Shown one piece after another: positions 1 through 64,000 of a stretch of 64,000 nt of DNA. Position numbers and translations under genes: made by a program. This stretch comes from Candidatus Thermochlorobacter aerophilus. Lineage in GTDB: Bacteria; Bacteroidota; Chlorobiia; Chlorobiales; Thermochlorobacteraceae. Where the stretch lies: contig PHFL01000001.1 of the NCBI GenBank assembly GCA_002794105.1, positions 41,082 to 105,081 on the forward strand. The letters are read 5' to 3'. Every line of letters starts with the position of its first letter. The stretch's first letter is position 1. The notes under the pieces are model-generated. The model was not told the origin of the DNA, searched no databases, and saw only the letters and a program-made list of their open reading frames with translations.

Positions 1-513
1 ACTGCGCCCGCACAGCACTTTGCCCGTGCCTTTAGGAAATTGTTCAGACAGTTGGCTCAGCTTTAGGTAAAATTTTGGAATCTCTGCTAGTCTTTCGGCA
101 TGTAGCGCACTGGGAGACACTGTGCCTACGAAGAATTCATCTGCTTTAGAATAGATGGCAGGCACCAACAGATAGCAGGCTATGCCCTTCTTGCAGAGTT
201 GTTCGTAGGCTGCTTGCGCCATAGCTTCCAGTGTACCTACAGTCACCAGTGCTTTATCTAAAGCAAAGCAGAGTCCTTTCGCTGTCGACATGCCAATTCG
301 CAGGGCTGTAAATGAGCCCGGTCCATTTGAGAGCGCAATGGCATCAAGTTGGGAAAGTGTTACACCGGTGCGTGTCAGCAGGCGTTCAAGTAGCGGTAAG
401 ATTTCTTCAGAAGCGCGTTGCCAAGCCGTGCCGAACTCTACAGTTACATTATCTTCTGTAGCCAGTGCAAGACTGATTGGCGAGTGTGAGGTTTCTATTG
501 CCAGAATGGTCAC
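1..513 (-). CDS. tsaB: TsaB, tRNA threonylcarbamoyladenosine biosynthesis protein (partial, C-terminus off the window)
   Basis: TsaB is the inactive ASKHA-fold partner of TsaD in the complex that makes t6A at position 37 of ANN-decoding tRNAs. The reading frame runs from a GTG at 513 to the window edge, giving 171 codons. An in-frame TGA lies just upstream of the GTG, so no longer start is possible. The N-terminus VTILAIETSHSPISLALA is the ASKHA phosphate-1 strand, and GPGSFTALRIGMSTAKG near residues 68-85 is the TsaB family signature (usually GPGSFTGLRIG). The C-terminal quarter lies beyond base 1. Upstream of it, 514-773 separates it from a divergent VWA gene and holds no convincing gene. 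Confidence 0.9.
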   Translation of the reverse strand, partial: MTILAIETSHSPISLALATEDNVTVEFGTAWQRASEEILPLLERLLTRTGVTLSQLDAIALSNGPGSFTALRIGMSTAKGLCFALDKALVTVGTLEAMAQAAYEQLCKKGIACYLLVPAIYSKADEFFVGTVSPSALHAERLAEIPKFYLKLSQLSEQFPKGTGKVLCGRS

Positions 514-773
514 GCTTTGTTTAGTCTTTCAAGTACTGCACTGCATTTTGCAGCAGATGTTTCTATGCTCTAAAATTTTCCTTGATGCGAAACTACATAA
601 TGTTGCACTTTGCTAAAAGTGTTCGCGGTAAGTTTTTCGGCAAGTTTTTGGTTTAGACCATCGGTAGTGATTTGTTAATAGACCTACTGCTTGTCTCGAA
701 AGAATTTTTTGTTAAGTTCAGAGTGTTAAGAGAAGCGTTATGCTTAGTTTTGCAATTAAACAAAGTTTTGACG

Positions 774-1871
774 ATGGACTATCGATTCAGCAAATGGGAG
801 GAGCGGCATACCGCCAGTCAGACCACCCTTGAGAAAATGCTAAAAATCTTCAATCAGCTTTTGATTTATACCAATGGCGATGCCAATCAGGCTTTGCAGT
901 GGATGACTGAAATGGATCGCCAGTATGGATTAGGTGACGATGAAATCGGCATGGGGGAGTTTATTGAGTGGCTCAAGCGCGAGGGCTATCTTGCCGATGC
1001 GGCTGAAAGAGGCGAGTTTAAAATCACGGGCAAAACTACCAAGAAAATCCGTGAAGAATCGCTAAACGAAATTTTTACCGCCCTGCGAAAGCAAAATGCG
1101 TTTGGTAATCATAAAATCCCACGCACTGGTAGCTCAGATGAACGCTTGACCGAGACGCGAGCTTGGACCTTTGGTGACAATTTGCAAAACCTCGACATCA
1201 CTGCCACGCTCAACAATGCCCTCAAACGCAGCATTACAGATATTTCACTCATTGAAGAAGATTTTCGCATCTACGAAACAGAGCATCAGACTACATGCGC
1301 CACGGTGTTGATGATCGATGTCTCTCACTCCATGATTCTCTATGGGGAAGACCGCATCACACCTGCCAAGAAAGTGGCTATGGCACTTGCTGAACTGATT
1401 CTTACGCGCTATCCAAAAGATTCTCTCGACATCATTCTCTTCGGCGATGAAGCCTGGACAGTTGATGTCAAAGACCTGCCTTTTGTGAGCGTAGGACCAT
1501 ATCATACCAACACTAAAGCAGGGCTGGCACTGGCTCGCCAAATTTTGAAGCGCAAAAAAAATCAGAACAAGCAGATTTTTATGATTACCGACGGCAAACC
1601 GTCGGCTATTAACGAAGGCATCAAGATTTATAAGAACTCCTTCGGGCTTGACCGCAAGATTGTCAATAAAACACTCGATGAGGCTGTCATCTGCAGAAAA
1701 GACAAAATTACAATTACGACGTTCATGGTAACCAGCGACCCCTATTTGCAAGGCTTTGTGCGCGAACTTACAGAAGCCAATCAAGGGCGCGCTTACTTTA
1801 GCGGGTTGGATAACTTAGGCGAGTATCTCTTTATTGATTATATCCGCAATCGTCGCAAGAAATTGCGCTAA
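774..1871 (+). CDS. VWA-domain protein, predicted partner of the downstream AAA+ ATPase
   Basis: A protein of about 365 residues. The frame is open back to 672, but the ATG at 774 starts a sensible soluble protein (MDYRFSKWEERH), so it is preferred. The N-terminal 150 residues are helical and charged. The C-terminal half is a von Willebrand factor A domain with an intact MIDAS: D182-x-S184-x-S186 in MIDVSHSM, and a later Asp in MITDGKPSA. VWA proteins paired with MoxR/chelatase-type AAA+ ATPases usually insert metals or remodel complexes, with the VWA protein binding Mg2+ and the client. The ATPase gene follows after about 290 bases, a spacer in which nothing further is seen. The client is unknown. 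The arrangement resembles the BchD/BchI pair, but this protein lacks the AAA half of BchD. Confidence 0.8.
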   Translation: MDYRFSKWEERHTASQTTLEKMLKIFNQLLIYTNGDANQALQWMTEMDRQYGLGDDEIGMGEFIEWLKREGYLADAAERGEFKITGKTTKKIREESLNEIFTALRKQNAFGNHKIPRTGSSDERLTETRAWTFGDNLQNLDITATLNNALKRSITDISLIEEDFRIYETEHQTTCATVLMIDVSHSMILYGEDRITPAKKVAMALAELILTRYPKDSLDIILFGDEAWTVDVKDLPFVSVGPYHTNTKAGLALARQILKRKKNQNKQIFMITDGKPSAINEGIKIYKNSFGLDRKIVNKTLDEAVICRKDKITITTFMVTSDPYLQGFVRELTEANQGRAYFSGLDNLGEYLFIDYIRNRRKKLR

Positions 1872-2165
1872 GCACCTTTGCTAAAGTGGCGTGCTTGTAA
1901 CTTTATCCAGTTCCTGTAGCAATCTTAATCTGCCGCCTATTCAGCATCTGTGTTACGGTTCAGCAGTTTGGTATTGAGAGCTGGCTACAACTTGGTCAGT
2001 CAGCGCGGCATGTATAATCCTGTTGTTTAATCAGCCACATAGTCTGGCTTGCTAATGCGGTCTACACGGCTTAGAGTAACTCATCGCAACTTGTCTAGTT
2101 CTTTGCAAAATTTTAACCTATGCTTTTCACAGAATTTTTAACCAAACAATAACCTGTTGATTTCT

Positions 2166-3656
2166 ATGCGTGATTTCCGTGACCTGACAAAAATCAAGAC
2201 CCTTGGCGAACTGAAGCGCTCAGGCTATCGCACGCGCTCGGTCAAGGACGAAATGCGTGAAAATCTGATTGCCAAAACGAAAGCCGGTGAAAATCCTTTT
2301 CCCGGTATCATTGGCTATGAACGCACCGTATTGCCCCAACTTCAAAATGCTATTCTCTCCAAGCACGATATTATTCTTTTGGGACTGCGCGGACAAGCCA
2401 AAACCAAGATGATTCGCCTAATGGTGAATCTCTTAGACGAGTATATTCCCATTGTGAAAGGTTCAGAAATCAATGATGACCCCTTCAAGCCACTTTCCAA
2501 GTATGCACGAGAGCGCATTTTGCACGAAGGGGACGACACTGAAATCGCTTGGATACATCGCTCAGAACGCTATGCTGAAAAATTAGCTACGCCTGATGTG
2601 ACCATCGCTGACCTTATTGGGGATATTGACCCAATTAAAGCCGCCTCGCAAAAACTGACATACGCCGACGAGAATGTTATCCATTTCGGACTCATTCCAC
2701 GCAGCAATCGCGGCATCTTCGCCATCAACGAATTGCCAGACTTGCAACCGCGCATCCAAGTCGGCTTGCTTAACATCATGCAAGAAAAGGATATTCAAAT
2801 CCGCGGTTTCCAAGTGCGCATTCCACTCGACATTTTCATCATCTACTCTGCCAACCCTGAAGACTACACCAATCGCGGCAACATCATTACCCCACTCAAA
2901 GACCGAATTGATTCACAAATCATCACGCACTATCCAAAGACAATCGAAATCGGCATCAAAATCACTGAGCAAGAGGCTTGGATAAACCGCAATTCTGAAG
3001 TCAAAGTGACTGTGCCGTATTACTTCAAAGAGATTATTGAGCATATTGCATTTGAGGCGCGGCGCAGTGAATATGTCGACCAAAAGTCTGGTGTATCAGC
3101 ACGCCTGACAATCAGTGCCATGGAAAACTTAGTCAGCAGCGCAGAACGACGTGCTATCATCAATGACGAATCGGATGTATTGGTGCGTATCTCTGACCTC
3201 TTTATGGTGGTGCCGGCTATCACAGGCAAAATTGAACTGGTTTATGAAGGAGAGCAAGAAGGCGTTATCAATGTCGCAAAACTGCTCATTGGTAAAGCCA
3301 TCAATCAAGTCTTCAAAAAGTATTGTCCTGACCCCAACAAGAAAGTTCAAGGGCAATCGCCTTATGCCGCCATTACCAACTGGTTCTCGCAAGGCAATCA
3401 GGTCGACATTTACGACGACATGAAGTTTGAAGATTACTTCAAAGCGCTAGACCGAGTGAAAGGCTTGCGAGAGATTGCCGAAAAGACAATGCAACCCAAA
3501 AACAAAGCCGAACTAGCAACTGCTATGGAATTTATCTTAGAGGGTTTGCATCAAAACTCTATGGTCGGTAAAGACGAGTTAGACTCGGTGAGAACCTACA
3601 ACGACATGATTGGCAAGATTATGAGCAGCGTGGGTAGCAGCAAATATGAGCGTTGA
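2166..3656 (+). CDS. MoxR/magnesium-chelatase-like AAA+ ATPase
   Basis: About 496 residues. A TTG at 2157 is possible, but the ATG at 2166 is in frame and preferred. The fold resembles BchI/ChlI and MoxR ATPases, opening with FPGIIGYERTVLPQL. The Walker A motif is non-canonical: GLRGQAKT at residues 73-80 has Ala where the last Gly of GxxxxGKT should be. Walker B is GIFAINELPDL, with Asn-Glu (N188, E189) instead of Asp-Glu. Sensor-like SANPEDYTNRGNIITPLKDRI follows in two parts. From memory this subfamily, often annotated as magnesium chelatase, carries these substitutions as a rule, so they need not mean loss of activity. It follows the VWA gene on the same strand. It is probably not the photosynthetic Mg chelatase itself, because no bchH or bchD is adjacent. 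Confidence 0.8.
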   Translation: MRDFRDLTKIKTLGELKRSGYRTRSVKDEMRENLIAKTKAGENPFPGIIGYERTVLPQLQNAILSKHDIILLGLRGQAKTKMIRLMVNLLDEYIPIVKGSEINDDPFKPLSKYARERILHEGDDTEIAWIHRSERYAEKLATPDVTIADLIGDIDPIKAASQKLTYADENVIHFGLIPRSNRGIFAINELPDLQPRIQVGLLNIMQEKDIQIRGFQVRIPLDIFIIYSANPEDYTNRGNIITPLKDRIDSQIITHYPKTIEIGIKITEQEAWINRNSEVKVTVPYYFKEIIEHIAFEARRSEYVDQKSGVSARLTISAMENLVSSAERRAIINDESDVLVRISDLFMVVPAITGKIELVYEGEQEGVINVAKLLIGKAINQVFKKYCPDPNKKVQGQSPYAAITNWFSQGNQVDIYDDMKFEDYFKALDRVKGLREIAEKTMQPKNKAELATAMEFILEGLHQNSMVGKDELDSVRTYNDMIGKIMSSVGSSKYER

Positions 3657-3757
3657 TTCCACATGCTTTAAGCGTGATGCTGCATAACTTGCATCATAGC
3701 TGTTTCATGCAAAGATGCACTCGGTTTTTCAAAACCTAATTTTGCCAAACTGTCGAG

Positions 3758-4771
3758 ATGCAAAAAGTTAAAGTCGGCGTCATCGGCTTAGGCAACATTT
3801 CACAAGTTGCTCATCTTCCCATACTCTCCAAACTGGATGATGCTGAGTTAGTTGCCGTCTGCGATATTGAATATGCCAAGGCTAAACTGATTGGCGAGCG
3901 CTACAAAGTCAAGCATGTGTTTCGTCACTATGAAGATATGCTTGCCATGAAAGATTTGGATGCAGTTATCATTGCTACGCCGACAAATACTCACAAAGCT
4001 ATTACTATTGCTGCAGCACGAGCTGGGAAGCATTGCCTTGTAGAAAAACCTCTGGCACGGACTGCCAAAGAAGCTAAAGAGATTCTTGATGCCGTCGCTC
4101 CCTTAGATGTTAAGGTGATGGTGGGCATGAATCAACGCTTTCGCCCTGATGCAATGGTCATGAAAAGTTTTATTCAAAATGGTGAGATTGGTGAAGTTTT
4201 CTTTGTCAAGGCTGGTTGGCTGAAAAAAAACCCAGTTGACAGGCAGTGGAAGAAGCAAAAAAGTGTCTCAGGCGGCGGTGTTATTTTGGACCTAGGTATT
4301 ATGGTGCTCGATCTTGCCCTGTGGCTACTGAATTTTCCCAAAGCCAAAAGCGTCTCGGCTGTCAACTTTGAAAAACAAGCTCATGAAGATTCAGCTAGCG
4401 TAGAAGACTTTTCATCCGTTCTTGTCCGCCTCCAAACAGGACAAGCTATCTCAATTGAAACAGGCTGGAACTTTGAAGTTGACCACGATTTGCTTTTCTG
4501 CAACGCCTACGGCAAAGACGGCTTTGCGCGTGTCTATCCACTTAAATTTCACAAGAAAATTCGCGATAATCTGGTTAATGTTACACCTGAACGCATCGGT
4601 TCGCTTGAAGACATTTACAAGCGTTCCTATCAAAACGAGCTAAAGCATTTTATTGGCGCTGTACAAGGACATTTCCCCATCACCTCAACTGCTCAAGAAG
4701 CTTTTGAGCGCATGCAAATTATTGATGCCATTTATAAGTCCGCTAAGCAGAAAAAGGAAGTGAGTCTCTGA
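3758..4771 (+). CDS. Gfo/Idh/MocA-family NAD(P)-dependent oxidoreductase
   Basis: A protein of 337 residues. The N-terminal Rossmann fold carries GVIGLGNISQVAHLPIL (residues 7-23) and an acidic residue after beta-2 (VAVCDIE), which favours NAD. ATPTNTHKAITIAAARAGKH leads to the family hallmark EKPLA near residue 97, whose Lys is the usual catalytic residue. The C-terminal alpha/beta domain contains GGGVILDLGIMVLDLALW, matching the GGGxxxDxGxHxxDxxxW pattern of sugar and inositol dehydrogenases, with Ile-Met in place of the usual His region. The substrate cannot be read from the sequence. It stands between the AAA+ ATPase and a sensor kinase on the same strand. Confidence 0.85.
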   Translation: MQKVKVGVIGLGNISQVAHLPILSKLDDAELVAVCDIEYAKAKLIGERYKVKHVFRHYEDMLAMKDLDAVIIATPTNTHKAITIAAARAGKHCLVEKPLARTAKEAKEILDAVAPLDVKVMVGMNQRFRPDAMVMKSFIQNGEIGEVFFVKAGWLKKNPVDRQWKKQKSVSGGGVILDLGIMVLDLALWLLNFPKAKSVSAVNFEKQAHEDSASVEDFSSVLVRLQTGQAISIETGWNFEVDHDLLFCNAYGKDGFARVYPLKFHKKIRDNLVNVTPERIGSLEDIYKRSYQNELKHFIGAVQGHFPITSTAQEAFERMQIIDAIYKSAKQKKEVSL

Positions 4772-4803
4772 GAATCAATCCAAACATACTAACATACTTA
4801 TCT

Positions 4804-6849
4804 ATGCACGAGTCTGACTTAAGTGCCTTGACAGCTATTCAGCGCACGTTGCTCAAGGATGGGGAAAATTGCCTTAGTGATGTGGCAAAGATATTTGTTG
4901 AGACCTTCTCTCTCGAGCTTGCCGCCATCTACAATGCCCACTCAAACTCCGACGGCAGCCTTTGCTTCCACTGTGTTGGGCATTCGTTACCATCATCTGC
5001 GCCTTCAGATGCCTCCGCTACTCCCTTAACGCTGGATTTGGGGACAAGCCATGAACTGGCTCATCACAAAACAATTGAGCAATTTGTGGGCAATTCAGTT
5101 ACCCTTATCGTTCCACTCTGTACCTATCAAGATGTCTTAGGTTGTGTAATGCTCAAAGTTAATAGCCTGCATTACTCTGACCTAAGTGAGTCGGCACTGC
5201 TACATGCTGCACTCGAAGCACTCTGCGACTACACCCGACATAAGCATGCTTCCAAGATGCATGAGTCTACACCAGAAGTCTCGCTTGCCAAATCGATGTT
5301 TCTTGCCAGTTTGAGCCATGAAATTCGCACTCCGATGAACATCATGCTAGGCATGAGCGACCTTCTGCTTGAAACTGCACTTTCACCCGAGCAACTTCGT
5401 TATGTTGAAGCCTTCCGACGCGCCAGCTCCTCTTTGTTCTCACTTCTGAAGAACCTGATTGACTTTTCTAAAATTGCATCAGGCCATCTTGAACTTAGCC
5501 ATGCTTTGTTTTCACCTGCCACGCTCATACAGTCTCTGACGCAGTGTATGCGCCCTAAAGCACACGACAAAGGACTTTACCTACGCGCCACACTGGCGCC
5601 GAACCTGCCTGACAGGCTCATTGGCGACACCCACTGCACCCAGCAGGTTTTGTATCATCTTCTTGATAACGCTATCAAATTTACAGTACGAGGCGGCATT
5701 GAGCTTTCTGCCGAACTTGAATCGACTGACAGCCAGATTGCTTTGCTACATTTTGCGGTGAAAGACACTGGCATCGGCTTTCCCGAGCAACAGTTAGATG
5801 TAATTTTTGAGCACTTCACCCAAGGCGATTTCTCTACGGCGCGCAAGCATCGCGGCATCGGACTTGGGTTAGCCCTTTGCAAACGCCTTGTCAATCTGAT
5901 GGGTGGCACCATCTGGGCAGAAAGTCAACTGCATGTTGGTAGCTGTTTCCATGTGCGCTTGCCGTTTCGCCTTCCCTCTCAAGCTCTACCACACTCCCTA
6001 CGGTTCAAAGGCAAACGCATTCTCCTTCTGGATAGTGACCCAGTACATCAAAGCGCGCTCTATAGCCATTTAGCAAGTTATGGTTTGCATGTCGAGACCT
6101 TTGCTATACCCGACGCCATCCCGCATCTTTTGAATAATGCAGCTAGTATTCTGCAACCGTTTGATGCAATTTTTGTCAACTGCCACACTCCTGAACACAA
6201 TCTGCACGCAATTTGCCAAGCTCTGCTTCACACACACCAACGCCTCAGCACTCACATTGTTTTCTTTAATGCTCGGCGCAAAAGTGATATGTTGCTCTTG
6301 GAAAACTTTCCCACAGCTTTTTTGCTTAACTCTTCAAATCCTAATGAATTTGAAGTCGCTCTTCAAAAACTCTTTTCTGACAATTCATCTCAACCTGCAT
6401 CTTCTTCACCACAACATGCTTCATCTCAAACACCAATCTCTGAACCCAAACTCCTGAGAATTTTAGTCGTCGATGATGAGCCTGACAATCGGCTTCTGAT
6501 TAAATCATATTTCAAAAAACTGCCCTTTGAACTTTACATGGCAGAAGATGGGCATATTGCGCTCAAAGTTTTCAAAGAGCAAGTTTTTGACCTCGTGCTC
6601 ATGGATTTGCAGATGCCTGACCTCGATGGCTACGCTACCACAGCCAGCATTCGCGCATGGGAAGCAGAACAGCAAAAGCCCAGAACACCTATTATTGCGC
6701 TCTCGGCATTTACATCACCAGAAGAGCAAACTCGCGCATTTGATGCCGGTTGCGATATGTGCCTTAGCAAGCCTATCAAAAAACAAGTGTTGCTTGAAAC
6801 GATTTATGCATGCTTTGCCAATCATGAAAAAAATCGTCGTACGCATTGA
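4804..6849 (+). CDS. Hybrid sensor histidine kinase with GAF-like input and two receiver domains
   Basis: A 681-residue cytoplasmic hybrid kinase with no membrane segment. Residues about 15-150 look like a GAF sensor. HisKA follows with SLSHEIRTPMN, His172 being the predicted phosphorylation site. HATPase_c has N box HLLDNAIKFT, G1 DTGIGFP and G2 RGIGLGLALCKRLV. The first receiver is degenerate: LLLDSDP opens it, but the phospho-acceptor position reads IFVNCHTPEH, with Asn for Asp. The second receiver is intact, with VVDDEPDN, Asp601 in LVLMDLQMPDLDGY, ALSAFT and KPI. The C-terminus overlaps a free-standing Hpt gene by 26 bases, so the phosphorelay probably runs His172 to Asp601 to the Hpt protein. 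The signal is unknown. Confidence 0.93.
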   Translation: MHESDLSALTAIQRTLLKDGENCLSDVAKIFVETFSLELAAIYNAHSNSDGSLCFHCVGHSLPSSAPSDASATPLTLDLGTSHELAHHKTIEQFVGNSVTLIVPLCTYQDVLGCVMLKVNSLHYSDLSESALLHAALEALCDYTRHKHASKMHESTPEVSLAKSMFLASLSHEIRTPMNIMLGMSDLLLETALSPEQLRYVEAFRRASSSLFSLLKNLIDFSKIASGHLELSHALFSPATLIQSLTQCMRPKAHDKGLYLRATLAPNLPDRLIGDTHCTQQVLYHLLDNAIKFTVRGGIELSAELESTDSQIALLHFAVKDTGIGFPEQQLDVIFEHFTQGDFSTARKHRGIGLGLALCKRLVNLMGGTIWAESQLHVGSCFHVRLPFRLPSQALPHSLRFKGKRILLLDSDPVHQSALYSHLASYGLHVETFAIPDAIPHLLNNAASILQPFDAIFVNCHTPEHNLHAICQALLHTHQRLSTHIVFFNARRKSDMLLLENFPTAFLLNSSNPNEFEVALQKLFSDNSSQPASSSPQHASSQTPISEPKLLRILVVDDEPDNRLLIKSYFKKLPFELYMAEDGHIALKVFKEQVFDLVLMDLQMPDLDGYATTASIRAWEAEQQKPRTPIIALSAFTSPEEQTRAFDAGCDMCLSKPIKKQVLLETIYACFANHEKNRRTH

Positions 6850-7132
6850 TGCCGAACTTCAAGATATTGTGCCTCTTTTTCTGGAAAATCGTCGTGCAGA
6901 CGTGGTCAAACTTACCTCTGCATTGAATGCCGGTGCTCTTGCCGAAGTGCACTTCATTGCTCACAATCTGGCGGGCACAGGTGCCGGTTACGGCTTCGAT
7001 GAGATTAGCCAGATTGGATATGCAATGTGCGACGCCATTCGTACAGGTCAGTTGGATAGCCTTCCTTCGCTCATCTCACGCTTGGCTGAATATCTTGATG
7101 CCGTTGAAGTGATTTATGAACCTCCAAAATAA
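6824..7132 (+). CDS. Hpt-domain phosphotransfer protein
   Basis: A 102-residue protein whose ATG at 6824 lies inside the 3' end of the kinase gene in a different frame; the two overlap by 26 bases. The frame is open further upstream, but those codons are only the shadow of the kinase receiver domain. The Hpt motif is AHNLAGTGAGYGF with the phospho-accepting His47 (family pattern AHxLKGSxxxxG). The predicted secondary structure is all-alpha, as expected. The tight overlap suggests translational coupling and supply of Hpt in step with the kinase, letting it pass phosphate to another receiver. No output regulator is adjacent. Confidence 0.85.
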   Translation: MKKIVVRIDAELQDIVPLFLENRRADVVKLTSALNAGALAEVHFIAHNLAGTGAGYGFDEISQIGYAMCDAIRTGQLDSLPSLISRLAEYLDAVEVIYEPPK

Positions 7133-7219
7133 TTTTCTCTTTTGCAACGATTCATACCCCTGCATTGTTTTTAGAGCAAATCCAGAACATTTCTCAACGA
7201 TTAAAAGCATAACTTTAAC

Positions 7220-7813
7220 ATGAGTAACATTATTCGTCTTTTGAAGTCAGCACTGCTAAAGGAATTTCTTTTTAACGCAGCCATATTTGCGGCGCTGTGT
7301 GCATTTTTCTGTCTCGTCTTTTCTTTGCACTGGCAGGGTGCAATCTATGGCGCAACATTTGGCTCACTTTTCGGCATTATCTCTCTTTATCTTACGCGTC
7401 TTCTGACGCGTCATCTTGGTGAAGTGTTTGCTGATATTCTCATCTACGGCTTTGCTGGCACTGCATCTGGGGCGCTTGCTGGTGCTTTGACCAAAATTAT
7501 CTGCACGCCGATTGCTCAACTTGTGCTCGATGCCATCTATGGCAATACGATTGGTGAGCCTGAGCGCGCTTTCTATGCCGTGGTGTATGCTGGTTTTCTG
7601 GGCGGATTTTTTGGCTTAGTACAAGCCCTGTTTTTCAATGGCGCGCAGGCAGTCAAGCGTTCAGAAGGCAAGCCACTTGTCATCAAGGAAGAGCTCATTG
7701 AGGATACACCACCTGCACAATCCTCTGCTCCGAAAACTTCACCTTCTCCATTGAAGCCACGCTACTCCATTCCTAAGGAACTGACGCGCGAGAGCTTTTT
7801 CAGCGAAAATTAG
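7220..7813 (+). CDS. Conserved-looking four-helix membrane protein of unknown function
   Basis: A 197-residue protein I do not recognise. Four hydrophobic, Gly/Ala-rich membrane segments lie near residues 15-37, 42-64, 75-100 and 118-140. The last 50 residues are soluble, rich in Pro, Ser and Lys, and end in SFFSEN. The gene follows the kinase/Hpt pair by about 90 bases on the same strand and is followed by an inverted repeat at 7816-7866. Co-transcription with the sensor system is possible but unproven. Confidence 0.6.
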   Translation: MSNIIRLLKSALLKEFLFNAAIFAALCAFFCLVFSLHWQGAIYGATFGSLFGIISLYLTRLLTRHLGEVFADILIYGFAGTASGALAGALTKIICTPIAQLVLDAIYGNTIGEPERAFYAVVYAGFLGGFFGLVQALFFNGAQAVKRSEGKPLVIKEELIEDTPPAQSSAPKTSPSPLKPRYSIPKELTRESFFSEN

Positions 7814-7815
7814 TC

Positions 7816-7866
7816 CTGAACGAAGTGGGGGTAAAGACCTGTATCAGGTTCCCTCACTTCGTTCAG
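7816..7866. repeat. Long intergenic inverted repeat between convergent genes
   Basis: CTGAACGAAGTG (7816-7827) is matched exactly by CACTTCGTTCAG (7855-7866). The first arm is followed by GGGG and the second preceded by CCCT, and an inner ACCTG-TATC-CAGGT style hairpin sits between them. It starts 3 bases after the stop of the membrane protein gene and lies before the end of der, so it can act as a folding element for either transcript. There is no T-run, which makes it a poor classical terminator. The arm resembles dispersed repeats that I recall from many bacterial genomes. Confidence 0.6.
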
Positions 7867-7961
7867 AATGATGAACCACACGGCACACAGAGACACTCAC
7901 AAAGCATGCAAAGCCAATCTATGTGAATCCGTCTCATCTGTTGTTTGTGTGAAAGAGGCAA

Positions 7962-9275
7962 CTATTTTTGCCTAAATTGTACCTCAATAGGCACGCCCTT
8001 GAATCCAAATTTTTCACGAATCAATCGCTCGACATACTTTTTGTAACTTCCTTGAACCAGCTTAGCATTGCTGGCGTAGAGCGCAAAGAGCGGCGGTTCA
8101 GTAGCAAGCTGCGTAATGTATTTGACTTTGATTTCCTTGCCCGATTTTGACCATGGTGGCGAACGCTGAATTTCTGGCAACAGAGCACGATTCAGCACGC
8201 TGGTCTCAATGCGATGGCGTCGCGCCTGCCAGATTTCTTCAGCCAAGTCAATTGCCTTAAACACGCGCTGCTTTGTAACTGCCGAAACAGTGATGATGGG
8301 CAAGTATGAGAGCGCCTTCAACTGAGCCTGCGCTGCCTCTGTGAAGGCTTCCGCTGTTTTTGCATCTTTTTCAATCAAATCCCATTTGTTAATTGCAATG
8401 AGCACGCCACACTTGCGTTCAATTGCCATGTTGATGATGCGCATGTCCTGCCTTTCCAGTCCCTGCGTGGCATCGATGATGACGATTGCTACATCGGCGC
8501 GCTCTAAGGCTTTTTCAGTGCGTGTAGTGCTGAAAAATTCTACATCTTCTTCCACCTTTGCGCGTTTGCGCAGCCCAGCTGTATCAATCAAAATGAACTG
8601 TCGTCCGTAGCGTCGGAACTCGGTATCAATTGAATCTCGTGTTGTGCCTGCAATCTCAGTTACAATCTGCCGTTCTTCTCCCAACACGGCATTGACGAAA
8701 CTGGATTTGCCAACATTCGGGCGCCCCACCACCGCCAACTTAACCACCTCTGCCTCATTGGACTGCTTTTGAGTAGATGGGGGAAACGACTTGATGACCT
8801 CGTCCAAAAGTTCTGCCACGCCTAGCCCTTGTTCTCCAGCAATAAAGTGCGGCTCTCCTAATCCCAACTTCCGGAACGCTTCGGCTTCAGCAAGAAATGA
8901 TTGGCTGTCTACTTTATTGACAGCAAGAAAGACTTTCTTGTGTGCGGCTTGTTTGCGCAAGATTTCTGCCACTTCGATATCCACATCGGTTACGCCAGCG
9001 CGTACATCGCACACGAACACAATTACATCTGCTTCTTCTACTGCACGCAGGGCTTGCGCTCGCACTGCCGCACTGATGGTGTCTTCTTCTCTGGTGTAAC
9101 CGCCTGTGTCTACCAGCAGAAATTCTCGTCCGCACCATTCAGCATCTTGTATGTTGCGGTCGCGTGTAACGCCCGGCTGGTCATCGACAATCGCATGGCG
9201 TCTGCCAATGATACGGTTAAAGAGTGTGGATTTGCCAACATTAGGTCGCCCGACAATTGCAACGACTGGTTTCAT
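7962..9275 (-). CDS. der: Der (EngA), tandem-GTPase ribosome assembly factor
   Basis: Der is an essential GTPase needed for 50S subunit maturation. Two G domains are visible: GRPNVGKSTLF with DTGGYTREED and NKVD, then GRPNVGKSSFV with DTAGLRKRAKVEEDVEFFS and NKWDL. A KH-like C-terminal domain ends with FKGVPIEVQFRQK. The start is set at ATG 9275 (MKPVVAIVGRPNVGK), 14 codons inside a longer open frame from 9317, because Der homologues begin right before the first G domain; this gives 437 residues, the usual length. The upstream neighbour on the same strand is the SbcC-like gene. Confidence 0.96.
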   Translation of the reverse strand: MKPVVAIVGRPNVGKSTLFNRIIGRRHAIVDDQPGVTRDRNIQDAEWCGREFLLVDTGGYTREEDTISAAVRAQALRAVEEADVIVFVCDVRAGVTDVDIEVAEILRKQAAHKKVFLAVNKVDSQSFLAEAEAFRKLGLGEPHFIAGEQGLGVAELLDEVIKSFPPSTQKQSNEAEVVKLAVVGRPNVGKSSFVNAVLGEERQIVTEIAGTTRDSIDTEFRRYGRQFILIDTAGLRKRAKVEEDVEFFSTTRTEKALERADVAIVIIDATQGLERQDMRIINMAIERKCGVLIAINKWDLIEKDAKTAEAFTEAAQAQLKALSYLPIITVSAVTKQRVFKAIDLAEEIWQARRHRIETSVLNRALLPEIQRSPPWSKSGKEIKVKYITQLATEPPLFALYASNAKLVQGSYKKYVERLIREKFGFKGVPIEVQFRQK

Positions 9276-9406
9276 CTTGTTTGACACACTCTCAAAGTTT
9301 TGCACGATGGCTTGCATAGTGCGGTATGGGCTGCCTCGTGCATATTACCAAATTGCATGAGCATCAATCGCTTACGTGCATTGGTCATCAGCTATAGCAT
9401 TCTGCG

Positions 9407-12025
9407 TCAATTGCATACCACCTCGAAAGAAGAGCCTTTTGTGCCGTCTTTGTGGACAAAAATTTTGGTCTCAAACTGCTCATGCAGTTTATCAAGATGC
9501 GTGATGATGAGAATTTTCTCAAAGTCGTCTTTTACGGCTTCAATTGCTTCCATGATGGCATCTAACCCCTCTTTATCTTGCGAGCCGAATCCTTCATCGA
9601 TTACCAGCATTTTGAGCCCAAAACTGCGCTGCTTTGCCAGTAGCCTAGAGAGCGCCACGCGAAGGGCAAAATCTATGCGAAATTTTTCGCCACCTGAAAA
9701 TGTCTCGTAATTGCGTGAGACGCCATTGACATCGCTGATGTGAATATCCAGCGACTCTACGACCCTTTCATTCTGCTGCTGCCGCCTTGTTTCAAGGCGT
9801 AGCGCCAGAGCATTGTTCGTGAGGTTTTGCAAAATGCGGTTGGCTTCCTGCTCAATTTCTGGCACACTCTCTTCAATCAAGAGGCTCTGAATACCTCTGA
9901 CACTGAGGGCTTCAGCCAAAATTTCATAGAGTTCAATTTCTTCAGCCACTCTTTTTTCTTCATTTTTCACTTGCTGCCACTGCTGCCGCTTCTGCTCAAG
10001 GTTGCTTAGACTTTTTTCCAGAGACTGCACTTCGCTTGCTTTTTCCATCCATTGCCTGTTCAGCTCGTCCCATTTTCTTTTCAAATTTGCCTTTTGCACT
10101 TCTGCTTCTTTTAGCACCTTGACTTGCTCGGCTAACTCTGCCCGTGTTTGCTCCGCCGATGTTCTTTCACCTAAGAGTCGGTGCAAATGCTCTTTCTGCT
10201 GCGCCACTTCTCTGCTATACTTTTGCAAGTTTTCCTCTGCTACCTTGATTCTTTCATATTCTACTGGCGCATCGGATAGCTGATTTACTTGTTTGCGCAA
10301 TTCTGCATGGGCTTGCTCATTGTAGGCTAATGCGTTGATTTCATTTTTTAGTGATGCCAGTTGCACTTTCAGTTCATAGGCAAAATTTTCGGACTGCAAT
10401 TGCTCAGACAGAGCCTTTGTGGCGCGCTCCGAATTTGCTAAGTCTTGACGCACGCTCTCCAATTCTTTTTCCACTTGCTCTAAATCTTCAATGGTGCTGC
10501 GTGTGCGCGCCAAGTCGCTTTCAATTTGCTTTAGCTCTTTTTCCAGCTTTTCCTTTTCATGGATGCTGGTTTCTACATTTTGCATTTCCATTCTGAGCTG
10601 CTCCAGTTGCTGGCCTAGCCTGCGACTTTCATCTCGGAATTTGCAATACTCTTGGCGGTATTCTGTTAAGACTTTTTCTCGATGCTCAGGCGTCAGGACG
10701 GAATGACACACGGGACAGATGGCATCTTTGAGTGCTTTGAATTCTTTGGCTTTCCTCTCTATTTGGCTCATTTGTGCGTTGCAATTTTCAATTTGGGCGG
10801 CAAGCTGACCCTGTTTTCTTGAGAGTTCTTTTTGCTGCTGTCGCAAGCGTTGCAATTCCTCGACAGCGTAGCATCGGCGCTCCCGCTCTTTGGAAAGCGC
10901 TTCAAGCTCTTGTTGCGCCTTTACTTTGCGATGCTGATTGCGTAGGAGTTGTTCTTCGCTTTGTTTCAGAAAGCTGATGCGCTGACGCTCTGCTGCCAGA
11001 TTCTGCTCGAGCCGTTGCCGCGCCAGTACAATCTCGTTCTGAACATGCATAAGGGTGTCTTTGAGGCGATGATATTTTTCGGCGAGGCTATCGAGCACTT
11101 GAAGCTCGGCTTTGAACGCTGTGTATTTTTCCATGTTGCGTTCAATCTGCTCACGCTGGGCAAGTCTTTCACTAAGCACATGGATTTCATGCTCTTGCTT
11201 TTTGATTTTTTCCTCGCACTCCCTGATTTGTCTTTCAATATCGCGCAGGCGCAATTCCTCAGCTTGTAAAGCGATTTTTTTCTCTTGAAGCACTTCAAGT
11301 TTTTTTTCTTGCTCAGCAAGTTCAGCCTCACATTTTTCTTTTTGATGTTTAAGTTCAAGTAATGCGTTCTTTGCTGCGTGGAGCTGCTGGCGCAAGGCAG
11401 TCTCATTTGTGAGTTCATGCTCGAGTAGCTCTATTTGTGCCCGAAGTTGAGCTTGTTCTTTTTCCAGTGCTCTGGTTTTGTTCTTTGCGCGCTCCGAAAG
11501 CTCACTGTAACGCTCAAGTTGCAGGATTTCTGCCAGAATTCTCTTTCGCTCCGTTGGATTTAGAATCGTAAATTCATTAGACCGACCTTGTAACAGGAAT
11601 ACAGAGTTGATGAAGGTATCGTAAGAGATGCCGATTTCACGCACAATTTTTGCTTCTGTTTCTCTAACACCGTTGCCGTTTAGTGGTCGGAACCTGTCGC
11701 TATTGGCATCCCAGCAGAAAAAGTCTACACTTTGCCTTGTGCTACCATTTGTGCGTTCTGCCGTTCGGGAAATTTTGTAGAGTTTTTCATCGAGCTCGAA
11801 CTCCAGTTCTACTTTTGCTTCGGTTGCGCCTGTGCGAATAATGTCTCTATTTGTCCCTCGTGGGGTTTCTCCCCAAATGCACCACCCGATGGCTTCCAGT
11901 AGGCTCGATTTACCTGCACCATTTTTGCCTACAATGCATGCGACATGAATGTGACTAAAATCCAGCTCACTAGGTTCATCGCCGTAGCAGAGAAAATTTC
12001 TCAGACGCAATCGCTTCGGAATCAT
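9407..12025 (-). CDS. sbcC: SbcC/Rad50-type SMC-like ATPase
   Basis: An 872-residue DNA repair ATPase. The N-terminal head has RLRNFLCYG and Walker A VGKNGAGKSSLLEAIGW, and Q-loop-like FLLQGRSNEF. Two long charged coiled-coil arms (about residues 170-430 and 450-720) flank a zinc hook, AICPVCHSVLTPEH, near residue 437. The C-terminal head has the ABC signature TFSGGEKFRIDFALRVALSRL and Walker B MLVIDEGFGSQD, given here in two overlapping parts of the protein. SbcC normally works with the nuclease SbcD (Mre11), whose gene is usually adjacent. No SbcD is seen here: the gene lies 9 bases after an unknown 518-residue protein and before der. Shorter than E. coli SbcC (about 1050 residues), closer to archaeal Rad50. 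Confidence 0.9.
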   Translation of the reverse strand: MIPKRLRLRNFLCYGDEPSELDFSHIHVACIVGKNGAGKSSLLEAIGWCIWGETPRGTNRDIIRTGATEAKVELEFELDEKLYKISRTAERTNGSTRQSVDFFCWDANSDRFRPLNGNGVRETEAKIVREIGISYDTFINSVFLLQGRSNEFTILNPTERKRILAEILQLERYSELSERAKNKTRALEKEQAQLRAQIELLEHELTNETALRQQLHAAKNALLELKHQKEKCEAELAEQEKKLEVLQEKKIALQAEELRLRDIERQIRECEEKIKKQEHEIHVLSERLAQREQIERNMEKYTAFKAELQVLDSLAEKYHRLKDTLMHVQNEIVLARQRLEQNLAAERQRISFLKQSEEQLLRNQHRKVKAQQELEALSKERERRCYAVEELQRLRQQQKELSRKQGQLAAQIENCNAQMSQIERKAKEFKALKDAICPVCHSVLTPEHREKVLTEYRQEYCKFRDESRRLGQQLEQLRMEMQNVETSIHEKEKLEKELKQIESDLARTRSTIEDLEQVEKELESVRQDLANSERATKALSEQLQSENFAYELKVQLASLKNEINALAYNEQAHAELRKQVNQLSDAPVEYERIKVAEENLQKYSREVAQQKEHLHRLLGERTSAEQTRAELAEQVKVLKEAEVQKANLKRKWDELNRQWMEKASEVQSLEKSLSNLEQKRQQWQQVKNEEKRVAEEIELYEILAEALSVRGIQSLLIEESVPEIEQEANRILQNLTNNALALRLETRRQQQNERVVESLDIHISDVNGVSRNYETFSGGEKFRIDFALRVALSRLLAKQRSFGLKMLVIDEGFGSQDKEGLDAIMEAIEAVKDDFEKILIITHLDKLHEQFETKIFVHKDGTKGSSFEVVCN

Positions 12026-12034
12026 AGAGCATGT

Positions 12035-13591
12035 TCAGTTTTTGTTGAAATGCCGCTCAAAGACAGTATCGGTTAGGCGCACAGCTTCCATTGAGTATTC
12101 ATCGACATTATATCGTTTGAAGACTTCTTGGTCGAGATAAAGAGAAGCTTCACGCCAAGTCTTTTTTTGATTGAGTGCAGTAATAGCACGCTCATAGTTT
12201 TCTTCATTGCCCTTGAAGATACGCTTGATAATTTTTTTGCGGTCGCTTAGCGAAATCATTTCACGCAAATCCCTGAGCTCCCTTTGCGTATCAACCTTAA
12301 CAGGCGGCACGATGGGCAAAGCTAGCGGTTCACTGTGGTGAATTGATTTTGGAGCTTGCTTAGGTGTTTGAGTCACTTGCTCTGACTGTGCTAGCAACTT
12401 TTCTTCGCTGCGGCTACCTTGCTGCGCCTTCACTGCCTTTTCCTCAGGTGCATTTTGCACCGATGTTATCTCTGCAGATGACGCTGCAAGTGGCATGTTT
12501 GGCATAGGTTCAGGGTTATTAGCTTTTCCTGCTGGTTGCTCTGCCGCCTCTAAGTGCAATTGAGAAGACACATCGGCTGCAGATTCAATCTGCTCGGTGC
12601 TTCCACTTTCTGTAAGAGCCTGCACGGGCTCGACACTGCTCTCTTTGGGGCTGTGAGCTACCTTCGGGAAAATGTTCTGTAAGAGCAGTGTTTCATCTTC
12701 AGGTATGGGCAGGGGTGATGCACCGACTTTTGTGTGAGCTGGCTCACGCAAGGCTTCCTCTATCAGATGCTGCGACAGATGTGAAATGATGGTCTTTTCC
12801 AATTCTTGCGTGCTTTTGGCAACCTTTTTCTTTTCCAGAAGCGGTCCAATTTCGCCTTCGAAGACCATTATCATGTCCTCTTTCTTCAGTGCATCAATCC
12901 CATGCTCACGGAGCTTTGTCAGCAGACTCAATGCTGCCAGCGCATCTTTTTCTCGAAGAAAAATTTGCAATTCGCTTATCGGAATTTTGATTTCCCCGCC
13001 AAGCACATAAAACTCATAGAGTGGTTCCAAAAGATGCATCCACTCAGCTGAGCTATATGTGGCGCAGACTTTTTTGTCAATATCAGCAATCAATTTCTCG
13101 AAGCGTTCTTCCGAGAGCGACTCGACTTTCTTTTTGGCAATGTATTGCTGCATTACTTCTGTAAGGTAGGTGTATTCGGTAAAGAGCTGTAATGTGGTGC
13201 ATATCGTCTCCGCTTTGAGCTCATAGCTTTCGGCATAAAGATATCTGCTTAGAAAGTGTTGCGGGCGGGAGAGATACTCGTATGTGAGGCGGGTGCTATG
13301 TTTGAGCAATCGCAGACAGTCTTCTCGCGGTAGAACAGATAGTTTGGCAGCGGCATCAGCTAAGGCATTGCGGTAGGGTGCCAGTGAGCTATGTCCGAAA
13401 AGAAATTTTTCGGATTTGAATCGGCGCAGTTCCTCATGTGCTTCTCGGCGCAGTTCGTTAAAAAATAGGTTTTTGAGTAGCGCCGGTAGCGGCAACAATT
13501 GCAATGCAGAATACGAGAATTCCGAGAGGTCTCCCAAATGCGCTGAGAGCTTATTGGCTACCTTTTCATAGATTGGAGTGGTTTCGCTCAT
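12035..13591 (-). CDS. Unknown protein with a low-complexity linker, co-transcribed with sbcC
   Basis: I do not recognise this family. The frame is open from 13654, but MSETTPIYEKVANKL at 13591 is the likelier start, giving about 518 residues. The first 280 residues are predicted helical and soluble. A linker rich in Glu, Ala, Pro and Ser (about residues 285-420) follows. A conserved-looking C-terminal helical module of about 90 residues ends in YSMEAVRLTDTVFERHFNKN. It contains DRKKIIKRIFKGNEENYERA, a pattern typical of a folded domain rather than linker. The stop lies 9 bases before the sbcC start, so the two are probably one transcript. A role with the repair ATPase is only a guess from position. 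Confidence 0.6.
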   Translation of the reverse strand: MSETTPIYEKVANKLSAHLGDLSEFSYSALQLLPLPALLKNLFFNELRREAHEELRRFKSEKFLFGHSSLAPYRNALADAAAKLSVLPREDCLRLLKHSTRLTYEYLSRPQHFLSRYLYAESYELKAETICTTLQLFTEYTYLTEVMQQYIAKKKVESLSEERFEKLIADIDKKVCATYSSAEWMHLLEPLYEFYVLGGEIKIPISELQIFLREKDALAALSLLTKLREHGIDALKKEDMIMVFEGEIGPLLEKKKVAKSTQELEKTIISHLSQHLIEEALREPAHTKVGASPLPIPEDETLLLQNIFPKVAHSPKESSVEPVQALTESGSTEQIESAADVSSQLHLEAAEQPAGKANNPEPMPNMPLAASSAEITSVQNAPEEKAVKAQQGSRSEEKLLAQSEQVTQTPKQAPKSIHHSEPLALPIVPPVKVDTQRELRDLREMISLSDRKKIIKRIFKGNEENYERAITALNQKKTWREASLYLDQEVFKRYNVDEYSMEAVRLTDTVFERHFNKN

Positions 13592-13696
13592 GGGTATCGG
13601 TTGGATAGAGTTTTCAAAAAATACAGTTTTCCGTAATGCACGCAAATGGGTCACTGCCTAGCATCTGATGGTTGAAGATATATGGTAGTTGGATGC

Positions 13697-14596
13697 TCAA
13701 CCGAAGCGCCCCAGAATGTAGTCTTCAGTGAGTTGTTGTTCAGGCTTGGTGAATACTTTTTCAGTGGGGTTATACTCAATCAGTCGTCCTTGCATCATGA
13801 AGGCAGTGCGGTCGCTTACGCGCGCCGCCTGTTGCATGTTGTGCGTCACGATGATGAAGGTGTACTCGCCTTTCAATTGGTCAATCAAGTCTTCGATTCT
13901 TTGGGTGGAGATGGGGTCCAAGGCGGAGCAAGGTTCATCCATGAGCAGAATTTCTGGTGAGGTTGCCAGTGCGCGTGCAATGCAGAGTCGCTGTTGCTGT
14001 CCGCCCGATAACCCCAGCGCATTCGTTTGCAATCGGTCTTTGACTTCATCCCAAAGTGCCGCTTGCTGAAGGCTACGCTCGACGATTTCATCCATCTGTG
14101 CCTTGGTGTAGCCACCGATGAGCTTTAGCCCGTATGCCACATTGTCATAGATAGACTTCGGAAATGGATTAGGCTTTTGAAAAACCATGCCAACACGGCG
14201 ACGCAGCACACTGACATCCACTTTTGGGTCATAGACATTTTCGCCCCACAGCATAATCTTGCCCTCTACATGCACAGGGTAAGATACTTCATGGATTCGA
14301 TTAATTGCCTTGAGCAGCGTAGATTTGCCGCAACCAGATGGACCGATGATTGCGACAACTTCTCCACGCTTGACATCCATGACGATATTGTGGAGCACAG
14401 TGGTTTTGCTACTGGCATACGAAAACGTGAATTTTTCAATGCTCAGAATAACTTCGGTCAGTGTGCGTTGCTCTTTTTGAGAATGCACTTCACTGGTGCT
14501 ATCACGAAAGACTGGCGTGTTATCTGTTTGCTGAGACTCTTCCCGAAAAACAGGTGTAGCTTTAGGCTTCGAGGTTCCAGCGTCATTTGGTAGCAT
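13697..14596 (-). CDS. pstB: PstB, phosphate ABC transporter ATP-binding protein
   Basis: The ATPase of the high-affinity phosphate importer. Walker [13 protein letters not shown]-loop [19 protein letters not shown], signature [14 protein letters not shown], Walker [14 protein letters not shown] and switch His in VTHNM are all present, and the FQKPNPFP motif is specific to PstB. At 299 residues it carries about 45 extra N-terminal residues compared with typical PstB. That extension contains TPVFR twice (TPVFREES and TPVFRDST). The start could therefore lie further in, although no internal Met is clearly better. The rest of the transporter (pstS, pstC, pstA) is about 11 kb away on the other strand, and no phoU is seen in the window. 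Confidence 0.95.
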
Positions 14597-14666
14597 AGAT
14601 GTTCTTAATTTAAGTCAGCATGAAAATAACAGATTTTTTATTGTCCAAATATCTGCTTCCAACACA

Positions 14667-15251
14667 ATGAGCACTTCTTTTTCAGAGCATGCTTTGCAAC
14701 TGTACACGGTCAGGATTGTGCTTGCTATCAATCTCATCATGTTTGCTGTGGAAATGATTGCAGGCTGGCTGGCAGAATCCACTGGTCTTATGGCTGATTC
14801 GCTAGATATGCTTGCCGATGGCGCAGTCTATGGACTTACGCTTTATGCGATTGGTCGGAGCAACAAAGAAAAAAAACTTGCTGCTTGGGCTGCGGCAATT
14901 GGGCAGTTCATTTTGTCACTGTGGCTGGCTTTTGAGGTAGTGCGGCGATTTCTGGGCGGCAGTGACCCACTGGGCTGGGTGATGATTGGTATTAGCACAC
15001 TGGCGCTTGCGGGCAACTACATCAGCTTCGTTCTGCTCGAGAAGCTCAAAAGCGGTGAAGCGCACCTAAAAGCTGCATGGATATTTACCAAGTATGACAT
15101 CCTTGCCAACTTAGGCGTCATCATCTCAGGTGCAATGGTCTTAGGACTTGGCACCAACCTGCCTGACCTAATTATCGGCACGCTTATTGCCATTTTGGTG
15201 TTTTATGGCACGTTTGAAATTTTTGATGCAGTCAAAGAAACTTCCTCATAG
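14667..15251 (+). CDS. Cation diffusion facilitator-like membrane protein
   Basis: A 194-residue protein with about six predicted membrane helices. It resembles the transmembrane half of CDF metal/H+ antiporters. TM2 carries GLMADSLDMLADG, corresponding to the HxxxD site with Asp in place of the first His, and TM5 carries FTKYDILANLGVIISG, in place of the usual HxxxD. The cytoplasmic metal-binding C-terminal domain of CDF proteins is missing, so this is a minimal or divergent member; metal and direction are unknown. It is divergent from pstB and lies 8 bases before the SMR gene, suggesting co-transcription. Confidence 0.75.
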   Translation: MSTSFSEHALQLYTVRIVLAINLIMFAVEMIAGWLAESTGLMADSLDMLADGAVYGLTLYAIGRSNKEKKLAAWAAAIGQFILSLWLAFEVVRRFLGGSDPLGWVMIGISTLALAGNYISFVLLEKLKSGEAHLKAAWIFTKYDILANLGVIISGAMVLGLGTNLPDLIIGTLIAILVFYGTFEIFDAVKETSS

Positions 15252-15259
15252 CATCATTT

Positions 15260-15580
15260 ATGGCATGGTTCATTCTTATCATTGCTGGCTTATTTGAAGT
15301 CGGCTTTACAACTTGCTTGAAACTTTCCAACAACTTTTCAGATTGGCGCTGGACGGTTGGATTTTTAGTCTGTGCCACGCTTAGCTTTGTTTTTCTTAGC
15401 AAAGCGGTGCAAACCTTACCGCTTGGCACCAGCTATGCCGTCTGGACTGGCATCGGCGCGGCGGGAACAACACTGGTGGGCATTATCTTCTTCAGAGAGT
15501 CTTCTGACTTCTGGCGTGTGTTCTTTATCTCCACGCTGATTATTTCCATTATCGGCTTAAAGTGGGTGTCAGCGGAATAG
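15260..15580 (+). CDS. Small multidrug resistance (SMR) family exporter, SugE/Gdx-like
   Basis: A 106-residue protein with four membrane helices, the exact size of SMR exporters, which function as antiparallel dimers. The essential glutamate is in the first helix (LIIAGLFEVGFTTCLKLS, Glu13). LPLGTSYAVWTGIGAAGTTLVG is the family's TM3 motif, here with WTGIGAAGT, which is the SugE/Gdx version. Gdx proteins export guanidinium; the assignment to this subtype rather than to EmrE-like drug exporters is inferred from these motifs. No guanidine riboswitch is evident upstream because the gene starts only 8 bases after the CDF-like gene. Confidence 0.88.
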   Translation: MAWFILIIAGLFEVGFTTCLKLSNNFSDWRWTVGFLVCATLSFVFLSKAVQTLPLGTSYAVWTGIGAAGTTLVGIIFFRESSDFWRVFFISTLIISIIGLKWVSAE

Positions 15581-15647
15581 AGATTTGTTGCCATAGCAAG
15601 TGCTTACGGTGTCGATTGCTGCCGCGCCCACTACACTTGATACAGCT

Positions 15648-17171
15648 CTACTTAAAGCGCTTGATTTCACCGCTTTTTAGGCGCGCCAGATACGACTGTA
15701 AATCACACTTGACTTCTGGGGCAAGAATGTATAGACCAATGATATTAGGAAAACTCATCGCAAAAATCATGGCATCGGAAAAGTCTGTTACTTTATCCAA
15801 GCTCATTGTGGAGCCGATAACGATAAAGGTGCAGAAAAGAATTTTGAAGACAAGACTTGTCCCGGGCTTTTCACCAAAGAGGTATGTCCATGCTTTCAAG
15901 CCGTAGTAACTCCATGAGAGCATGGTCGAGAATGCAAAGAGAAAGACAATCACTGCAAGCACATATGGGAACCATGGCATGATGCTTGCAAACGCCGCTG
16001 AGGTCAGCGCCACGCCGTTTATTGTATTTTGCGTGTAGAACCCAGTGAGGATAATCACCATCGCAGTGCATGTACATACGACCACGGTGTCGATAAACGG
16101 CTCCAAGAGTGCCACAATACCTTCTGTGATGGGCTCATTTGTTTTAACTGCAGAATGCGCAATGGCTGCCGAGCCGATTCCTGCTTCGTTTGAAAAGGCG
16201 GCACGCCGCACGCCCTGAATCATGCTGCCCAACATGCCGCCTGCCACTGACTCAGGCGCAAATGCACCTGACACAATGAGCCACAGCGCATGCGGCACAT
16301 CGCTGATGCGCACCACTAACACCACCAGTGCAGCCAGCAGGTATAGCCCACACATGATGGGCACCATTTTATCCGTTACCCGCACAATTGACTTGATGCC
16401 ACCGATGATGACCAGCGCCACCAAAGCTGCAGTTATCAGACCAAATAGCCAACCAAAGCCTTGCAAGACACTCTGCGATTCTCCTGTTACCACTACAAAC
16501 TGCTTGAATGCCTGATTGACTTGAAACATGTTTCCAGCGCCCAATGACCCACCCACACACATGACGGCAAAGAACGCTCCCAGAAACTTACCGATGGCGG
16601 CATGTTGGCGTGCCGCCAAGGCTTTACTTAGGTAATACATCGGTCCGCCCGATACGCTGCCATCGGCATGGATATTGCGATACTTGACGCCCAGCGTGCA
16701 TTCGACAAACTTCGATGACATGCCGAGTATGCCTGCAAGTATCATCCACAGCGTTGCGCCCGGACCGCCTACGGCGATGGCAATTGCGACACCTGCAATG
16801 TTTCCTAATCCTACTGTTCCCGAGAGTGCCGCCGCCAGTGCCTGAAAATGTGTTACTTCGCCTTGATGTGAAGGGTCGGTATAATCGCCACGAACCAGCT
16901 CAATAGCATGTTTGAACCCACGAATGTTAATAAAGTTCATATACCATGTGAAGACTGCAGCGCCCCCAATTAACCACACGATGATAAGCGGCAGTTTGAC
17001 TTCGCCAATCGGTACAGCATAGAAGATGATGCTTGAAATTGCCTCGGTGAAGGGCGCCACCGCTTCGTTGATGCGCTCATCTATGTTTTTTTCAGCATAG
17101 AGATTGGAAGTAGAAAGCAATGCCAAAATAAAAGTCAAGCCACTACTTCTCGCAAATGCCTTCTTTGACAT
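15648..17171 (-). CDS. Sodium:alanine/glycine symporter, AGCS family
   Basis: A 507-residue inner membrane transporter with about eleven hydrophobic segments. The AGCS signature is clear: [18 protein letters not shown] near residues 115-132, then [19 protein letters not shown] and the charged [30 protein letters not shown] is a second conserved family motif. The N-terminus, up to LYAEKN, looks like a cleavable signal peptide, as in other Bacteroidota members. It probably imports alanine or glycine with Na+. The gene is convergent with the SMR gene. A MITE-like element lies upstream at 17229-17479. Confidence 0.92.
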
Positions 17172-17228
17172 TTGATGATGCTGTTTTGCAACAGAGTTTG
17201 CAGATGCGCTTCAGCTACTGAAAACAAT

Positions 17229-17479
17229 AGACTTACTACGTCAAGAAGTGCTTGATTTTAGGCGATATTAACTGCAACGCCTTACCCATGACCTCTCCCT
17301 GTTTTGGCTTTGCCAAAACGTCCCTCTCCTTCAAAAGGAGAGGGACGTCGCAGGAGCGACAGGGTGAGGTACGTCTCTCGCCTTGCACGAGATTGAGGCT
17401 CGGCGTGCAGGTTCGTGTAAATGCCATGTCGAGCCTCCGCTCTTTGCTTTTTGAACTGATTTTCAACGTAGTAAGTCTA
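17229..17479. mobile_element. MITE-like element with 14-bp terminal inverted repeats
   Basis: TAGACTTACTACGT (17229-17242) is repeated as a perfect inverted copy, ACGTAGTAAGTCTA (17466-17479), bounding 251 bp. The outer TA could be a target duplication with a 12-bp repeat GACTTACTACGT, as in IS630/mariner-type MITEs. The interior has a strong hairpin built on CCTCTCCTT-CAAA-AGGAGAGG, and a second pairing around TTTTGGC-TTT-GCCAAAA. No transposase is present. An 84-codon minus-strand frame over the element is not believable as a gene. It sits in the roughly 400-bp gap between the divergent AGCS and transglycosylase genes, and nothing else is seen in that gap. Confidence 0.65.
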
Positions 17480-17569
17480 ATATAAAACATTCGTTTTTTA
17501 TGCTAAGCTGTTATATTGCAAGCAGAAGTAGACATCAAAAAATCAGCAACACATAACAAAACTTCTCGG

Positions 17570-19243
17570 ATGAAGCATACTTACATCTTACCTCAGGCTC
17601 TGCTTAGCTTGCTCTTTTTTTTGCTTTATGTTGGGTGCTCTTCGCCCAGTGCCGTCCTTAAACTTGACCCTCCAGAAGAGACGCTTTTGGAGCCAGCACC
17701 CGTTGACCCAGTCAAAATCGCCTATCTTGATTCGTTAAGTCGTGCTCATGCTCTCGAGCGCCAACAAGCCATTGCCACACTTATTCGCCTCAAGGAAAAA
17801 GAGCAACGCAAAAGCAAGGCTTTTAAGCTGGCGCGCGTCAAATTCCTTAGCGAACTGGCTGAAAAGCAACATCAAGAAAAAAGCGAGGAGCTTGCCGCCA
17901 CGCTCACCGAAGCAATCGAACTCATTGCCGAGCTATTAGAACATGAAGAGCTAGAGCGCGATTTTAATTTTTGCTGGATGGCGTTTCGCATTCTTCAGCT
18001 CTATGATGAGCATGTTCTTCCTCTTGCAAAGTTGGATACCGACAATCCTGCCTTAGCTATTCGCGAACGCTTGCTTTGCAATCCTGAGCAGATGTCTGTC
18101 GATGAAAATCTCTTTGCTGGTATGCTTTTACCGAAGACGCAGATTCCGCTTGTGCTCAATGCAGAGGTCAAAAAGTTTATCACCTATTTTTCTACTTTTC
18201 CGAAGGTGAAGGAGATTTTTCAACGCTACTTGCATCGTGCGGCGCTGTATTTTCCGACCATTGAGCGCGTCATTGCCGAAGAAGGTGCTCCACCTGAACT
18301 GATTTACCTTTCTATCATTGAAAGCGGTGTCAATCCTCATGCTCGCAGTCGTGCTAACGCAGTTGGCATGTGGCAATTTATCAAGGAGACAGGTCGGCTG
18401 TATGGGTTAGCTGGCAACAAGTGGTTTGATGAGCGGCGCGACATCATCAAATCGACACGCAGCGCTATGCGTCATCTCAAAGACCTCTATCAACTCTATG
18501 GCGATTGGTATCTTGCACTTGCCGCTTACAATGCCGGTTCTGGGCGCGTCAATAGAGCTTTATACAAGTCTCCACATCAGCGCGACTTTTGGGCACTGCG
18601 TAAGTATTTCCGTCGTGAAACCCAGCAATATGTGCCGCGCTACATCGCCGCTACGATTATTGCGCTCTATCCCGAACGCTTTGGCTTTGAGCCCATACGC
18701 TTTGCCAAGCCCATAGAGTATGATGAAGTTATCGTGCCAGATTGCATCACGCTCCCGACGCTTGCCGCATACTCTGGTATCGATGTGGATACACTTCAAT
18801 TTCTGAATCCCGAACTTTTCAAAAACATGACCCCTCCTGCTTACAAGGGCTATGTGCTTCGTGTTCCAAAAGGGCGCGGTGCCGATATGGCGGCAGCGAT
18901 TGAAAAAATTCCAGCTGGTGAGCGGCTTTATTTCATTGCACATAAAGCCAAGCGAGAAGAATCCTTACTGGCGCTTGCCAAGCAATACAAAGTTTCTGCT
19001 GATGTCCTCAAGCAGTTCAATGAGCTGAAGACTTGGGCTGTGCCAAAGGGCAGTGTGGTCATGATTCCTACTACATCAGAAGTATTTCAAACAGTCAGTT
19101 ACGCTTTGTCCGACCTGTCTGATGATAGCCGTGAGGTGCGCTATCGCGCTCGCTACCGCAAGCGGTATGCCCTGCGCAAGCGCCACAAAAAGGGTCGCTC
19201 GACAGCGGCTATATCTTTGCCTGCTTCTGCATCCATTTGTTAA
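17570..19243 (+). CDS. MltD-like lytic transglycosylase lipoprotein with LysM-like repeats
   Basis: About 557 residues, starting at ATG 17570 because MKHTYILPQALLSLLFF followed by YVGCSS is a lipoprotein signal peptide with the lipobox Cys near residue 24. A frame from TTG 17516 would bury the signal. The middle holds an SLT (GH23) domain: APPELIYLSIIESGVNPHA, with the catalytic Glu in IES, then ANAVGMWQFIKETGRLYGL and ALAAYNAGSGRVNRA. After residue 390 there are LysM-like segments (VDTLQFLNPEL, YVLRVPKG, ESLLALAKQYKVSADVLKQFN). The C-terminus is very basic. It would cleave peptidoglycan from the outer membrane inner face. Confidence 0.9.
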   Translation: MKHTYILPQALLSLLFFLLYVGCSSPSAVLKLDPPEETLLEPAPVDPVKIAYLDSLSRAHALERQQAIATLIRLKEKEQRKSKAFKLARVKFLSELAEKQHQEKSEELAATLTEAIELIAELLEHEELERDFNFCWMAFRILQLYDEHVLPLAKLDTDNPALAIRERLLCNPEQMSVDENLFAGMLLPKTQIPLVLNAEVKKFITYFSTFPKVKEIFQRYLHRAALYFPTIERVIAEEGAPPELIYLSIIESGVNPHARSRANAVGMWQFIKETGRLYGLAGNKWFDERRDIIKSTRSAMRHLKDLYQLYGDWYLALAAYNAGSGRVNRALYKSPHQRDFWALRKYFRRETQQYVPRYIAATIIALYPERFGFEPIRFAKPIEYDEVIVPDCITLPTLAAYSGIDVDTLQFLNPELFKNMTPPAYKGYVLRVPKGRGADMAAAIEKIPAGERLYFIAHKAKREESLLALAKQYKVSADVLKQFNELKTWAVPKGSVVMIPTTSEVFQTVSYALSDLSDDSREVRYRARYRKRYALRKRHKKGRSTAAISLPASASIC

Positions 19244-19321
19244 GCACTCGTAGCAGAAACTTGCCCTTTCGGATTTCAAGAAAAATTTAGATTATAGGGC
19301 TTTAAACCTAATGTCAGAAGT

Positions 19322-20800
19322 GTGAAGCAATTTGCGCACGATGGTTTCTGCAAAGCCCTTGTTTTTCTGATGCTTTCACTTGCCTTAGGTGCGTGCAGTC
19401 CCGATGACAAAAGTCCAATTGCACAGTTCTATCATGAGTTTACGGCATACTTTAACGCCTACTACAATGCCACGGTCGAGTATGAGAAAGGCTTGAAAGC
19501 CATGAAAGGCTCAGTCAGTTATGAGCGCAACGCTCGCCTGCAAATTTTTATCTCGCTTGAAAATGCCGCACAAGGCAAGCAGTTTTTCGACCGTGTTATT
19601 GAAAAAACCGCTCTCGTTCTCAAAGCGCACCCCAATAGTTCCATTGCCGACAACGCTCTGCTGCTCATGGGCAGAGCCTACTACTACCAGCGCGAGTTTG
19701 AAGCGGCTGAACGCAAGTTCAAAGAAGTGCTTTCCAACTACCCCGATAGTGATGTGCTCGATGCCGCCACGTTTTGGTATGGGCGCTGTCTTGCGCAGCA
19801 GCAGGAAACCAGCAAAGCCAAAGAAGTTTTGGGCTCAGTTATTGCTTCTCCCAAAACCAGCAACGCCGTGCGTGCCGATGCTCATTTTGCACTTGCTGAG
19901 CTAGCTATTCGTGAAGACAGGCTCTCAGAAGCTATTGAGCAAATTGAACTGGGTTTAGCCCTCGCTACAGATGTTGAGCAGAAAGCTCGCGCCACTTTCG
20001 TTTTGGCACGCATCTACGACCGACTTGGCAATTTCAAAAGCGCTGCTTCGTACTACCAAGCCGTGCTTAATCTCAACCCTGATTTTGAGCTGCAATATGC
20101 CGCTATGCTAAGCTATGCACTCGATTTGCGTGAGCAAGGTCACTACGATGATGCTGTACGCGCGTTTCAGCGTATTCTTAGCGATGACAAATACCTTTCC
20201 AAATTTCCTGAGGTGCGCTATGAACTGGCGCAGTGCTATGAGTTGCAAGACCGCTTGGGCAAGGCATTAGACCTTTATTTTGAGATTATTCGTCGCCACC
20301 GGCGGACGGAATTTGCGGCGCGCAGTTACTTACGCCTAGGATATATCAAGCAAGAGATTTCTCGCAACTATGCCATGGCGCTTGCTTTTTATGATAGTGC
20401 CAGAGCCGAGTTCAATCAAGGCGAGGTAGGCGAACTTATTGCTGCCGCATCGCAGCGTATGGAAAAAATCCTGAAACTCTATGAAAGTCGTCAAGCTCTG
20501 GATAGCACCTTGCGGTTGGGTATCGTTAGCTCGGAGCGCAGTGCCACGCGCAGCCGACGCCCCGACACCAGTGTTGTGCGAGACAGTCGCACCCCGTTGC
20601 AGCGCACTCGTCGCGATTACCGCCGCAGCGTCTTTCTCGAGCTTGGCGGCATAGAAAGCTTTAGCGATTCTACCGAGACACGCACAACAATTCAGCGCTC
20701 TAAAATCACCTTCGAAGCCGCACGCGATACACAGACCTACCTCAATACAAACTCGCCTACATTGACTACTCTGCCGCAATTGCCAACTTTTACCAAATAA
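19322..20800 (+). CDS. TPR lipoprotein, N-terminal part of a gene split by a frameshift
   Basis: Starts at GTG 19322 and encodes 492 residues before a stop at 20798-20800. The N-terminus is a lipoprotein signal with lipobox LALGACS. FYHEFTAYFNAYYNATVEYEKG follows, a pattern I associate with the SprE/PorW-like TPR lipoproteins of Bacteroidota. Several TPR units are visible between residues 80 and 390. The last 13 residues (after YLNT) look random. In frame 1, from base 20752 on, the sequence reads KLAYIDYSAAIANFYQI and runs straight into the next reading frame (20803-21426). One missing base in the run ACAAACTC (20747-20754) would join both parts into about 700 residues. Confidence 0.8.
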   Translation: MKQFAHDGFCKALVFLMLSLALGACSPDDKSPIAQFYHEFTAYFNAYYNATVEYEKGLKAMKGSVSYERNARLQIFISLENAAQGKQFFDRVIEKTALVLKAHPNSSIADNALLLMGRAYYYQREFEAAERKFKEVLSNYPDSDVLDAATFWYGRCLAQQQETSKAKEVLGSVIASPKTSNAVRADAHFALAELAIREDRLSEAIEQIELGLALATDVEQKARATFVLARIYDRLGNFKSAASYYQAVLNLNPDFELQYAAMLSYALDLREQGHYDDAVRAFQRILSDDKYLSKFPEVRYELAQCYELQDRLGKALDLYFEIIRRHRRTEFAARSYLRLGYIKQEISRNYAMALAFYDSARAEFNQGEVGELIAAASQRMEKILKLYESRQALDSTLRLGIVSSERSATRSRRPDTSVVRDSRTPLQRTRRDYRRSVFLELGGIESFSDSTETRTTIQRSKITFEAARDTQTYLNTNSPTLTTLPQLPTFTK

Positions 20801-20802
20801 AC

Positions 20803-21426
20803 TTGTTCATTCCTGATTCTGCCAAAGCGTGGTATCATCTCACACTCAAACTTATTGATGACAGCCTACACACTTTTCCTGACTCTTTGAAGCAGAAACT
20901 ACACGCTCAAAAGGCACCGCTACTCTATGCTCTGGCTGAAGTCTATCGTGCTGAAGGACAAACCGCATTGCAAGATTCACTCTACAAGCTGATTTTAGAC
21001 AAATTTCCTAACAGCAAATATGCTGACCGCATCCGTGAATACTTTGGCTTACCACCGCTGGTAAAAGACACAACAGATGAAGAACGGCTCTATGCACTTG
21101 CAGTCTTAGACTTCGAGCGCAGCAGAGCTACACTGGCTTTGCAAACATTAGATTCGTTAATGCGTGCTTTTCCCAATTCTACACTGCGCCCCAAAATGCT
21201 TTTGCTCAAAGGATTTATCTTCGAGAAGGCTTTTGCTTTGCCTGATTCTGCTATATCGGCTTATTCACTTTTGGTGAAACTTTTTCCAGACTCTGAAGAA
21301 GCTAAGTCTATTCAAGAAAAGCTAAAGCTCGCCCTGCAAGCAAAGGCGGCAAAAGCTGATTCGCTTTCAGCCCCTGTCAAGGGCACCAACCACAGGATAG
21401 GCTCTGAAAAAAAGATGCAACATTAG
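20803..21426 (+). CDS. TPR protein, C-terminal part of the frameshifted lipoprotein gene
   Basis: Called from TTG 20803, but this is not a natural start. The same frame is open upstream to 20704, and its last 17 codons before 20803 encode protein-like sequence (KLAYIDYSAAIANFYQI). That continues the TPR lipoprotein encoded one frame away from 19322. The 207 residues contain TPR units such as ALAEVYRAEGQTALQDSLYK and ALQTLDSLMRAFPNSTL, and a Lys/Ala-rich C-terminus. So this is best read as the C-terminal third of the same gene, displaced by one missing base near 20750. Whether the shift is real, a sequencing error or recoding cannot be told here. Confidence 0.7.
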   Translation: MFIPDSAKAWYHLTLKLIDDSLHTFPDSLKQKLHAQKAPLLYALAEVYRAEGQTALQDSLYKLILDKFPNSKYADRIREYFGLPPLVKDTTDEERLYALAVLDFERSRATLALQTLDSLMRAFPNSTLRPKMLLLKGFIFEKAFALPDSAISAYSLLVKLFPDSEEAKSIQEKLKLALQAKAAKADSLSAPVKGTNHRIGSEKKMQH

Positions 21427-21474
21427 CTCTGCCAAATCCGAAATGGACACTGCGCATGAAAAATTAATCTGGCT

Positions 21475-22281
21475 ATGGCATCATATTCTTCTTCACTTGT
21501 GCGCGATGAGTGCTTAGAAGTGGTAGATAATCAACATCTGACGTCCAGCATTAGCATTCTTTCACTGCATGCGCCATACTTTGCATCAGTATTGCGGGCT
21601 GGTCAGTTTTTGGAAATTCGAACAAGTGATTCATTTATACCACTGCTACGCCGCCCATTCAGCATTCACCGTGTAGTTGGCGAATACATTGAGATTATGG
21701 TTAAGGTTTTTGGCATCGGCTCACGTCAGCTCTATCATGCTCGCAAAGGTGACAGATTTCAAACCCTTGCGCCGCTTGGTAATACCTTTAGCTATGAACG
21801 TGATGACTTTGATGTTGCGCTCTTGGTCTCCGGCGGCATTGGTGTAGCACCCATGCCGATGCTTGAAGAGGCATTGCGTGCTCGTGGCAAAGTCGTCTAC
21901 AACTTTGTTGGCGCTCGCACGGCTGAAGAGGTCATCACACGCTACCTTTCCAATGTTTTCGTTGCCACCGACGATGGCTCATTGGGCTACAAAGGCAATG
22001 TGGTAGCACTGCTGTCAGAGCATCTGGAACAATTTCGTGGCGCACGCATTAGGGTCTTTGGTTGTGGGTCGAATCGAATGTTGGATGCACTCTGTAAGCT
22101 TTGTAACGCTCGTCACTTAGATTGTGAAGTATCGCTCGAGTCCATGATGGGCTGAGGTATTGGTATTTGCTACGGCTGTCCAATTCGTGTGCGCAATGCA
22201 AATGGACATGTGCGTACCGAATTGCTTTGCCAATATGGCAGTGTTGTTGATGCCCGCACGATTGTTTTCGATGACATCTAA
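21475..22281 (+). CDS. pyrK: PyrK-like dihydroorotate dehydrogenase electron transfer subunit with in-frame TGA at a [2Fe-2S] cysteine
   Basis: PyrK carries FAD and a [2Fe-2S] cluster and passes electrons from the class 1B dihydroorotate dehydrogenase PyrD to NAD+. The N-terminal FAD domain has LRRPFSIHR and the NAD domain LLVSGGIGVAPM. The frame reaches SLESMMG and then a TGA at 22153-22155. Homologues read MGCGIGxCxxC here. After the TGA the same frame gives GIGICYGCPIRVRNANGHV, later LLCQYGSVVDARTIVFDDI, and TAA at 22279-22281. The other three cluster cysteines and the family's C-terminal motif are therefore intact, and only the first Cys codon is a TGA. With readthrough the product is about 268 residues. 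No pyrD is adjacent. The next gene begins 12 bases after the distal stop. Confidence 0.85.
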
Positions 22282-22292
22282 CTCTATACCTT

Positions 22293-22640
22293 ATGTCCAG
22301 CTACATTGCACTATTTATTCCAGACCTGATATTTCGAACTCAGGTCCGACTCGCTATGCAGGATACACCGTATGAACTCAAATTTTGCATTTCGCCAGAT
22401 ACCCTTTCCGAAGCACATCCACCTGCACTAGCTGTCTTTGACCTGAGTTTCGGCGAGCTTGACCAACTTGAGCGTTTCCGCCAACGTTTTCCTAATGTGC
22501 CGACTCTTGCTTTCTTGCCACACATGCAAACTCAGTTGTATGAGCAAGCCCGAACCATGGGCTGCACAAAAGTCGTCTCTCGCTTTGAATTTTCTAAGAA
22601 CATTCGCAAACTTCTTATGGAACTGGCTTCAAACGTTTAG
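22293..22640 (+). CDS. Stand-alone pseudo-receiver-like protein
   Basis: A 115-residue protein with the size and alternating strand/helix pattern of a response-regulator receiver domain. IALFIPDLIFRTQVRLAM would be beta-1 and alpha-1. ALAVFDLSF places an Asp at the phospho-acceptor position. PTLAFLPHM and KVVSRFEFSKNIRKLL would be beta-4 and beta-5. The acidic pair after beta-1 is replaced by Pro-Asp and the conserved Lys after beta-5 is missing, so ordinary phosphorylation is doubtful. It begins 12 bases after the distal pyrK stop, consistent with an operon. Its function is unknown. Confidence 0.55.
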   Translation: MSSYIALFIPDLIFRTQVRLAMQDTPYELKFCISPDTLSEAHPPALAVFDLSFGELDQLERFRQRFPNVPTLAFLPHMQTQLYEQARTMGCTKVVSRFEFSKNIRKLLMELASNV

Positions 22641-22716
22641 CCTGAGCTTTGGTTTACAAGTGCTGGTAACTTGTCAGACACATTTAGATTGAAAACCCAA
22701 AAACACAGGCAGAGCT

Positions 22717-23214
22717 ATGTTTGAATTCACAGAACTTTCAACAGCTACAAAAACTGAGTTTTACAAAGCCCTTACCAATCAACTCTATACCCTTTTGGGC
22801 AACGAACATGATTTGATTGCCAATGCGGCTAACCTTTCTTCCTTACTTTTTCACACTATGCCCGACCTGAACTGGGCTGGTTTTTACTTCTACAAGCAGG
22901 GCGAACTTGTATTAGGTCCGTTTCAAGGTAAGCCTGCTTGCACACGCATTGCTCTTGGCAAGGGGGTCTGTGGCACCGCCGCTCAACAGCGCAAAACTAT
23001 CATCGTTGCAAACGTACACGAATTTCCCGGGTATATTGCTTGCGACCAAGCCTCAAATTCCGAAATTGTTGTTCCAATAGTTAAAAGCGGTCAACTGGTT
23101 GGGGTGCTCGATCTTGATAGCCCTGTGCTAGCACGCTTTGATGAAGAAGATAAAGCTGGCTTAGAAAACTTAGTGGAGGTATTTTTATCTAGGACTGAGG
23201 TACACTTCTTTTGA
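22717..23214 (+). CDS. msrC: Free methionine-(R)-sulfoxide reductase (GAF-domain fRMsr)
   Basis: A 165-residue single GAF domain. LNWAGFYFYKQGELVLGPF, then KPACTRIALGKGVCGTAA and GYIACDQASNSEIVVPI, contain the three cysteines that define fRMsr enzymes; the last one (IACD) is the usual catalytic Cys. The enzyme reduces the R form of free methionine sulfoxide in the cytoplasm using thioredoxin. It lies on the plus strand between the pseudo-receiver and the LON-domain gene, probably with its own spacing of about 76 bases upstream. Confidence 0.92.
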   Translation: MFEFTELSTATKTEFYKALTNQLYTLLGNEHDLIANAANLSSLLFHTMPDLNWAGFYFYKQGELVLGPFQGKPACTRIALGKGVCGTAAQQRKTIIVANVHEFPGYIACDQASNSEIVVPIVKSGQLVGVLDLDSPVLARFDEEDKAGLENLVEVFLSRTEVHFF

Positions 23215-23282
23215 TTGCAACAGTTACAGAGTTTGATATTGCAAGTATTCTTGGTTAGCTTTATGGTTCTTTCCAACGACTG

Positions 23283-23939
23283 ATGAAGATGGGGTTAAAA
23301 ATGGCTGAAAAACGTATCATACCTCTTTTTCCGCTACCGCTTGTTGTCTGTCCCGAAGAGACTTTGCCGCTGCATATTTTTGAGGAGCGCTATAAGGCAA
23401 TGATTGCCTATTGCCGCAAAGAGCGCCAGCCTTTTGGCGTCTCGCTGGCGTACAACAATAAGCTTTATTCCGTAGGCTGTACCGTAGAGCTTGAGGAAAT
23501 TGTTAATGAATATCCTGATGGTCGGTTGGATATTATCACAGTCGGCGTCATGCGCTATAGGATGCTTGAGACCTATAAAGACAAGCCCTACTTGCGCGCC
23601 GCTGTAGAATTCTTTGATGACGATGGTGAACCTGTTGACCCAACCCTGCGCCAGCGTGTCATTACTTTGCATCTGAAGTTCATTGAACTGCTTCAGGGCG
23701 AGACCACTGTCGAAGACTACGACTTCCACGAGCGTGTCTCGTTTCGTGTAGCGCACTCTGCTGGGTTTGATGTGCTGCAAAAGCAGAAGGTTTTGGAAAT
23801 GACCAACGAAAACAAACGACTTGAAATGCTAATCGAACACTTTGAGAAAATCATCCCCGACATTGAGCGTACTGAGGAAATTAAACGCCGTGTGCGCTCT
23901 AATGGTCATTTCAAAAATCTGCGGTCTTTTGATTTGTAA
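23283..23939 (+). CDS. LON substrate-binding-domain protein
   Basis: A 218-residue protein matching the N-terminal domain of Lon protease without the ATPase or protease parts. It has RIIPLFPLPLVVCPEETLPL, then HIFEERYKAMIAYCRKERQPFGV and GCTVELEEIVNEYPDGRLDI. An alternative ATG at 23301 (MAEKRIIPLFPL) starts closer to the domain and may be the true one. Stand-alone LON-domain proteins are widespread in bacteria and their function is poorly known. The C-terminal 70 residues form a helical bundle. nadC follows 24 bases downstream. Confidence 0.88.
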   Translation: MKMGLKMAEKRIIPLFPLPLVVCPEETLPLHIFEERYKAMIAYCRKERQPFGVSLAYNNKLYSVGCTVELEEIVNEYPDGRLDIITVGVMRYRMLETYKDKPYLRAAVEFFDDDGEPVDPTLRQRVITLHLKFIELLQGETTVEDYDFHERVSFRVAHSAGFDVLQKQKVLEMTNENKRLEMLIEHFEKIIPDIERTEEIKRRVRSNGHFKNLRSFDL

Positions 23940-23963
23940 CGCTCTCTACGGAAGCTCATTGAG

Positions 23964-24875
23964 ATGAGTCGCCAAACACTGCTCACTTCAGATGCTTTTG
24001 CAGAGTTTCATACCCATTGCGAAACGGAAGCGATTGAGCTTGCAATGCTCGAAGATCTTTACGAGGGCGACCTTACCACGGAAGCCATTATTCCAAAAGC
24101 TCATCGCAGTAAAGGCATCATTCGTGCCAAGTCAGACGGCGTGATTGCTGGCGTGCGTGTCATGACACGCATTTTTTCCATGTCGAAAAATCAGATGTCT
24201 ATTAGCATACGCAAGCACGATGGCGAGCGCGTCAAAGCTGGCGATGTGATTGCCGAAATTACTGGTAGCACGGAAACACTCTTGCTATGCGAACGCACCG
24301 TGCTCAATTTTATGCAGCGCATGTCTGGCATTGCCACCAAGACTGCAGAATGGACTGCACTTATTGCACACACAAAAGCTAAACTTTTAGACACACGCAA
24401 AACTGCACCAGCCTTGCGCTACTTCGACAAAGAAGCGGTCAGAATTGGCGGCGGTCTTAATCATCGCTTTGGACTATACGACATGATGCTTATCAAAGAC
24501 AATCACATTGATGCTGCAGGTAGCGTGGCTGAAGCCATTCGGCGTGCCAAAGACTATCGCAAGCGCAAGGGTTTAGATGTCAAAATTGAAGTCGAAGTGC
24601 GCTCGCAAGACGAGCTGCAAGACGCCCTGCGCTTCTCGCCAGACATCATCCTTCTTGACAACTTTCCACTTCCCGATTTGAAGAAAGCTGTCAGCTTTGC
24701 GCGCTCAAAGTCACCAGCAGTCCTGCTGGAAGCCTCTGGCAGTGTGAGCAAAGAACGGCTTTGCGAGATTGCTGAAACTGGCGTAGACTTCATCTCCGCT
24801 GGCGAATTGACACATAGCGTTACAGCAATGGATATTTCTATGAAAATTGTGCCTCTCTCGAGTGCAACGCCATGA
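23964..24875 (+). CDS. nadC: NadC, quinolinate phosphoribosyltransferase (carboxylating)
   Basis: Converts quinolinate and PRPP to nicotinate mononucleotide, CO2 and PPi in de novo NAD synthesis. The 303-residue sequence has EDLYEGDLTTEAIIP near the N-terminus. The family motifs NFMQRMSGIATKTAEW, LLDTRKTAPALRYFDKEAVR and GGGLNHRFGLYDMMLIKDNH hold the Arg, Lys and His that bind quinolinate and PRPP. EVEVRSQDELQDAL and DIILLDNFPL complete the barrel, and LLEASGSVS is the phosphate-binding turn. The stop overlaps the next lipoprotein start by 4 bases (ATGA), so the two genes are translationally coupled. nadA and nadB are not in the window. Confidence 0.96.
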   Translation: MSRQTLLTSDAFAEFHTHCETEAIELAMLEDLYEGDLTTEAIIPKAHRSKGIIRAKSDGVIAGVRVMTRIFSMSKNQMSISIRKHDGERVKAGDVIAEITGSTETLLLCERTVLNFMQRMSGIATKTAEWTALIAHTKAKLLDTRKTAPALRYFDKEAVRIGGGLNHRFGLYDMMLIKDNHIDAAGSVAEAIRRAKDYRKRKGLDVKIEVEVRSQDELQDALRFSPDIILLDNFPLPDLKKAVSFARSKSPAVLLEASGSVSKERLCEIAETGVDFISAGELTHSVTAMDISMKIVPLSSATP

Positions 24876-25393
24876 TGCAGAGATGGCTTTTTTTGGTCTG
24901 CGTAGGTGTAACGATTATGCTCTGCTTTTCGTCATGCGGTCAGGGGCTAGAACCTGAATACCGCGCAACTGACGCTCAGGCACGCGGACGATTTCGTGGC
25001 ACAATTACCTTCAAAAACTTTCCACCACCTGTGCCAGATAGCACGCGCCCCGATAGCTTGCGTGAACTTCTGCTGGTGGTCTATCGCATAGCGCCCAGCC
25101 CCGAAACCTTTTTTGACCTCAATATTCTCGCCGATACGATTTTCTTGCGCCCGTTCTATGTTCCGCTGCTGCGCTATGAGCGTGAAATTGCCGCAGGCAC
25201 ATACGAATATGTGGCTGTAGCACAGCACTTTCGTGGCTTTGTGCTCAATCCAAATGACTGGCGTCCCGTAGGTGTCTATGGCGGCAGTCGCGATAATCCG
25301 CGTGGCAAGCCCCTCATTGTGCGCCCCAACGCTCTAACCGATAGCGTTGACATTGATGTCGATTTCTGGAACCCGCTTCCTTTCCCGCGCTAA
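24872..25393 (+). CDS. Small lipoprotein of unknown function
   Basis: A 173-residue protein starting with a lipoprotein signal peptide, MMQRWLFLVCVGVTIMLCF followed by SSCGQ, with the lipidated Cys near residue 23. The mature part has many beta-strand-like stretches (FRGTITFKNF, LLLVVYRIAP, GTYEYVAVAQHFRGF) and Pro-rich loops, suggesting a small beta-sandwich on the periplasmic or outer surface. I know of no family match. It overlaps nadC by four bases and precedes pstS by about 80 bases. A role in NAD synthesis is unlikely, so the coupling is probably incidental. Confidence 0.65.
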   Translation: MMQRWLFLVCVGVTIMLCFSSCGQGLEPEYRATDAQARGRFRGTITFKNFPPPVPDSTRPDSLRELLLVVYRIAPSPETFFDLNILADTIFLRPFYVPLLRYEREIAAGTYEYVAVAQHFRGFVLNPNDWRPVGVYGGSRDNPRGKPLIVRPNALTDSVDIDVDFWNPLPFPR

Positions 25394-25456
25394 TGGCTTG
25401 TGTTAAGTTTTTGTTACGCTATTTCGATACCGTGACCTATATGCTAAGTTTGGGTT

Positions 25457-25475
25457 TATCACTTACGAAGTGATA
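25457..25475. promoter_or_regulatory. 19-bp palindrome ending in the pstS start codon
   Basis: TATCACTT (25457-25464), a 3-base spacer ACG, and AAGTGATA (25468-25475) form a perfect inverted repeat. Its last A is the first base of the pstS ATG. It could be an operator for a dimeric regulator or an mRNA hairpin covering the ribosome-binding region. No Shine-Dalgarno-like purine run is seen other than the GAAG inside the palindrome. It does not resemble the E. coli Pho box. Confidence 0.4.
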
Positions 25476-26275
25476 TGCGAAGGTGCGTTTTTTCGATTAG
25501 CCTGTTTCTTGCCATTTTTGGTTGTGCTGTTCCAGACCGCCCGATTACGGTGCGCGGGTCCGACACGATGGTTGCCCTTGGACAAAAGTGGGCGGAAATT
25601 TACATGAGCAAGTTTCCCCACCAGACGGTGCAAGTCAATGGCGGCGGCAGCGGTACAGGCATTGCGGCACTGATTAACTGCACAGCTGATATTTGCCAAT
25701 CCTCTCGTCCTATGAAAGCGCGCGAGCGCAAGAAAATTCAAGAAAAATTTGGTCACGAGGCAATTGAAATTCCCGTCGCCAAAGATGGCATCGTCATCTA
25801 TGTGCATAGGGATAACCCTATTTCCAAAATTTCTATCCCTCAACTTCGCAAGATTTACACGGGCGAAATCCAAAACTGGAAAGAACTCGGCGGCGAAGAC
25901 CGTCGCATCATTGTCTATGGGCGCGAAAACAGTTCTGGCACGTATGAGTTTTTCAAAAAGGAAGTTCTTAAAGGCGCCGACTTTGCCGACCATGTTCAAA
26001 CCCTGCCGGGCACAGCCGCCATCGTTAATGCTGTCAGCAAAGACCTTTATGCCATTGGCTACGGCGGCAATGCTTACTCACAAGGGGTGCGCATCTTGCC
26101 TGTCAGTCGCACCGATACCTCACAAGCCGTGGAAGCCAATGAACAGACCATCACCACAGGCGAATATCCAATCTCACGCAACTTATACTTCTACCTTGCC
26201 AAGCCACCAAATGCAGTTGTTCAGCATTTCATTGATTGGGTTCTGAGCGACGAAGCACCAAGCTATTGTCGTTGA
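25475..26275 (+). CDS. pstS: PstS, phosphate-binding lipoprotein, with a probable frameshift at its C-terminus
   Basis: A 266-residue periplasmic phosphate-binding protein. The signal peptide ends in a lipobox-like FGCAV. ITVRGSDTMVALGQKWAE, NGGGSGTGIAALINCTADI, SSRPMK and YGRENSSGTYEFFKKEVL are the phosphate-binding loops of the PstS family. The frame stops at SDEAPSYCR. One base earlier in phase (from 26259) the sequence reads QAIVVEQGYFPIK, which is the expected family C-terminus (WVLSDEGQ..GYFPI). One extra base in GCAC (26255-26258) would explain this. The shifted frame has no stop directly after the motif, so the original end is uncertain. pstC and pstA follow. Confidence 0.9.
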   Translation: MRRCVFSISLFLAIFGCAVPDRPITVRGSDTMVALGQKWAEIYMSKFPHQTVQVNGGGSGTGIAALINCTADICQSSRPMKARERKKIQEKFGHEAIEIPVAKDGIVIYVHRDNPISKISIPQLRKIYTGEIQNWKELGGEDRRIIVYGRENSSGTYEFFKKEVLKGADFADHVQTLPGTAAIVNAVSKDLYAIGYGGNAYSQGVRILPVSRTDTSQAVEANEQTITTGEYPISRNLYFYLAKPPNAVVQHFIDWVLSDEAPSYCR

Positions 26276-26404
26276 GCAAGGTTATTTTCCCATCAAAACA
26301 CTGGCTTCTTCAAGCCGCACGAAGACGACATCTCAACTCATCTATGAACACCATCTACACGAAGAACGCCAGTCCAGGTTCGCGCTGAATGGATTGACCG
26401 CATC

Positions 26405-27277
26405 ATGTATGCCATTATCGTAGCGGTTGCCGCCATTGCCCTTTCCATGATTTTTCTCATTTTCATTTTCACATTCAAGGAAGCCAAAGATGTTTTTTTC
26501 GATGCAGACACACGCCATGAAGTTCTGCCGACACTCTTCAGCACAACTTGGCAACCTGTGTCCGACAATCCCAAATACGGCATCATTCCTTTGATTATTG
26601 GCACACTGAAAACCACCTTGATTGCCATGGTGATTGCTGTGCCGATTGGCGTGCTTGCAGCTCTTTACACTTCGTGTTTCGCACCAGCTTGGCTACGAGA
26701 GCTCATTAAGCCAGCTGCAGAATTGTTAGCTGGTTTTCCTTCTGTCGTCATCGGCTTCTTTGCGCTGTTTGTCTTAGCTGATGCACTGCAGCCTCTGACT
26801 CAGGCAGAAGTAGGACTGATGCCATTGGTAGGTGGCGTAGCAATTTCCCTGACGGCAATTCCTATCATCTTTACCATTTCTGAAGATGCGCTCTCGGCAG
26901 TACCGAATCCCATTCAGGAAGCCAGTTATGGGCTTGGTGCCACACGCTGGGAGACAGCATTTTACATCACTTTGCCTGCGGCGTATCCGGGCATTTTTGC
27001 CGCTTCACTTCTCGGCTTCGGTCGTGCAATTGGCGAAACGCTTATCGTGCTAATGGCAACTGGCAATGCACCCATTTCTTCTTGGACACTTACCGACTCT
27101 GTGCGCACACTTACGGCAGCCATCGGCGCAGAAATGGCAGAAGTCGTCTTCGGCGACCCACACTACAGTGTGCTTTTCTTGATTAGCACCGTGCTCTTTT
27201 TCTCAGCACTGATTTTGAACAGCATCGCAGAGTTCTACATCAAAGAATGGCTTATGAAAAAATTCAGCGGTGAGTGA
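26405..27277 (+). CDS. pstC: PstC, phosphate ABC transporter permease
   Basis: A 290-residue inner membrane permease with six predicted helices, forming the phosphate channel with PstA. The permease EAA-type loop is IQEASYGLGATRWETAFYITLP, and LLGFGRAIGETLIVLMATGNA is the PstC family signature. The ATG at 26405 is the first usable start in this frame, but the protein-like sequence TPVQVRAEWIDRI precedes it in the same frame. An ATG at 26344 (MNTIYTK) would read into it if one base were added near 26365. The true N-terminus may thus be about 20 residues longer. Confidence 0.92.
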   Translation: MYAIIVAVAAIALSMIFLIFIFTFKEAKDVFFDADTRHEVLPTLFSTTWQPVSDNPKYGIIPLIIGTLKTTLIAMVIAVPIGVLAALYTSCFAPAWLRELIKPAAELLAGFPSVVIGFFALFVLADALQPLTQAEVGLMPLVGGVAISLTAIPIIFTISEDALSAVPNPIQEASYGLGATRWETAFYITLPAAYPGIFAASLLGFGRAIGETLIVLMATGNAPISSWTLTDSVRTLTAAIGAEMAEVVFGDPHYSVLFLISTVLFFSALILNSIAEFYIKEWLMKKFSGE

Positions 27278-27308
27278 AATCTGAACAATTGTTCCTGCAC
27301 CAGTACAA

Positions 27309-28202
27309 ATGAAGAAAAAGCTGTTGGGATATTTTTACACTGGCACTACTGCATTTGCCGCCCTGCTTATTATTCTGATTATCGCTGTCATTTTGTTTGA
27401 CATTTTTCGCGGCGGCTTGGCAAAGCTAAGCTGGGAGTTTCTCACTGCTCCGCCTCGCGAGGGCATGACTGCTGGCGGCATTTTCCCAGCCATTTATGGC
27501 ACTTTTATTCTTGTCATTCTTATGTCCATTCTCGTCCTACCATTTGGCATTATCACCGCAATTTACCTTTCTGAATACACAAGCTCACAGAATCGGTTTG
27601 CGCGCATGGTGCGCTTTGCCATCAGTAACTTAGCCAGTGTACCTTCCATCGTATTTGGATTATTTGGCTTAGGCTTTTTTGTGCAGTTCGTCGGGGCTGG
27701 GCTCGATCGACTCCTTGTTCCAGATGACGAAGTGATTTGGGGCAAGCCTGCCTTGATTTGGGCTGCGGCAACACTGGCTATTCTGACCCTTCCTGTTGTC
27801 ATTGTTGCTGTCGAGGAAGCCTTGCGCAGCGTGCCGAAAGAGTATCGCGAAGCCTCGCATGCGCTGGGCGCCACAAAGTGGCAAACTGTATGGCATACGG
27901 TCCTACCAAATGCAGTCAGTGGCATCCTAACTGGCGCTATTCTTGCTATCAGTCGTGGTGCAGGGGAAGTTGCTCCTTTGCTTTTTACAGGTGCTGCGTT
28001 TTTCTTGCCCAAACTGCCTAATTCGCTCGATGACCAGTTTATGCATCTGGGTTATCATCTCTATGTAATGTCGACGCAATCGGTCAATGTCGAGCTGACC
28101 TTGCCGATTCAATATGGCACCACGCTAGTTCTGCTTTCTCTTACTTTTGCCTTGAACCTGACAGCTGTTCTTATTCGCTATCGGCTTCGCAAGAAATTGT
28201 AG
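27309..28202 (+). CDS. pstA: PstA, phosphate ABC transporter permease
   Basis: A 297-residue permease with six predicted helices. FDIFRGGLAKLSWEFLTAPPREGMTAGGIFPAIYGT (quoted as two motifs: LSWEFLTAPPREGMTAGG and IFPAIYGT) is typical of PstA. The EAA loop is VPKEYREASHALGATKWQTV with VLPNAVSGILTGAILAISRG, followed by GEVAPLLFTGAAFF. It starts 31 bases after pstC. The operon ends here without pstB or phoU; the only PstB in the window is at 13697-14596 on the opposite strand. It converges with the GGDEF gene, the stops being 16 bases apart. Confidence 0.94.
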   Translation: MKKKLLGYFYTGTTAFAALLIILIIAVILFDIFRGGLAKLSWEFLTAPPREGMTAGGIFPAIYGTFILVILMSILVLPFGIITAIYLSEYTSSQNRFARMVRFAISNLASVPSIVFGLFGLGFFVQFVGAGLDRLLVPDDEVIWGKPALIWAAATLAILTLPVVIVAVEEALRSVPKEYREASHALGATKWQTVWHTVLPNAVSGILTGAILAISRGAGEVAPLLFTGAAFFLPKLPNSLDDQFMHLGYHLYVMSTQSVNVELTLPIQYGTTLVLLSLTFALNLTAVLIRYRLRKKL

Positions 28203-28218
28203 CGCTCCTTTCTCCAGC

Positions 28219-29919
28219 TTAGAAGCACACCCTATTGCGCCCTGTGCGTTTTGCTTCATAGAGTTTTTTATCGGCGGCGCTGAGCAGCTGGTCAATATTT
28301 TCTTGCGAGGTTAGCTCCACGACACCGATGCTAACTGTGATGGATAGGTCAGGATGAATTTTTCGCCAATCGTGGGCTTGAATTATCAATCGCATTTTCT
28401 CGCAAGCGGCAACGGCTTTGAGCAGCGGGGTTTCAGGGAGGATGATGACAAATTCTTCTCCGCCATATCTTCCAATAATATCGTTGCTGCGCGATTCTGA
28501 ACGCAGAATTTCAGCCAATTCTCGGAGCACTTCATCGCCGACTTGATGTGAGAATCGGTCATTGACTTGTTTGAAGAAATCAATATCCAGCATTGCTACG
28601 CTTAGCGGTCTTGCATAGCGTTTTGCTCGGTCGAGCTCCTGCTCGAGCTGGATATCGAGATAGCGGCGGTTGAAGAGCTTTGTCAGACTGTCTTCTCGTG
28701 CTTGGCGTTCAAGGGCTTGAGCTTGTTCTTGGACTTGCAAAAGCAGCGCAGTTTTTTGCGCATTTACTTCGCGCAAACTTTCCATCAGCTTCTGTAACTC
28801 TTCATTGGCTCTAGCAAGCTCAACATTCTTCAGTCGGTAAATTTCTGATTCATGCTGGGCTCTTTCCGCATCGTATTGAATAGACATGGTACGCAACTTC
28901 TGTGCAGTCTCACGACTCATTACTTCTTCTTTGAGAGCATGAAATGCCTTGAAGTGAAAAAGAGCTTTTTCCAAGTTACCAAGTCGCTCGTATGCTTGAG
29001 CTAAGGCTTCATGAGCTTTGTATGTCCATTCCTTCGACTTGATTTCTTCTGCCAAAGTCAGTGCCGACAATAGATATTGGAGTGCATGCTCGCATTCATT
29101 TTTTTCTATCAGCAGCTTGCCTAAGCGTGTTAGCGTAGAAGTTTCGGCGTATTTGTGCCCGACCTCCCTTGAAATGCTAAGGCTTTTCACATAAAACTCT
29201 TCAGCCTTATCTATTTCATTTTGCTGCTGATATACCCACCCGATATTAGCCAGCGTTACACTTTGACCGCGCCTATCGCCAATCCGTGTGCGAATATCAA
29301 GAGCTTTTTGGTAGTAGTGCAATGCTCGTTGTGTATCACCGATACGCTGATAGGCATCACCAAGTTCATTGAGCGTGTGAGCCTGACCTTGCAAGTTTCC
29401 AAGTTCTTCCTTGATGGCTAAGCTCTTAGAAAAGTATGTAAAAGCTTTCAATGTGTCGTTCAGTCGCCCATAGACACATCCTAAATCGTTGTAGGAATAT
29501 GCCTCTCCTAACCTATCGCCCAATTCTTCTTTGAGCTTGAGACTTTTCATGTAATACTTGATGGCAACAGGATAGTCACCCAATCGGTAGTGAATGTTGC
29601 CAATCCAATTCAGCACGCGCCCTTCTAGGACTCTATCCCCCAGATTTTGATAGGCAGAAAGCACATAGAGCAATTCACTCAAGGCGTTTTCATAATCGGC
29701 AAGAAGATATTTGCAGATTGCACGGTGATAAAGGCTATGCACTGCCCCTCTTTCGTAACCAAACTTTTTAGCAATGGCATGTGCCACGTTGCTAAGTTCT
29801 ATTCCACGCTGCGGGTTGATATCTTTGATTTCCCACACATACTCATTGAGCAAATCTACCTTCTCAATACTTTCAGGCGCTAGCTCAAGGCGCTGCTCTA
29901 TGTTAGTCAATTTTTCCAT
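28219..29919 (-). CDS. TPR-repeat diguanylate cyclase (GGDEF)
   Basis: A 566-residue cytoplasmic protein. About eight TPR units fill residues 30-330 (for example YNDLGCVYGRLNDTLKAFTY, LANIGWVYQQQNEIDKAEEF). A coiled coil covers 340-405 (ESEIYRLKNVELARANEELQ). The C-terminal GGDEF domain has DSLTKLFNRRYLDIQL, DIDFFKQVNDRFSHQVGDEVL and the active-site motif GGEEF. The inhibitory I-site RxxD (RSND) lies five residues before GGEEF, so it should synthesise cyclic di-GMP with product inhibition. No membrane or sensor domain is present; the TPRs probably bind a partner. It is divergent from the FNR and near an HD-GYP regulator. Confidence 0.93.
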   Translation of the reverse strand: MEKLTNIEQRLELAPESIEKVDLLNEYVWEIKDINPQRGIELSNVAHAIAKKFGYERGAVHSLYHRAICKYLLADYENALSELLYVLSAYQNLGDRVLEGRVLNWIGNIHYRLGDYPVAIKYYMKSLKLKEELGDRLGEAYSYNDLGCVYGRLNDTLKAFTYFSKSLAIKEELGNLQGQAHTLNELGDAYQRIGDTQRALHYYQKALDIRTRIGDRRGQSVTLANIGWVYQQQNEIDKAEEFYVKSLSISREVGHKYAETSTLTRLGKLLIEKNECEHALQYLLSALTLAEEIKSKEWTYKAHEALAQAYERLGNLEKALFHFKAFHALKEEVMSRETAQKLRTMSIQYDAERAQHESEIYRLKNVELARANEELQKLMESLREVNAQKTALLLQVQEQAQALERQAREDSLTKLFNRRYLDIQLEQELDRAKRYARPLSVAMLDIDFFKQVNDRFSHQVGDEVLRELAEILRSESRSNDIIGRYGGEEFVIILPETPLLKAVAACEKMRLIIQAHDWRKIHPDLSITVSIGVVELTSQENIDQLLSAADKKLYEAKRTGRNRVCF

Positions 29920-30061
29920 CGGCTGTCTTTCATTGCTTGCCTAAAGTTACACTCCTTACGCTTACTTCCACGTGATTTATCACACCTATCTTGACCTGCT
30001 GATGGAGTTTAGGATTTTCATTTCAAAAAAAATGAGTTATCTTCTTTCGACTCTACATCTC

Positions 30062-30079
30062 AACCTGTATTTGCAGGTT
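30062..30079. promoter_or_regulatory. 18-bp inverted repeat upstream of the ferredoxin-NADP reductase
   Basis: AACCTG (30062-30067) and CAGGTT (30074-30079) are exact inverted copies with a 6-base spacer TATTTG. The element lies about 30 bases before the FNR start, in the divergent region shared with the TPR-GGDEF gene. It could be an operator, but it could be chance. Confidence 0.25.
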
Positions 30080-30110
30080 TAAATCGTAGTTTTGCAATCT
30101 TCTTAGTCTA

Positions 30111-31187
30111 ATGACCATGTCAGCCGTAACTACCGAAAAAAACGTCTCTCTGCACGATGCCCATGTGACTTCTGCCCATGATGTTGCCGACATTACCATC
30201 ATTGGAGCTGGTCCCACTGGGCTTTTTGCTGCCTTTTATGCTGGACTACGCGCCATGCGCGTGCGCATTTTGGAAAGTCTTGCCGAAATCGGCGGACAGC
30301 TTACAGCACTCTACCCCAAGAAAAATATCTATGATGTTGCTGGCTATCCGAAAGTGTTAGCCGAAGATTTGGTCAAGAACCTATATGAACAATGCGCACA
30401 GTATAATCCCGAAATTATTACTTCAGCGCGTGTCGATAAGCTCGAGTCTGAGAACGGACTATTTAAGCTGACGGTTGAAAATGGTCAGGTGTACTGGTCT
30501 AAGACCGTTCTGATTGCCGCTGGCGTCGGGGCTTTTACGCCACGAAAATTGGAATCGCCAGCAATTCAAGCTTGGGAAGGCAAAGGGCTCTACTACTTTG
30601 TCAAAGACCCAACAATCTTTTACGGTCGCAAGGTTTTAGTCATCGGTGGCGGTGATTCTGCCATGGACTGGGCAATGGCGCTTGGCGATAAGACCGATAT
30701 GCTACTTATTCATCGGCGCGATAAGTTTGTGGCGCATGAAGATAGCGTCAGAAAAGTTAAGGAGATGGGAATCCCCATTCGTACCTTTTGGGAGCTTAAA
30801 TCAATCCACGGAGAAAATGGAAAAATCACCCATGCGGTGATTTTTAACAATAAGACCAAAGAAGAAGACACGATTGAAGTGGATGCTATCTTGTGCAACT
30901 TGGGTTTTCACACCAACCTTGGTCCTATCAAAGACTGGGGTTTGGAAATTCATAACAATGGAATTGTGGTTAACGCTCGCATGGAGACCAACATCAAGGG
31001 GGTTTATGCTGCTGGCGACATTGCTTGGCATCCTGCTAAATTGAAACTAATTGCAACTGGCTTTGGAGAGGCTGCAATTGCTGTCAATCATGCCAAAACG
31101 GTGATTGACCCGCATGCCTCCTACTTCCCAGGCCATAGTAGCAATAAGGATGACAAAAAGGAAGAAAAGCAGCATCAGCCAGTTTGA
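30111..31187 (+). CDS. Ferredoxin-NADP+ reductase, thioredoxin-reductase-like type
   Basis: A 358-residue flavoprotein of the TrxR-like FNR class known from Chlorobium and Bacillus subtilis (YumC). The FAD site is TIIGAGPTGLFAAFYAGLRA with GGQLTALYPKKNIYDVAGYP. The NADPH site is VLVIGGGDSAMDWAMAL with HRRDKF. GVYAAGDIAWHPAKLKLIATGFGEAA closes the FAD domain. The redox-active CxxC of true thioredoxin reductases is absent, which supports FNR. In phototrophic Chlorobi this enzyme passes electrons from photosystem-reduced ferredoxin to NADP+. Start at 30111 or the ATG two codons later. Confidence 0.93.
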   Translation: MTMSAVTTEKNVSLHDAHVTSAHDVADITIIGAGPTGLFAAFYAGLRAMRVRILESLAEIGGQLTALYPKKNIYDVAGYPKVLAEDLVKNLYEQCAQYNPEIITSARVDKLESENGLFKLTVENGQVYWSKTVLIAAGVGAFTPRKLESPAIQAWEGKGLYYFVKDPTIFYGRKVLVIGGGDSAMDWAMALGDKTDMLLIHRRDKFVAHEDSVRKVKEMGIPIRTFWELKSIHGENGKITHAVIFNNKTKEEDTIEVDAILCNLGFHTNLGPIKDWGLEIHNNGIVVNARMETNIKGVYAAGDIAWHPAKLKLIATGFGEAAIAVNHAKTVIDPHASYFPGHSSNKDDKKEEKQHQPV

Positions 31188-31216
31188 GTAACCATGAAAT
31201 CTAACTGTTCCAGACT

Positions 31217-32275
31217 ATGCGTGACGTGTTACCAGCTTCTCCGGTTAAGAGTAACTCTTCCAAATCCAGCGAGCAACGGCTGGCTGATATTCTGGTTGTC
31301 GATGACCAAGAAATCATTTTGAAGCTTTTGGAAGAGACGCTACGCAGTGAAGGTTATAGCGTGCGTACAGCGACCAATGGCTATGAGGCTCTCAATGCCA
31401 TAAGTGAGAAAAAGCCTGACCTGATTATCACCGACATGCTTATGCCGAAGATGAATGGGGTCGATATGGTCGCTAAACTTAAAGAGTCGCCTGATACGCG
31501 CCTCATCCCAGTCATCATGCTCACGGGGCTCTTTGACTTCGATAATAAGGTTAAGGCTTTAGAAGTCGGCGTCGATGACTTCCTGGGCAAGCCTTTCAAT
31601 CGTGTTGAGCTTATTACCAAGGCTCGTGCCCTGCTCAAAACCAAGATGTATATCGATCAGCTTGAGAATGCTGAAACCGTCATTTTCTCACTTGCTCTCG
31701 CTATCGAAGGACGAGACCCATACACCAACGGACACTGCCACCGTCTTTCGGACTATGGCATGAAACTTGCCAAAAAAATTGGTCTAAGCGAGTGGGAAAT
31801 TGATGCTGTGCGCAAAGGCGGAGTAATTCATGATATTGGCAAAATTGTCGTGCCTGATTCGATTTTGCTCAAACCTACTAAGCTGACACCTGAAGAGTAT
31901 GAAATCATGAAAATTCACCCTGAAGCTGGTGAAAACATTTGCAAACCCCTCAAATCCCTTCATCATGTCTTGCCAATCATTCGTGGTCATCAAGAACGCT
32001 GGGATGGATCTGGCTATCCTGATAAGCTCTCTGGCACCAACATCCCACTCACTGCGCGTATTATCGCCATCGTTGACTTCTATGACGCTCTGATGACAGC
32101 CCGACCCTATAAGCGTGCACTCGATGTCAAGCAATCCTTGGAGATTATGAGCCAAGAAACGCAAGACCATAAGTGGGATCCTAATCTCATGCGTGTCTTC
32201 CAAGAGATGATTATTTCTGGAGAACTTGAAAAGAGCTTTTCAGAAATTCAACCAATCGAGTACGAGTATCAATAA
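31217..32275 (+). CDS. HD-GYP response regulator (predicted cyclic di-GMP phosphodiesterase)
   Basis: A 352-residue protein. Residues about 25-145 are a receiver with VVDDQEI, phospho-acceptor Asp in LIITDMLMPKMNGVDM, and KPFNRVEL. The HD-GYP domain follows: GRDPYTNGHCHRLSDYGMKL, GGVIHDIGKIVVPDSILLKP, MKIHPEAGENICKPL, GHQERWDGSGYPDKL and ALMTARPYK. All metal-binding His/Asp and the GYP motif are present, so it should hydrolyse cyclic di-GMP. It starts 29 bases after the FNR gene on the same strand and 10 bases before a DHH phosphoesterase. Its cognate kinase is not adjacent. Confidence 0.94.
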   Translation: MRDVLPASPVKSNSSKSSEQRLADILVVDDQEIILKLLEETLRSEGYSVRTATNGYEALNAISEKKPDLIITDMLMPKMNGVDMVAKLKESPDTRLIPVIMLTGLFDFDNKVKALEVGVDDFLGKPFNRVELITKARALLKTKMYIDQLENAETVIFSLALAIEGRDPYTNGHCHRLSDYGMKLAKKIGLSEWEIDAVRKGGVIHDIGKIVVPDSILLKPTKLTPEEYEIMKIHPEAGENICKPLKSLHHVLPIIRGHQERWDGSGYPDKLSGTNIPLTARIIAIVDFYDALMTARPYKRALDVKQSLEIMSQETQDHKWDPNLMRVFQEMIISGELEKSFSEIQPIEYEYQ

Positions 32276-32284
32276 CGTGTCAGC

Positions 32285-33169
32285 ATGAAATACAACGTTC
32301 TTACGCGCGCAGATCTTGACGGCTTGGTCTGTGCTGTGATTTTGAAGAATACTGAAGATATTGAACGCGTTCGTTTCTCTGAGCCAAAGTTTGTGCAAGA
32401 CCGCGAAATCGAAGTCTACCCCAACGATATTATTACCAACTTACCTTATCACCCTAATTGCGCAATGTGGTTCGACCACCACGCTGCTAATGTTCGTCCA
32501 AAAGAGTTCAAGGGAGCGTTTAAGACAGCTCCCTCTGCTGCACGTGTCGTCTATGACTACTACCTGCCACGCTTTCCGCATCTGACCAAGTATGAGGATT
32601 TGATACGCCAGACCGACCGCATTGATATGGCTGACCTGACCTATGAAGAAGTTCTCTCTCCCAGTGGATACCTTCTTCTTTCCATGACTATTGATGGGAA
32701 ATACCATGAGGATGAGCCATACTGGTTGCATCTGATTGACCTACTCAAGGATAAATCGTTGGACGAGATTATGCAGGATCCTCAAGTGGTGGAAAAGTGC
32801 AACAAATTTCGTGAAGATGACCTTAACTTTCGCGATGCGGTTCGCAAGCATTCTCGTGTGGAAAAGAATGTGCTGATTACTGACCTACGCAGCTACGGTG
32901 AGAATCTACCAAACGGCAATCGCTACTTTGTCTATGCCTTCCAATCGACCACGAATCTTTCCATGCGCATTACGCCTGACCGCGAACGTCCAGGGATGGT
33001 TTCTATTGGGGTTGGATACAACATCTTCAATCGCACGGCAAACATTAATGTCGGTGAGCTGATGAAAAAGTACGGCGGCGGCGGACATAAGACGGTTGGT
33101 AGCACCAAAGTCAAAGCCGAAGATGCTGACCGCATCATTCAAGAAATCCTTACATACCTGACACGCTGA
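32285..33169 (+). CDS. DHH/DHHA1-family phosphoesterase
   Basis: A 294-residue cytoplasmic protein. The DHH domain starts with VLTRADLDGLVCAVIL (first Asp pair) and has the name-giving MWFDHHAANV near residue 60. The DHHA1 domain ends with MKKYGGGGHKTVGSTKV, the substrate-binding GGGH motif. Relatives cleave short polyphosphates, nanoRNA or cyclic dinucleotides; which applies here cannot be told. It lies between the HD-GYP regulator and a methyltransferase in a tight plus-strand run, which makes nucleotide signalling an attractive but unproven role. Confidence 0.85.
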   Translation: MKYNVLTRADLDGLVCAVILKNTEDIERVRFSEPKFVQDREIEVYPNDIITNLPYHPNCAMWFDHHAANVRPKEFKGAFKTAPSAARVVYDYYLPRFPHLTKYEDLIRQTDRIDMADLTYEEVLSPSGYLLLSMTIDGKYHEDEPYWLHLIDLLKDKSLDEIMQDPQVVEKCNKFREDDLNFRDAVRKHSRVEKNVLITDLRSYGENLPNGNRYFVYAFQSTTNLSMRITPDRERPGMVSIGVGYNIFNRTANINVGELMKKYGGGGHKTVGSTKVKAEDADRIIQEILTYLTR

Positions 33170-33186
33170 TTTGCTTTCAGCCTTTC

Positions 33187-33864
33187 ATGTCAAGTCAACT
33201 TGAAAAACTGTACGATACACTTCGCTCGCAGTATTCTCTTTCGCAGGCGACCTACTTTATTGGCAAGCATCGCTTCAGATTTCTTAGCGTGGCAAATAGC
33301 TACGAATTGCTCGATTCACTTTCCGAGGATTACATTGCCAACGAAATTATGCCTTATTGGGCAGAAATTTGGCCTGCCTCTTTTGTGCTGGCTGAATATG
33401 TTTTGGACGACCTGCGCCCTGCTGGCAAAAATTGTCTTGAGTTAGGCGCTGGTGTAGGGGTTGTCAGCGTTGCTGCTGCCAAAGCTGGTGCTTGCGTCTT
33501 GGCTACCGATTATGTTGTCGAAGCCCTACCCTTCATTGAGTACAATGCACTTGCCAATGGTACGCAACTGCGCACCATGCGCTTAGATTGGAACTCCTTT
33601 ACACTCCATGAGCGCTTCGACATGATTTTCGCCGCCGACGTGCTCTATGAACGCCGCAATCTTCTGCCAATCCTTCGGGCGATTGACCGACTGCTCAAGG
33701 ATGACGGTAAAGCTGTAATTGCTACCCCATGCCGTGAAATTGCTAAAAACTTTTTGGTGTTAGCGCAGGAAAATCAGTTCAATACACTATGCTTTACGAA
33801 ACCGCTTCTGCTCATGGGCAAAACGTTGCAAATTGATATTTATGAACTTTCAAGAACGAAATAG
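33187..33864 (+). CDS. Class I SAM-dependent methyltransferase (METTL/lysine methyltransferase-like)
   Basis: A 225-residue enzyme. The SAM motif is NCLELGAGVGVVSVAAAKAG near residues 79-98, followed by VLATDYVVEALPFIEYNA. The post-motif FDMIFAADVLYERRN near residue 150 fits the METTL21/NNT1-like group, in which it precedes a short beta-strand and the VIATPCR motif. An aromatic stretch IMPYWAEIWPASFVLAEY upstream is typical of this group. Protein lysine or small-molecule substrates are both possible. It starts 17 bases after the DHH gene and stops 3 bases before the next start. Confidence 0.8.
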   Translation: MSSQLEKLYDTLRSQYSLSQATYFIGKHRFRFLSVANSYELLDSLSEDYIANEIMPYWAEIWPASFVLAEYVLDDLRPAGKNCLELGAGVGVVSVAAAKAGACVLATDYVVEALPFIEYNALANGTQLRTMRLDWNSFTLHERFDMIFAADVLYERRNLLPILRAIDRLLKDDGKAVIATPCREIAKNFLVLAQENQFNTLCFTKPLLLMGKTLQIDIYELSRTK

Positions 33865-33867
33865 CTT

Positions 33868-34779
33868 ATGTTTGGACTTCTCAGGAAACGGCTCAAGCCA
33901 CTTTGGCAGTTTGGTAAGCCTCATGGATGGATTTGGCGCGCACTCTTTGTCGGCGACGACTATCTTCTTTGCGAGTTTCGTCAAAGCACTCAACGCAAAG
34001 CATCCTTTTTCTTGCTCGACAATCGTACAGGCACACTGATATGGGATGATTTTATCCTTACAGATACAGTTTCGCAAAAACCCATTGGCGACGGCTGGTG
34101 GGTAGGCATGGAAACTGCTTACCATGGCTTGGTGTATTTTCACGGCTACTACAGTCCAAATATCCCTGAACATTTAGGCATCTGGGCTATTGAACCTCTT
34201 ACGCGCACTCTCAAGTGGGCTCGTCCTGACTTAGGTTATCTTTGCATAGTTCACAACAAAATGGTTGCTTTACGCAATATCATGGTTGAAGGCTATGCTG
34301 AACGAGCATTCCTTACCTTAGACCCCATGACTGGAGAGATGCTGGAAGACTTTGGTCAGAATGCCACAACAGTAAATGCATTGCGTCAGCAAGCCCCCAG
34401 CCTTTTAGCTGAGCAAGAAGTTGTCTTGCCTGAACACCTGACTGATTCGTCTTCAGAGTTTATGCAGGCTACCAATCTGGTTAGGATGGTTGCCCCTCAT
34501 GCGCGCATCATCGGTGGGCTTGATATTTTGCCACACCAAGACAAAATCATCTTAGGCTACCATGAGCAGACCAATCAGATGGTCAGCACTCCTGCAGGGA
34601 CAAAAGTTCTTGGATTGAATTACCACCTTTTCGTTTTCGACCATCAGCGTCATGTAGTGTACAGTGACCTTTTAGGCACACAGATGAGTGGACTTTTAGT
34701 GGATGGCTTTTTTGTGCGTCATCATCGGCTCTATTATGTCAAGGAGCGCAATATGCTCTTTGCGATTGATTTATCTTGA
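33868..34779 (+). CDS. Uncharacterised protein, possibly DUF4905
   Basis: A 303-residue protein without signal or membrane segments. It is rich in beta-strand and Trp (WQFGKPHGWIWRALF, GDGWWVGMETAYHGLVYFHG, LTRTLKWARPDLGYLCIV), suggesting a beta-propeller-like fold. It resembles the Bacteroidota DUF4905 family as I remember it; this is a weak assignment. It begins 3 bases after the methyltransferase stop, and its 3' end overlaps the convergent pyk gene by 9 bases. Confidence 0.55.
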   Translation: MFGLLRKRLKPLWQFGKPHGWIWRALFVGDDYLLCEFRQSTQRKASFFLLDNRTGTLIWDDFILTDTVSQKPIGDGWWVGMETAYHGLVYFHGYYSPNIPEHLGIWAIEPLTRTLKWARPDLGYLCIVHNKMVALRNIMVEGYAERAFLTLDPMTGEMLEDFGQNATTVNALRQQAPSLLAEQEVVLPEHLTDSSSEFMQATNLVRMVAPHARIIGGLDILPHQDKIILGYHEQTNQMVSTPAGTKVLGLNYHLFVFDHQRHVVYSDLLGTQMSGLLVDGFFVRHHRLYYVKERNMLFAIDLS

Positions 34780-36219
34780 AGCTCTACTGATGCAACTGAC
34801 CTTGATGGTATCAGTAGTACCATGCTTGAAAATCGGAATTCCCATTGTGTAGACAATCACATCACCCGGCTTAACGATAGCCTTCTCAACAAGTTTTGTT
34901 TCAATTACGCGGAAACTGTCATCGGTTGAAGTCATGGTCTGTGTGTAGATGGTTTCTACTCCCCATACCAGCCCCATCAGCCGCTGCACTTTTTCATTGT
35001 CGGTAATGACAATAATAGGCATAGATGGTTTTTGTTTTGAGACTTTGATTGCAGTGCTTCCAGTATGGCTTAAGACCACAATCACCTTGGCACAAATCTT
35101 ATTTGCAACATCTACGGCTGATATGGCAATGGCTTCGCCTAAATCCACGTTTCCTGTATGATTTTTAGGCTGCGGCGCAAAGGTTTCACGCTCGGCAAGG
35201 AGCAAGTGATGAATATCCTTTGCTTCGACACTGTTGATGATTTCACACATGGTTTTGACTGCCTCTACAGGATACTTGCCTGAAGCTGTTTCCCCAGATA
35301 GCATTACTGCATCTGTGCCATCAAAGACGGCATTAGCTACATCGCTGGCTTCAGCTCGCGTGGGGCGAGGGTTTTCCGTCATGGATTCGAGCATTTGAGT
35401 AGCGATGATGACAGGTTTGTAGGCGGTGTTGCATTTTTGAACGATGAGCTTTTGTAGCACAGGCACTGCCGCAACATTGATTTCAACACCCAAATCGCCA
35501 CGTGCAACCATTACAGCATCAGCGGCGGCAATGATTTCATCAATGTTTTCAATTGCTTCTGGGCGCTCAATTTTTGCCACAATCCATGCAGTTTTGCCAC
35601 GCGAGCGAATAATGTTCGCTAGCTGCTCAATATCTTTGGCAGAACGCACAAATGAGAGGGCAATCATGTCTACATCATTGTCTAAGCCAAAGTGTGTATC
35701 CTCAATGTCTTTTTCTGACAATGAGGGGACAGACACGCTGACACCCGGCAAGTTCAAGCCTTTATGCGACTTCAACAGCCCGCCAACAACCACTTCTGTA
35801 ATGACTTCTCGTTCGTTTTTATCTAACACCTTTACTTCCAACAGCCCGTCATCTATTAAAATTCTATCGCCACGCTTGACATCGTGAACGATTTCTTTAT
35901 AGGTTGTCGATACTCGGTTATATGAGCCAACAATATCATCAGTTGTGATTATGAATCGCTCACCTTGTTTGAGCAGCACAGTTTTTTCAAGTGCTCCGAT
36001 GCGGATTTTGGGTCCTTGCAAATCTTGCAGAATTGCAATTTGCTTACCTGTTTTCTGCATCGCTTCTCTAAGCATCTCAATGCGAGCCTTATGCTCACTG
36101 TGGCTACCATGCGAAAAGTTTAGCCGTGCTACATCCATTCCAGCATGAATGAGCTCAATAATCTTCTCAAGAGAATCCGTCGACGGTCCGAGTGTGCAAA
36201 TTATCTTCGTTCGTTTCAT
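34771..36219 (-). CDS. pyk: Pyruvate kinase
   Basis: Transfers phosphate from phosphoenolpyruvate to ADP in the last step of glycolysis. The 482 residues start with KIICTLGPSTDSLEKI and contain ARLNFSHG, LQDLQGPKIRIG, KGLNLPGVSVSVPSLSEKD and the catalytic IVAKIERPEAIENIDEII. The signature MVARGDLGVEI and the motif ATQMLESMTENPRPTRAEAS follow, then the C-terminal allosteric domain. Length and order are normal for the bacterial enzyme. It is a single-gene unit, convergent with the 33868-34779 gene and about 70 bases downstream of the S46 peptidase gene. Confidence 0.97.
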   Translation of the reverse strand: MKRTKIICTLGPSTDSLEKIIELIHAGMDVARLNFSHGSHSEHKARIEMLREAMQKTGKQIAILQDLQGPKIRIGALEKTVLLKQGERFIITTDDIVGSYNRVSTTYKEIVHDVKRGDRILIDDGLLEVKVLDKNEREVITEVVVGGLLKSHKGLNLPGVSVSVPSLSEKDIEDTHFGLDNDVDMIALSFVRSAKDIEQLANIIRSRGKTAWIVAKIERPEAIENIDEIIAAADAVMVARGDLGVEINVAAVPVLQKLIVQKCNTAYKPVIIATQMLESMTENPRPTRAEASDVANAVFDGTDAVMLSGETASGKYPVEAVKTMCEIINSVEAKDIHHLLLAERETFAPQPKNHTGNVDLGEAIAISAVDVANKICAKVIVVLSHTGSTAIKVSKQKPSMPIIVITDNEKVQRLMGLVWGVETIYTQTMTSTDDSFRVIETKLVEKAIVKPGDVIVYTMGIPIFKHGTTDTIKVSCISRASR

Positions 36220-36292
36220 AGCTCTGACAGTTTGGTCCTAAGTGCAAGTTTCAAGCCCACCGTGTTATGCTTCACGGAGTTTTAGCTCGTCT

Positions 36293-38473
36293 TCAACGTT
36301 TCTTTGATGCTGGCTTCTTGACATCTGGTTTTTCACTTTGCGGTTTTGCGGGCTGAACCTGCATTTTGGGTTTTTCACCTGTAAGTTCCTCGACGAGTGC
36401 TGATGCATCGTAGATGTACTTTAGCGCTGCCACAATTCCGCCGACATGTACTGCCACTGCTCGATTGCTTTCTGTAGTGTAGATGAAAGAGCCGGGCAAA
36501 CTTTCAATATTTCCATCAAAGATAAGTCCGACTGCCTCAAGGTTTTTGTTAATGACGGCACTACCGCTATTGCCACCGATAATATCATTAGTGGTCACAA
36601 AATTGAGCGGCATAGCAAGCAATTCCATAGGCGGTGATAGCCAACGCTTTGGCAACGACCACGGATACTTTTTGTCATGCGAGTAGTAGCGGTCGTAGAG
36701 TCCGAAGAACGTGGTCTTCACTGGTGCCTCCGTGCCGTTATACTCATAGCCCTTGACCACACCGTCATTGATGCGTAGCGAAAACGTGGCGTCTGGTGGT
36801 GTGTCGGTGCCATAGACGTCGAAGAATAATTTTGCCAAGCGGGCTTTTAAGCCATCGGCTTTTGCAGAGAGTTCAAAGCTTTTGCGATTCGCATCAAGAA
36901 AGCGAGGCAGAGCAATTTTCATTAGTTGCATCAGTGGGTCCTGCACAGCGTTAATCTCTGCTGGTGCTTTTGTTACTAAATTTCTCACAAATTCTTGGTC
37001 GTAGAGCTTAGATGATGCCACCAGCTGTTCTGCCGCTTCAGCAGGCGATTTATTTTGCAGTGCTGCTTTGACATACTCATCTGTACTGCCAAGATAGTCG
37101 CGAGCGATTTCAAGATGTGCAGCCAATAGCGCTGTTTCCAGTGATTTTTCCGATGGCTTAGCAGCAAGTATTAGCGTTTGTACTTGCGCTACTTGTCCAG
37201 TGTCGCCAACTTCCTTTAAGCGTGCCAGACGTAGCAGCAAAAATGCAGTCTCCAATCCTTCACCTTGCGGGTTTAAGCCAAAGCGGGTTGGTGCTATTTT
37301 GCGCAGTTCAGAATAGATGTTTCTAATCTCGTCCCATATTTTTTCTTCACTTCTCAAGGCTGGGTTAGCAGCCACTTTGGCACGAAATTCTTTTTCGAAA
37401 GCCTTCTTACGGGCAAATAGATAGGCATCATGTAGTCCGCGCAGCTGTCCTGAAAATGCCTTGATGCTATTTTCATAGCTGAAGATGACGTTGAGAATGC
37501 TATCGCTCTTTGCAGTTTGGTTGTACGCCTTGAGAATAGCTGAGCGTGCACGCAAAAAGCGCAACTGCGCTGGCAGCAGTACATCACGGTTATACTCCAA
37601 CTGTGCAATTGTGCTTAGCCGCTCCGTGCTTCCGGGATTGCCAACCACAAACACCAACTCATTCTCTCTGACTCCATCTGTATTGAACTTGTAGTAGTCT
37701 GGTGTTTCGCAGGGATTACCATTTTCATCATAAGCCCGAAAGAAAGCTACATCGAGCGCATAACGTGGATAAGTAAAGTTGTCAGGGTCTCCACCAAAGT
37801 AGCCCAACTGCAACTCTGGCAAAAAGACCAACCGAATGTCAGAATAGCGTCTGAAACCATAGAGTGAGTATTTGGCGCCGCTGTAAAATGTAATTGCTTG
37901 CACCACCAAGTTTTGCCACTCCGGCTTTCGTGAATACTCATCTTCGAGCTGTTGCAAGACCTGTTCGCGCAGTCTTACACGCTCGTCGTCGCTTTTGGCT
38001 TTTGCCAGTTCTGCTTGCACACGTTCTGTGACATCAGCAATTTTTTCTAACTGATCGACAAACAGCCCGGGCACACGGCGCTCTTCAGCGCGCGAGGCAG
38101 CATAAAAACCGTTTTCATTAAAGTTTTCCCCTTTTCTTTCAATTTGCATAACGACTTCACGCGCAATATGATGGTTGGTCATAATCAGTCCATTTGGTGA
38201 GACAAATGAGCCTGTCCCACCAGCTTCGGTAAAACGCAGTGCTGCTCGCCTTGCCCGTGCAAGCCACGCTTCGTCTGGTCGAAAGCCATACTCTTTTGCA
38301 AAGAACTCTACTGGCGGATTGTCAAATGTCCACATCTTGCCATTATCAAATCGCCCTGCCCTAACCGTATCAGGGTTGAAGGGAAATTGTGCAAATCCGC
38401 TGTCAGCAAAGATGAAAAGGAGCGACCAAGAAAGGAGCTGAACAAATACAGCTGTTTTTTTGTAGCGCCACAT
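36293..38473 (-). CDS. S46-family dipeptidyl peptidase (DPP7/DPP11-like)
   Basis: About 726 residues from ATG 38473; this start gives a clean signal peptide (MWRYKKTAVFVQLLSW to SGFAQ), whereas the frame open to 38563 would bury it. After it comes GKMWTFDNPPVEFF, the typical S46 opening. The chymotrypsin-like triad is visible as His in GLIMTNHHIAREVV, Asp in the region FTYPRYALDVAFF, and Ser in DIIGGNSGSAVINKNLE near the C-terminus. These periplasmic enzymes cut dipeptides from peptide N-termini and are common in Bacteroidota. The C-terminus is Lys/Pro-rich. It lies 90 bases downstream of the GWxTD gene on the same strand. Confidence 0.92.
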   Translation of the reverse strand: MWRYKKTAVFVQLLSWSLLFIFADSGFAQFPFNPDTVRAGRFDNGKMWTFDNPPVEFFAKEYGFRPDEAWLARARRAALRFTEAGGTGSFVSPNGLIMTNHHIAREVVMQIERKGENFNENGFYAASRAEERRVPGLFVDQLEKIADVTERVQAELAKAKSDDERVRLREQVLQQLEDEYSRKPEWQNLVVQAITFYSGAKYSLYGFRRYSDIRLVFLPELQLGYFGGDPDNFTYPRYALDVAFFRAYDENGNPCETPDYYKFNTDGVRENELVFVVGNPGSTERLSTIAQLEYNRDVLLPAQLRFLRARSAILKAYNQTAKSDSILNVIFSYENSIKAFSGQLRGLHDAYLFARKKAFEKEFRAKVAANPALRSEEKIWDEIRNIYSELRKIAPTRFGLNPQGEGLETAFLLLRLARLKEVGDTGQVAQVQTLILAAKPSEKSLETALLAAHLEIARDYLGSTDEYVKAALQNKSPAEAAEQLVASSKLYDQEFVRNLVTKAPAEINAVQDPLMQLMKIALPRFLDANRKSFELSAKADGLKARLAKLFFDVYGTDTPPDATFSLRINDGVVKGYEYNGTEAPVKTTFFGLYDRYYSHDKKYPWSLPKRWLSPPMELLAMPLNFVTTNDIIGGNSGSAVINKNLEAVGLIFDGNIESLPGSFIYTTESNRAVAVHVGGIVAALKYIYDASALVEELTGEKPKMQVQPAKPQSEKPDVKKPASKKR

Positions 38474-38563
38474 ATTGGAGTTTTGATAGGTTAATTTGTG
38501 AGTAAGTTCAATATCTTGCTTTTTACTGGAAGAGAAAAATTTCTCGGCAAGCAGCGTTGCCAC

Positions 38564-39934
38564 TTATCGTGCGGGTTGAGCCAAGAATGTACGCCAGTTT
38601 GGGTTTTGCGGCTCGCCCGGTGCTGTTGAGTGCACGAGTTCATAACTTCCAAAGCTACCCCTATCGATGAAGACAAATATCGCTTCGATTTGATTCTCTG
38701 AATTGAGATAGGTCCAAATTTCATACGGTCGTGATTGCTGACTGCCAGCCACACTTTCTACCTGCGTGGGTTTACCGTATTTGAGAAATACTCGTCCCCT
38801 ATCGGTCTCATAACCTCTTCGCACACGCGAAGCATAGAGTCTATCGGCTTCGGCAACCTTGTTCATGAACTCTCGTCGTGCGCTCGCTCCGCCACGCACT
38901 GCCCAGAACTGCTGAAAAAATTGTTGCTTGTCACGAAGCGTTCTTAGCGTGTCGTAGACTTTGATTTCCTCTGGCGTCATTAGTGCGGTGACTTGCGTGC
39001 GCATTTCCTTAGCTTCTTCTTCTGTAAGCCAAGAAAAATTCTCGTCACTAGTGACTGCTGGTGCATTGACTTTTACTGTTGGATTAAAAATGAAAAACTT
39101 TTTGCTCTGCGCTAGCACAGGCTTCATGGCTGAGTCGACCAGCTGGAGATGAAATTCATAACCGCCGCTTGCCAACTTCCCAATAGGCACTCGCTCAATG
39201 AATACTACTACTGTCTCGCTGGTTGGCTCGCGTGCATAGAGCCGCTCTGTGCCTGCCAGCATCTGTCCGCTGCGCATCAGAAAAGAGCGTTGAAAAAATT
39301 TGCCGTCTTTCGGGAGATGATTCAGGTTGTAGAATTCCGCATAGAAGACTGCAGTGTCAAAACCGGTGCCAAAGAGCGCGCTTGGGTTGGGCACAAATTC
39401 ATAGCCGTTTTTGTAGAACATGGATTTTTTCATGGTACTGCGAAAGGCTTGTGCGCCGACACAAATGTCGCTCATGGTAGGCTGCGTTTCGCTGAAGGCT
39501 CTCACCGTCAGCGGGCGTTCCGTCTCAAGTTGAAAATCTTTTCTGCCTAAACTTTTGAGCGTCAAGACCGCTCGGTATTTTTCTGGCGGCAAGATGAGCC
39601 GCACCAGCATGATAAGCTGCCCACTTCCGCGCATGCTTGCACTATCAATGGCACTGGCTTTAACTGCGTTTTTCTGCACCAACTTTTCACCCTGAAATGC
39701 TGCTACCGATAGCTCAAGCTGAGTGCGATACAGTTCAGCTGCAACTTCGTCGTATGGTAGTTTCGCTTTGGGAAGTGCAATGGCAAACTCTACGGCAGTT
39801 TGCGCCGTGTCTACACGAAACTGCACAACATCGATAGCACTAAGAATTTCTGCGCTGCGCTGCACTTGTGCCCAAGCCAGTGGGAGCGGCAAGCACAGCA
39901 GCAGCATGCTCCACAGTCCTTTCAACATCTTCAA
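38564..39934 (-). CDS. GWxTD-domain exported protein
   Basis: A 456-residue protein with a signal peptide (MKMLKGLWSMLLLCLPLPLAWAQ, read as MKMLKGLWSMLLLC plus LPLPLAWAQ). The C-terminal half carries the GWxTD domain, here in the variant RRGYETDRGRVFLKYGKP followed by YEIWTYLNS. The domain is widespread in Bacteroidota and Acidobacteria and is of unknown function. The N-terminal half is beta-rich. The start overlaps the panC stop by 4 bases, so it is translationally coupled to panC; a functional link with pantothenate synthesis is not expected. Confidence 0.85.
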   Translation of the reverse strand: MKMLKGLWSMLLLCLPLPLAWAQVQRSAEILSAIDVVQFRVDTAQTAVEFAIALPKAKLPYDEVAAELYRTQLELSVAAFQGEKLVQKNAVKASAIDSASMRGSGQLIMLVRLILPPEKYRAVLTLKSLGRKDFQLETERPLTVRAFSETQPTMSDICVGAQAFRSTMKKSMFYKNGYEFVPNPSALFGTGFDTAVFYAEFYNLNHLPKDGKFFQRSFLMRSGQMLAGTERLYAREPTSETVVVFIERVPIGKLASGGYEFHLQLVDSAMKPVLAQSKKFFIFNPTVKVNAPAVTSDENFSWLTEEEAKEMRTQVTALMTPEEIKVYDTLRTLRDKQQFFQQFWAVRGGASARREFMNKVAEADRLYASRVRRGYETDRGRVFLKYGKPTQVESVAGSQQSRPYEIWTYLNSENQIEAIFVFIDRGSFGSYELVHSTAPGEPQNPNWRTFLAQPAR

Positions 39935-40803
39935 AGTTGCACATGTAGGTTATCGAGCAGTCGCACACTGCCAAGACGCACTGCCACCAGTATGTAGTAA
40001 TCTTGACCCTCATGCAACTGCTCTACTCTTTGAAAGCTCTCAGCATTGACCACCGCCACATAGTCAATCTGCATGATTTTCCCCATAGAGATTATGGACT
40101 GGGTAACCAGTTCTTCGAGCACTTTTGCTTGGCGTTCACCTTGTGCAATGTGCAATTCTGCCAGTTGTAAGGATTTGTAAATCGCTGGCGCCAACTGCCG
40201 CTCTTCTGGCGAAAGGTAGATGTTGCGAGAGCTCATGGCTAATCCGTCAGGTTCTCGGACAATTGGTGCAGCAATGATTTCAATGTCGAAGTTGAGGTCT
40301 CGCACCAAGTTTTTGACTAATGACAGTTGCTGCGCATCTTTTTCGCCGAAGACGGCAATATGCGGCTTGGTGATGTTAAAGAGCTTGGTGACTACGGTTG
40401 CCACACCGCGAAAATGCGTCGGGCGGCTCTCTCCTTCAAACCCCTTTGAGACACGCTCCAGCGAGACATAGCTTTCAAAATGCTCACCGTAGAGCATTTG
40501 CATCTCTGGCGAGAACAGCACATCGACGCCAACTTGCCTTGCCAGCTCGATATCGCGCTCAAATGGGCGAGGATAGCGCGCAAAATCTTCATTTGGCGCA
40601 AACTGCAAAGGATTAACAAAGATGCTCATGACCACCACATCGGCATGGGCTTTTGCTAATCTAACCAAGCTCAAGTGTCCCTCATGCAGTGCTCCCATCG
40701 TTGGCACAAATCCTATCTTTTTGCCAGACAGGCGCAGGCGTTCTGCCAGTTGCTGCATTTGCTTCGGCTCACGAACAATTTGCAGTGCAGCAGTCTCACT
40801 CAT
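39931..40803 (-). CDS. panC: PanC, pantothenate synthetase
   Basis: Joins D-pantoate and beta-alanine with ATP to make pantothenate for CoA. The 290 residues contain VPTMGALHEGHLSLVRLAK (HxGH nucleotide motif), MSIFVNPLQFAPNEDFARYP, VLFSPEMQMLYG, FRGVATVVTKLFNI, FGEKDAQQL, and the KMSKS-like DGLAMSSRNIYLSPEER. All active-site motifs are intact and the length is normal. It overlaps rsmI upstream and the GWxTD gene downstream by 4 bases each. panB and panD are not in the window. Confidence 0.97.
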   Translation of the reverse strand: MSETAALQIVREPKQMQQLAERLRLSGKKIGFVPTMGALHEGHLSLVRLAKAHADVVVMSIFVNPLQFAPNEDFARYPRPFERDIELARQVGVDVLFSPEMQMLYGEHFESYVSLERVSKGFEGESRPTHFRGVATVVTKLFNITKPHIAVFGEKDAQQLSLVKNLVRDLNFDIEIIAAPIVREPDGLAMSSRNIYLSPEERQLAPAIYKSLQLAELHIAQGERQAKVLEELVTQSIISMGKIMQIDYVAVVNAESFQRVEQLHEGQDYYILVAVRLGSVRLLDNLHVQL

Positions 40804-41537
40804 TTTTCAGTTATAGGCTTGCTTAACTCAGTCGGTTTCGACATCGGTGACAAAATCACCACAAATTCGCCCAAAATTTTCTTTGCCGCACACTTTTGGC
40901 GAAGTTCGCTTAGCGTACCAACCAAAATTTCCTCATGCACTTTTGTCAGTTCTCTTGCAATCATAGCTTGTGCATCGCCAAAGTATGTGTGCAATTCTTC
41001 GAGCAATTTCAGCAATCGGTGCGGCGACTCATAAAATATAATGGCTTCAAGAGAGAGTGAGGCAAGAAATTTTAGGCGACTTTGTCGCCCTTTCTTGTGT
41101 GGCAAAAATCCTTCAAAGTAAAAACGATTGATTGGCAGGGGGCACACTGAAATTGCCGCCGTCAGCGCCGAGACGCCAGCAATAGGCACCACTTTTACAC
41201 CATGCTCAAAAGCGGCACGCACCAAGTAGAAGCCCGGGTCTGAAATCGCTGGTGTGCCTGCATCGCTGACCAGTGCCACATCTCGACCGTGTTCAAGATG
41301 AGTCAGTATTTTTTCGGTTGCCGTCCGCTCGTTGAAGGCATGATAAGGAATTAGTTCTTTTTCAGGCAAGTTGAACCGCCGCAAGAGTTTCAGGGTCTGG
41401 CGCGTGTCTTCGCAGGCGACAATCGGGGTTTGGCGCAGTGTCTCCAGAGCGCGCAGCGTAATGTCATCAAGATTTCCAATAGGTGTTGCGACAACGTAGA
41501 GCGTTGCAGGCTGACTCATTTGATGTTGCTGACGCAA
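40800..41537 (-). CDS. rsmI: RsmI, 16S rRNA (cytidine-1402 2'-O)-methyltransferase
   Basis: Methylates C1402 in the ribosomal decoding centre. The 245 residues begin with LYVVATPIGNLDDITLRAL and continue with VACEDTRQTLKLL, YHAFNERT, VALVSDAGTPAISDPGF, the tetrapyrrole-methylase fold signatures, then FEGFLPHKKGRQ and IIFYESPHRL. The C-terminus is shorter than in some homologues. An ATG slightly inside (MSQPATLYVVATPIGNL) is a second possible start. The gene sits between gyrA, 31 bases upstream, and panC, overlapped by 4 bases. Confidence 0.96.
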   Translation of the reverse strand: MRQQHQMSQPATLYVVATPIGNLDDITLRALETLRQTPIVACEDTRQTLKLLRRFNLPEKELIPYHAFNERTATEKILTHLEHGRDVALVSDAGTPAISDPGFYLVRAAFEHGVKVVPIAGVSALTAAISVCPLPINRFYFEGFLPHKKGRQSRLKFLASLSLEAIIFYESPHRLLKLLEELHTYFGDAQAMIARELTKVHEEILVGTLSELRQKCAAKKILGEFVVILSPMSKPTELSKPITEK

Positions 41538-41568
41538 AGCGTTTTACAGCGCGGCTTTGTGCCTTATT

Positions 41569-44058
41569 TCAGGCTGTTCCATTGGTATGTTCATCGTGGC
41601 TTGTCTGTTTCTCGCTCTTTTCCTCTGACTCATCATCTTCTTTTGGCACACGTGCTACGGCGCTGACATAGTCGCCTTCCTCCAAGCGAATTAGGCGCAC
41701 GCCTGATGTGTTGCGCCCCATGACACGAATATCAGCCACGTGCTGACGATTGATAATGCCATTTTTCGTGACAAGAATGAGGTCGTCGTCATCGGCAACT
41801 TCTACCATTGCCACAAGACGCCCGACCTTTTCACTGGCTTTCAGGGTAATGACACCAGTAGCACCGCGCTTGGTCATGCGGTATTCTTCTAATTCACTGC
41901 GCTTGCCATAGCCTAAGTCTGTTACAGTCAGAAGTGTGATGTCATTGCGCCGTGTGGTTACCAGCGAGACCACAGCTTCGTCCTTGTCGAGCTCTGCTCC
42001 CTTGACACCTGTTGAGTTTCTGCCCATCGGGCGCACATCCGATTCATGAAAACGCACGGCGTATCCGCTATTCTTTGCTAAGATGATTTGATGATTGCCA
42101 TCGGTCAGCTTTGCACCAATGAGCTCATCGCCTTCCTCGATATTGATAGCAATAATGCCTGTGCGACGCGGATTAGAAAATTCACTTAGTGCCGTCTTTT
42201 TGATAATGCCATTCTTAGTTGCCATCACCACGAAGAGGGAATCGCTAAATTCCTTGACATTGATATATGCCATGACTTTTTCGCCCGGCTCAAACTCAAT
42301 GAGGTTGTTGAGCGAGCGACCGCGTGCCGTGCGTGGCGCTTCGGGAATATCGTAGACTTTTTGCCAGTAGCACTTGCCATAGTTGGTAAAAAAGAGAATG
42401 TAGTGATGTGTCGAAGCAATGAACATGTGCTCGACGAAGTCGTCATCTTTGGCTGCTGCTCCAGTGATGCCCTTTCCGCCGCGACCTTGTCGGCGATAAG
42501 TATCCACAGCCGTGCGCTTGATGTAGCCATTGTGCGTCATGGTAATAATCACATCTTCTTCCTTAATCATGCTCTCAATGGAGAAGTCATCACTGACCTG
42601 ATAGACAATTTCCGTCCGACGCTCATCACCATACTCTTTCTTGATTTGAATGAGCTCATCTTTGATGATTTGCATTTGCAACTTTTCACTGCTTAGAATG
42701 GCATTGAGTTGCTCAATAGTCTTGATGATTTCTCGGTATTCGTCTTCAATTTTTTGGCGTTCCAAGCCTGTCAGGCGTTGCAGGCGCATATCCAAAATGG
42801 CTTTGGCTTGAATGTCAGAGAGCTTGAACTGCGTCATCAAGCCTTCTTTGGCTTCTTCGCCGTCTTTGGCTTTGCGAATGAGTGCGATGATTTCATCCAG
42901 ATTATCGAGGGCAATTTTCAAGCCTTCGAGAATGTGGGCGCGCTTTTCTGCTTCGGCAAGCTCGAACTTGGTGCGGCGAATGACCACAGTATGCCGATGC
43001 TTGATATAGTGGTGCATCATCTCTTTGAGCGTCAGAATTTTCGGACGCCCATCTACCAGCGCCAGCATGATAACGCCGAACGTCTCTTGCATCTGCGTAT
43101 GCTTGAAGAGCTGATTGAGCACCACTTTTGTATCCACATCTCGCTTGAGCTCAATAACCAGCCGCATGCCTTCACGGTCCGATTCATCACGAATTGCCGC
43201 AATGCCCTCGATTTTCTTCTCGTTTACCAGCTCGGCAATGCGCTCTTGCAACTTGGCTTTATTGACTTGGTAGGGCAACTCTGTAACGACAATTGACTCA
43301 CGCCCATTTTTGTTTTCTTCAATTTTCACCTTTGCCCGAATCGTGATTTTGCCGCGCCCAGTCGTGTAGGCTTCCTTTACACCATCGTAGCCATAGATGA
43401 TAGCGCCAGTTGGAAAATCTGGCGCTTTTATATGTTTCATTATTTCCTCAATCGTGATGTCAGGGTTATCGATGAGGGCAATGAGACCATCAACGGTTTC
43501 GCACAGGTTGTGTGGCGGAATGTTCGTTGCCATACCAACGGCAATGCCCGAAGACCCATTGATGAGCAAGTTTGGAATGGCACATGGCAAGACCGTTGGC
43601 TCTTCGAGCGAATCATCAAAGTTTGGGGCAAAGTCGACGGTATTTTTGTCTATATCTCGCAGCAGCTCGCCTGCAATGCGCGTCATTCGGACTTCTGTGT
43701 AGCGCATCGCCGCTGGTGCATCGCCATCGATTGAGCCGAAATTTCCTTGTCCATCGACCAATGGATAGCGCAGCGAGAAATCTTGCACCATTCGCACAAT
43801 CGTATCATAGACGGCACTATCACCATGCGGGTGATACTTACCTAAGACTTCTCCGACCACACGAGCGGCTTTCTTGTATGGGCGCCCAGCTTGCAAACCC
43901 AGCTCACTCATGCCAAAGAGCACACGCCGATGCACCGGCTTCAAACCGTCTCGCACATCTGGCAATGCACGACTGACTATCACCGACATGGAATAGTCGA
44001 TGTAAGAGTCGCGCATCTCATCCTCAATGTTTATGGGGACAATTCTTTCTCGCTGCAT
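41569..44058 (-). CDS. gyrA: GyrA, DNA gyrase subunit A
   Basis: About 829 residues from ATG 44058 ([19 protein letters not shown]). The frame is open to 44172, but those codons are not gyrase-like. GyrA cuts and rejoins DNA through Tyr in [16 protein letters not shown]. The quinolone region [16 protein letters not shown] has wild-type Ser and Asp. The C-terminal beta-pinwheel contains the GyrA box as QGRGGKG, which marks a gyrase rather than topoisomerase IV. The tail is acidic ([11 protein letters not shown]). It is the first gene of a likely gyrA-rsmI-panC-GWxTD transcript. gyrB is not in the window. Confidence 0.97.
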
Positions 44059-44224
44059 ACTACATGTGAAACTAAGTTGGATAAAGACATGCAAAAGCTT
44101 TCGCAAAAGAGCTCGAATATACTGGATTTGCCCGAAAACTTGTAGGGCTGCGCAGACCAATTTTCTTGCCACTCAAGCGGAATGGCACCACAACTTGCCT
44201 CCGCTTGTGCCATGCTGCTTAGTT

Positions 44225-44671
44225 TCAGCCACGCTGAATCAGCAACACTCCAGCAAATAGCAACACTACGCCCAGCAGTCGCTCTACGCCAGCAGGATGC
44301 GGACTGAAGCCCAGCCAACCGAAGTGATCAATTAGCACCGACGCCAGCATTTGCCCAGCTATTGTGGCTGCAATCAGAGTGGCAGACCCCAGTTTAGGCG
44401 CTAGTATAATTGAAAGCGTTACATACACGGCACCGATTGTGCCGCCAAACCATGACCACACGGGCGCCGCCGATAGCATGCTCACAGACGGCACAGCGAT
44501 GCGGCTCAACAGCGCATAGATGCCCAAGCACAGCGTCCCTACGCTAAATGATGTTAGCGATGCCCAAATCGGACTGCCCACACTCTGGCGCAATGTGGCA
44601 TTCATTCCAACTTGCATGGGCAAAATTGCTCCAACCATCAAGGCAAGAGCCAAAAAAAGTAAATGCTGCAT
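44225..44671 (-). CDS. YdcZ-type (DUF606) DMT transporter
   Basis: About 148 residues from ATG 44671 (MQHLLFLALALMVGAILPMQ). A frame open to 44716 adds 15 non-hydrophobic residues and is less likely. Five hydrophobic helices are visible. The pattern GAILPMQVGMNATLRQSVGS, WSWFGGTIGAVYVTLSI and TLIAATIAGQMLASVLIDHFGW is characteristic of the DUF606/YdcZ family of the drug/metabolite transporter superfamily. Substrate unknown. It is 166 bases upstream of gyrA on the same strand. Confidence 0.88.
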   Translation of the reverse strand: MQHLLFLALALMVGAILPMQVGMNATLRQSVGSPIWASLTSFSVGTLCLGIYALLSRIAVPSVSMLSAAPVWSWFGGTIGAVYVTLSIILAPKLGSATLIAATIAGQMLASVLIDHFGWLGFSPHPAGVERLLGVVLLFAGVLLIQRG

Positions 44672-44825
44672 TTCACTATGGATTTGCGTTGTGCGTAGAC
44701 TTGTTTTGCATGGCACTGGGCAACTGGCAAAGCAAGCCCAGTTAGGGCACTTATCCCGTTGTCCAAAACCCGTAATGCCGTATCTTTGCGAATTATTTTG
44801 AAAACTAAACTAAACCCATGCTGAC

Positions 44826-45611
44826 ATGCAAACCATACGACTTGGCATCACCGCATGCTCTAAAACTCCCCAATACATCAGCTGGCTACGTTACGGCGAA
44901 AAATTTGGCTATCGCATTGAGTGCGTCGAACTGCACTTTGAAGGCAAACCACACGACGAACTTCTTGAAGAGAATCTTGACATCTTAGACACACTCGACG
45001 CTATTGTTTTTTCAGGCGGCGAAGATATTGAGCCACATCGGTTTGGCATGCAGCTTAGCCATGAGGAACTGGCGCACTTGGAGGTTGTTTCGGTTCCAGA
45101 ACGCGATGAGATGGAATGGGCACTGGCTCAAGCCAGTTTGGCGCAGCGCTTGCCGATTTTAGGAATTTGCCGCGGTATGCAACTGCTCAATGTGGTCATG
45201 GGCGGAACGCTGCACTTGGATATTGAAAAGCAAGCCATTTCTACTACCACGCACAAGAAAATCAGCCAAGAGCATAGCCGCTATCACACGGTCACATTAG
45301 ATAAGCCTTCACTCCTTCATGAGCTTATCGGTGTGGCGCATACAGAGTTTGTCAGCTCGCGTCATCATCAAGCGGTTGCAAAAATTGGCGATGGGCTTAA
45401 ACCTGTCGGCTTTTCGCCAGATGGCATCATTGAAGCGTTGGAATCATCGATGCCAGAGCAACTGCTTTTGCTAGTGCAGTGGCATCCTGAACGCATGTGG
45501 CTCGAGTCTGAGCGTGAGCGACGACCCGAGCTCAACAATGCGTTTTCAGAGAATTTGCTTAGAGGTTTTCTTTGCCTTATTGCCGAGCATAAATCTCAAC
45601 CTATTGCATGA
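44826..45611 (+). CDS. Gamma-glutamyl-gamma-aminobutyrate hydrolase-like class I amidotransferase (peptidase C26)
   Basis: A 261-residue hydrolase with the glutamine amidotransferase fold. The nucleophile elbow is PILGICRGMQLLNVVMGGTL with Cys near residue 117, and the His-Glu pair is in LLLVQWHPERMWLE near residue 220. FSGGEDIEPHRFG is typical of PuuD-like enzymes. The natural substrate may be gamma-glutamyl-GABA or another gamma-glutamyl amide. It starts a run with cobS, whose GTG begins right after this stop codon. A role in corrinoid metabolism is possible from position alone. Confidence 0.85.
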   Translation: MQTIRLGITACSKTPQYISWLRYGEKFGYRIECVELHFEGKPHDELLEENLDILDTLDAIVFSGGEDIEPHRFGMQLSHEELAHLEVVSVPERDEMEWALAQASLAQRLPILGICRGMQLLNVVMGGTLHLDIEKQAISTTTHKKISQEHSRYHTVTLDKPSLLHELIGVAHTEFVSSRHHQAVAKIGDGLKPVGFSPDGIIEALESSMPEQLLLLVQWHPERMWLESERERRPELNNAFSENLLRGFLCLIAEHKSQPIA

Positions 45612-46412
45612 GTGTTGAGGGCACAGTGGAATATCTTTTTGATAGCGGTCATGTTTCTGACGCGCCTGCCCGTTGGTCGCTGGGTGCGTTATGAGCAGTC
45701 TTTGCTGGCGCATTGCACCGTGTATTTTCCGTTAGTTGGTGCAGGCGTTGGGGCTTTTGGTGCTGGCGTGCTGTGGTTAGGTGCCATGCTCTTGCCATTG
45801 CCGCTTGCTGTGCTGCTTTCCATGCTAAGCACGATTTTGCTTACAGGGGCTTTTCATGAAGATGGGCTTGCCGATAGCGCCGATGGCTTCGGTGGCGCCA
45901 GCGACGCTGCACGTGTCTTGGAAATTATGCGCGATAGCCGCATCGGCACATATGGTGCAATTGCCCTGTGGTTTCTTCTGACGGCAAAGTGGACACTGCT
46001 GACGCAACTTGGTAGCTTAGACCTTGAGACGGCAATGCTTTCCTTGATTGTGGCGCATACGGCTGGACGCTGGTCGAGCCTTTGGCTTATTTGGCGTTTG
46101 CCCTATGTGCGAGCTGAATCGGCCACTTCAAAACCCTTTGCCAGTGCGGTTACGGCTTCACGCTTTTGGCTGGCTCTGCTAAGTTTTGGTGCAATTAGCC
46201 TGCTTTGCTTTCGCGCATTTGCTCTTGGCATTGTAGGTTTTGCGTTTCTTGCCAGTTTTCTTTCTGCCAAATTTTCAGCGCGCCGCATCGGTGGCATCAC
46301 AGGCGATGTGCTTGGCGCCGCCAATCAGATTAGCGAAGTTTCGCTATATTTTGTCATCTTGATTTTCAAAAACGCTCCAAATTTGCAGTTACTGGCATGG
46401 ACATTTTTTTAG
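45612..46412 (+). CDS. cobS: CobS, adenosylcobinamide-GDP ribazoletransferase
   Basis: The last step of cobalamin assembly: joins adenosylcobinamide-GDP and alpha-ribazole phosphate in the inner membrane. The 266 residues have FLTRLPVG near the N-terminus and the family motif GAFHEDGLADSADGFGGAS with RVLEIMRDSRIGTYGA, both intact. Six or so hydrophobic segments are visible. It begins with GTG directly after the stop of the amidotransferase gene and overlaps the downstream phosphatase gene by 16 bases. No cobalamin riboswitch was recognised upstream of the run. Confidence 0.95.
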   Translation: MLRAQWNIFLIAVMFLTRLPVGRWVRYEQSLLAHCTVYFPLVGAGVGAFGAGVLWLGAMLLPLPLAVLLSMLSTILLTGAFHEDGLADSADGFGGASDAARVLEIMRDSRIGTYGAIALWFLLTAKWTLLTQLGSLDLETAMLSLIVAHTAGRWSSLWLIWRLPYVRAESATSKPFASAVTASRFWLALLSFGAISLLCFRAFALGIVGFAFLASFLSAKFSARRIGGITGDVLGAANQISEVSLYFVILIFKNAPNLQLLAWTFF

Positions 46413-46981
46413 TGCGCCACACGGAAGTTGAACAAAATAGTCAGGCGCGCTGTATTGGTCACACCAATGTTCCACTTTCAGAACTTGGTCGGCGCAATAT
46501 CCACCTTGTGGCGGCTCGCTTAGTGACACTCAAGCCAGAGCTCATTATTTCAAGCGACCTTGACCGCTGCCTCGAACTTGCCAAAGCTGCTGCCTCTCAA
46601 CTTGGACTTGAGCCAGACCCTACACCAGCTTGGCGTGAAGTCAATTTCGGTCAGTGGGAAAATCGCACTTGGGAAGACATTGAAACCCATGACAGTATCG
46701 TGCTTCAGGCATGGATGAAAGACTTTGTGCGCGTGGCGCCGCCCGATGGTGAATCTTTCCAATCACTTCACCACCGCATCAGTCTGCAAATGGATTTACT
46801 TCTGCAACGCCCCGAGCAACGGATTGTGATTGTGACGCATGCTGGTCCCATGCGCGCCGCACTTTGCCACGCTATCGGCTTACCCCTTCAGCGTGCGTTT
46901 TCTGTCGATGTCGCGTTTGGGGGCATTTTGCATTTGCAATACACCAATGGTCAATGGTCATTGCATGGTCTTAACAACTAA
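46397..46981 (+). CDS. cobC: Histidine phosphatase, alpha-ribazole phosphatase-like (CobC)
   Basis: A 194-residue histidine phosphatase. The phospho-His is in FLVRHTEVEQ near residue 8, with Arg before it, and the second His in VTHAGPMRAAL. SSDLDRCLELAKAAA and WREVNFGQWENRTWEDIE match the alpha-ribazole phosphatase branch. It overlaps cobS by 16 bases, so removal of phosphate from alpha-ribazole phosphate, or from cobalamin phosphate, in the same pathway is likely. The assignment relies partly on this context. Confidence 0.85.
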   Translation: MDIFLVRHTEVEQNSQARCIGHTNVPLSELGRRNIHLVAARLVTLKPELIISSDLDRCLELAKAAASQLGLEPDPTPAWREVNFGQWENRTWEDIETHDSIVLQAWMKDFVRVAPPDGESFQSLHHRISLQMDLLLQRPEQRIVIVTHAGPMRAALCHAIGLPLQRAFSVDVAFGGILHLQYTNGQWSLHGLNN

Positions 46982-47009
46982 ATCATAGCCTCACTTGCGT
47001 CAGGTGCTT

Positions 47010-48701
47010 ATGCTTTCACCTTCACGGTTTTGGCTTAGCGTGATAGTGAGCGCAGGTTTACTCTTGCTTAGTCTTTCGTGCAAAAAAAGTGAAGAGCATG
47101 CTTCTGCCAAAAAGCCTGTTGTGATTGCGATTGCTAACGACTTCGACCACCTCAATCCTCTTCTAATTCAGCTCTCGATTTCTCGTGAAGTCTGCATTCA
47201 GGTTTTTCCTAAACTTGTTCAGGCTGATTTTGATGAAGCCACAGGCGAGGTGCGTTACTTGCCTTGCCTTGCCAAGCGTTGGGAGTTTTCGCCCGATGGA
47301 CGACGCGCCACGTTTTACCTGCGCTCTGACGCACAGTGGGATGACGGACACCCCATCACCGCTGCCGACCTGAAATTCTCTTACCAGCTCTATGCGCATC
47401 CTGCCGTCGCCAGCACCCGCCAGCAGTATGTTCAAGACCTCGTTCGTGACAAAGACGGCAATCTCGACTTCGAGCAGGGCGTGCAAACCCCGAACGATAC
47501 CACACTGATTCTCAACTTTAGCAAACCGCTTGCGCCGCTCGTTATCCTGGACCATTTCTACGACCTCATGCCGATTGCCAAACACATCTTTGAAAAAATT
47601 GACCCTAAGGATTTGCGCGCCAAAGCTGCCGAACTGCCTATTGTCGGCGGCGGACCGTTTAAGGTTGAAAAGTGGGAACGGCAAAAATCACTGGTCTTGG
47701 TCTCTAATCCGCGTTCGGTTTTGCCTCATCCAGCCAAGCTCGAGCGCATTGTGTTTCGTGTCATTCCTGAATACACCACGCGCCTGACCGCTTTCAAGAC
47801 TGGTGAAGTCGATGTCATCATGTCTGCTGGTGGCATCAGTCCGAAAGATGTAAGCGAAGTGCAGCAAAACCCCAATCTTACCATCCTTCCCGTGCGGTTT
47901 CGCAGTTTCGATAGCATCGTCTGGCTCAATATCGATGGCGAAACTTACCGTCGCACTGGCAAAATCGTGCCGAATTTCTTCTTTGGTGATAAGCGTGTGC
48001 GCCAAGCCATGACCTATGCGATTAACCGTCAAGCCATCGCAGAAGGCTTCATGGGCAAAGACCATGCCACCATCGTCAATACTTCGCTTTCACCTGCTTA
48101 CAAAAGCATTTTGCACCCATCCTTACATGGCTACGACTACAATCCTACCAAAGCCCTTGCTTTGCTTGAAGCAGCTGGCTGGAGACGCTCGCAATCGGGG
48201 ATTTTGGAAAAAGATGGAAAGCCTTTTGCGATTACACTGGCTTACCCTGCTGGCAATCAGCGTCGAGCTTATGCGGCTACGGCAATTCAACAAAACCTCA
48301 AAGAAATTGGCATTGAGTGCACGCTCTCAGCAGTTGAGGCAGTGGTTTTCAACGAAAATCAAAATCAACTGCGCTACGATGCTGCGCTGTCTGGACTTTC
48401 CGCTGAAACCCTGCCTTTTCAGCTGACGATTTGGAACTCTGACTTCAAAAATACGCCCTTCAACTCCTCATGTTTTCAACATGCGCGCTTAGACACCATC
48501 TGCATGCGATTGACCGAACCTCTTCCCACTGATAGCGCCCGCCAGTATTGGTATGAATTTCAGGAAATTTTGCACGACGAGCAGCCACGCACTTTCCTTT
48601 ATTACTACGACGAACTGCAAGGCTTCAATGCTCGTCTCAAACATGTTAAGGTCAATATGCTGGCGGTGCTCATCAATGCTCACGAGTGGGAAATTCAGTA
48701 A
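47010..48701 (+). CDS. Peptide/nickel-type ABC transporter substrate-binding lipoprotein (SBP_bac_5)
   Basis: About 563 residues from ATG 47010; a TTG at 46995 is also open. The signal peptide ends LLLLSLSCKKSEE, with a lipobox Cys. The mature protein has the DppA/OppA pattern: CLAKRWEFSPDGRRATFYLR, WDDGHPITAADLKFSYQLY, VGGGPFKVEKWERQKSLVLV, RQAMTYAINRQAIAEGFM and an end near ALINAHEWEIQ. Solutes may be peptides, nickel or a corrinoid-related compound. No permease or ATPase gene is adjacent, so it is an orphan binding protein. It follows the cobC-like gene by 28 bases. Confidence 0.9.
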   Translation: MLSPSRFWLSVIVSAGLLLLSLSCKKSEEHASAKKPVVIAIANDFDHLNPLLIQLSISREVCIQVFPKLVQADFDEATGEVRYLPCLAKRWEFSPDGRRATFYLRSDAQWDDGHPITAADLKFSYQLYAHPAVASTRQQYVQDLVRDKDGNLDFEQGVQTPNDTTLILNFSKPLAPLVILDHFYDLMPIAKHIFEKIDPKDLRAKAAELPIVGGGPFKVEKWERQKSLVLVSNPRSVLPHPAKLERIVFRVIPEYTTRLTAFKTGEVDVIMSAGGISPKDVSEVQQNPNLTILPVRFRSFDSIVWLNIDGETYRRTGKIVPNFFFGDKRVRQAMTYAINRQAIAEGFMGKDHATIVNTSLSPAYKSILHPSLHGYDYNPTKALALLEAAGWRRSQSGILEKDGKPFAITLAYPAGNQRRAYAATAIQQNLKEIGIECTLSAVEAVVFNENQNQLRYDAALSGLSAETLPFQLTIWNSDFKNTPFNSSCFQHARLDTICMRLTEPLPTDSARQYWYEFQEILHDEQPRTFLYYYDELQGFNARLKHVKVNMLAVLINAHEWEIQ

Positions 48702-48791
48702 GTGCTACAAATGTGACTTTTTCATTACTGAAATTTTAGCTAACTTGCGCCCGACTGTGTTAAAAAACCTACCAGCTACATATTTGGTAAC

Positions 48792-49310
48792 ATGGACATC
48801 AGCAGTTTCCTCTTTGTTTTCTTAGGTGCTCAGGTTGTTGTGGCATCCGTTGGCACTGTTGTTGCCCGCAATCCTGTCACAAGTGCGCTGTTTTTGGTCT
48901 TGAACTTCTTTGCGCTGGGCGGTCTTTACTTGCTTTTGCAGGCGCAGTTTATTGCCGTCGTGCAGGTGTTGGTCTATGCTGGCGCTATCATGGTGCTTTT
49001 TCTTTTCACCATCATGCTACTCAATTTGGATGATGAAGCGGCGCTTTCCGAAAATTTTGACCTCAAAAAAGGCTTTGCTGTATTGCTCTCTGCGGCTTTG
49101 CTCGTTGAAATGCTCTACATCTTGAGTTTGAAGCTGGATTTGCCAATTAAGCAAAGCACGCTCACTGCGGCTCAAATTGGCGAAGCCAAATTCATTGGGC
49201 GTGAGCTTCTGACCAATTTTCTCTTTCCCTTTGAAATTGTCTCTGTGCTCTTGCTTCTTGCTATCGTCGGTGCTGTGGTTTTATCCAAGAAAAAACTCCA
49301 TACCTCTTGA
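48792..49310 (+). CDS. nuoJ: NuoJ, NADH-quinone oxidoreductase subunit J, outside a nuo operon
   Basis: A 172-residue membrane subunit of complex I. The five-helix pattern and the motif ARNPVTSALFLVLNFFALGG, then LYLLLQAQFIAVVQVLVYAG and AIMVLFLFTIMLLNLDDE, are diagnostic for NuoJ. In most genomes nuoJ lies between nuoI and nuoK; here the neighbours are a peptide-binding lipoprotein and a BMP lipoprotein, whose start comes 6 bases after the nuoJ stop. Whether this is the only nuoJ of the genome or a second copy cannot be decided in the window. Confidence 0.93.
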   Translation: MDISSFLFVFLGAQVVVASVGTVVARNPVTSALFLVLNFFALGGLYLLLQAQFIAVVQVLVYAGAIMVLFLFTIMLLNLDDEAALSENFDLKKGFAVLLSAALLVEMLYILSLKLDLPIKQSTLTAAQIGEAKFIGRELLTNFLFPFEIVSVLLLLAIVGAVVLSKKKLHTS

Positions 49311-49316
49311 ACAGAC

Positions 49317-50366
49317 ATGCAGGTTCATCACTTACTTTTTCTTTTGAGCCTTGCACTTTTCGCTGTCGGTTGTGTACGGAAGAAAGATGGTGCAAAGCTG
49401 GTAGAACCTTCTGGTTCAGCGGCATTCAAGGTTGGATTAGTTTTTGATGTGGGCGGCAGGGGCGATAAATCTTTCAACGATGCGGCTTTTGCTGGCTTGG
49501 AGCGCGCCGTAAAAGACTTTTCACTTAAACTCGAATACATTGAGCCCGGCGCTGGAGCAGACCGCAAAACTGCTCTTGAACAACTGGCTGCACAGCCCGA
49601 CGTCAAATTGATTGTCGGTGCAGGCTTTATTTTTACAGACGATATTACCGATGTTGCTTTGGCATTCCCTGACAAAAAGTTTGCCTGTGTCGATTACACT
49701 TTAGATAGCACACGCAAAATTCCCGATAACCTGTTACCTATCCTGTTCAAGGAAGAAGAAGGCTCGTTTTTGGTGGGCGCCATCGCCGCGCTGACAAGCA
49801 AAACTGGCGTCATTGGTTTCGTCGGCGGAATGGATTCACCTCTGATTAAAAAGTTTGAGCGCGGTTACATCAATGGAGCAAAGTATGTGCGCCCTGACAT
49901 CAAGGTTGAAGTGGGCTATGCAGGTTTAAGTGGCGAAGGCTTCAACAATCCCGTCAAAGGCAAAGAACTTGCTCTGATTCAATACGGACGCAATGCCGAT
50001 GTGATTTACCACGCTTCTGGCAAAACTGGCGACGGTGTCTTTGATGCCGCTCGTGAAAAACAAAGGTTCGTCATCGGTGTCGATATGAACCAAGAAGATG
50101 CCGCACCTGGGCTAGTACTGACCAGCATGGTTAAACTCGTCGACAATGCTGTCTACGAAGTTGCACGACAGGTTAAAGATGGCACCTTTCAGGGCGGTCG
50201 TCCTCTTATCTTGGGCTTAGCTTCAAAAGGCGTCGACTACGTCTATAACGAAAAAAACAAGCCCCTTATCCCCGATGATGTGCGCGCCAAAGTGGAGGAC
50301 CTGCGCGCCAAAATCATCAGCGGCGAAATTCAACCACTTGGAACATCTTCTCAAACAAACCCATAA
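49317..50366 (+). CDS. BMP-family basic membrane lipoprotein (PnrA-like)
   Basis: A 349-residue periplasmic binding lipoprotein. The signal peptide ends LFAVGCVRKKD with the lipobox Cys near residue 19. The mature protein shows VGLVFDVGGRGDKSFNDAAF, then AGLERA, FACVDY, LFKEEEGSFLVGAIAALTSK, GFVGGMDSPLIKKFERGYING, and VIYHASGKTGDGVFDAA, the conserved features of the Med/PnrA/BMP family. Relatives bind purine nucleosides for an ABC importer. No permease or ATPase genes are near. It starts only 6 bases after nuoJ. Confidence 0.92.
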   Translation: MQVHHLLFLLSLALFAVGCVRKKDGAKLVEPSGSAAFKVGLVFDVGGRGDKSFNDAAFAGLERAVKDFSLKLEYIEPGAGADRKTALEQLAAQPDVKLIVGAGFIFTDDITDVALAFPDKKFACVDYTLDSTRKIPDNLLPILFKEEEGSFLVGAIAALTSKTGVIGFVGGMDSPLIKKFERGYINGAKYVRPDIKVEVGYAGLSGEGFNNPVKGKELALIQYGRNADVIYHASGKTGDGVFDAAREKQRFVIGVDMNQEDAAPGLVLTSMVKLVDNAVYEVARQVKDGTFQGGRPLILGLASKGVDYVYNEKNKPLIPDDVRAKVEDLRAKIISGEIQPLGTSSQTNP

Positions 50367-50379
50367 AACAAACACGACT

Positions 50380-50913
50380 ATGCAAAAACTTCTTTTCTTT
50401 TTGCTTATTCTCGGTCTCTCTGGCTTGCTTGGCTGCGGTCCCAGCAAAGAGCAACTTCAGACGCTTGAAGAGCTCAAAAAACTTGCCAGCGAAGCTGCCT
50501 CAACACATGAGACTTTCATGAAAGCACATCAGAAGGAAGATGAAGACCACAAGCGCATGGAACAGCGCTACGACTCACTCAAAGCTGCTGGGAAATCTAC
50601 GCCTGCTATGGACTCTATGGTTGCCGCACATAAGGCTCTGCTTTCGCAGCACGAGACCGTAATGAACGCGCAAATGGAAAAACTCAAGTCGTTTGATGAA
50701 GTTGTCAAAAAATATACCGCCAAAATCGGTGAGCTTGCCGAGATGAAAAAAGCGCTTGAACAAATGAAGAAAGATGTTGAAGAAATGAAAGCAGCTCATG
50801 AAAAGATGATGCAAGAGCATGCACAAATTGATGCTGACCACAAAAAGTTCGATGAAATGGCCGCTGCCGCGGCGCAAACACAAACTCAAGCTGCCGCCAA
50901 AGGCAAAAAATAA
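50380..50913 (+). CDS. Coiled-coil lipoprotein A
   Basis: About 177 residues from ATG 50380 (MQKLLFFLLILGLSGLLGCG), with lipobox LLGC. A frame open to 50275 overlaps the BMP gene and would bury the signal. The mature protein is almost entirely helical, with heptad-like repeats rich in Lys, Glu and Met (MKKALEQMKKDVEEMKAAHE) and an Ala/Gln-rich C-terminus ending GKK. It resembles Lpp-like or spacer lipoproteins in composition, but no family was recognised. The AAHKALLSQHE motif has a relative (KAHQKLVDEHE) in the next gene. Confidence 0.7.
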   Translation: MQKLLFFLLILGLSGLLGCGPSKEQLQTLEELKKLASEAASTHETFMKAHQKEDEDHKRMEQRYDSLKAAGKSTPAMDSMVAAHKALLSQHETVMNAQMEKLKSFDEVVKKYTAKIGELAEMKKALEQMKKDVEEMKAAHEKMMQEHAQIDADHKKFDEMAAAAAQTQTQAAAKGKK

Positions 50914-51062
50914 CCTAATTAATTTTGTATTTTTCGGGAAAGCATTGTAAAGGAAAAGCCTGAGCACAAAGTGCAGTCAGCCAGCTGTTTTGATTTACAA
51001 TGCTTTCTCTTTGTCAAACATGCGTTGTTGCGCTTAACTTTTCTCAGTCCGCCGAGACCAAC

Positions 51063-51677
51063 ATGAACATGAGAACCACTTACCTTTCAGGGTTTCTTCT
51101 TGCGTGCTTGTGCGCTGGAGTTTTAGTCAGTTGCCAACCTCCCGCTGAGAATAAGACCCTTGCTTCTGAAATTGAACAGTTCGTCAGCGCCCTCGAGCAA
51201 GACATCGCTAAGTTTGACGGCAATCAAACCTACCTCAACAGCGAGCAAAAAACTTACAACGAAAAAAATGCCGCACTCAAGAAAAAGCTTGGCAAAAACG
51301 ATTCTGTCTATAACGCCCTTACCAAAGCTCATCAAAAACTTGTCGATGAGCACGAAAATAAGCTCGCTGCACTTAAAGACTTAGCAGAAGCCAGCAAACA
51401 GCTCATTCCAAAGCTTTTAGATGGTTCATTTGCCTTTGACAGGCGGCTTATTGAAGAAGATTTCAAGGGCGGTACCCATGAAGGCAAAACTTTTGATGGT
51501 TTCAAGCAAAAAGCCGAGAAACTTCGTGAAGAACTTAATGCATTTATGCCCCGACATGAAGCACTTGATGCACAGATTAAGCTTTATGAGCAGAAATTAG
51601 ACAGCCTTGAGCGCGCTTCTCAAGTTGCTGAAACTGCTTCATCTCCTCAACGCCCAAAACCACGCCGAGCAAAGTAA
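51063..51677 (+). CDS. Coiled-coil lipoprotein B
   Basis: About 204 residues from ATG 51063 (MNMRTTYLSGFLLACLCAGV) with lipobox LVSC. The frame is open to 51000 without a signal. The mature part is helical and charged, with EIEQFVSALEQDIAKFDGNQ, KAHQKLVDEHENKLAALKDL and ALDAQIKLYEQKLDSLERA, and a Pro/Arg-rich basic tail. It is similar in design to lipoprotein A just upstream, and the two may be distant paralogues. Function unknown. Confidence 0.68.
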   Translation: MNMRTTYLSGFLLACLCAGVLVSCQPPAENKTLASEIEQFVSALEQDIAKFDGNQTYLNSEQKTYNEKNAALKKKLGKNDSVYNALTKAHQKLVDEHENKLAALKDLAEASKQLIPKLLDGSFAFDRRLIEEDFKGGTHEGKTFDGFKQKAEKLREELNAFMPRHEALDAQIKLYEQKLDSLERASQVAETASSPQRPKPRRAK

Positions 51678-51758
51678 CTTTTAGAGACGCAAGGCAAAAC
51701 CTTGGTTCTCGCTCTTAAAAATGAACGAACTATCAGTAGCGAGACCCTAACATTGGAA

Positions 51759-51765
51759 AAGGAGG
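51759..51765 (+). promoter_or_regulatory. Strong Shine-Dalgarno sequence of the epimerase gene
   Basis: AAGGAGG at 51759-51765 lies 5 bases before ATG 51771. It is the best ribosome-binding site noticed in a window where most genes lack a clear one, and it decides the start of the epimerase gene over the longer frame from 51702. Confidence 0.7.
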
Positions 51766-51770
51766 AAACT

Positions 51771-52772
51771 ATGAGTGTTCTTGTTACAGGCGCCACGGGT
51801 TTCATTGGGTCTGCACTTGCCCGACAATTGGTTCGCCGCGGCGAAAGAGTTGTTCTGCTCGTACGGCGACAATCTAAGCTCTATGCTATTGAAGATATTC
51901 TTGATTCCGTTGAACTGCGTTATGGCGATGTCACTGACTTGGAGTCTCTGCAAGCCGCTATGCACGGCATAGATTACGTCTACCACTGCGCTGGTAAAGC
52001 CTACATCGGTCCCAAAAAAGCTGAAGAACTGTATCGCATCAATGTAGAAGGCACGAAAAATGTGCTACGCGCTGCTGAACGCCACCATGTCAAACGACTT
52101 ATCTACACCAGTTCCATCTCAGCAATTGGTATTACAGGAACAAAACAGCCTGCCGATGAATCCCAGACATGGAACTTAGACGAACTCAATGTACCATACT
52201 ACACAACCAAGCACCTTGCGGAAGAAGAAGTGCGCAAAGCTGCCCAAAATCAGCTCGACTGCGTAATTGTCAATCCAAGTTATGTCTTTGGCGCCGGAGA
52301 CATCAACTTTCACGCTGGACGACTTATTCGCGATTTGTATTATCACAAAATTCCTGCCTATCCCACAGGCGGTATCTGCGTAGCCGATGTGGAAGATGTC
52401 GCTGAAGGGCATATTGCCGCTATGGAAAAAGGCAAGTGTGGGGAGCGCTACATTTTGGGTGGTGAAAATTTAACCTACAAGCAAGTGTTCGATATCATCT
52501 GCCAAGTGGTCGGTGCGCCCAGAGTGCTCATTCCACTTTCCGAAAGCATTGTCAAAATTTTCATCGCGCTGACTGCTAAAGCGCGCCGCCTGCATCGGAT
52601 TACTTCACTAGCAAATCGTGAAATTCTACTTTCTGCCAGTAAGTTTTTCTACTTCACTTCTGAAAAAGCCAAACGTGAATTAGGGTTCGATAACCGTCGC
52701 AGCGTGGGCGAAGCATTTGTGGAAACCATTGCCCGTTCGTTTTCGTGGTATCGCTCCCGACAGCTCATCTAA
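51771..52772 (+). CDS. NAD-dependent epimerase/dehydratase (extended SDR, HpnA/DFR-like)
   Basis: About 333 residues from ATG 51771 with a strong Shine-Dalgarno before it. The Rossmann motif is VLVTGATGFIGSALARQLVR. VYHCAGKAYIGPKKAEELYR and NVEGTKNVLRAAERHHVKRL follow, then IYTSSISAIG and the catalytic YYTTKHLAEEE (YxxxK). VNPSYVFGAGD and YILGGENLTY are shared with the dihydroflavonol-reductase-like and hopanoid-associated HpnA group. Substrate unknown; a sugar, sterol or isoprenoid is possible. It stands after the coiled-coil lipoproteins and converges with the PuhE-like gene. Confidence 0.85.
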   Translation: MSVLVTGATGFIGSALARQLVRRGERVVLLVRRQSKLYAIEDILDSVELRYGDVTDLESLQAAMHGIDYVYHCAGKAYIGPKKAEELYRINVEGTKNVLRAAERHHVKRLIYTSSISAIGITGTKQPADESQTWNLDELNVPYYTTKHLAEEEVRKAAQNQLDCVIVNPSYVFGAGDINFHAGRLIRDLYYHKIPAYPTGGICVADVEDVAEGHIAAMEKGKCGERYILGGENLTYKQVFDIICQVVGAPRVLIPLSESIVKIFIALTAKARRLHRITSLANREILLSASKFFYFTSEKAKRELGFDNRRSVGEAFVETIARSFSWYRSRQLI

Positions 52773-52831
52773 TGCAGACTTTCGCTGACACTAACTTTCG
52801 CTAAGCATTATGCTCAGTGCGTCGCATTTAG

Positions 52832-53749
52832 CTAGTGCAACCGCTTGATAACAATATCCCAAAGGGATTGATTGAGCGGTAGCACCAAGAGCCAATGCTC
52901 AAGCAGTGCCATAAGTGCCATCGTGCCGATGATGGCAAATCCGACACGTCGCCATTGCGGCTCTTGTGCCATACCGACCTTTTTTAGCAGCTGCGCAACC
53001 AGTAGCGTGCAAAATGTAATTGAGAACGGAAAAAGCCAGTTCATGTGTGCAATCGTCATGTATTGGGTCATGTCGGCAACTGTATCTGGCACAAACTCTC
53101 GCCCTGTATTCATCACCCCCAAAAATATGTTCAACTTGGCAGATTGATGCATAAACCAGTACATCAAAAACGTGTAGACTCCGAACTTATTTTTTGCACC
53201 AATACCTAGCACAATCATCAATCCCACTAATCCCAACACTAACCCTTCATGATAGAGACTTCGATGGATTGCTTTGAAAAATCCAATAACCGACGGCCCT
53301 ACCGTAAAGATGGGACGCACCTGCGGTCCAACGATATAACCCGTGTAGAAACTGACTTCTACAAATGCCCAGACAATTGAGCCTGCTGTAAAAGTTAAAA
53401 ATGCGCTTGCGACCGTTTCAGATTGCCGATGAGCATAGAGTGTATAGATTGCTCCTAGCATCAATGCTAATGCAATGCCAAAGACAACTGCCCGATAATT
53501 CGGCTGAAAATTAAAGTAAATGATAGCTGCTGTAGATAGCCACCAGAATACGACCGAGTATATTACCCCAGAGGCAATTAAGGCATAGAGACGCCACTGC
53601 GAGTCATTTAGCCTAACTGAGACTTCTTCGGTAAGTCGTGCAAATGCTGTTTTGTTTTGGGTGGGTTCATTTGGGTTATCATTTGAAATGTCTAATGTTC
53701 CATTGCGGTGAGCCAAGCTTGATTGGCGCACAGTCTTTACTGCAGACAT
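52832..53749 (-). CDS. PuhE-like (DUF3623) photosynthetic complex assembly membrane protein
   Basis: A 305-residue protein with seven or eight membrane helices after a 45-residue soluble N-terminus. The region FMHQSAKLNIFLGVMNTGRE, then FVPDTVADMTQYM and HMNWLFPFSITFCTLLVAQL, matches my memory of PuhE (AKLNLFLGVPN..EFLP..HL..Y..MNWLFPFS). FVEVSFYTGYIVGP and SLYHEGLVLGLVGL also fit. PuhE is known near puhA in purple bacteria and assists reaction-centre assembly. Here the neighbours are an epimerase and nfu/mrp, with carotenoid genes 3-8 kb away. It appears to be transcribed alone. The identification is from motifs only. Confidence 0.62.
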   Translation of the reverse strand: MSAVKTVRQSSLAHRNGTLDISNDNPNEPTQNKTAFARLTEEVSVRLNDSQWRLYALIASGVIYSVVFWWLSTAAIIYFNFQPNYRAVVFGIALALMLGAIYTLYAHRQSETVASAFLTFTAGSIVWAFVEVSFYTGYIVGPQVRPIFTVGPSVIGFFKAIHRSLYHEGLVLGLVGLMIVLGIGAKNKFGVYTFLMYWFMHQSAKLNIFLGVMNTGREFVPDTVADMTQYMTIAHMNWLFPFSITFCTLLVAQLLKKVGMAQEPQWRRVGFAIIGTMALMALLEHWLLVLPLNQSLWDIVIKRLH

Positions 53750-53861
53750 ACTTTGCTCCTTTCAATGTTCATGTCTTTTTGCAGCACAATAGCTACACGC
53801 AATTTAGCCTAAGTTAAAGGCTTTTCAAACCTTGCTTCACTGCTTGCTGCCATAGAACCTA

Positions 53862-53890
53862 AAAAGCCCGACGGCAAGGGTCGGGCTTTT
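53862..53890 (-). terminator. Rho-independent terminator after nfu (probably bidirectional)
   Basis: AAAAGCCCGAC (53862-53872) and GTCGGGCTTTT (53880-53890) form an 11-bp stem around a 7-base loop, with A- and T-runs on both sides. It lies 25 bases after the nfu stop on the minus strand, in the gap before the PuhE-like gene. Confidence 0.9.
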
Positions 53891-53914
53891 GTAGGCAGAT
53901 TTTCGCCTTTGCGC

Positions 53915-54211
53915 TTAGCTTAAGCTTTCGACACGGACAATTTCTGGCACAGCGCGTTTGATGGCTTGCTCAACGCCTGCGCGCAGTGTCATGGTCGACA
54001 TTGGGCAAGAGCCACAAGCTCCTACCAAGCGCAAATCTACGGTCATGTCTTCGCGGATGCCAATCATCTGGCAATCGCCGCCATCGGCTTGTAAGTATGG
54101 ACGAATGTTATCCAACACCTCTTGGACTTTGGCATAGATTGGATGGTCGGAAGGCAGATAGTTTATTTCTGTCGCTTCCGTTTTCGCTTCAACTTCAGGT
54201 TGCTGCGGCAT
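53915..54211 (-). CDS. nfu: Nfu-type Fe-S cluster scaffold (NifU C-terminal domain)
   Basis: A 98-residue protein consisting of the NifU C-terminal domain. The cluster-binding CxxC is in LRLVGACGSCPMSTMTLRAG, preceded by IRPYLQADGGDCQMIGI. Such proteins carry a bridging [4Fe-4S] cluster between two monomers and pass it to target proteins. It lies 74 bases downstream of mrp on the same strand, so the two form an Fe-S carrier pair. A terminator follows directly. Confidence 0.93.
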   Translation of the reverse strand: MPQQPEVEAKTEATEINYLPSDHPIYAKVQEVLDNIRPYLQADGGDCQMIGIREDMTVDLRLVGACGSCPMSTMTLRAGVEQAIKRAVPEIVRVESLS

Positions 54212-54285
54212 TGTCGTATATCCTTTCGTTTGATTCTTGAAAGACTTACTGCTAAGGTATTAAACGCTTATTTGAAAATCAAAAT

Positions 54286-55386
54286 TCAAACTTCAATTTC
54301 CACTTTTGCAGCCCCTACACCTGCATTGCGAATAGCAATTTGCTGTGCAAGTTTTTCTGCCGCTTCTTTGAAGAGTTTCGCTTGCAGCGATTCAGGGTTG
54401 CGGATAACGACTGGCACACCTTCGTCGCCACCCTCGCGCACCTCTTTAGCAATAGGAATTTCTCCCAAGAAGGGTAGATGGTATTCTGCGGCTAACTTTG
54501 CGCCGCCGCCCTGTCCGAAAATGTATTCTTTGCTTCCGTCGGGCAAGACATAGTAACTCATGTTTTCCAGTACGCCCAGCACCGGCACTTTGACCTGGTC
54601 GAACATAGCAATAGCTTTGACCACATCAGCCAGTGCCACATCTTGCGGCGTAGTTACGACCACGGCTCCGGTCAGCGGGGCAGCTTGCACCAAAGTCAGC
54701 TGGATGTCGCCTGTGCCGGGTGGCAAATCAAACAGCAGGTAGTCTAACTCATTCCACTGCACATCGGTCATAAACTGGCGTATTGCTGATGACGCCATCG
54801 GACCACGCCAGACCACTGCAGTCTTTTGGTCAACTAAAAATCCAATTGACATCATGCGCACCCCATACTTTTCAATTGGCACAATGGTCTTGCCTAAAAT
54901 AGCAGGCTTTTCATTTTTCAAGCCAAACATGGTTGGGATAGATGGTCCGTAGATGTCTGCGTCAATCAAGCCAACTTTTGCACCGCTCTGCGCCAGCGCC
55001 ACCGCCAGATTGGTCGCCACCGTTGACTTACCAACACCACCTTTGCCTGAACCGACCGCAATCAAATTCTTGACGCGACTTAGCGGATTATTGGGATTTG
55101 CCGCTTGACTTGCCATAGGATTGGCACTTGTGACATTTGCCGTCATTTCAATCTCGACCTTCTGCGCATCTTTGACAAAATGCCGAATCGCATTGGTGCA
55201 GGCATTCTTGATAAGGTCCTTCAGCGGACAGGCTGGCGTAGTTAGCACAACCGTGAACGAGACATTATTTTGGTCGTCAATTCTAATGTTCTTGACCATA
55301 TTGAGCGAAATGAGGTCTTTGCCCAAATCTGGCTCAATCACATTTCGAAGCGCATCGACGATTTGCCTTTCTGTGATGGTTGCCAT
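54286..55386 (-). CDS. mrp: Mrp/ApbC P-loop ATPase, Fe-S cluster carrier
   Basis: A 366-residue protein. The N-terminal 90 residues are a DUF59/MIP18 domain (IVDALRNVIEPDLGKDLISL). The ParA/MinD-like ATPase has the deviant Walker A AVGSGKGGVGKSTVATNLAV, then GLIDADIYGPSIPTMFGL, VVWRGPMASSAIRQF and LLFDLPPGTGDIQLTL. The usual CxxC near the C-terminus, expected after VLENMSYYVLPDGSKEYIFG, is absent, because YYVLP replaces the CxxC found in many homologues. It should move [4Fe-4S] clusters to apoproteins together with nfu. Confidence 0.93.
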   Translation of the reverse strand: MATITERQIVDALRNVIEPDLGKDLISLNMVKNIRIDDQNNVSFTVVLTTPACPLKDLIKNACTNAIRHFVKDAQKVEIEMTANVTSANPMASQAANPNNPLSRVKNLIAVGSGKGGVGKSTVATNLAVALAQSGAKVGLIDADIYGPSIPTMFGLKNEKPAILGKTIVPIEKYGVRMMSIGFLVDQKTAVVWRGPMASSAIRQFMTDVQWNELDYLLFDLPPGTGDIQLTLVQAAPLTGAVVVTTPQDVALADVVKAIAMFDQVKVPVLGVLENMSYYVLPDGSKEYIFGQGGGAKLAAEYHLPFLGEIPIAKEVREGGDEGVPVVIRNPESLQAKLFKEAAEKLAQQIAIRNAGVGAAKVEIEV

Positions 55387-55454
55387 AGTTTGTTTAGGTT
55401 AAGTGTTAGTAAAAACTCTTTGTTGCTACTCTATCGTCTTTCAATTCACAATTC

Positions 55455-55823
55455 TTACAGCTCAGTCTCAGATGGCTCACTGCACCCCAGACGCCGAAAC
55501 ACTCGGAAGATAAGCTCTCGTCGGCGCAACTTCTCAACATGCGTGTTTAGCATCATCGCACTGACAAAAATGATAAACAGCACAGAAGCTAATAGAGCCG
55601 GCGTTTGCGGCACCCCTAATTTCACCCACATGAACATCACAGCCACAAAAAGTAACCACACTGCCGTCATCATCCACCGCATGCGCCGAATACGCCGATT
55701 TAATCGCTGAAGTTCCTCTCGGACAAACCCCATGTCCAAGCTCTCTTTTAGGTAAATTCGCTCTCGATAATTTAGCGTTCCTAACTCACGCCATAGCAGC
55801 GATTTAATCGGCTCTTCATGCAT
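55455..55823 (-). CDS. Small membrane protein of unknown function
   Basis: A 122-residue protein. Two hydrophobic helices lie near residues 48-68 (MMTAVWLLFVAVMFMWVKLG) and 75-93 (PALLASVLFIIFVSAMML), flanked by very basic segments (LNRRIRRMRW, KLRRRELIFRVFRRLG). The charge pattern suggests that both ends are cytoplasmic. No family was recognised. It lies between mrp and the carotenoid desaturase on the same strand. Confidence 0.5.
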   Translation of the reverse strand: MHEEPIKSLLWRELGTLNYRERIYLKESLDMGFVREELQRLNRRIRRMRWMMTAVWLLFVAVMFMWVKLGVPQTPALLASVLFIIFVSAMMLNTHVEKLRRRELIFRVFRRLGCSEPSETEL

Positions 55824-55951
55824 TCGTTTTTCAACCTTGATTTCCCTTGCCAGAATGCTTTTTTCCGCTGAGTCGTTTCCTTCCCGCTTCCAAATTGGCT
55901 TTTTGCATGCACTTAAACGGTGCGCATGTAACCCTGTTCAGTCAAGCTGGC

Positions 55952-57427
55952 TCATTGGAGGTCTTGCATAAGCAGTTCTGCGGCAAACTTGCCCGATAAG
56001 GTGACCATAGGCGTGCCACCGCCTGGATGCGCACTACCAGTTGCCAGATATAGCCGTTTTACAAATGGAGAGCGATTTTGCGGACGCAAAAATGCCGCAC
56101 TGCGTGAGTTGGACGAGATGCCGTAGATCGACCCACGATACGCATTGTATTTGATTTGTAAATCCTGCGGTGTTATCATCGCCTCAAATTCAATGCGGGA
56201 TTCAATATCGCTGAATCCTAACGCTTTTAGCCGCTCAATTACCACATTGCGGTATGCGTCTTTTTGGCGCGACCAGTCGAACTTATCGGAAAGATATGGG
56301 GCATTGACCAGTACGAACCAGTTTTCCTTGCCCCTTGGCGCATGTCCTTCGTCGCTTTTGCAGGAAATAGAAATGTAGATGGTGGGTTCACGTGGCGGAA
56401 TTTTATGCATGAAAATGTCTGCAAATTCTTTTTCATAGTCGTGGCTGAAGAAGATGTTATGGTGCCAAAGGTGCGGATGCGCTTTTGCAAGACCTAAGCA
56501 CAACACAAATCCAGAGCACGAAGCCTCTAATCTTCTAAGTCGCCATGATGGCACTTTTCCATTTGGCAAAAGTGTCTGATAGAGGTGCATGGCATCATCA
56601 TTCGAGACGATGGCATCTGCATAGACAGTTTCTCCATTTGCGAGCTCAATACCAATAGCAGTTTTTTCTTTGAGCAAAATTTGCTTTACATCTTGATTAA
56701 GATGCAAGGTTGCACCTAATTCTTCAGCCACACGGCGGTAAGCTTCTGCTAAGCGATAAATGCCACCGCGAATATAAAATCCTCCAAAAGCCAGTTCCAC
56801 GAAGGGAATGACATTAAGCGTTGCTGGAGCTAAGTAAGGCGAGGCTCCAACATAGGTCGGGAATCGATCGAGAAACTGCACCAAACGCTTATCGCTAAAA
56901 AATTTTGCGTTGCTTCGATGTACAGTGGAAAACGCATCGATTTGGAAAAACTGGAGAGGGTTAGTTTTGAAGAGCCTTGAGAATGTGAGCGGGTTGTAGA
57001 TAAAGTTTTCCGCTGTTGCCTCATAGATTTTCTTGATGTAAGCAAAGTAACGTTCGAAGTTTCTTACCTGAGTAGGGAACACGCGTGCTACTTCTTCACG
57101 CAGGCGATTGAGGTCGCAGTATGCGGTAAATTCAGAACCGTCTGCAAAGAAGTATTTGCATGATGCTTCTAACGGCACAAGTGTCAGATAGTCAGAAAGT
57201 TGCCTGCCTACATCTTTGAAGAGGTTTTCAAAGACAAATGGCATAGTGATAAGTGTTGGACCTGTATCAAAGCGATAGACGCCGTCGGGGGAAGAGAGCT
57301 CTTGCATTTTACCGCCTACTGTGGCGTTGCGCTCAAAGATATGAACCTCGTAACCGCAGTAAGCAAGACGCATTGCCGCAGCCAGTCCGCCCAGTCCTGC
57401 GCCGATGACGATGACTTTTTTTCGCAC
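55952..57427 (-). CDS. CrtI/CrtD-family carotenoid desaturase
   Basis: A 491-residue FAD-dependent enzyme. The N-terminal FAD site is KVIVIGAGLGGLAAAMRLAY with HIFERNATVGGKMQEL. FDTGPTLITMPFVFENLF is the CrtI family second motif. YVGASPYLAPATLNVIPFVE and GGIYRLAEAYRRVAEELGA follow, and ATGSAHPGGGTPMVTLSGKF is the C-terminal FAD motif. The TYxGxxPYxAPATLNxIP stretch is closer to CrtD-type 3,4-desaturases than to phytoene desaturase proper, but the reaction is not certain. The gene lies 10 bases after mreB on the same strand. A plant-type desaturase (crtP) is 1.4 kb away. Confidence 0.88.
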   Translation of the reverse strand: MRKKVIVIGAGLGGLAAAMRLAYCGYEVHIFERNATVGGKMQELSSPDGVYRFDTGPTLITMPFVFENLFKDVGRQLSDYLTLVPLEASCKYFFADGSEFTAYCDLNRLREEVARVFPTQVRNFERYFAYIKKIYEATAENFIYNPLTFSRLFKTNPLQFFQIDAFSTVHRSNAKFFSDKRLVQFLDRFPTYVGASPYLAPATLNVIPFVELAFGGFYIRGGIYRLAEAYRRVAEELGATLHLNQDVKQILLKEKTAIGIELANGETVYADAIVSNDDAMHLYQTLLPNGKVPSWRLRRLEASCSGFVLCLGLAKAHPHLWHHNIFFSHDYEKEFADIFMHKIPPREPTIYISISCKSDEGHAPRGKENWFVLVNAPYLSDKFDWSRQKDAYRNVVIERLKALGFSDIESRIEFEAMITPQDLQIKYNAYRGSIYGISSNSRSAAFLRPQNRSPFVKRLYLATGSAHPGGGTPMVTLSGKFAAELLMQDLQ

Positions 57428-57437
57428 AACTTTTGCC

Positions 57438-58463
57438 TTAGCGCTTTGTTTTCACCAAAATGTTCTGAAATTTTTCTAAGTTTTCTAAAATTTTACCTGT
57501 CCCACGCGCTACAGCCGTTAAGGGGTCATCACCGATGTAGACTGGGAGCTTTGTTTCATAACTGATGCGTTTATCTAATCCCTTAATTAGTGCACCACCG
57601 CCTGTCAGGATGATGCCCCTATCGAGGATGTCTGCTGAAAGTTCTGGGGGAGTTGCCTCTAAGCAACGGCGCACTGCATTGACAATTTGCGAAATAGGCT
57701 CAGCAATAGCTTCACGAATTTCAGGCGAACTGACATCGCGCTGCTCAGGCAGGCTGGTCACCAAGTTTCTGCCCTTGACAGTAGCGATAAGTTCTTCTTC
57801 GAGTTCAAAGGCTGAACCGATTTTGATTTTAATCTCTTCAGCCGTACGCTCACCAATAGCAAGGTTGTAGGTTTTGCGGAAGTGCTGTAGAATGGCATTT
57901 GTAATCTCATTGCCTGCTATGCGGATAGATTCACCGGCGGCAATGCCCGAAAGAGAAATCACCGCAATGTCTGATGTTCCACCGCCGATGTCGACAATCA
58001 TGTTGCCATATGGCTCTTCAATATCCAATCCGTGTCCAATAGCAGCTGCCATCGGCTCAGCCACCAAGTAGACTTCCTTTGCGCCCGCATGTTCCGCCGA
58101 ATCACGAACCGCACGTTTTTCTACTTCCGTAATGCCAGAGGGAATTCCAATAACCATGCGGCGCAATGAGCCAGAAAAGTCCTTTAGAACTTTCTTTATC
58201 AGTCCCCGAATCAATTCTTCTGCCGCCTCGTAGTCTGCAATCACGCCGTCGCCTAGTGGTTTGACCGTAATAATATCGCGGTGGGTTTTCTCGTGCATCT
58301 GTTTAGCTTCGTGCCCAATAGCCACTACACGACGGGTGACCCTGTCAAATGCAACAATTGACGGTTCATTTAAGACGATTCCTTTGCCGCGAACATACAC
58401 CAGCGTGTTCGCTGTGCCTAGGTCAATTGCAACGTCTTTTGACCAAAAGTCGAAGATGCCCAC
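57438..58463 (-). CDS. mreB: MreB, actin-like cell shape protein
   Basis: A 341-residue actin homologue that polymerises under the inner membrane and directs lateral wall synthesis. The ATP-binding motifs are VAIDLGTANTLVYVRGKGIV, IVDIGGGTSDIAVISLSG and GIILTGGGALIKGLDKRI, and LVAEPMAAAIGHGL follows the family pattern. MreB is usually followed by mreC and mreD; here a carotenoid desaturase follows after 10 bases. On the other side a divergent tRNA-Met gene lies 142 bases upstream. Confidence 0.97.
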   Translation of the reverse strand: MGIFDFWSKDVAIDLGTANTLVYVRGKGIVLNEPSIVAFDRVTRRVVAIGHEAKQMHEKTHRDIITVKPLGDGVIADYEAAEELIRGLIKKVLKDFSGSLRRMVIGIPSGITEVEKRAVRDSAEHAGAKEVYLVAEPMAAAIGHGLDIEEPYGNMIVDIGGGTSDIAVISLSGIAAGESIRIAGNEITNAILQHFRKTYNLAIGERTAEEIKIKIGSAFELEEELIATVKGRNLVTSLPEQRDVSSPEIREAIAEPISQIVNAVRRCLEATPPELSADILDRGIILTGGGALIKGLDKRISYETKLPVYIGDDPLTAVARGTGKILENLEKFQNILVKTKR

Positions 58464-58562
58464 GGCTTTAACTCAAAGGATATGCGCTTGCGCTGAGTTA
58501 TGCTTTTTGCGTCGCAAATTTAATCCAAAAACAAAGTGTGAGCAAATTTCCCGCATGCTGCG

Positions 58563-58590
58563 TTCAAGTTTTTTAGAAAAAACGTATATT
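58563..58590 (+). promoter_or_regulatory. Possible sigma-70-type promoter of tRNA-Met
   Basis: TTCAAG (58563-58568) and TATATT (58585-58590) are spaced 16 bases apart and end 15 bases before the tRNA. The -10 box is good; the -35 box matches TTGACA at only about half the positions, so this is tentative. Confidence 0.35.
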
Positions 58591-58605
58591 TGTCGAAGTT
58601 CAAGT

Positions 58606-58678
58606 GGTGAGATAGCTCAGTGGTTAGAGCACAGGATTCATAACCCTGCGGTCGAGGGTTCAAATCCCTCTCTCACCA
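58606..58678 (+). tRNA. tRNA-Met (anticodon CAT)
   Basis: A 73-base cloverleaf. The acceptor stem is GGTGAGA (58606-58612) with TCTCACC (58671-58677) and discriminator A. The D arm is GCTC-AGTGGTTA-GAGC, the anticodon arm CAGGA-TTCATAA-CCCTG with an A-C mismatch at the loop end, the variable loop CGGTC, and the T arm GAGGG-TTCAAAT-CCCTC. The CCA end is not encoded. The anticodon CAT and the perfectly paired first acceptor base pair indicate an elongator-type tRNA-Met; a lysidine tRNA-Ile cannot be ruled out fully from the sequence. It stands alone between mreB and crtP. Confidence 0.93.
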
Positions 58679-58784
58679 CAGTGCTATGCACTTTCTACTT
58701 TCTCTATCATCTTATTTTTTCACGGTTCAGCTCGGTAACCTTTTCTTTGCGGCGCGCTGCAGTTCAGCTAGCGCCTTTTTTTGT

Positions 58785-60179
58785 TCATGCTGGCTGATGC
58801 TCAATGCGCACTTTCTGCTTCATCTTGGCATCGAGTTTTTCTGCCACACTTTTGCCAGAGCGAGCCGCCCCCTCCATTGAAGCCAGATAATCTTGGTAGG
58901 TGTAGTCGCCGCAGAGGAAAAAATTCTCAATTGGTGAGACTTGGTCAGGACGGTATTTATCAACCCCCGGCACGGCTTTGTAGACCGATTCAGGAATTTT
59001 CACAACAGTTGCTTTCAGCAAGTTTGCCTCACGCGCCTCAGGGAAAAGCATGCGCAGTTCTTCTAACACTCGCTTGACAATGATATCGTTTGGCAACTCC
59101 ATCAAGTGATGTGCTGGCGCCAACACCAAACTCAACACGCTGCCGCCTGTAGCCGTGCCTTGCCCTGCCTGATAGTCTTCTGGGCAAGTGATAGAGACAT
59201 CAGCAAATGTGGCAAAAGTGGTGCCATGCGCAAACATTAAATTGTTTGTGTCGGTGATTTTTTTGTCGAACCACAACTGACAATTTGCTACTGGACTTCC
59301 CACAAAGTGAAACAGATTGTAGAAATAGTCATGCTTGAGCCATGCTTTTGGAAGGAGCTTTTTCAGGCTATGCACTGGCAATGCCGAAATGTAAGCATCG
59401 GCTTCAACCCACCGTCCATCACTTAGCGCCACACTGCAAATTGTGTCGTCTTCATTGAGCTTGAATTCTTTTAGGCGCGCGTTAAGAAAAATTTTTCCGC
59501 CCTTGGCTTCGATATACTCTCTCATGGGCGTAATCATGCTTTCGCCCGGGTTTGCCTTGAAAAAGCCAAAGCGCGCATCTTCGTAATTGCGACCGAAGTA
59601 GTTGAAAATCGTAATCATGGGTCGCGCCGAAATCACATTCGGCTCAATGAAATTGAGTGCCAGCGAAATTGGTCGCCAGAGGCGATGCAGTGAATGTTCC
59701 GTGCAGTGATGACGTGCATGCCATTCGGAGTAGGTGATGTGGTCTTGTGAGCGGAAATACTCTTCATTTCCAAAGAGTAGGAGCGGTAGCAATCCGCGCA
59801 CAAGGGAGAGTTTGTCGCGCCAAGTGATGATGTTGGTTTTCAAACCGCCGATGAGTTCCGCCAGCGGACTGGGTAGCCCTTTTGCTTTCTCGAAGCGTGT
59901 TTGTGCGCCGTTTTTCTCTGCATAAATCAGCGCCAAATCTTTCCACTCAAAGTTGTTTTCTGCGCCAATTTTTTTGAGCAAGGCTTGCAGTTCTTTGTAG
60001 CCACCGAAAATGACATGCAGTCCCGATTCAATTGAATCGCCATCATGGTCTTTCCAGACGGAGACTTTACCGCCCAAGACGGAACGCTTTTCGTAGAGTG
60101 AGACTTCGTAGCCTTTATCGAGCAAATGGATTGCTGCGCTCAAGCCTGCAATGCCGCCGCCAAAAATTGCAATTTTCAT
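58785..60179 (-). CDS. crtP: CrtP-like plant-type phytoene desaturase
   Basis: A 464-residue FAD-dependent enzyme of the CrtP/CrtQ (PDS/ZDS) class that green sulfur bacteria share with cyanobacteria and plants. The FAD site is IAIFGGGIAGLSAAIHLLDK, followed by SIESGLHVIFGGYKELQALL. WRPISLALNFIEPNVISA resembles phytoene desaturase (SLALNFIxP) more than zeta-carotene desaturase. The end, FFLCGDYTYQDYLASMEGAA, matches the FAD-binding C-terminus of that group. It would introduce double bonds into phytoene to make zeta-carotene. An alpha/beta hydrolase gene lies 74 bases upstream on the same strand. Confidence 0.85.
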   Translation of the reverse strand: MKIAIFGGGIAGLSAAIHLLDKGYEVSLYEKRSVLGGKVSVWKDHDGDSIESGLHVIFGGYKELQALLKKIGAENNFEWKDLALIYAEKNGAQTRFEKAKGLPSPLAELIGGLKTNIITWRDKLSLVRGLLPLLLFGNEEYFRSQDHITYSEWHARHHCTEHSLHRLWRPISLALNFIEPNVISARPMITIFNYFGRNYEDARFGFFKANPGESMITPMREYIEAKGGKIFLNARLKEFKLNEDDTICSVALSDGRWVEADAYISALPVHSLKKLLPKAWLKHDYFYNLFHFVGSPVANCQLWFDKKITDTNNLMFAHGTTFATFADVSITCPEDYQAGQGTATGGSVLSLVLAPAHHLMELPNDIIVKRVLEELRMLFPEAREANLLKATVVKIPESVYKAVPGVDKYRPDQVSPIENFFLCGDYTYQDYLASMEGAARSGKSVAEKLDAKMKQKVRIEHQPA

Positions 60180-60253
60180 ACCTAAGTTGAATGATGAGTT
60201 TGGTTTCTCTGCCTTGTAAAAGGTATTTTCGCACCTTTTGGTTTCCGCTGATT

Positions 60254-61150
60254 TTAGTCGCCTGCTGTTGCCAGAAAGTCGGATAGCACGGCATTGAAGG
60301 TATGGGGGTCTTCATCATGCGGGCAGTGGCGTGTCTTTTCAATAATCACTTCTTGAGCTTGCGGTAAAAGTTCTTTGAATTTTGGCAAAATTTTTTCGGG
60401 TGGAAAAGCCATGTCGTGCCTGCCCCAGATGATTAAAGTTCGCCCTTTGAAATGGCAAGGTCGTGGCAATGTGTTGAGCATGAATCGTTCTGGGTAGCGC
60501 GATGGTGCCAAGTAAGCATACATTGCCCCCGATGAGCGAAGGGGCTTTGCAAACTGCTCGACCAATTCATCCGTTACTTTTGACACATCGTAGTAGGTTG
60601 GCACTAAGCTTTGGCGCGCGCCGAAGGCATTAGCAAATAAGCCAAACATGGCTTCACCGATTATTGGGCTGCCGACTGCACGATAGAGCAGTTTCTCAAG
60701 AGGGTTGATTTCATCAGGGAAAATGCCTGAAGCATCTACCAGCACCAATGATTCAAGGCGCTCGGGATAGTGATGCGCAAACCATACGCTTGTTGCACCG
60801 CCCATAGAGTGCCCGACCAACACGACCCTCTCGAGTTGCTGCACCTGCAGAAAAAATCGGATTTGTTCTGCCCAGAGTGGCAAGCCATATAAGGCATTTG
60901 GTTTTTCAGATTCACCGAACCCTAAGAGGTCAAGAGCAAACACCTGACGCTGCTTTGCGAAAATGTGTAGGTTATGTCTCCAGTGCTCAATCATGGCACC
61001 GTAGCCATGAATAAAGAGCAAGGGCGGTTGCGGAGAGGGTTTGCCCAAAGCCACGTAGCGGAAGTGAGCATGTGCGTTTTCAGCGTATGTCCAGTCTAAA
61101 AAATTTCCTTGCATAGTTTTTCCTTGCAAAGTGTTCATTGCTTTGGGCAT
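60254..61150 (-). CDS. Alpha/beta hydrolase, pheophytinase/BchO-like group
   Basis: A 298-residue hydrolase. FIHGYGAMIEHWRHN is the oxyanion loop, VLVGHSMGGATSVWFAHHYP the nucleophile elbow with Ser near 118, TLIIWGRHDMAFPPE holds the acid Asp, and EKTRHCPHDEDPHTFNAV the His. The stretch QVFALDLLGFGESEKP resembles cyanobacterial and plant pheophytinase-like hydrolases, and BchO of purple bacteria. A role in chlorophyll or carotenoid metabolism is inferred from this and from crtP next door; the chemistry is untested. An internal start at MNTLQGKTMQGNF is equally possible. Confidence 0.8.
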   Translation of the reverse strand: MPKAMNTLQGKTMQGNFLDWTYAENAHAHFRYVALGKPSPQPPLLFIHGYGAMIEHWRHNLHIFAKQRQVFALDLLGFGESEKPNALYGLPLWAEQIRFFLQVQQLERVVLVGHSMGGATSVWFAHHYPERLESLVLVDASGIFPDEINPLEKLLYRAVGSPIIGEAMFGLFANAFGARQSLVPTYYDVSKVTDELVEQFAKPLRSSGAMYAYLAPSRYPERFMLNTLPRPCHFKGRTLIIWGRHDMAFPPEKILPKFKELLPQAQEVIIEKTRHCPHDEDPHTFNAVLSDFLATAGD

Positions 61151-61198
61151 TTCAAATCAGGCAAGGGCGCTGGGTTTACCCTGCACATAACTTGTGAT

Positions 61199-61441
61199 TT
61201 AGCGGGTGGTCGGCAAAGATTTTTGGCGTTCCTTTTCATTTATGCGATTGCGCACGCGAAGTACCGTGCTGAATAGCAGTGCTAAGGCAGCTATATCGTC
61301 AGCAATGCCAAAGACCCCAAACATGAGTTCAGGAATCAAATCAATTGGAAGAATGAAGTAGGCGAGCGAGCCGACTAATGCCAATTTTTCCATAAACGAA
61401 GCTTCTTGCCAAGTGCTACGAATGAAATTCATGGCTATCAC
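61199..61441 (-). CDS. DUF1232/YkvA-family small membrane protein
   Basis: An 80-residue protein. FMEKLALVGSLAYFILPIDL followed by IPELMFGVFGIADDIAALAL is the DUF1232 signature (YxxxPxDxIPExxxxxGxxDD) with one or two helices. A second ATG 3 codons in (61432) is possible. Family function unknown. It lies 48 bases upstream of the alpha/beta hydrolase gene on the same strand and may be co-transcribed with it and crtP. Confidence 0.88.
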   Translation of the reverse strand: MIAMNFIRSTWQEASFMEKLALVGSLAYFILPIDLIPELMFGVFGIADDIAALALLFSTVLRVRNRINEKERQKSLPTTR

Positions 61442-61745
61442 AAAGTTTTAGTTGGTTCGAGCATTAGTTCCTGATATTTGTGTCTTTGTCTTAGCTTATA
61501 CCGAGTATCCTCGTCAATAAACCCCTTTTGGCTTACTTCGTTCTCTTTGCTGCGGGCTTATCGGGTTCTGCTTTTCTCTCTCCAGCGCTCTCTTTTTCAG
61601 ATGTGTCTGCAGAAAGTTTCGCATGAACACTCTTGGCGCCCCGGTGCGATTCTTTTACAAAAAAAGATAAGCATCTGTGCTTTCTGCTGAGGTTTTTTGC
61701 TATATTGTATTTGGCATGCAAACCCTTTAATCTACTCTACTTAAA
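61442..61745. other. Intergenic region without a convincing gene
   Basis: About 300 bases between the DUF1232 gene and the 59-residue membrane peptide. Two small frames lie here (61478-61690 plus, 61533-61721 minus). The minus one ends in a Lys/Glu/Ala-rich tail that looks slightly protein-like, but neither has a recognisable motif or ribosome-binding site. Nothing else was seen. Confidence 0.4.
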
Positions 61746-61925
61746 ATGAAAATCCTTTCGTATGTGCTTCTCCTTATTGGTTTAGTTGGTATCGTTGTTG
61801 GTAGCATCCGATACTCTCAGCAAACCGAGTGGGAACATTGGGCACCAAAGTTGGTCTGGCTTAGCGTCTTGGGCAGCAGTATTTTTGTAACTGGCATTGG
61901 CGTTGTGATATTTCTTGCAAGTTGA
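61746..61925 (+). CDS. 59-residue two-helix membrane peptide
   Basis: Starts with ATG 61746 and stops with TGA 61923-61925. The first helix is SYVLLLIGLVGIVVGSIRYS, the second LVWLSVLGSSIFVTGIGVVI. A short charged loop (QQTEWEHWAP) joins them, so both helices would form a hairpin in the inner membrane. Its composition and clean length suggest a real gene, but no family was recognised. It converges with pyrH, the two stop codons being 5 bases apart. Confidence 0.6.
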   Translation: MKILSYVLLLIGLVGIVVGSIRYSQQTEWEHWAPKLVWLSVLGSSIFVTGIGVVIFLAS

Positions 61926-61930
61926 TTTGG

Positions 61931-62644
61931 TTAGTTGACCAAGCTACCTACCTCTTCTCCAGTAAGTAGACGCCTTAGGTTTCCTTCTACGTTCATGTTC
62001 ATGACCACTATAGGTAACATGTTTTCTTGGCAGAGTGTGATAGCAGTTAAGTCCATGACGCGCAAGTTTCTCTTTAATACATCAAGGTAAGTAATTTTTT
62101 GGAAAAACTGTGCGGATGGATTCTTTTCGGGGTCCTCAGCGTAGATGCCATTGACGCGTGTGCCTTTGATGATGACGTCTGCTTCAATTTCAATAGCGCG
62201 AAGCGCAGCGGCTGTATCGGTTGTAAAGTATGGATTACCTGTGCCTGCACCAAAAATTACGACACGACGTTTTTCCAAGTGTCGTATTGCACGGCGTCGA
62301 ATAAAGGGTTCAGCAATTTGTTCCATCTTGATAGCGGTTTGCAATCGCGTATAGACACCTTTGCGCTCCAGTGCATCTTGCAGTGCTAAGGCATTGATGA
62401 CTGTTGCCAACATTCCCATGTGGTCAGCTTGTACTCTATCCATACGCTCAGCCGCTTTAGATAGCCCACGAAAGATATTACCACCACCGATAACCACTGC
62501 CACTTCTGCACCTAACTCATGAGCTTGTACAATCTCTGAAGCGAATCTATCCAAGACCTCTCCATCAATGCCGTAGCCTTTATCGCCCATTAGTGATTCT
62601 CCGCTTAGCTTCAGTAGGATTCGTTTGTATTTTAGTGCTGCCAT
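61931..62644 (-). CDS. pyrH: PyrH, UMP kinase
   Basis: Phosphorylates UMP to UDP; bacterial hexameric amino-acid-kinase-fold enzyme. The 237 residues contain [80 protein letters not shown] and [20 protein letters not shown], all conserved. It follows tsf, the usual rpsB-tsf-pyrH order. frr, which often comes next, is absent; the gene converges with the small membrane peptide. Confidence 0.97.
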
Positions 62645-62685
62645 GACTGGTAGGGATTTTTGTTATGTGCTTTATTCAATAAAAA

Positions 62686-62708
62686 AGGTCTCGCAATTAG
62701 CGAGACCT
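62686..62708 (-). terminator. Rho-independent terminator after tsf
   Basis: On the minus strand AGGTCTCGC (complement of 62700-62708) pairs with GCGAGACCT (complement of 62686-62694) across a 5-base loop, followed by six T. It overlaps the tsf stop codon and lies before pyrH, so it may limit pyrH expression. Confidence 0.88.
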
Positions 62709-63574
62709 CATACTCTTTCTCCAAGTTGAAATCGCACGAACTGTTTAATTGCCAGTGTCGTATGCAATCGTTCTGAGGCTTCCTTTAGGATTTCTGTCAC
62801 AGTTTTGCTGTTGTCCTTGATGAACGGTTGTTCCAAGAGCACAATATCTTGGTACATTTTTTCAATTCTGCCAGAGACAATTTTTTCCACAACGGCGGCA
62901 GGTTTCTTGTCATTAAGTGCTTGCTGGCGGTAGATTTCAGCTTCTCTTTCGATTAGTTCCTTAGGTACGCTTTGGCGCTCAAGTGCCACAGGTGCTGCTG
63001 CTGCAACTTGCATGGCAATATCTTTGGCAATTGGGTCATCTTTGCCGTTTAGACCAGTGATGTAGACCAAAGAGGCTAATTTTGCACCAGGATGTGTGTA
63101 AGCAAATACTGCACCATCGGGAGCTTCCAGTAGAGCCACTCGGCTGATTTCTACTTTTTCGCCTACTTTGCTTACCATGATTTCAGTGGCTTTTGCAATG
63201 CTGGTGTTGAACTCACCACCGATGGTCAGTTCCAGCAAATCTTTTAGGTTTTTTGTGCGGTGCTTGAGTGCCAGGGTAGCTACCTCGTTAGCAAAGGCAA
63301 CGAATTCTTCATTGCGTGCAACAAAGTCCGTCTCACAGTTGACTTCTACCATGGCTGCTGCAGATTTATCTTCTGCTTGCGCCACGGCAATAATACCTTC
63401 TTTAGCTTCACGGTCGGCACGCTTAGCGGCAGCGGCGGCGCCACGCTCGCGCAGCCACTTGATTGCCGCATCCATATCGCCACCTGTTGCTTCTAATGCT
63501 TTTTTGCAATCTGCCATGCCTGCACCAGTTTTATCGCGCAGGTCTTTGACTAATTTTGCTGAAATTTCTGCCAT
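62708..63574 (-). CDS. tsf: EF-Ts, translation elongation factor Ts
   Basis: Nucleotide exchange factor for EF-Tu. The 288 residues begin with ISAKLVKDLRDKTGAGMADC and KKALEATGGDMDAAIKWLRE, the EF-Ts UBA domain with its GAGMMDCKKAL signature, then MVEVNCETDFVARNEEF and, at the C-terminus, VLLEQPFIKDNSKTV. Length is normal. It lies between rpsB and pyrH on the minus strand and is flanked by terminator-like hairpins on both sides. Confidence 0.97.
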   Translation of the reverse strand: MAEISAKLVKDLRDKTGAGMADCKKALEATGGDMDAAIKWLRERGAAAAAKRADREAKEGIIAVAQAEDKSAAAMVEVNCETDFVARNEEFVAFANEVATLALKHRTKNLKDLLELTIGGEFNTSIAKATEIMVSKVGEKVEISRVALLEAPDGAVFAYTHPGAKLASLVYITGLNGKDDPIAKDIAMQVAAAAPVALERQSVPKELIEREAEIYRQQALNDKKPAAVVEKIVSGRIEKMYQDIVLLEQPFIKDNSKTVTEILKEASERLHTTLAIKQFVRFQLGERV

Positions 63575-63602
63575 AACTTTTTTAGGGTTGTCAGATAAAA
63601 AA

Positions 63603-63626
63603 AGAACCGTGAAGGTTCACGGTTCT
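63603..63626 (-). terminator. Terminator or attenuator between rpsB and tsf
   Basis: AGAACCGTG (63603-63611) and CACGGTTCT (63618-63626) form a 9-bp stem with AAGGTT as the loop; two more A-T pairs are possible. On the minus strand it is followed by a T-run (complement of 63597-63603) and lies just after the rpsB stop. Confidence 0.85.
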
Positions 63627-63635
63627 CCTTGGAGA

Positions 63636-64000
63636 CTAATTTCCCTCTTCTTGAGTTACCTCTTCAGTATCCTCTTCTTTTTGTGCTGTGGTCGCATTGA
63701 TAATTGCATCTGCCACAGCTGTTGTAATCAGTTCAATTGAGCGAATAGAGTCATCGTTTGCAGGAATGACATGGGTTACCAGCTCTGGGTCGCAGTTGGT
63801 ATCGACCATTGCAAAGACAGGAATACCTAGTAAGTTTGCCTCCTTGACCGCAATATGCTCTTTTTTGACATCCACCACATAGAGTGCAGCGGGTAGGCGC
63901 GTCATTTCAACAATGCCACCTAAGACCTTGAGCAACTTTTCTTTTTCACGCAAGAGCATCAGACGCTCTTTCTTGGTGATGATGTCAAATGTACCGTCAT
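63636..64000 (-). CDS. rpsB: Ribosomal protein S2 (partial, N-terminus off the window)
   Basis: The C-terminal 121 residues of S2. [20 protein letters not shown], then [40 protein letters not shown], and [37 protein letters not shown] are standard S2 sequence. The frame runs past base 64000 without a start, so only the 3' part is present. The tail is acidic ([15 protein letters not shown]). tsf follows, separated by a hairpin. Confidence 0.96.

Follow-up and report, generated by a model that had tools for sequence, protein, structure and literature searches.

The closest described counterpart of the gene considered here is PyrK of DHODB, known from Lactococcus lactis (1EP1 and 1EP3) and from the entries 5KSW and 5UE9, in which a MxCGIGxCYxC motif and a fourth Cys at the C-terminal end are found. 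Proteins of the NfnA/SudB type (NfnI small subunit) belong to the same fold family and align at the site in question, and an Asp(Cys)3 [2Fe-2S] cluster has been reported for them (PMC8097209). A third point of comparison is offered by bacterial selenoprotein variants, in which TGA replaces the codon of a redox or metal-binding Cys.

The window is a stretch of 64,000 nucleotides from contig PHFL01000001.1 (C9) of Candidatus Thermochlorobacter aerophilus, the source being probably a metagenome-assembled draft Chlorobiales genome. Translation of the window at 21475-22281 gives a frame that reads SLESMMG, a stop, GIGICYGCPIRV and, at its far end, LLCQYGSVVDARTIVFDDI and a second stop. Its parts are as follows.

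21475 to 22281, + strand: pyrK-like gene for a DHODB electron transfer subunit, interrupted in C9; the intact counterpart is C15:190974-191777 on the - strand
22140, + strand: the other C9/C15 difference in pyrK, GAG against GAA, synonymous, from contig comparison
22153 to 22155, + strand: in-frame TGA, codon 227, TGC in the C15 counterpart, from frame reading, contig comparison and orthologue alignment
22156 to 22278, + strand: remainder of the [2Fe-2S] domain 3' of the TGA, 41 codons, with 72-82% identity to relatives and covered by PF10418

The preliminary description had placed an in-frame TGA at the first [2Fe-2S] cysteine, with the remaining domain intact behind it as far as the TAA at 22279-22281 (the following ATG is at 22293). 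Both coordinates and reading are correct: the frame itself, a Pfam PF10418 match with one internal TGA in a profile search of the organism's own assembly, and an orthologue alignment in which the TGA lies opposite a Cys codon all agree.

Like DHODB PyrK, to which it can be matched over the full length (PDB 5ksw_B, E 2e-20), the intact product carries the MxCGIGxCYxC motif and the fourth C-terminal Cys. All four cluster cysteines, the first within M-x-C-G-I-G, are present in the C15 copy and in relatives, and the PF10418 domain lies at the C-terminal end of the C15 protein (31.2 bits, cut-off 23.9); in C9 the first of the four is TGA, which sets this copy apart from DHODB PyrK. NCBIfam NF000799 is the top family (E 4e-41), yet its score of 140.7 bits is below the curated equivalog cut-off of 314, and the product is therefore called PyrK-like. 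A pyrD family gene for a partner of the class 1B type is also present, on contigs C10 and C57 (TIGR01037, 320 bits, cut-off 270, a model that may not tell class 1A from 1B), although, unlike in DHODB, pyrK and pyrD do not adjoin here.

The PyrK iron-sulfur domain occurs at two places in the assembly, in the window with its internal TGA and at C15:190989-191114 with none. The C15 copy has TGC at the site in an open frame of 273 codons and encodes an unbroken 268-aa pyrK product, SMMGCGIGICYGCPI. The two pyrK stretches share 99.94% identity across 6501 bp and form part of a far longer duplication.

17519 to 64000, no strand assigned: portion of the window also present on contig C15; the overlap continues to the end of C9, C9:58600-109592 corresponding to C15:195727-144742 at 99.933% identity

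Because this overlap of about 51 kb runs at either side up to the end of a contig, it represents one locus assembled twice and not a gene duplication. The C15 copy was considered as a real paralogue and rejected, being the same locus in an end-to-end contig overlap, and a third near-identical copy of the pyrK region was not found in the assembly. A further overlapping pair, C10 and C57, carries pyrD and shows similarly clustered differences (C10:21085-38930 against C57, at least 17.9 kb, 99.85%). The source assembly comprises 80 contigs and 3.43 Mb, its contamination being estimated at 12.13%; two same-genus genomes have about 2.8-2.9 Mb and contamination of 1-2%. Upstream of the window, C9 also holds a 705-bp repeat at 92.8% identity (C9:22431-23135 and C9:26783-27487).

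Across the 51 kb, 29 difference events between C9 and C15 are listed, and they are clustered at window positions 17542-26909 and again from 60596 on to 68478 (numbering carried past 64000), while the contig comparison gave none in the 33.7 kb between 26909 and 60596. The indels among them are changes in homopolymer length, and several fall in neighbours of pyrK.

20746, + strand: 1-base deletion relative to C15, by which the 709-codon frame of a TPR-type lipoprotein gene upstream is divided in two, from contig and relative comparison
26258, + strand: extra C relative to C15, shifting the frame at the end of pstS, from contig comparison
26791 to 26909, + strand: four paired compensating homopolymer indels in pstC that alter conserved-looking residues relative to C15, from contig comparison

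The TPR-type gene runs unbroken in C15 and in a same-family relative, and the pstC residues produced by the paired indels of C9 are, as we assume, wrong for PstC. Within 5.5 kb, then, the TPR gene, pyrK and pstS are broken in C9 only, whereas a hydrolase (60596) and the end of tsf (62788) are broken in C15 only and whole in C9. Since each contig alone breaks some genes, both thus contain consensus faults, each with its own patch, and the frameshifts at 20746 and 26258 are probably such faults and not pseudogenes. The earlier argument, that more damage than in pyrK would be expected of a decayed gene, fails for the stretch as a whole, where adjoining C9 genes are also frame-broken. A second component is visible in the 13 single-base substitutions, the majority of which are transitions. 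Eight of the 12 substitutions that can be placed in coding frames are synonymous, which exceeds the expectation for random error, so that strain variation is probably mixed into part of the differences; one synonymous change lies 15 bases from the TGA.

It had been proposed at the outset that a plain Cys codon in all close relatives would make the TGA an error or a private mutation, and this is the situation found: all 16 other orthologues examined (32-77% identity in aligned segments) carry TGC or TGT at the site and none carries TGA. In the same-genus genome G002, pyrK is split by a frameshift (C17, about 16860) and upstream of it the genes of MltD-like and TPR type appear in shifted frames too; this genome is probably another error-rich draft. 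NfnA/SudB-like paralogues across the order have Asp (GAC or GAT, motif VDGTGMCGGC) at the aligned position where PyrK has its first Cys, in agreement with the Asp(Cys)3 cluster of NfnA/SudB (PMC8097209). As the NfnA/SudB type has Asp there, the comparison shows that the first cluster ligand can be replaced in evolution, though by way of a sense codon.

Three kinds of explanation had been put forward, namely an error in a single base or a nonsense mutation of very recent origin, readthrough, and selenocysteine. The first is supported by the intact C15 copy and the uniform Cys codons; the other two are not supported. A selenocysteine serving as ligand of the [2Fe-2S] cluster would account for a TGA exactly at a Cys codon with the domain behind it intact, but it is extremely improbable. 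In the organism's own genome a profile search found no match to SelA (the E. coli control was positive), and the top matches to SelB (198 bits, cut-off 242) and SelD (76 bits, cut-off 125) were sub-threshold and are proteins that, by eye, we take to be EF-Tu and ThiL. No tRNA-Sec was found there either, the sole RF01852 match over the cut-off being tRNA-Ser(CGA) according to ARAGORN. A single fold of the 51 nt around the TGA gave no bSECIS hairpin (-10.1 kcal/mol against -12.7 for shuffles, z +1.1), the segment folding slightly more weakly than its shuffles. Sec and Cys do not alternate at the site among the 16 orthologues, a literature search for PyrK with selenocysteine turned up nothing on point, and an intact TGC copy is present in the assembly itself; in its want of Sec machinery, folded element and conservation the pyrK case is unlike the known Cys-to-Sec variants. 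Readthrough of the UGA by a near-cognate or suppressor tRNA would fit the open and conserved frame beyond it, but that conservation is to be expected of a normal gene that is intact in C15, and relatives lack the TGA. In addition, TGA is an ordinary stop elsewhere in the window, as had been noted earlier, and indeed the commonest one among long frames, closing 20 of the 37 that span 250 codons or more from stop to stop. Such readthrough is very unlikely, and it is a shade less credible still that a subpopulation of this Chlorobiales species truly has a pyrK UGA at the first ligand and makes full protein through low-level readthrough. An alternative code with TGA as a sense codon was rejected on the same 20 of 37 frames.

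The TGA is best regarded as either an error in the sequence or a mutation private to this copy, rather than as a novel reading of the code, since it stands in only one of two copies while the other copy and all relatives checked have Cys. As between error and mutation, the synonymous transitions resemble strain variation, so that C9 may represent a genuine minor haplotype and its TGA a genuine allele. A minor strain whose pyrK had truly acquired a nonsense mutation not long ago, and which hence lacked the cluster domain, would then have been co-assembled with a strain whose gene is intact. The synonymous share of the placed substitutions, the predominance of transitions and the change only 15 bases from the TGA favour this account and count against error. 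The change to TGA, however, creates a stop by transversion and differs in this from those synonymous transitions; frame-breaking homopolymer indels lie in unrelated genes of the same 6 kb of C9; the paired compensating indels in pstC are a mark of consensus error; and no third genome copy backs the TGA. A minor-strain allele is accordingly unlikely, although it is by a wide measure more plausible than readthrough or selenocysteine. Error is also supported by the C9/C15 and C10/C57 overlaps, by the breaks confined to one contig or the other, by an assembly of 3.43 Mb where same-genus genomes have 2.8-2.9 Mb, and by the contamination of 12.13%. A private difference that is most likely a consensus error is thus our preferred and the probable explanation, and we infer an erroneous base here rather than a real minor-strain allele. 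On this view the two contigs are redundant and the TGA is private to one of them, the A at 22155 being most likely a wrong consensus call in a poorly resolved part of C9 (window 20.7-26.9 kb), where several frame-breaking homopolymer indels also lie.

These results carry a warning: in draft genomes, a TGA that falls in frame at a conserved Cys can mimic selenocysteine, and such cases are resolved fast by looking for another copy within the assembly. The C9 sequence at window 17.5-27 kb is unfit for claims of pseudogenes or recoding. Within the genus, tRNA-Ser(CGA) is a false tRNA-Sec positive to watch for, as the one at C59:46990-47075 reaches 49.1 bits on the Rfam tRNA-Sec model, above the gathering score of 47. 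For the organism itself, pyrK would have TGC (Cys) at the site, and its product would be an ordinary PyrK-type protein of 268 aa that carries all four cluster cysteines.
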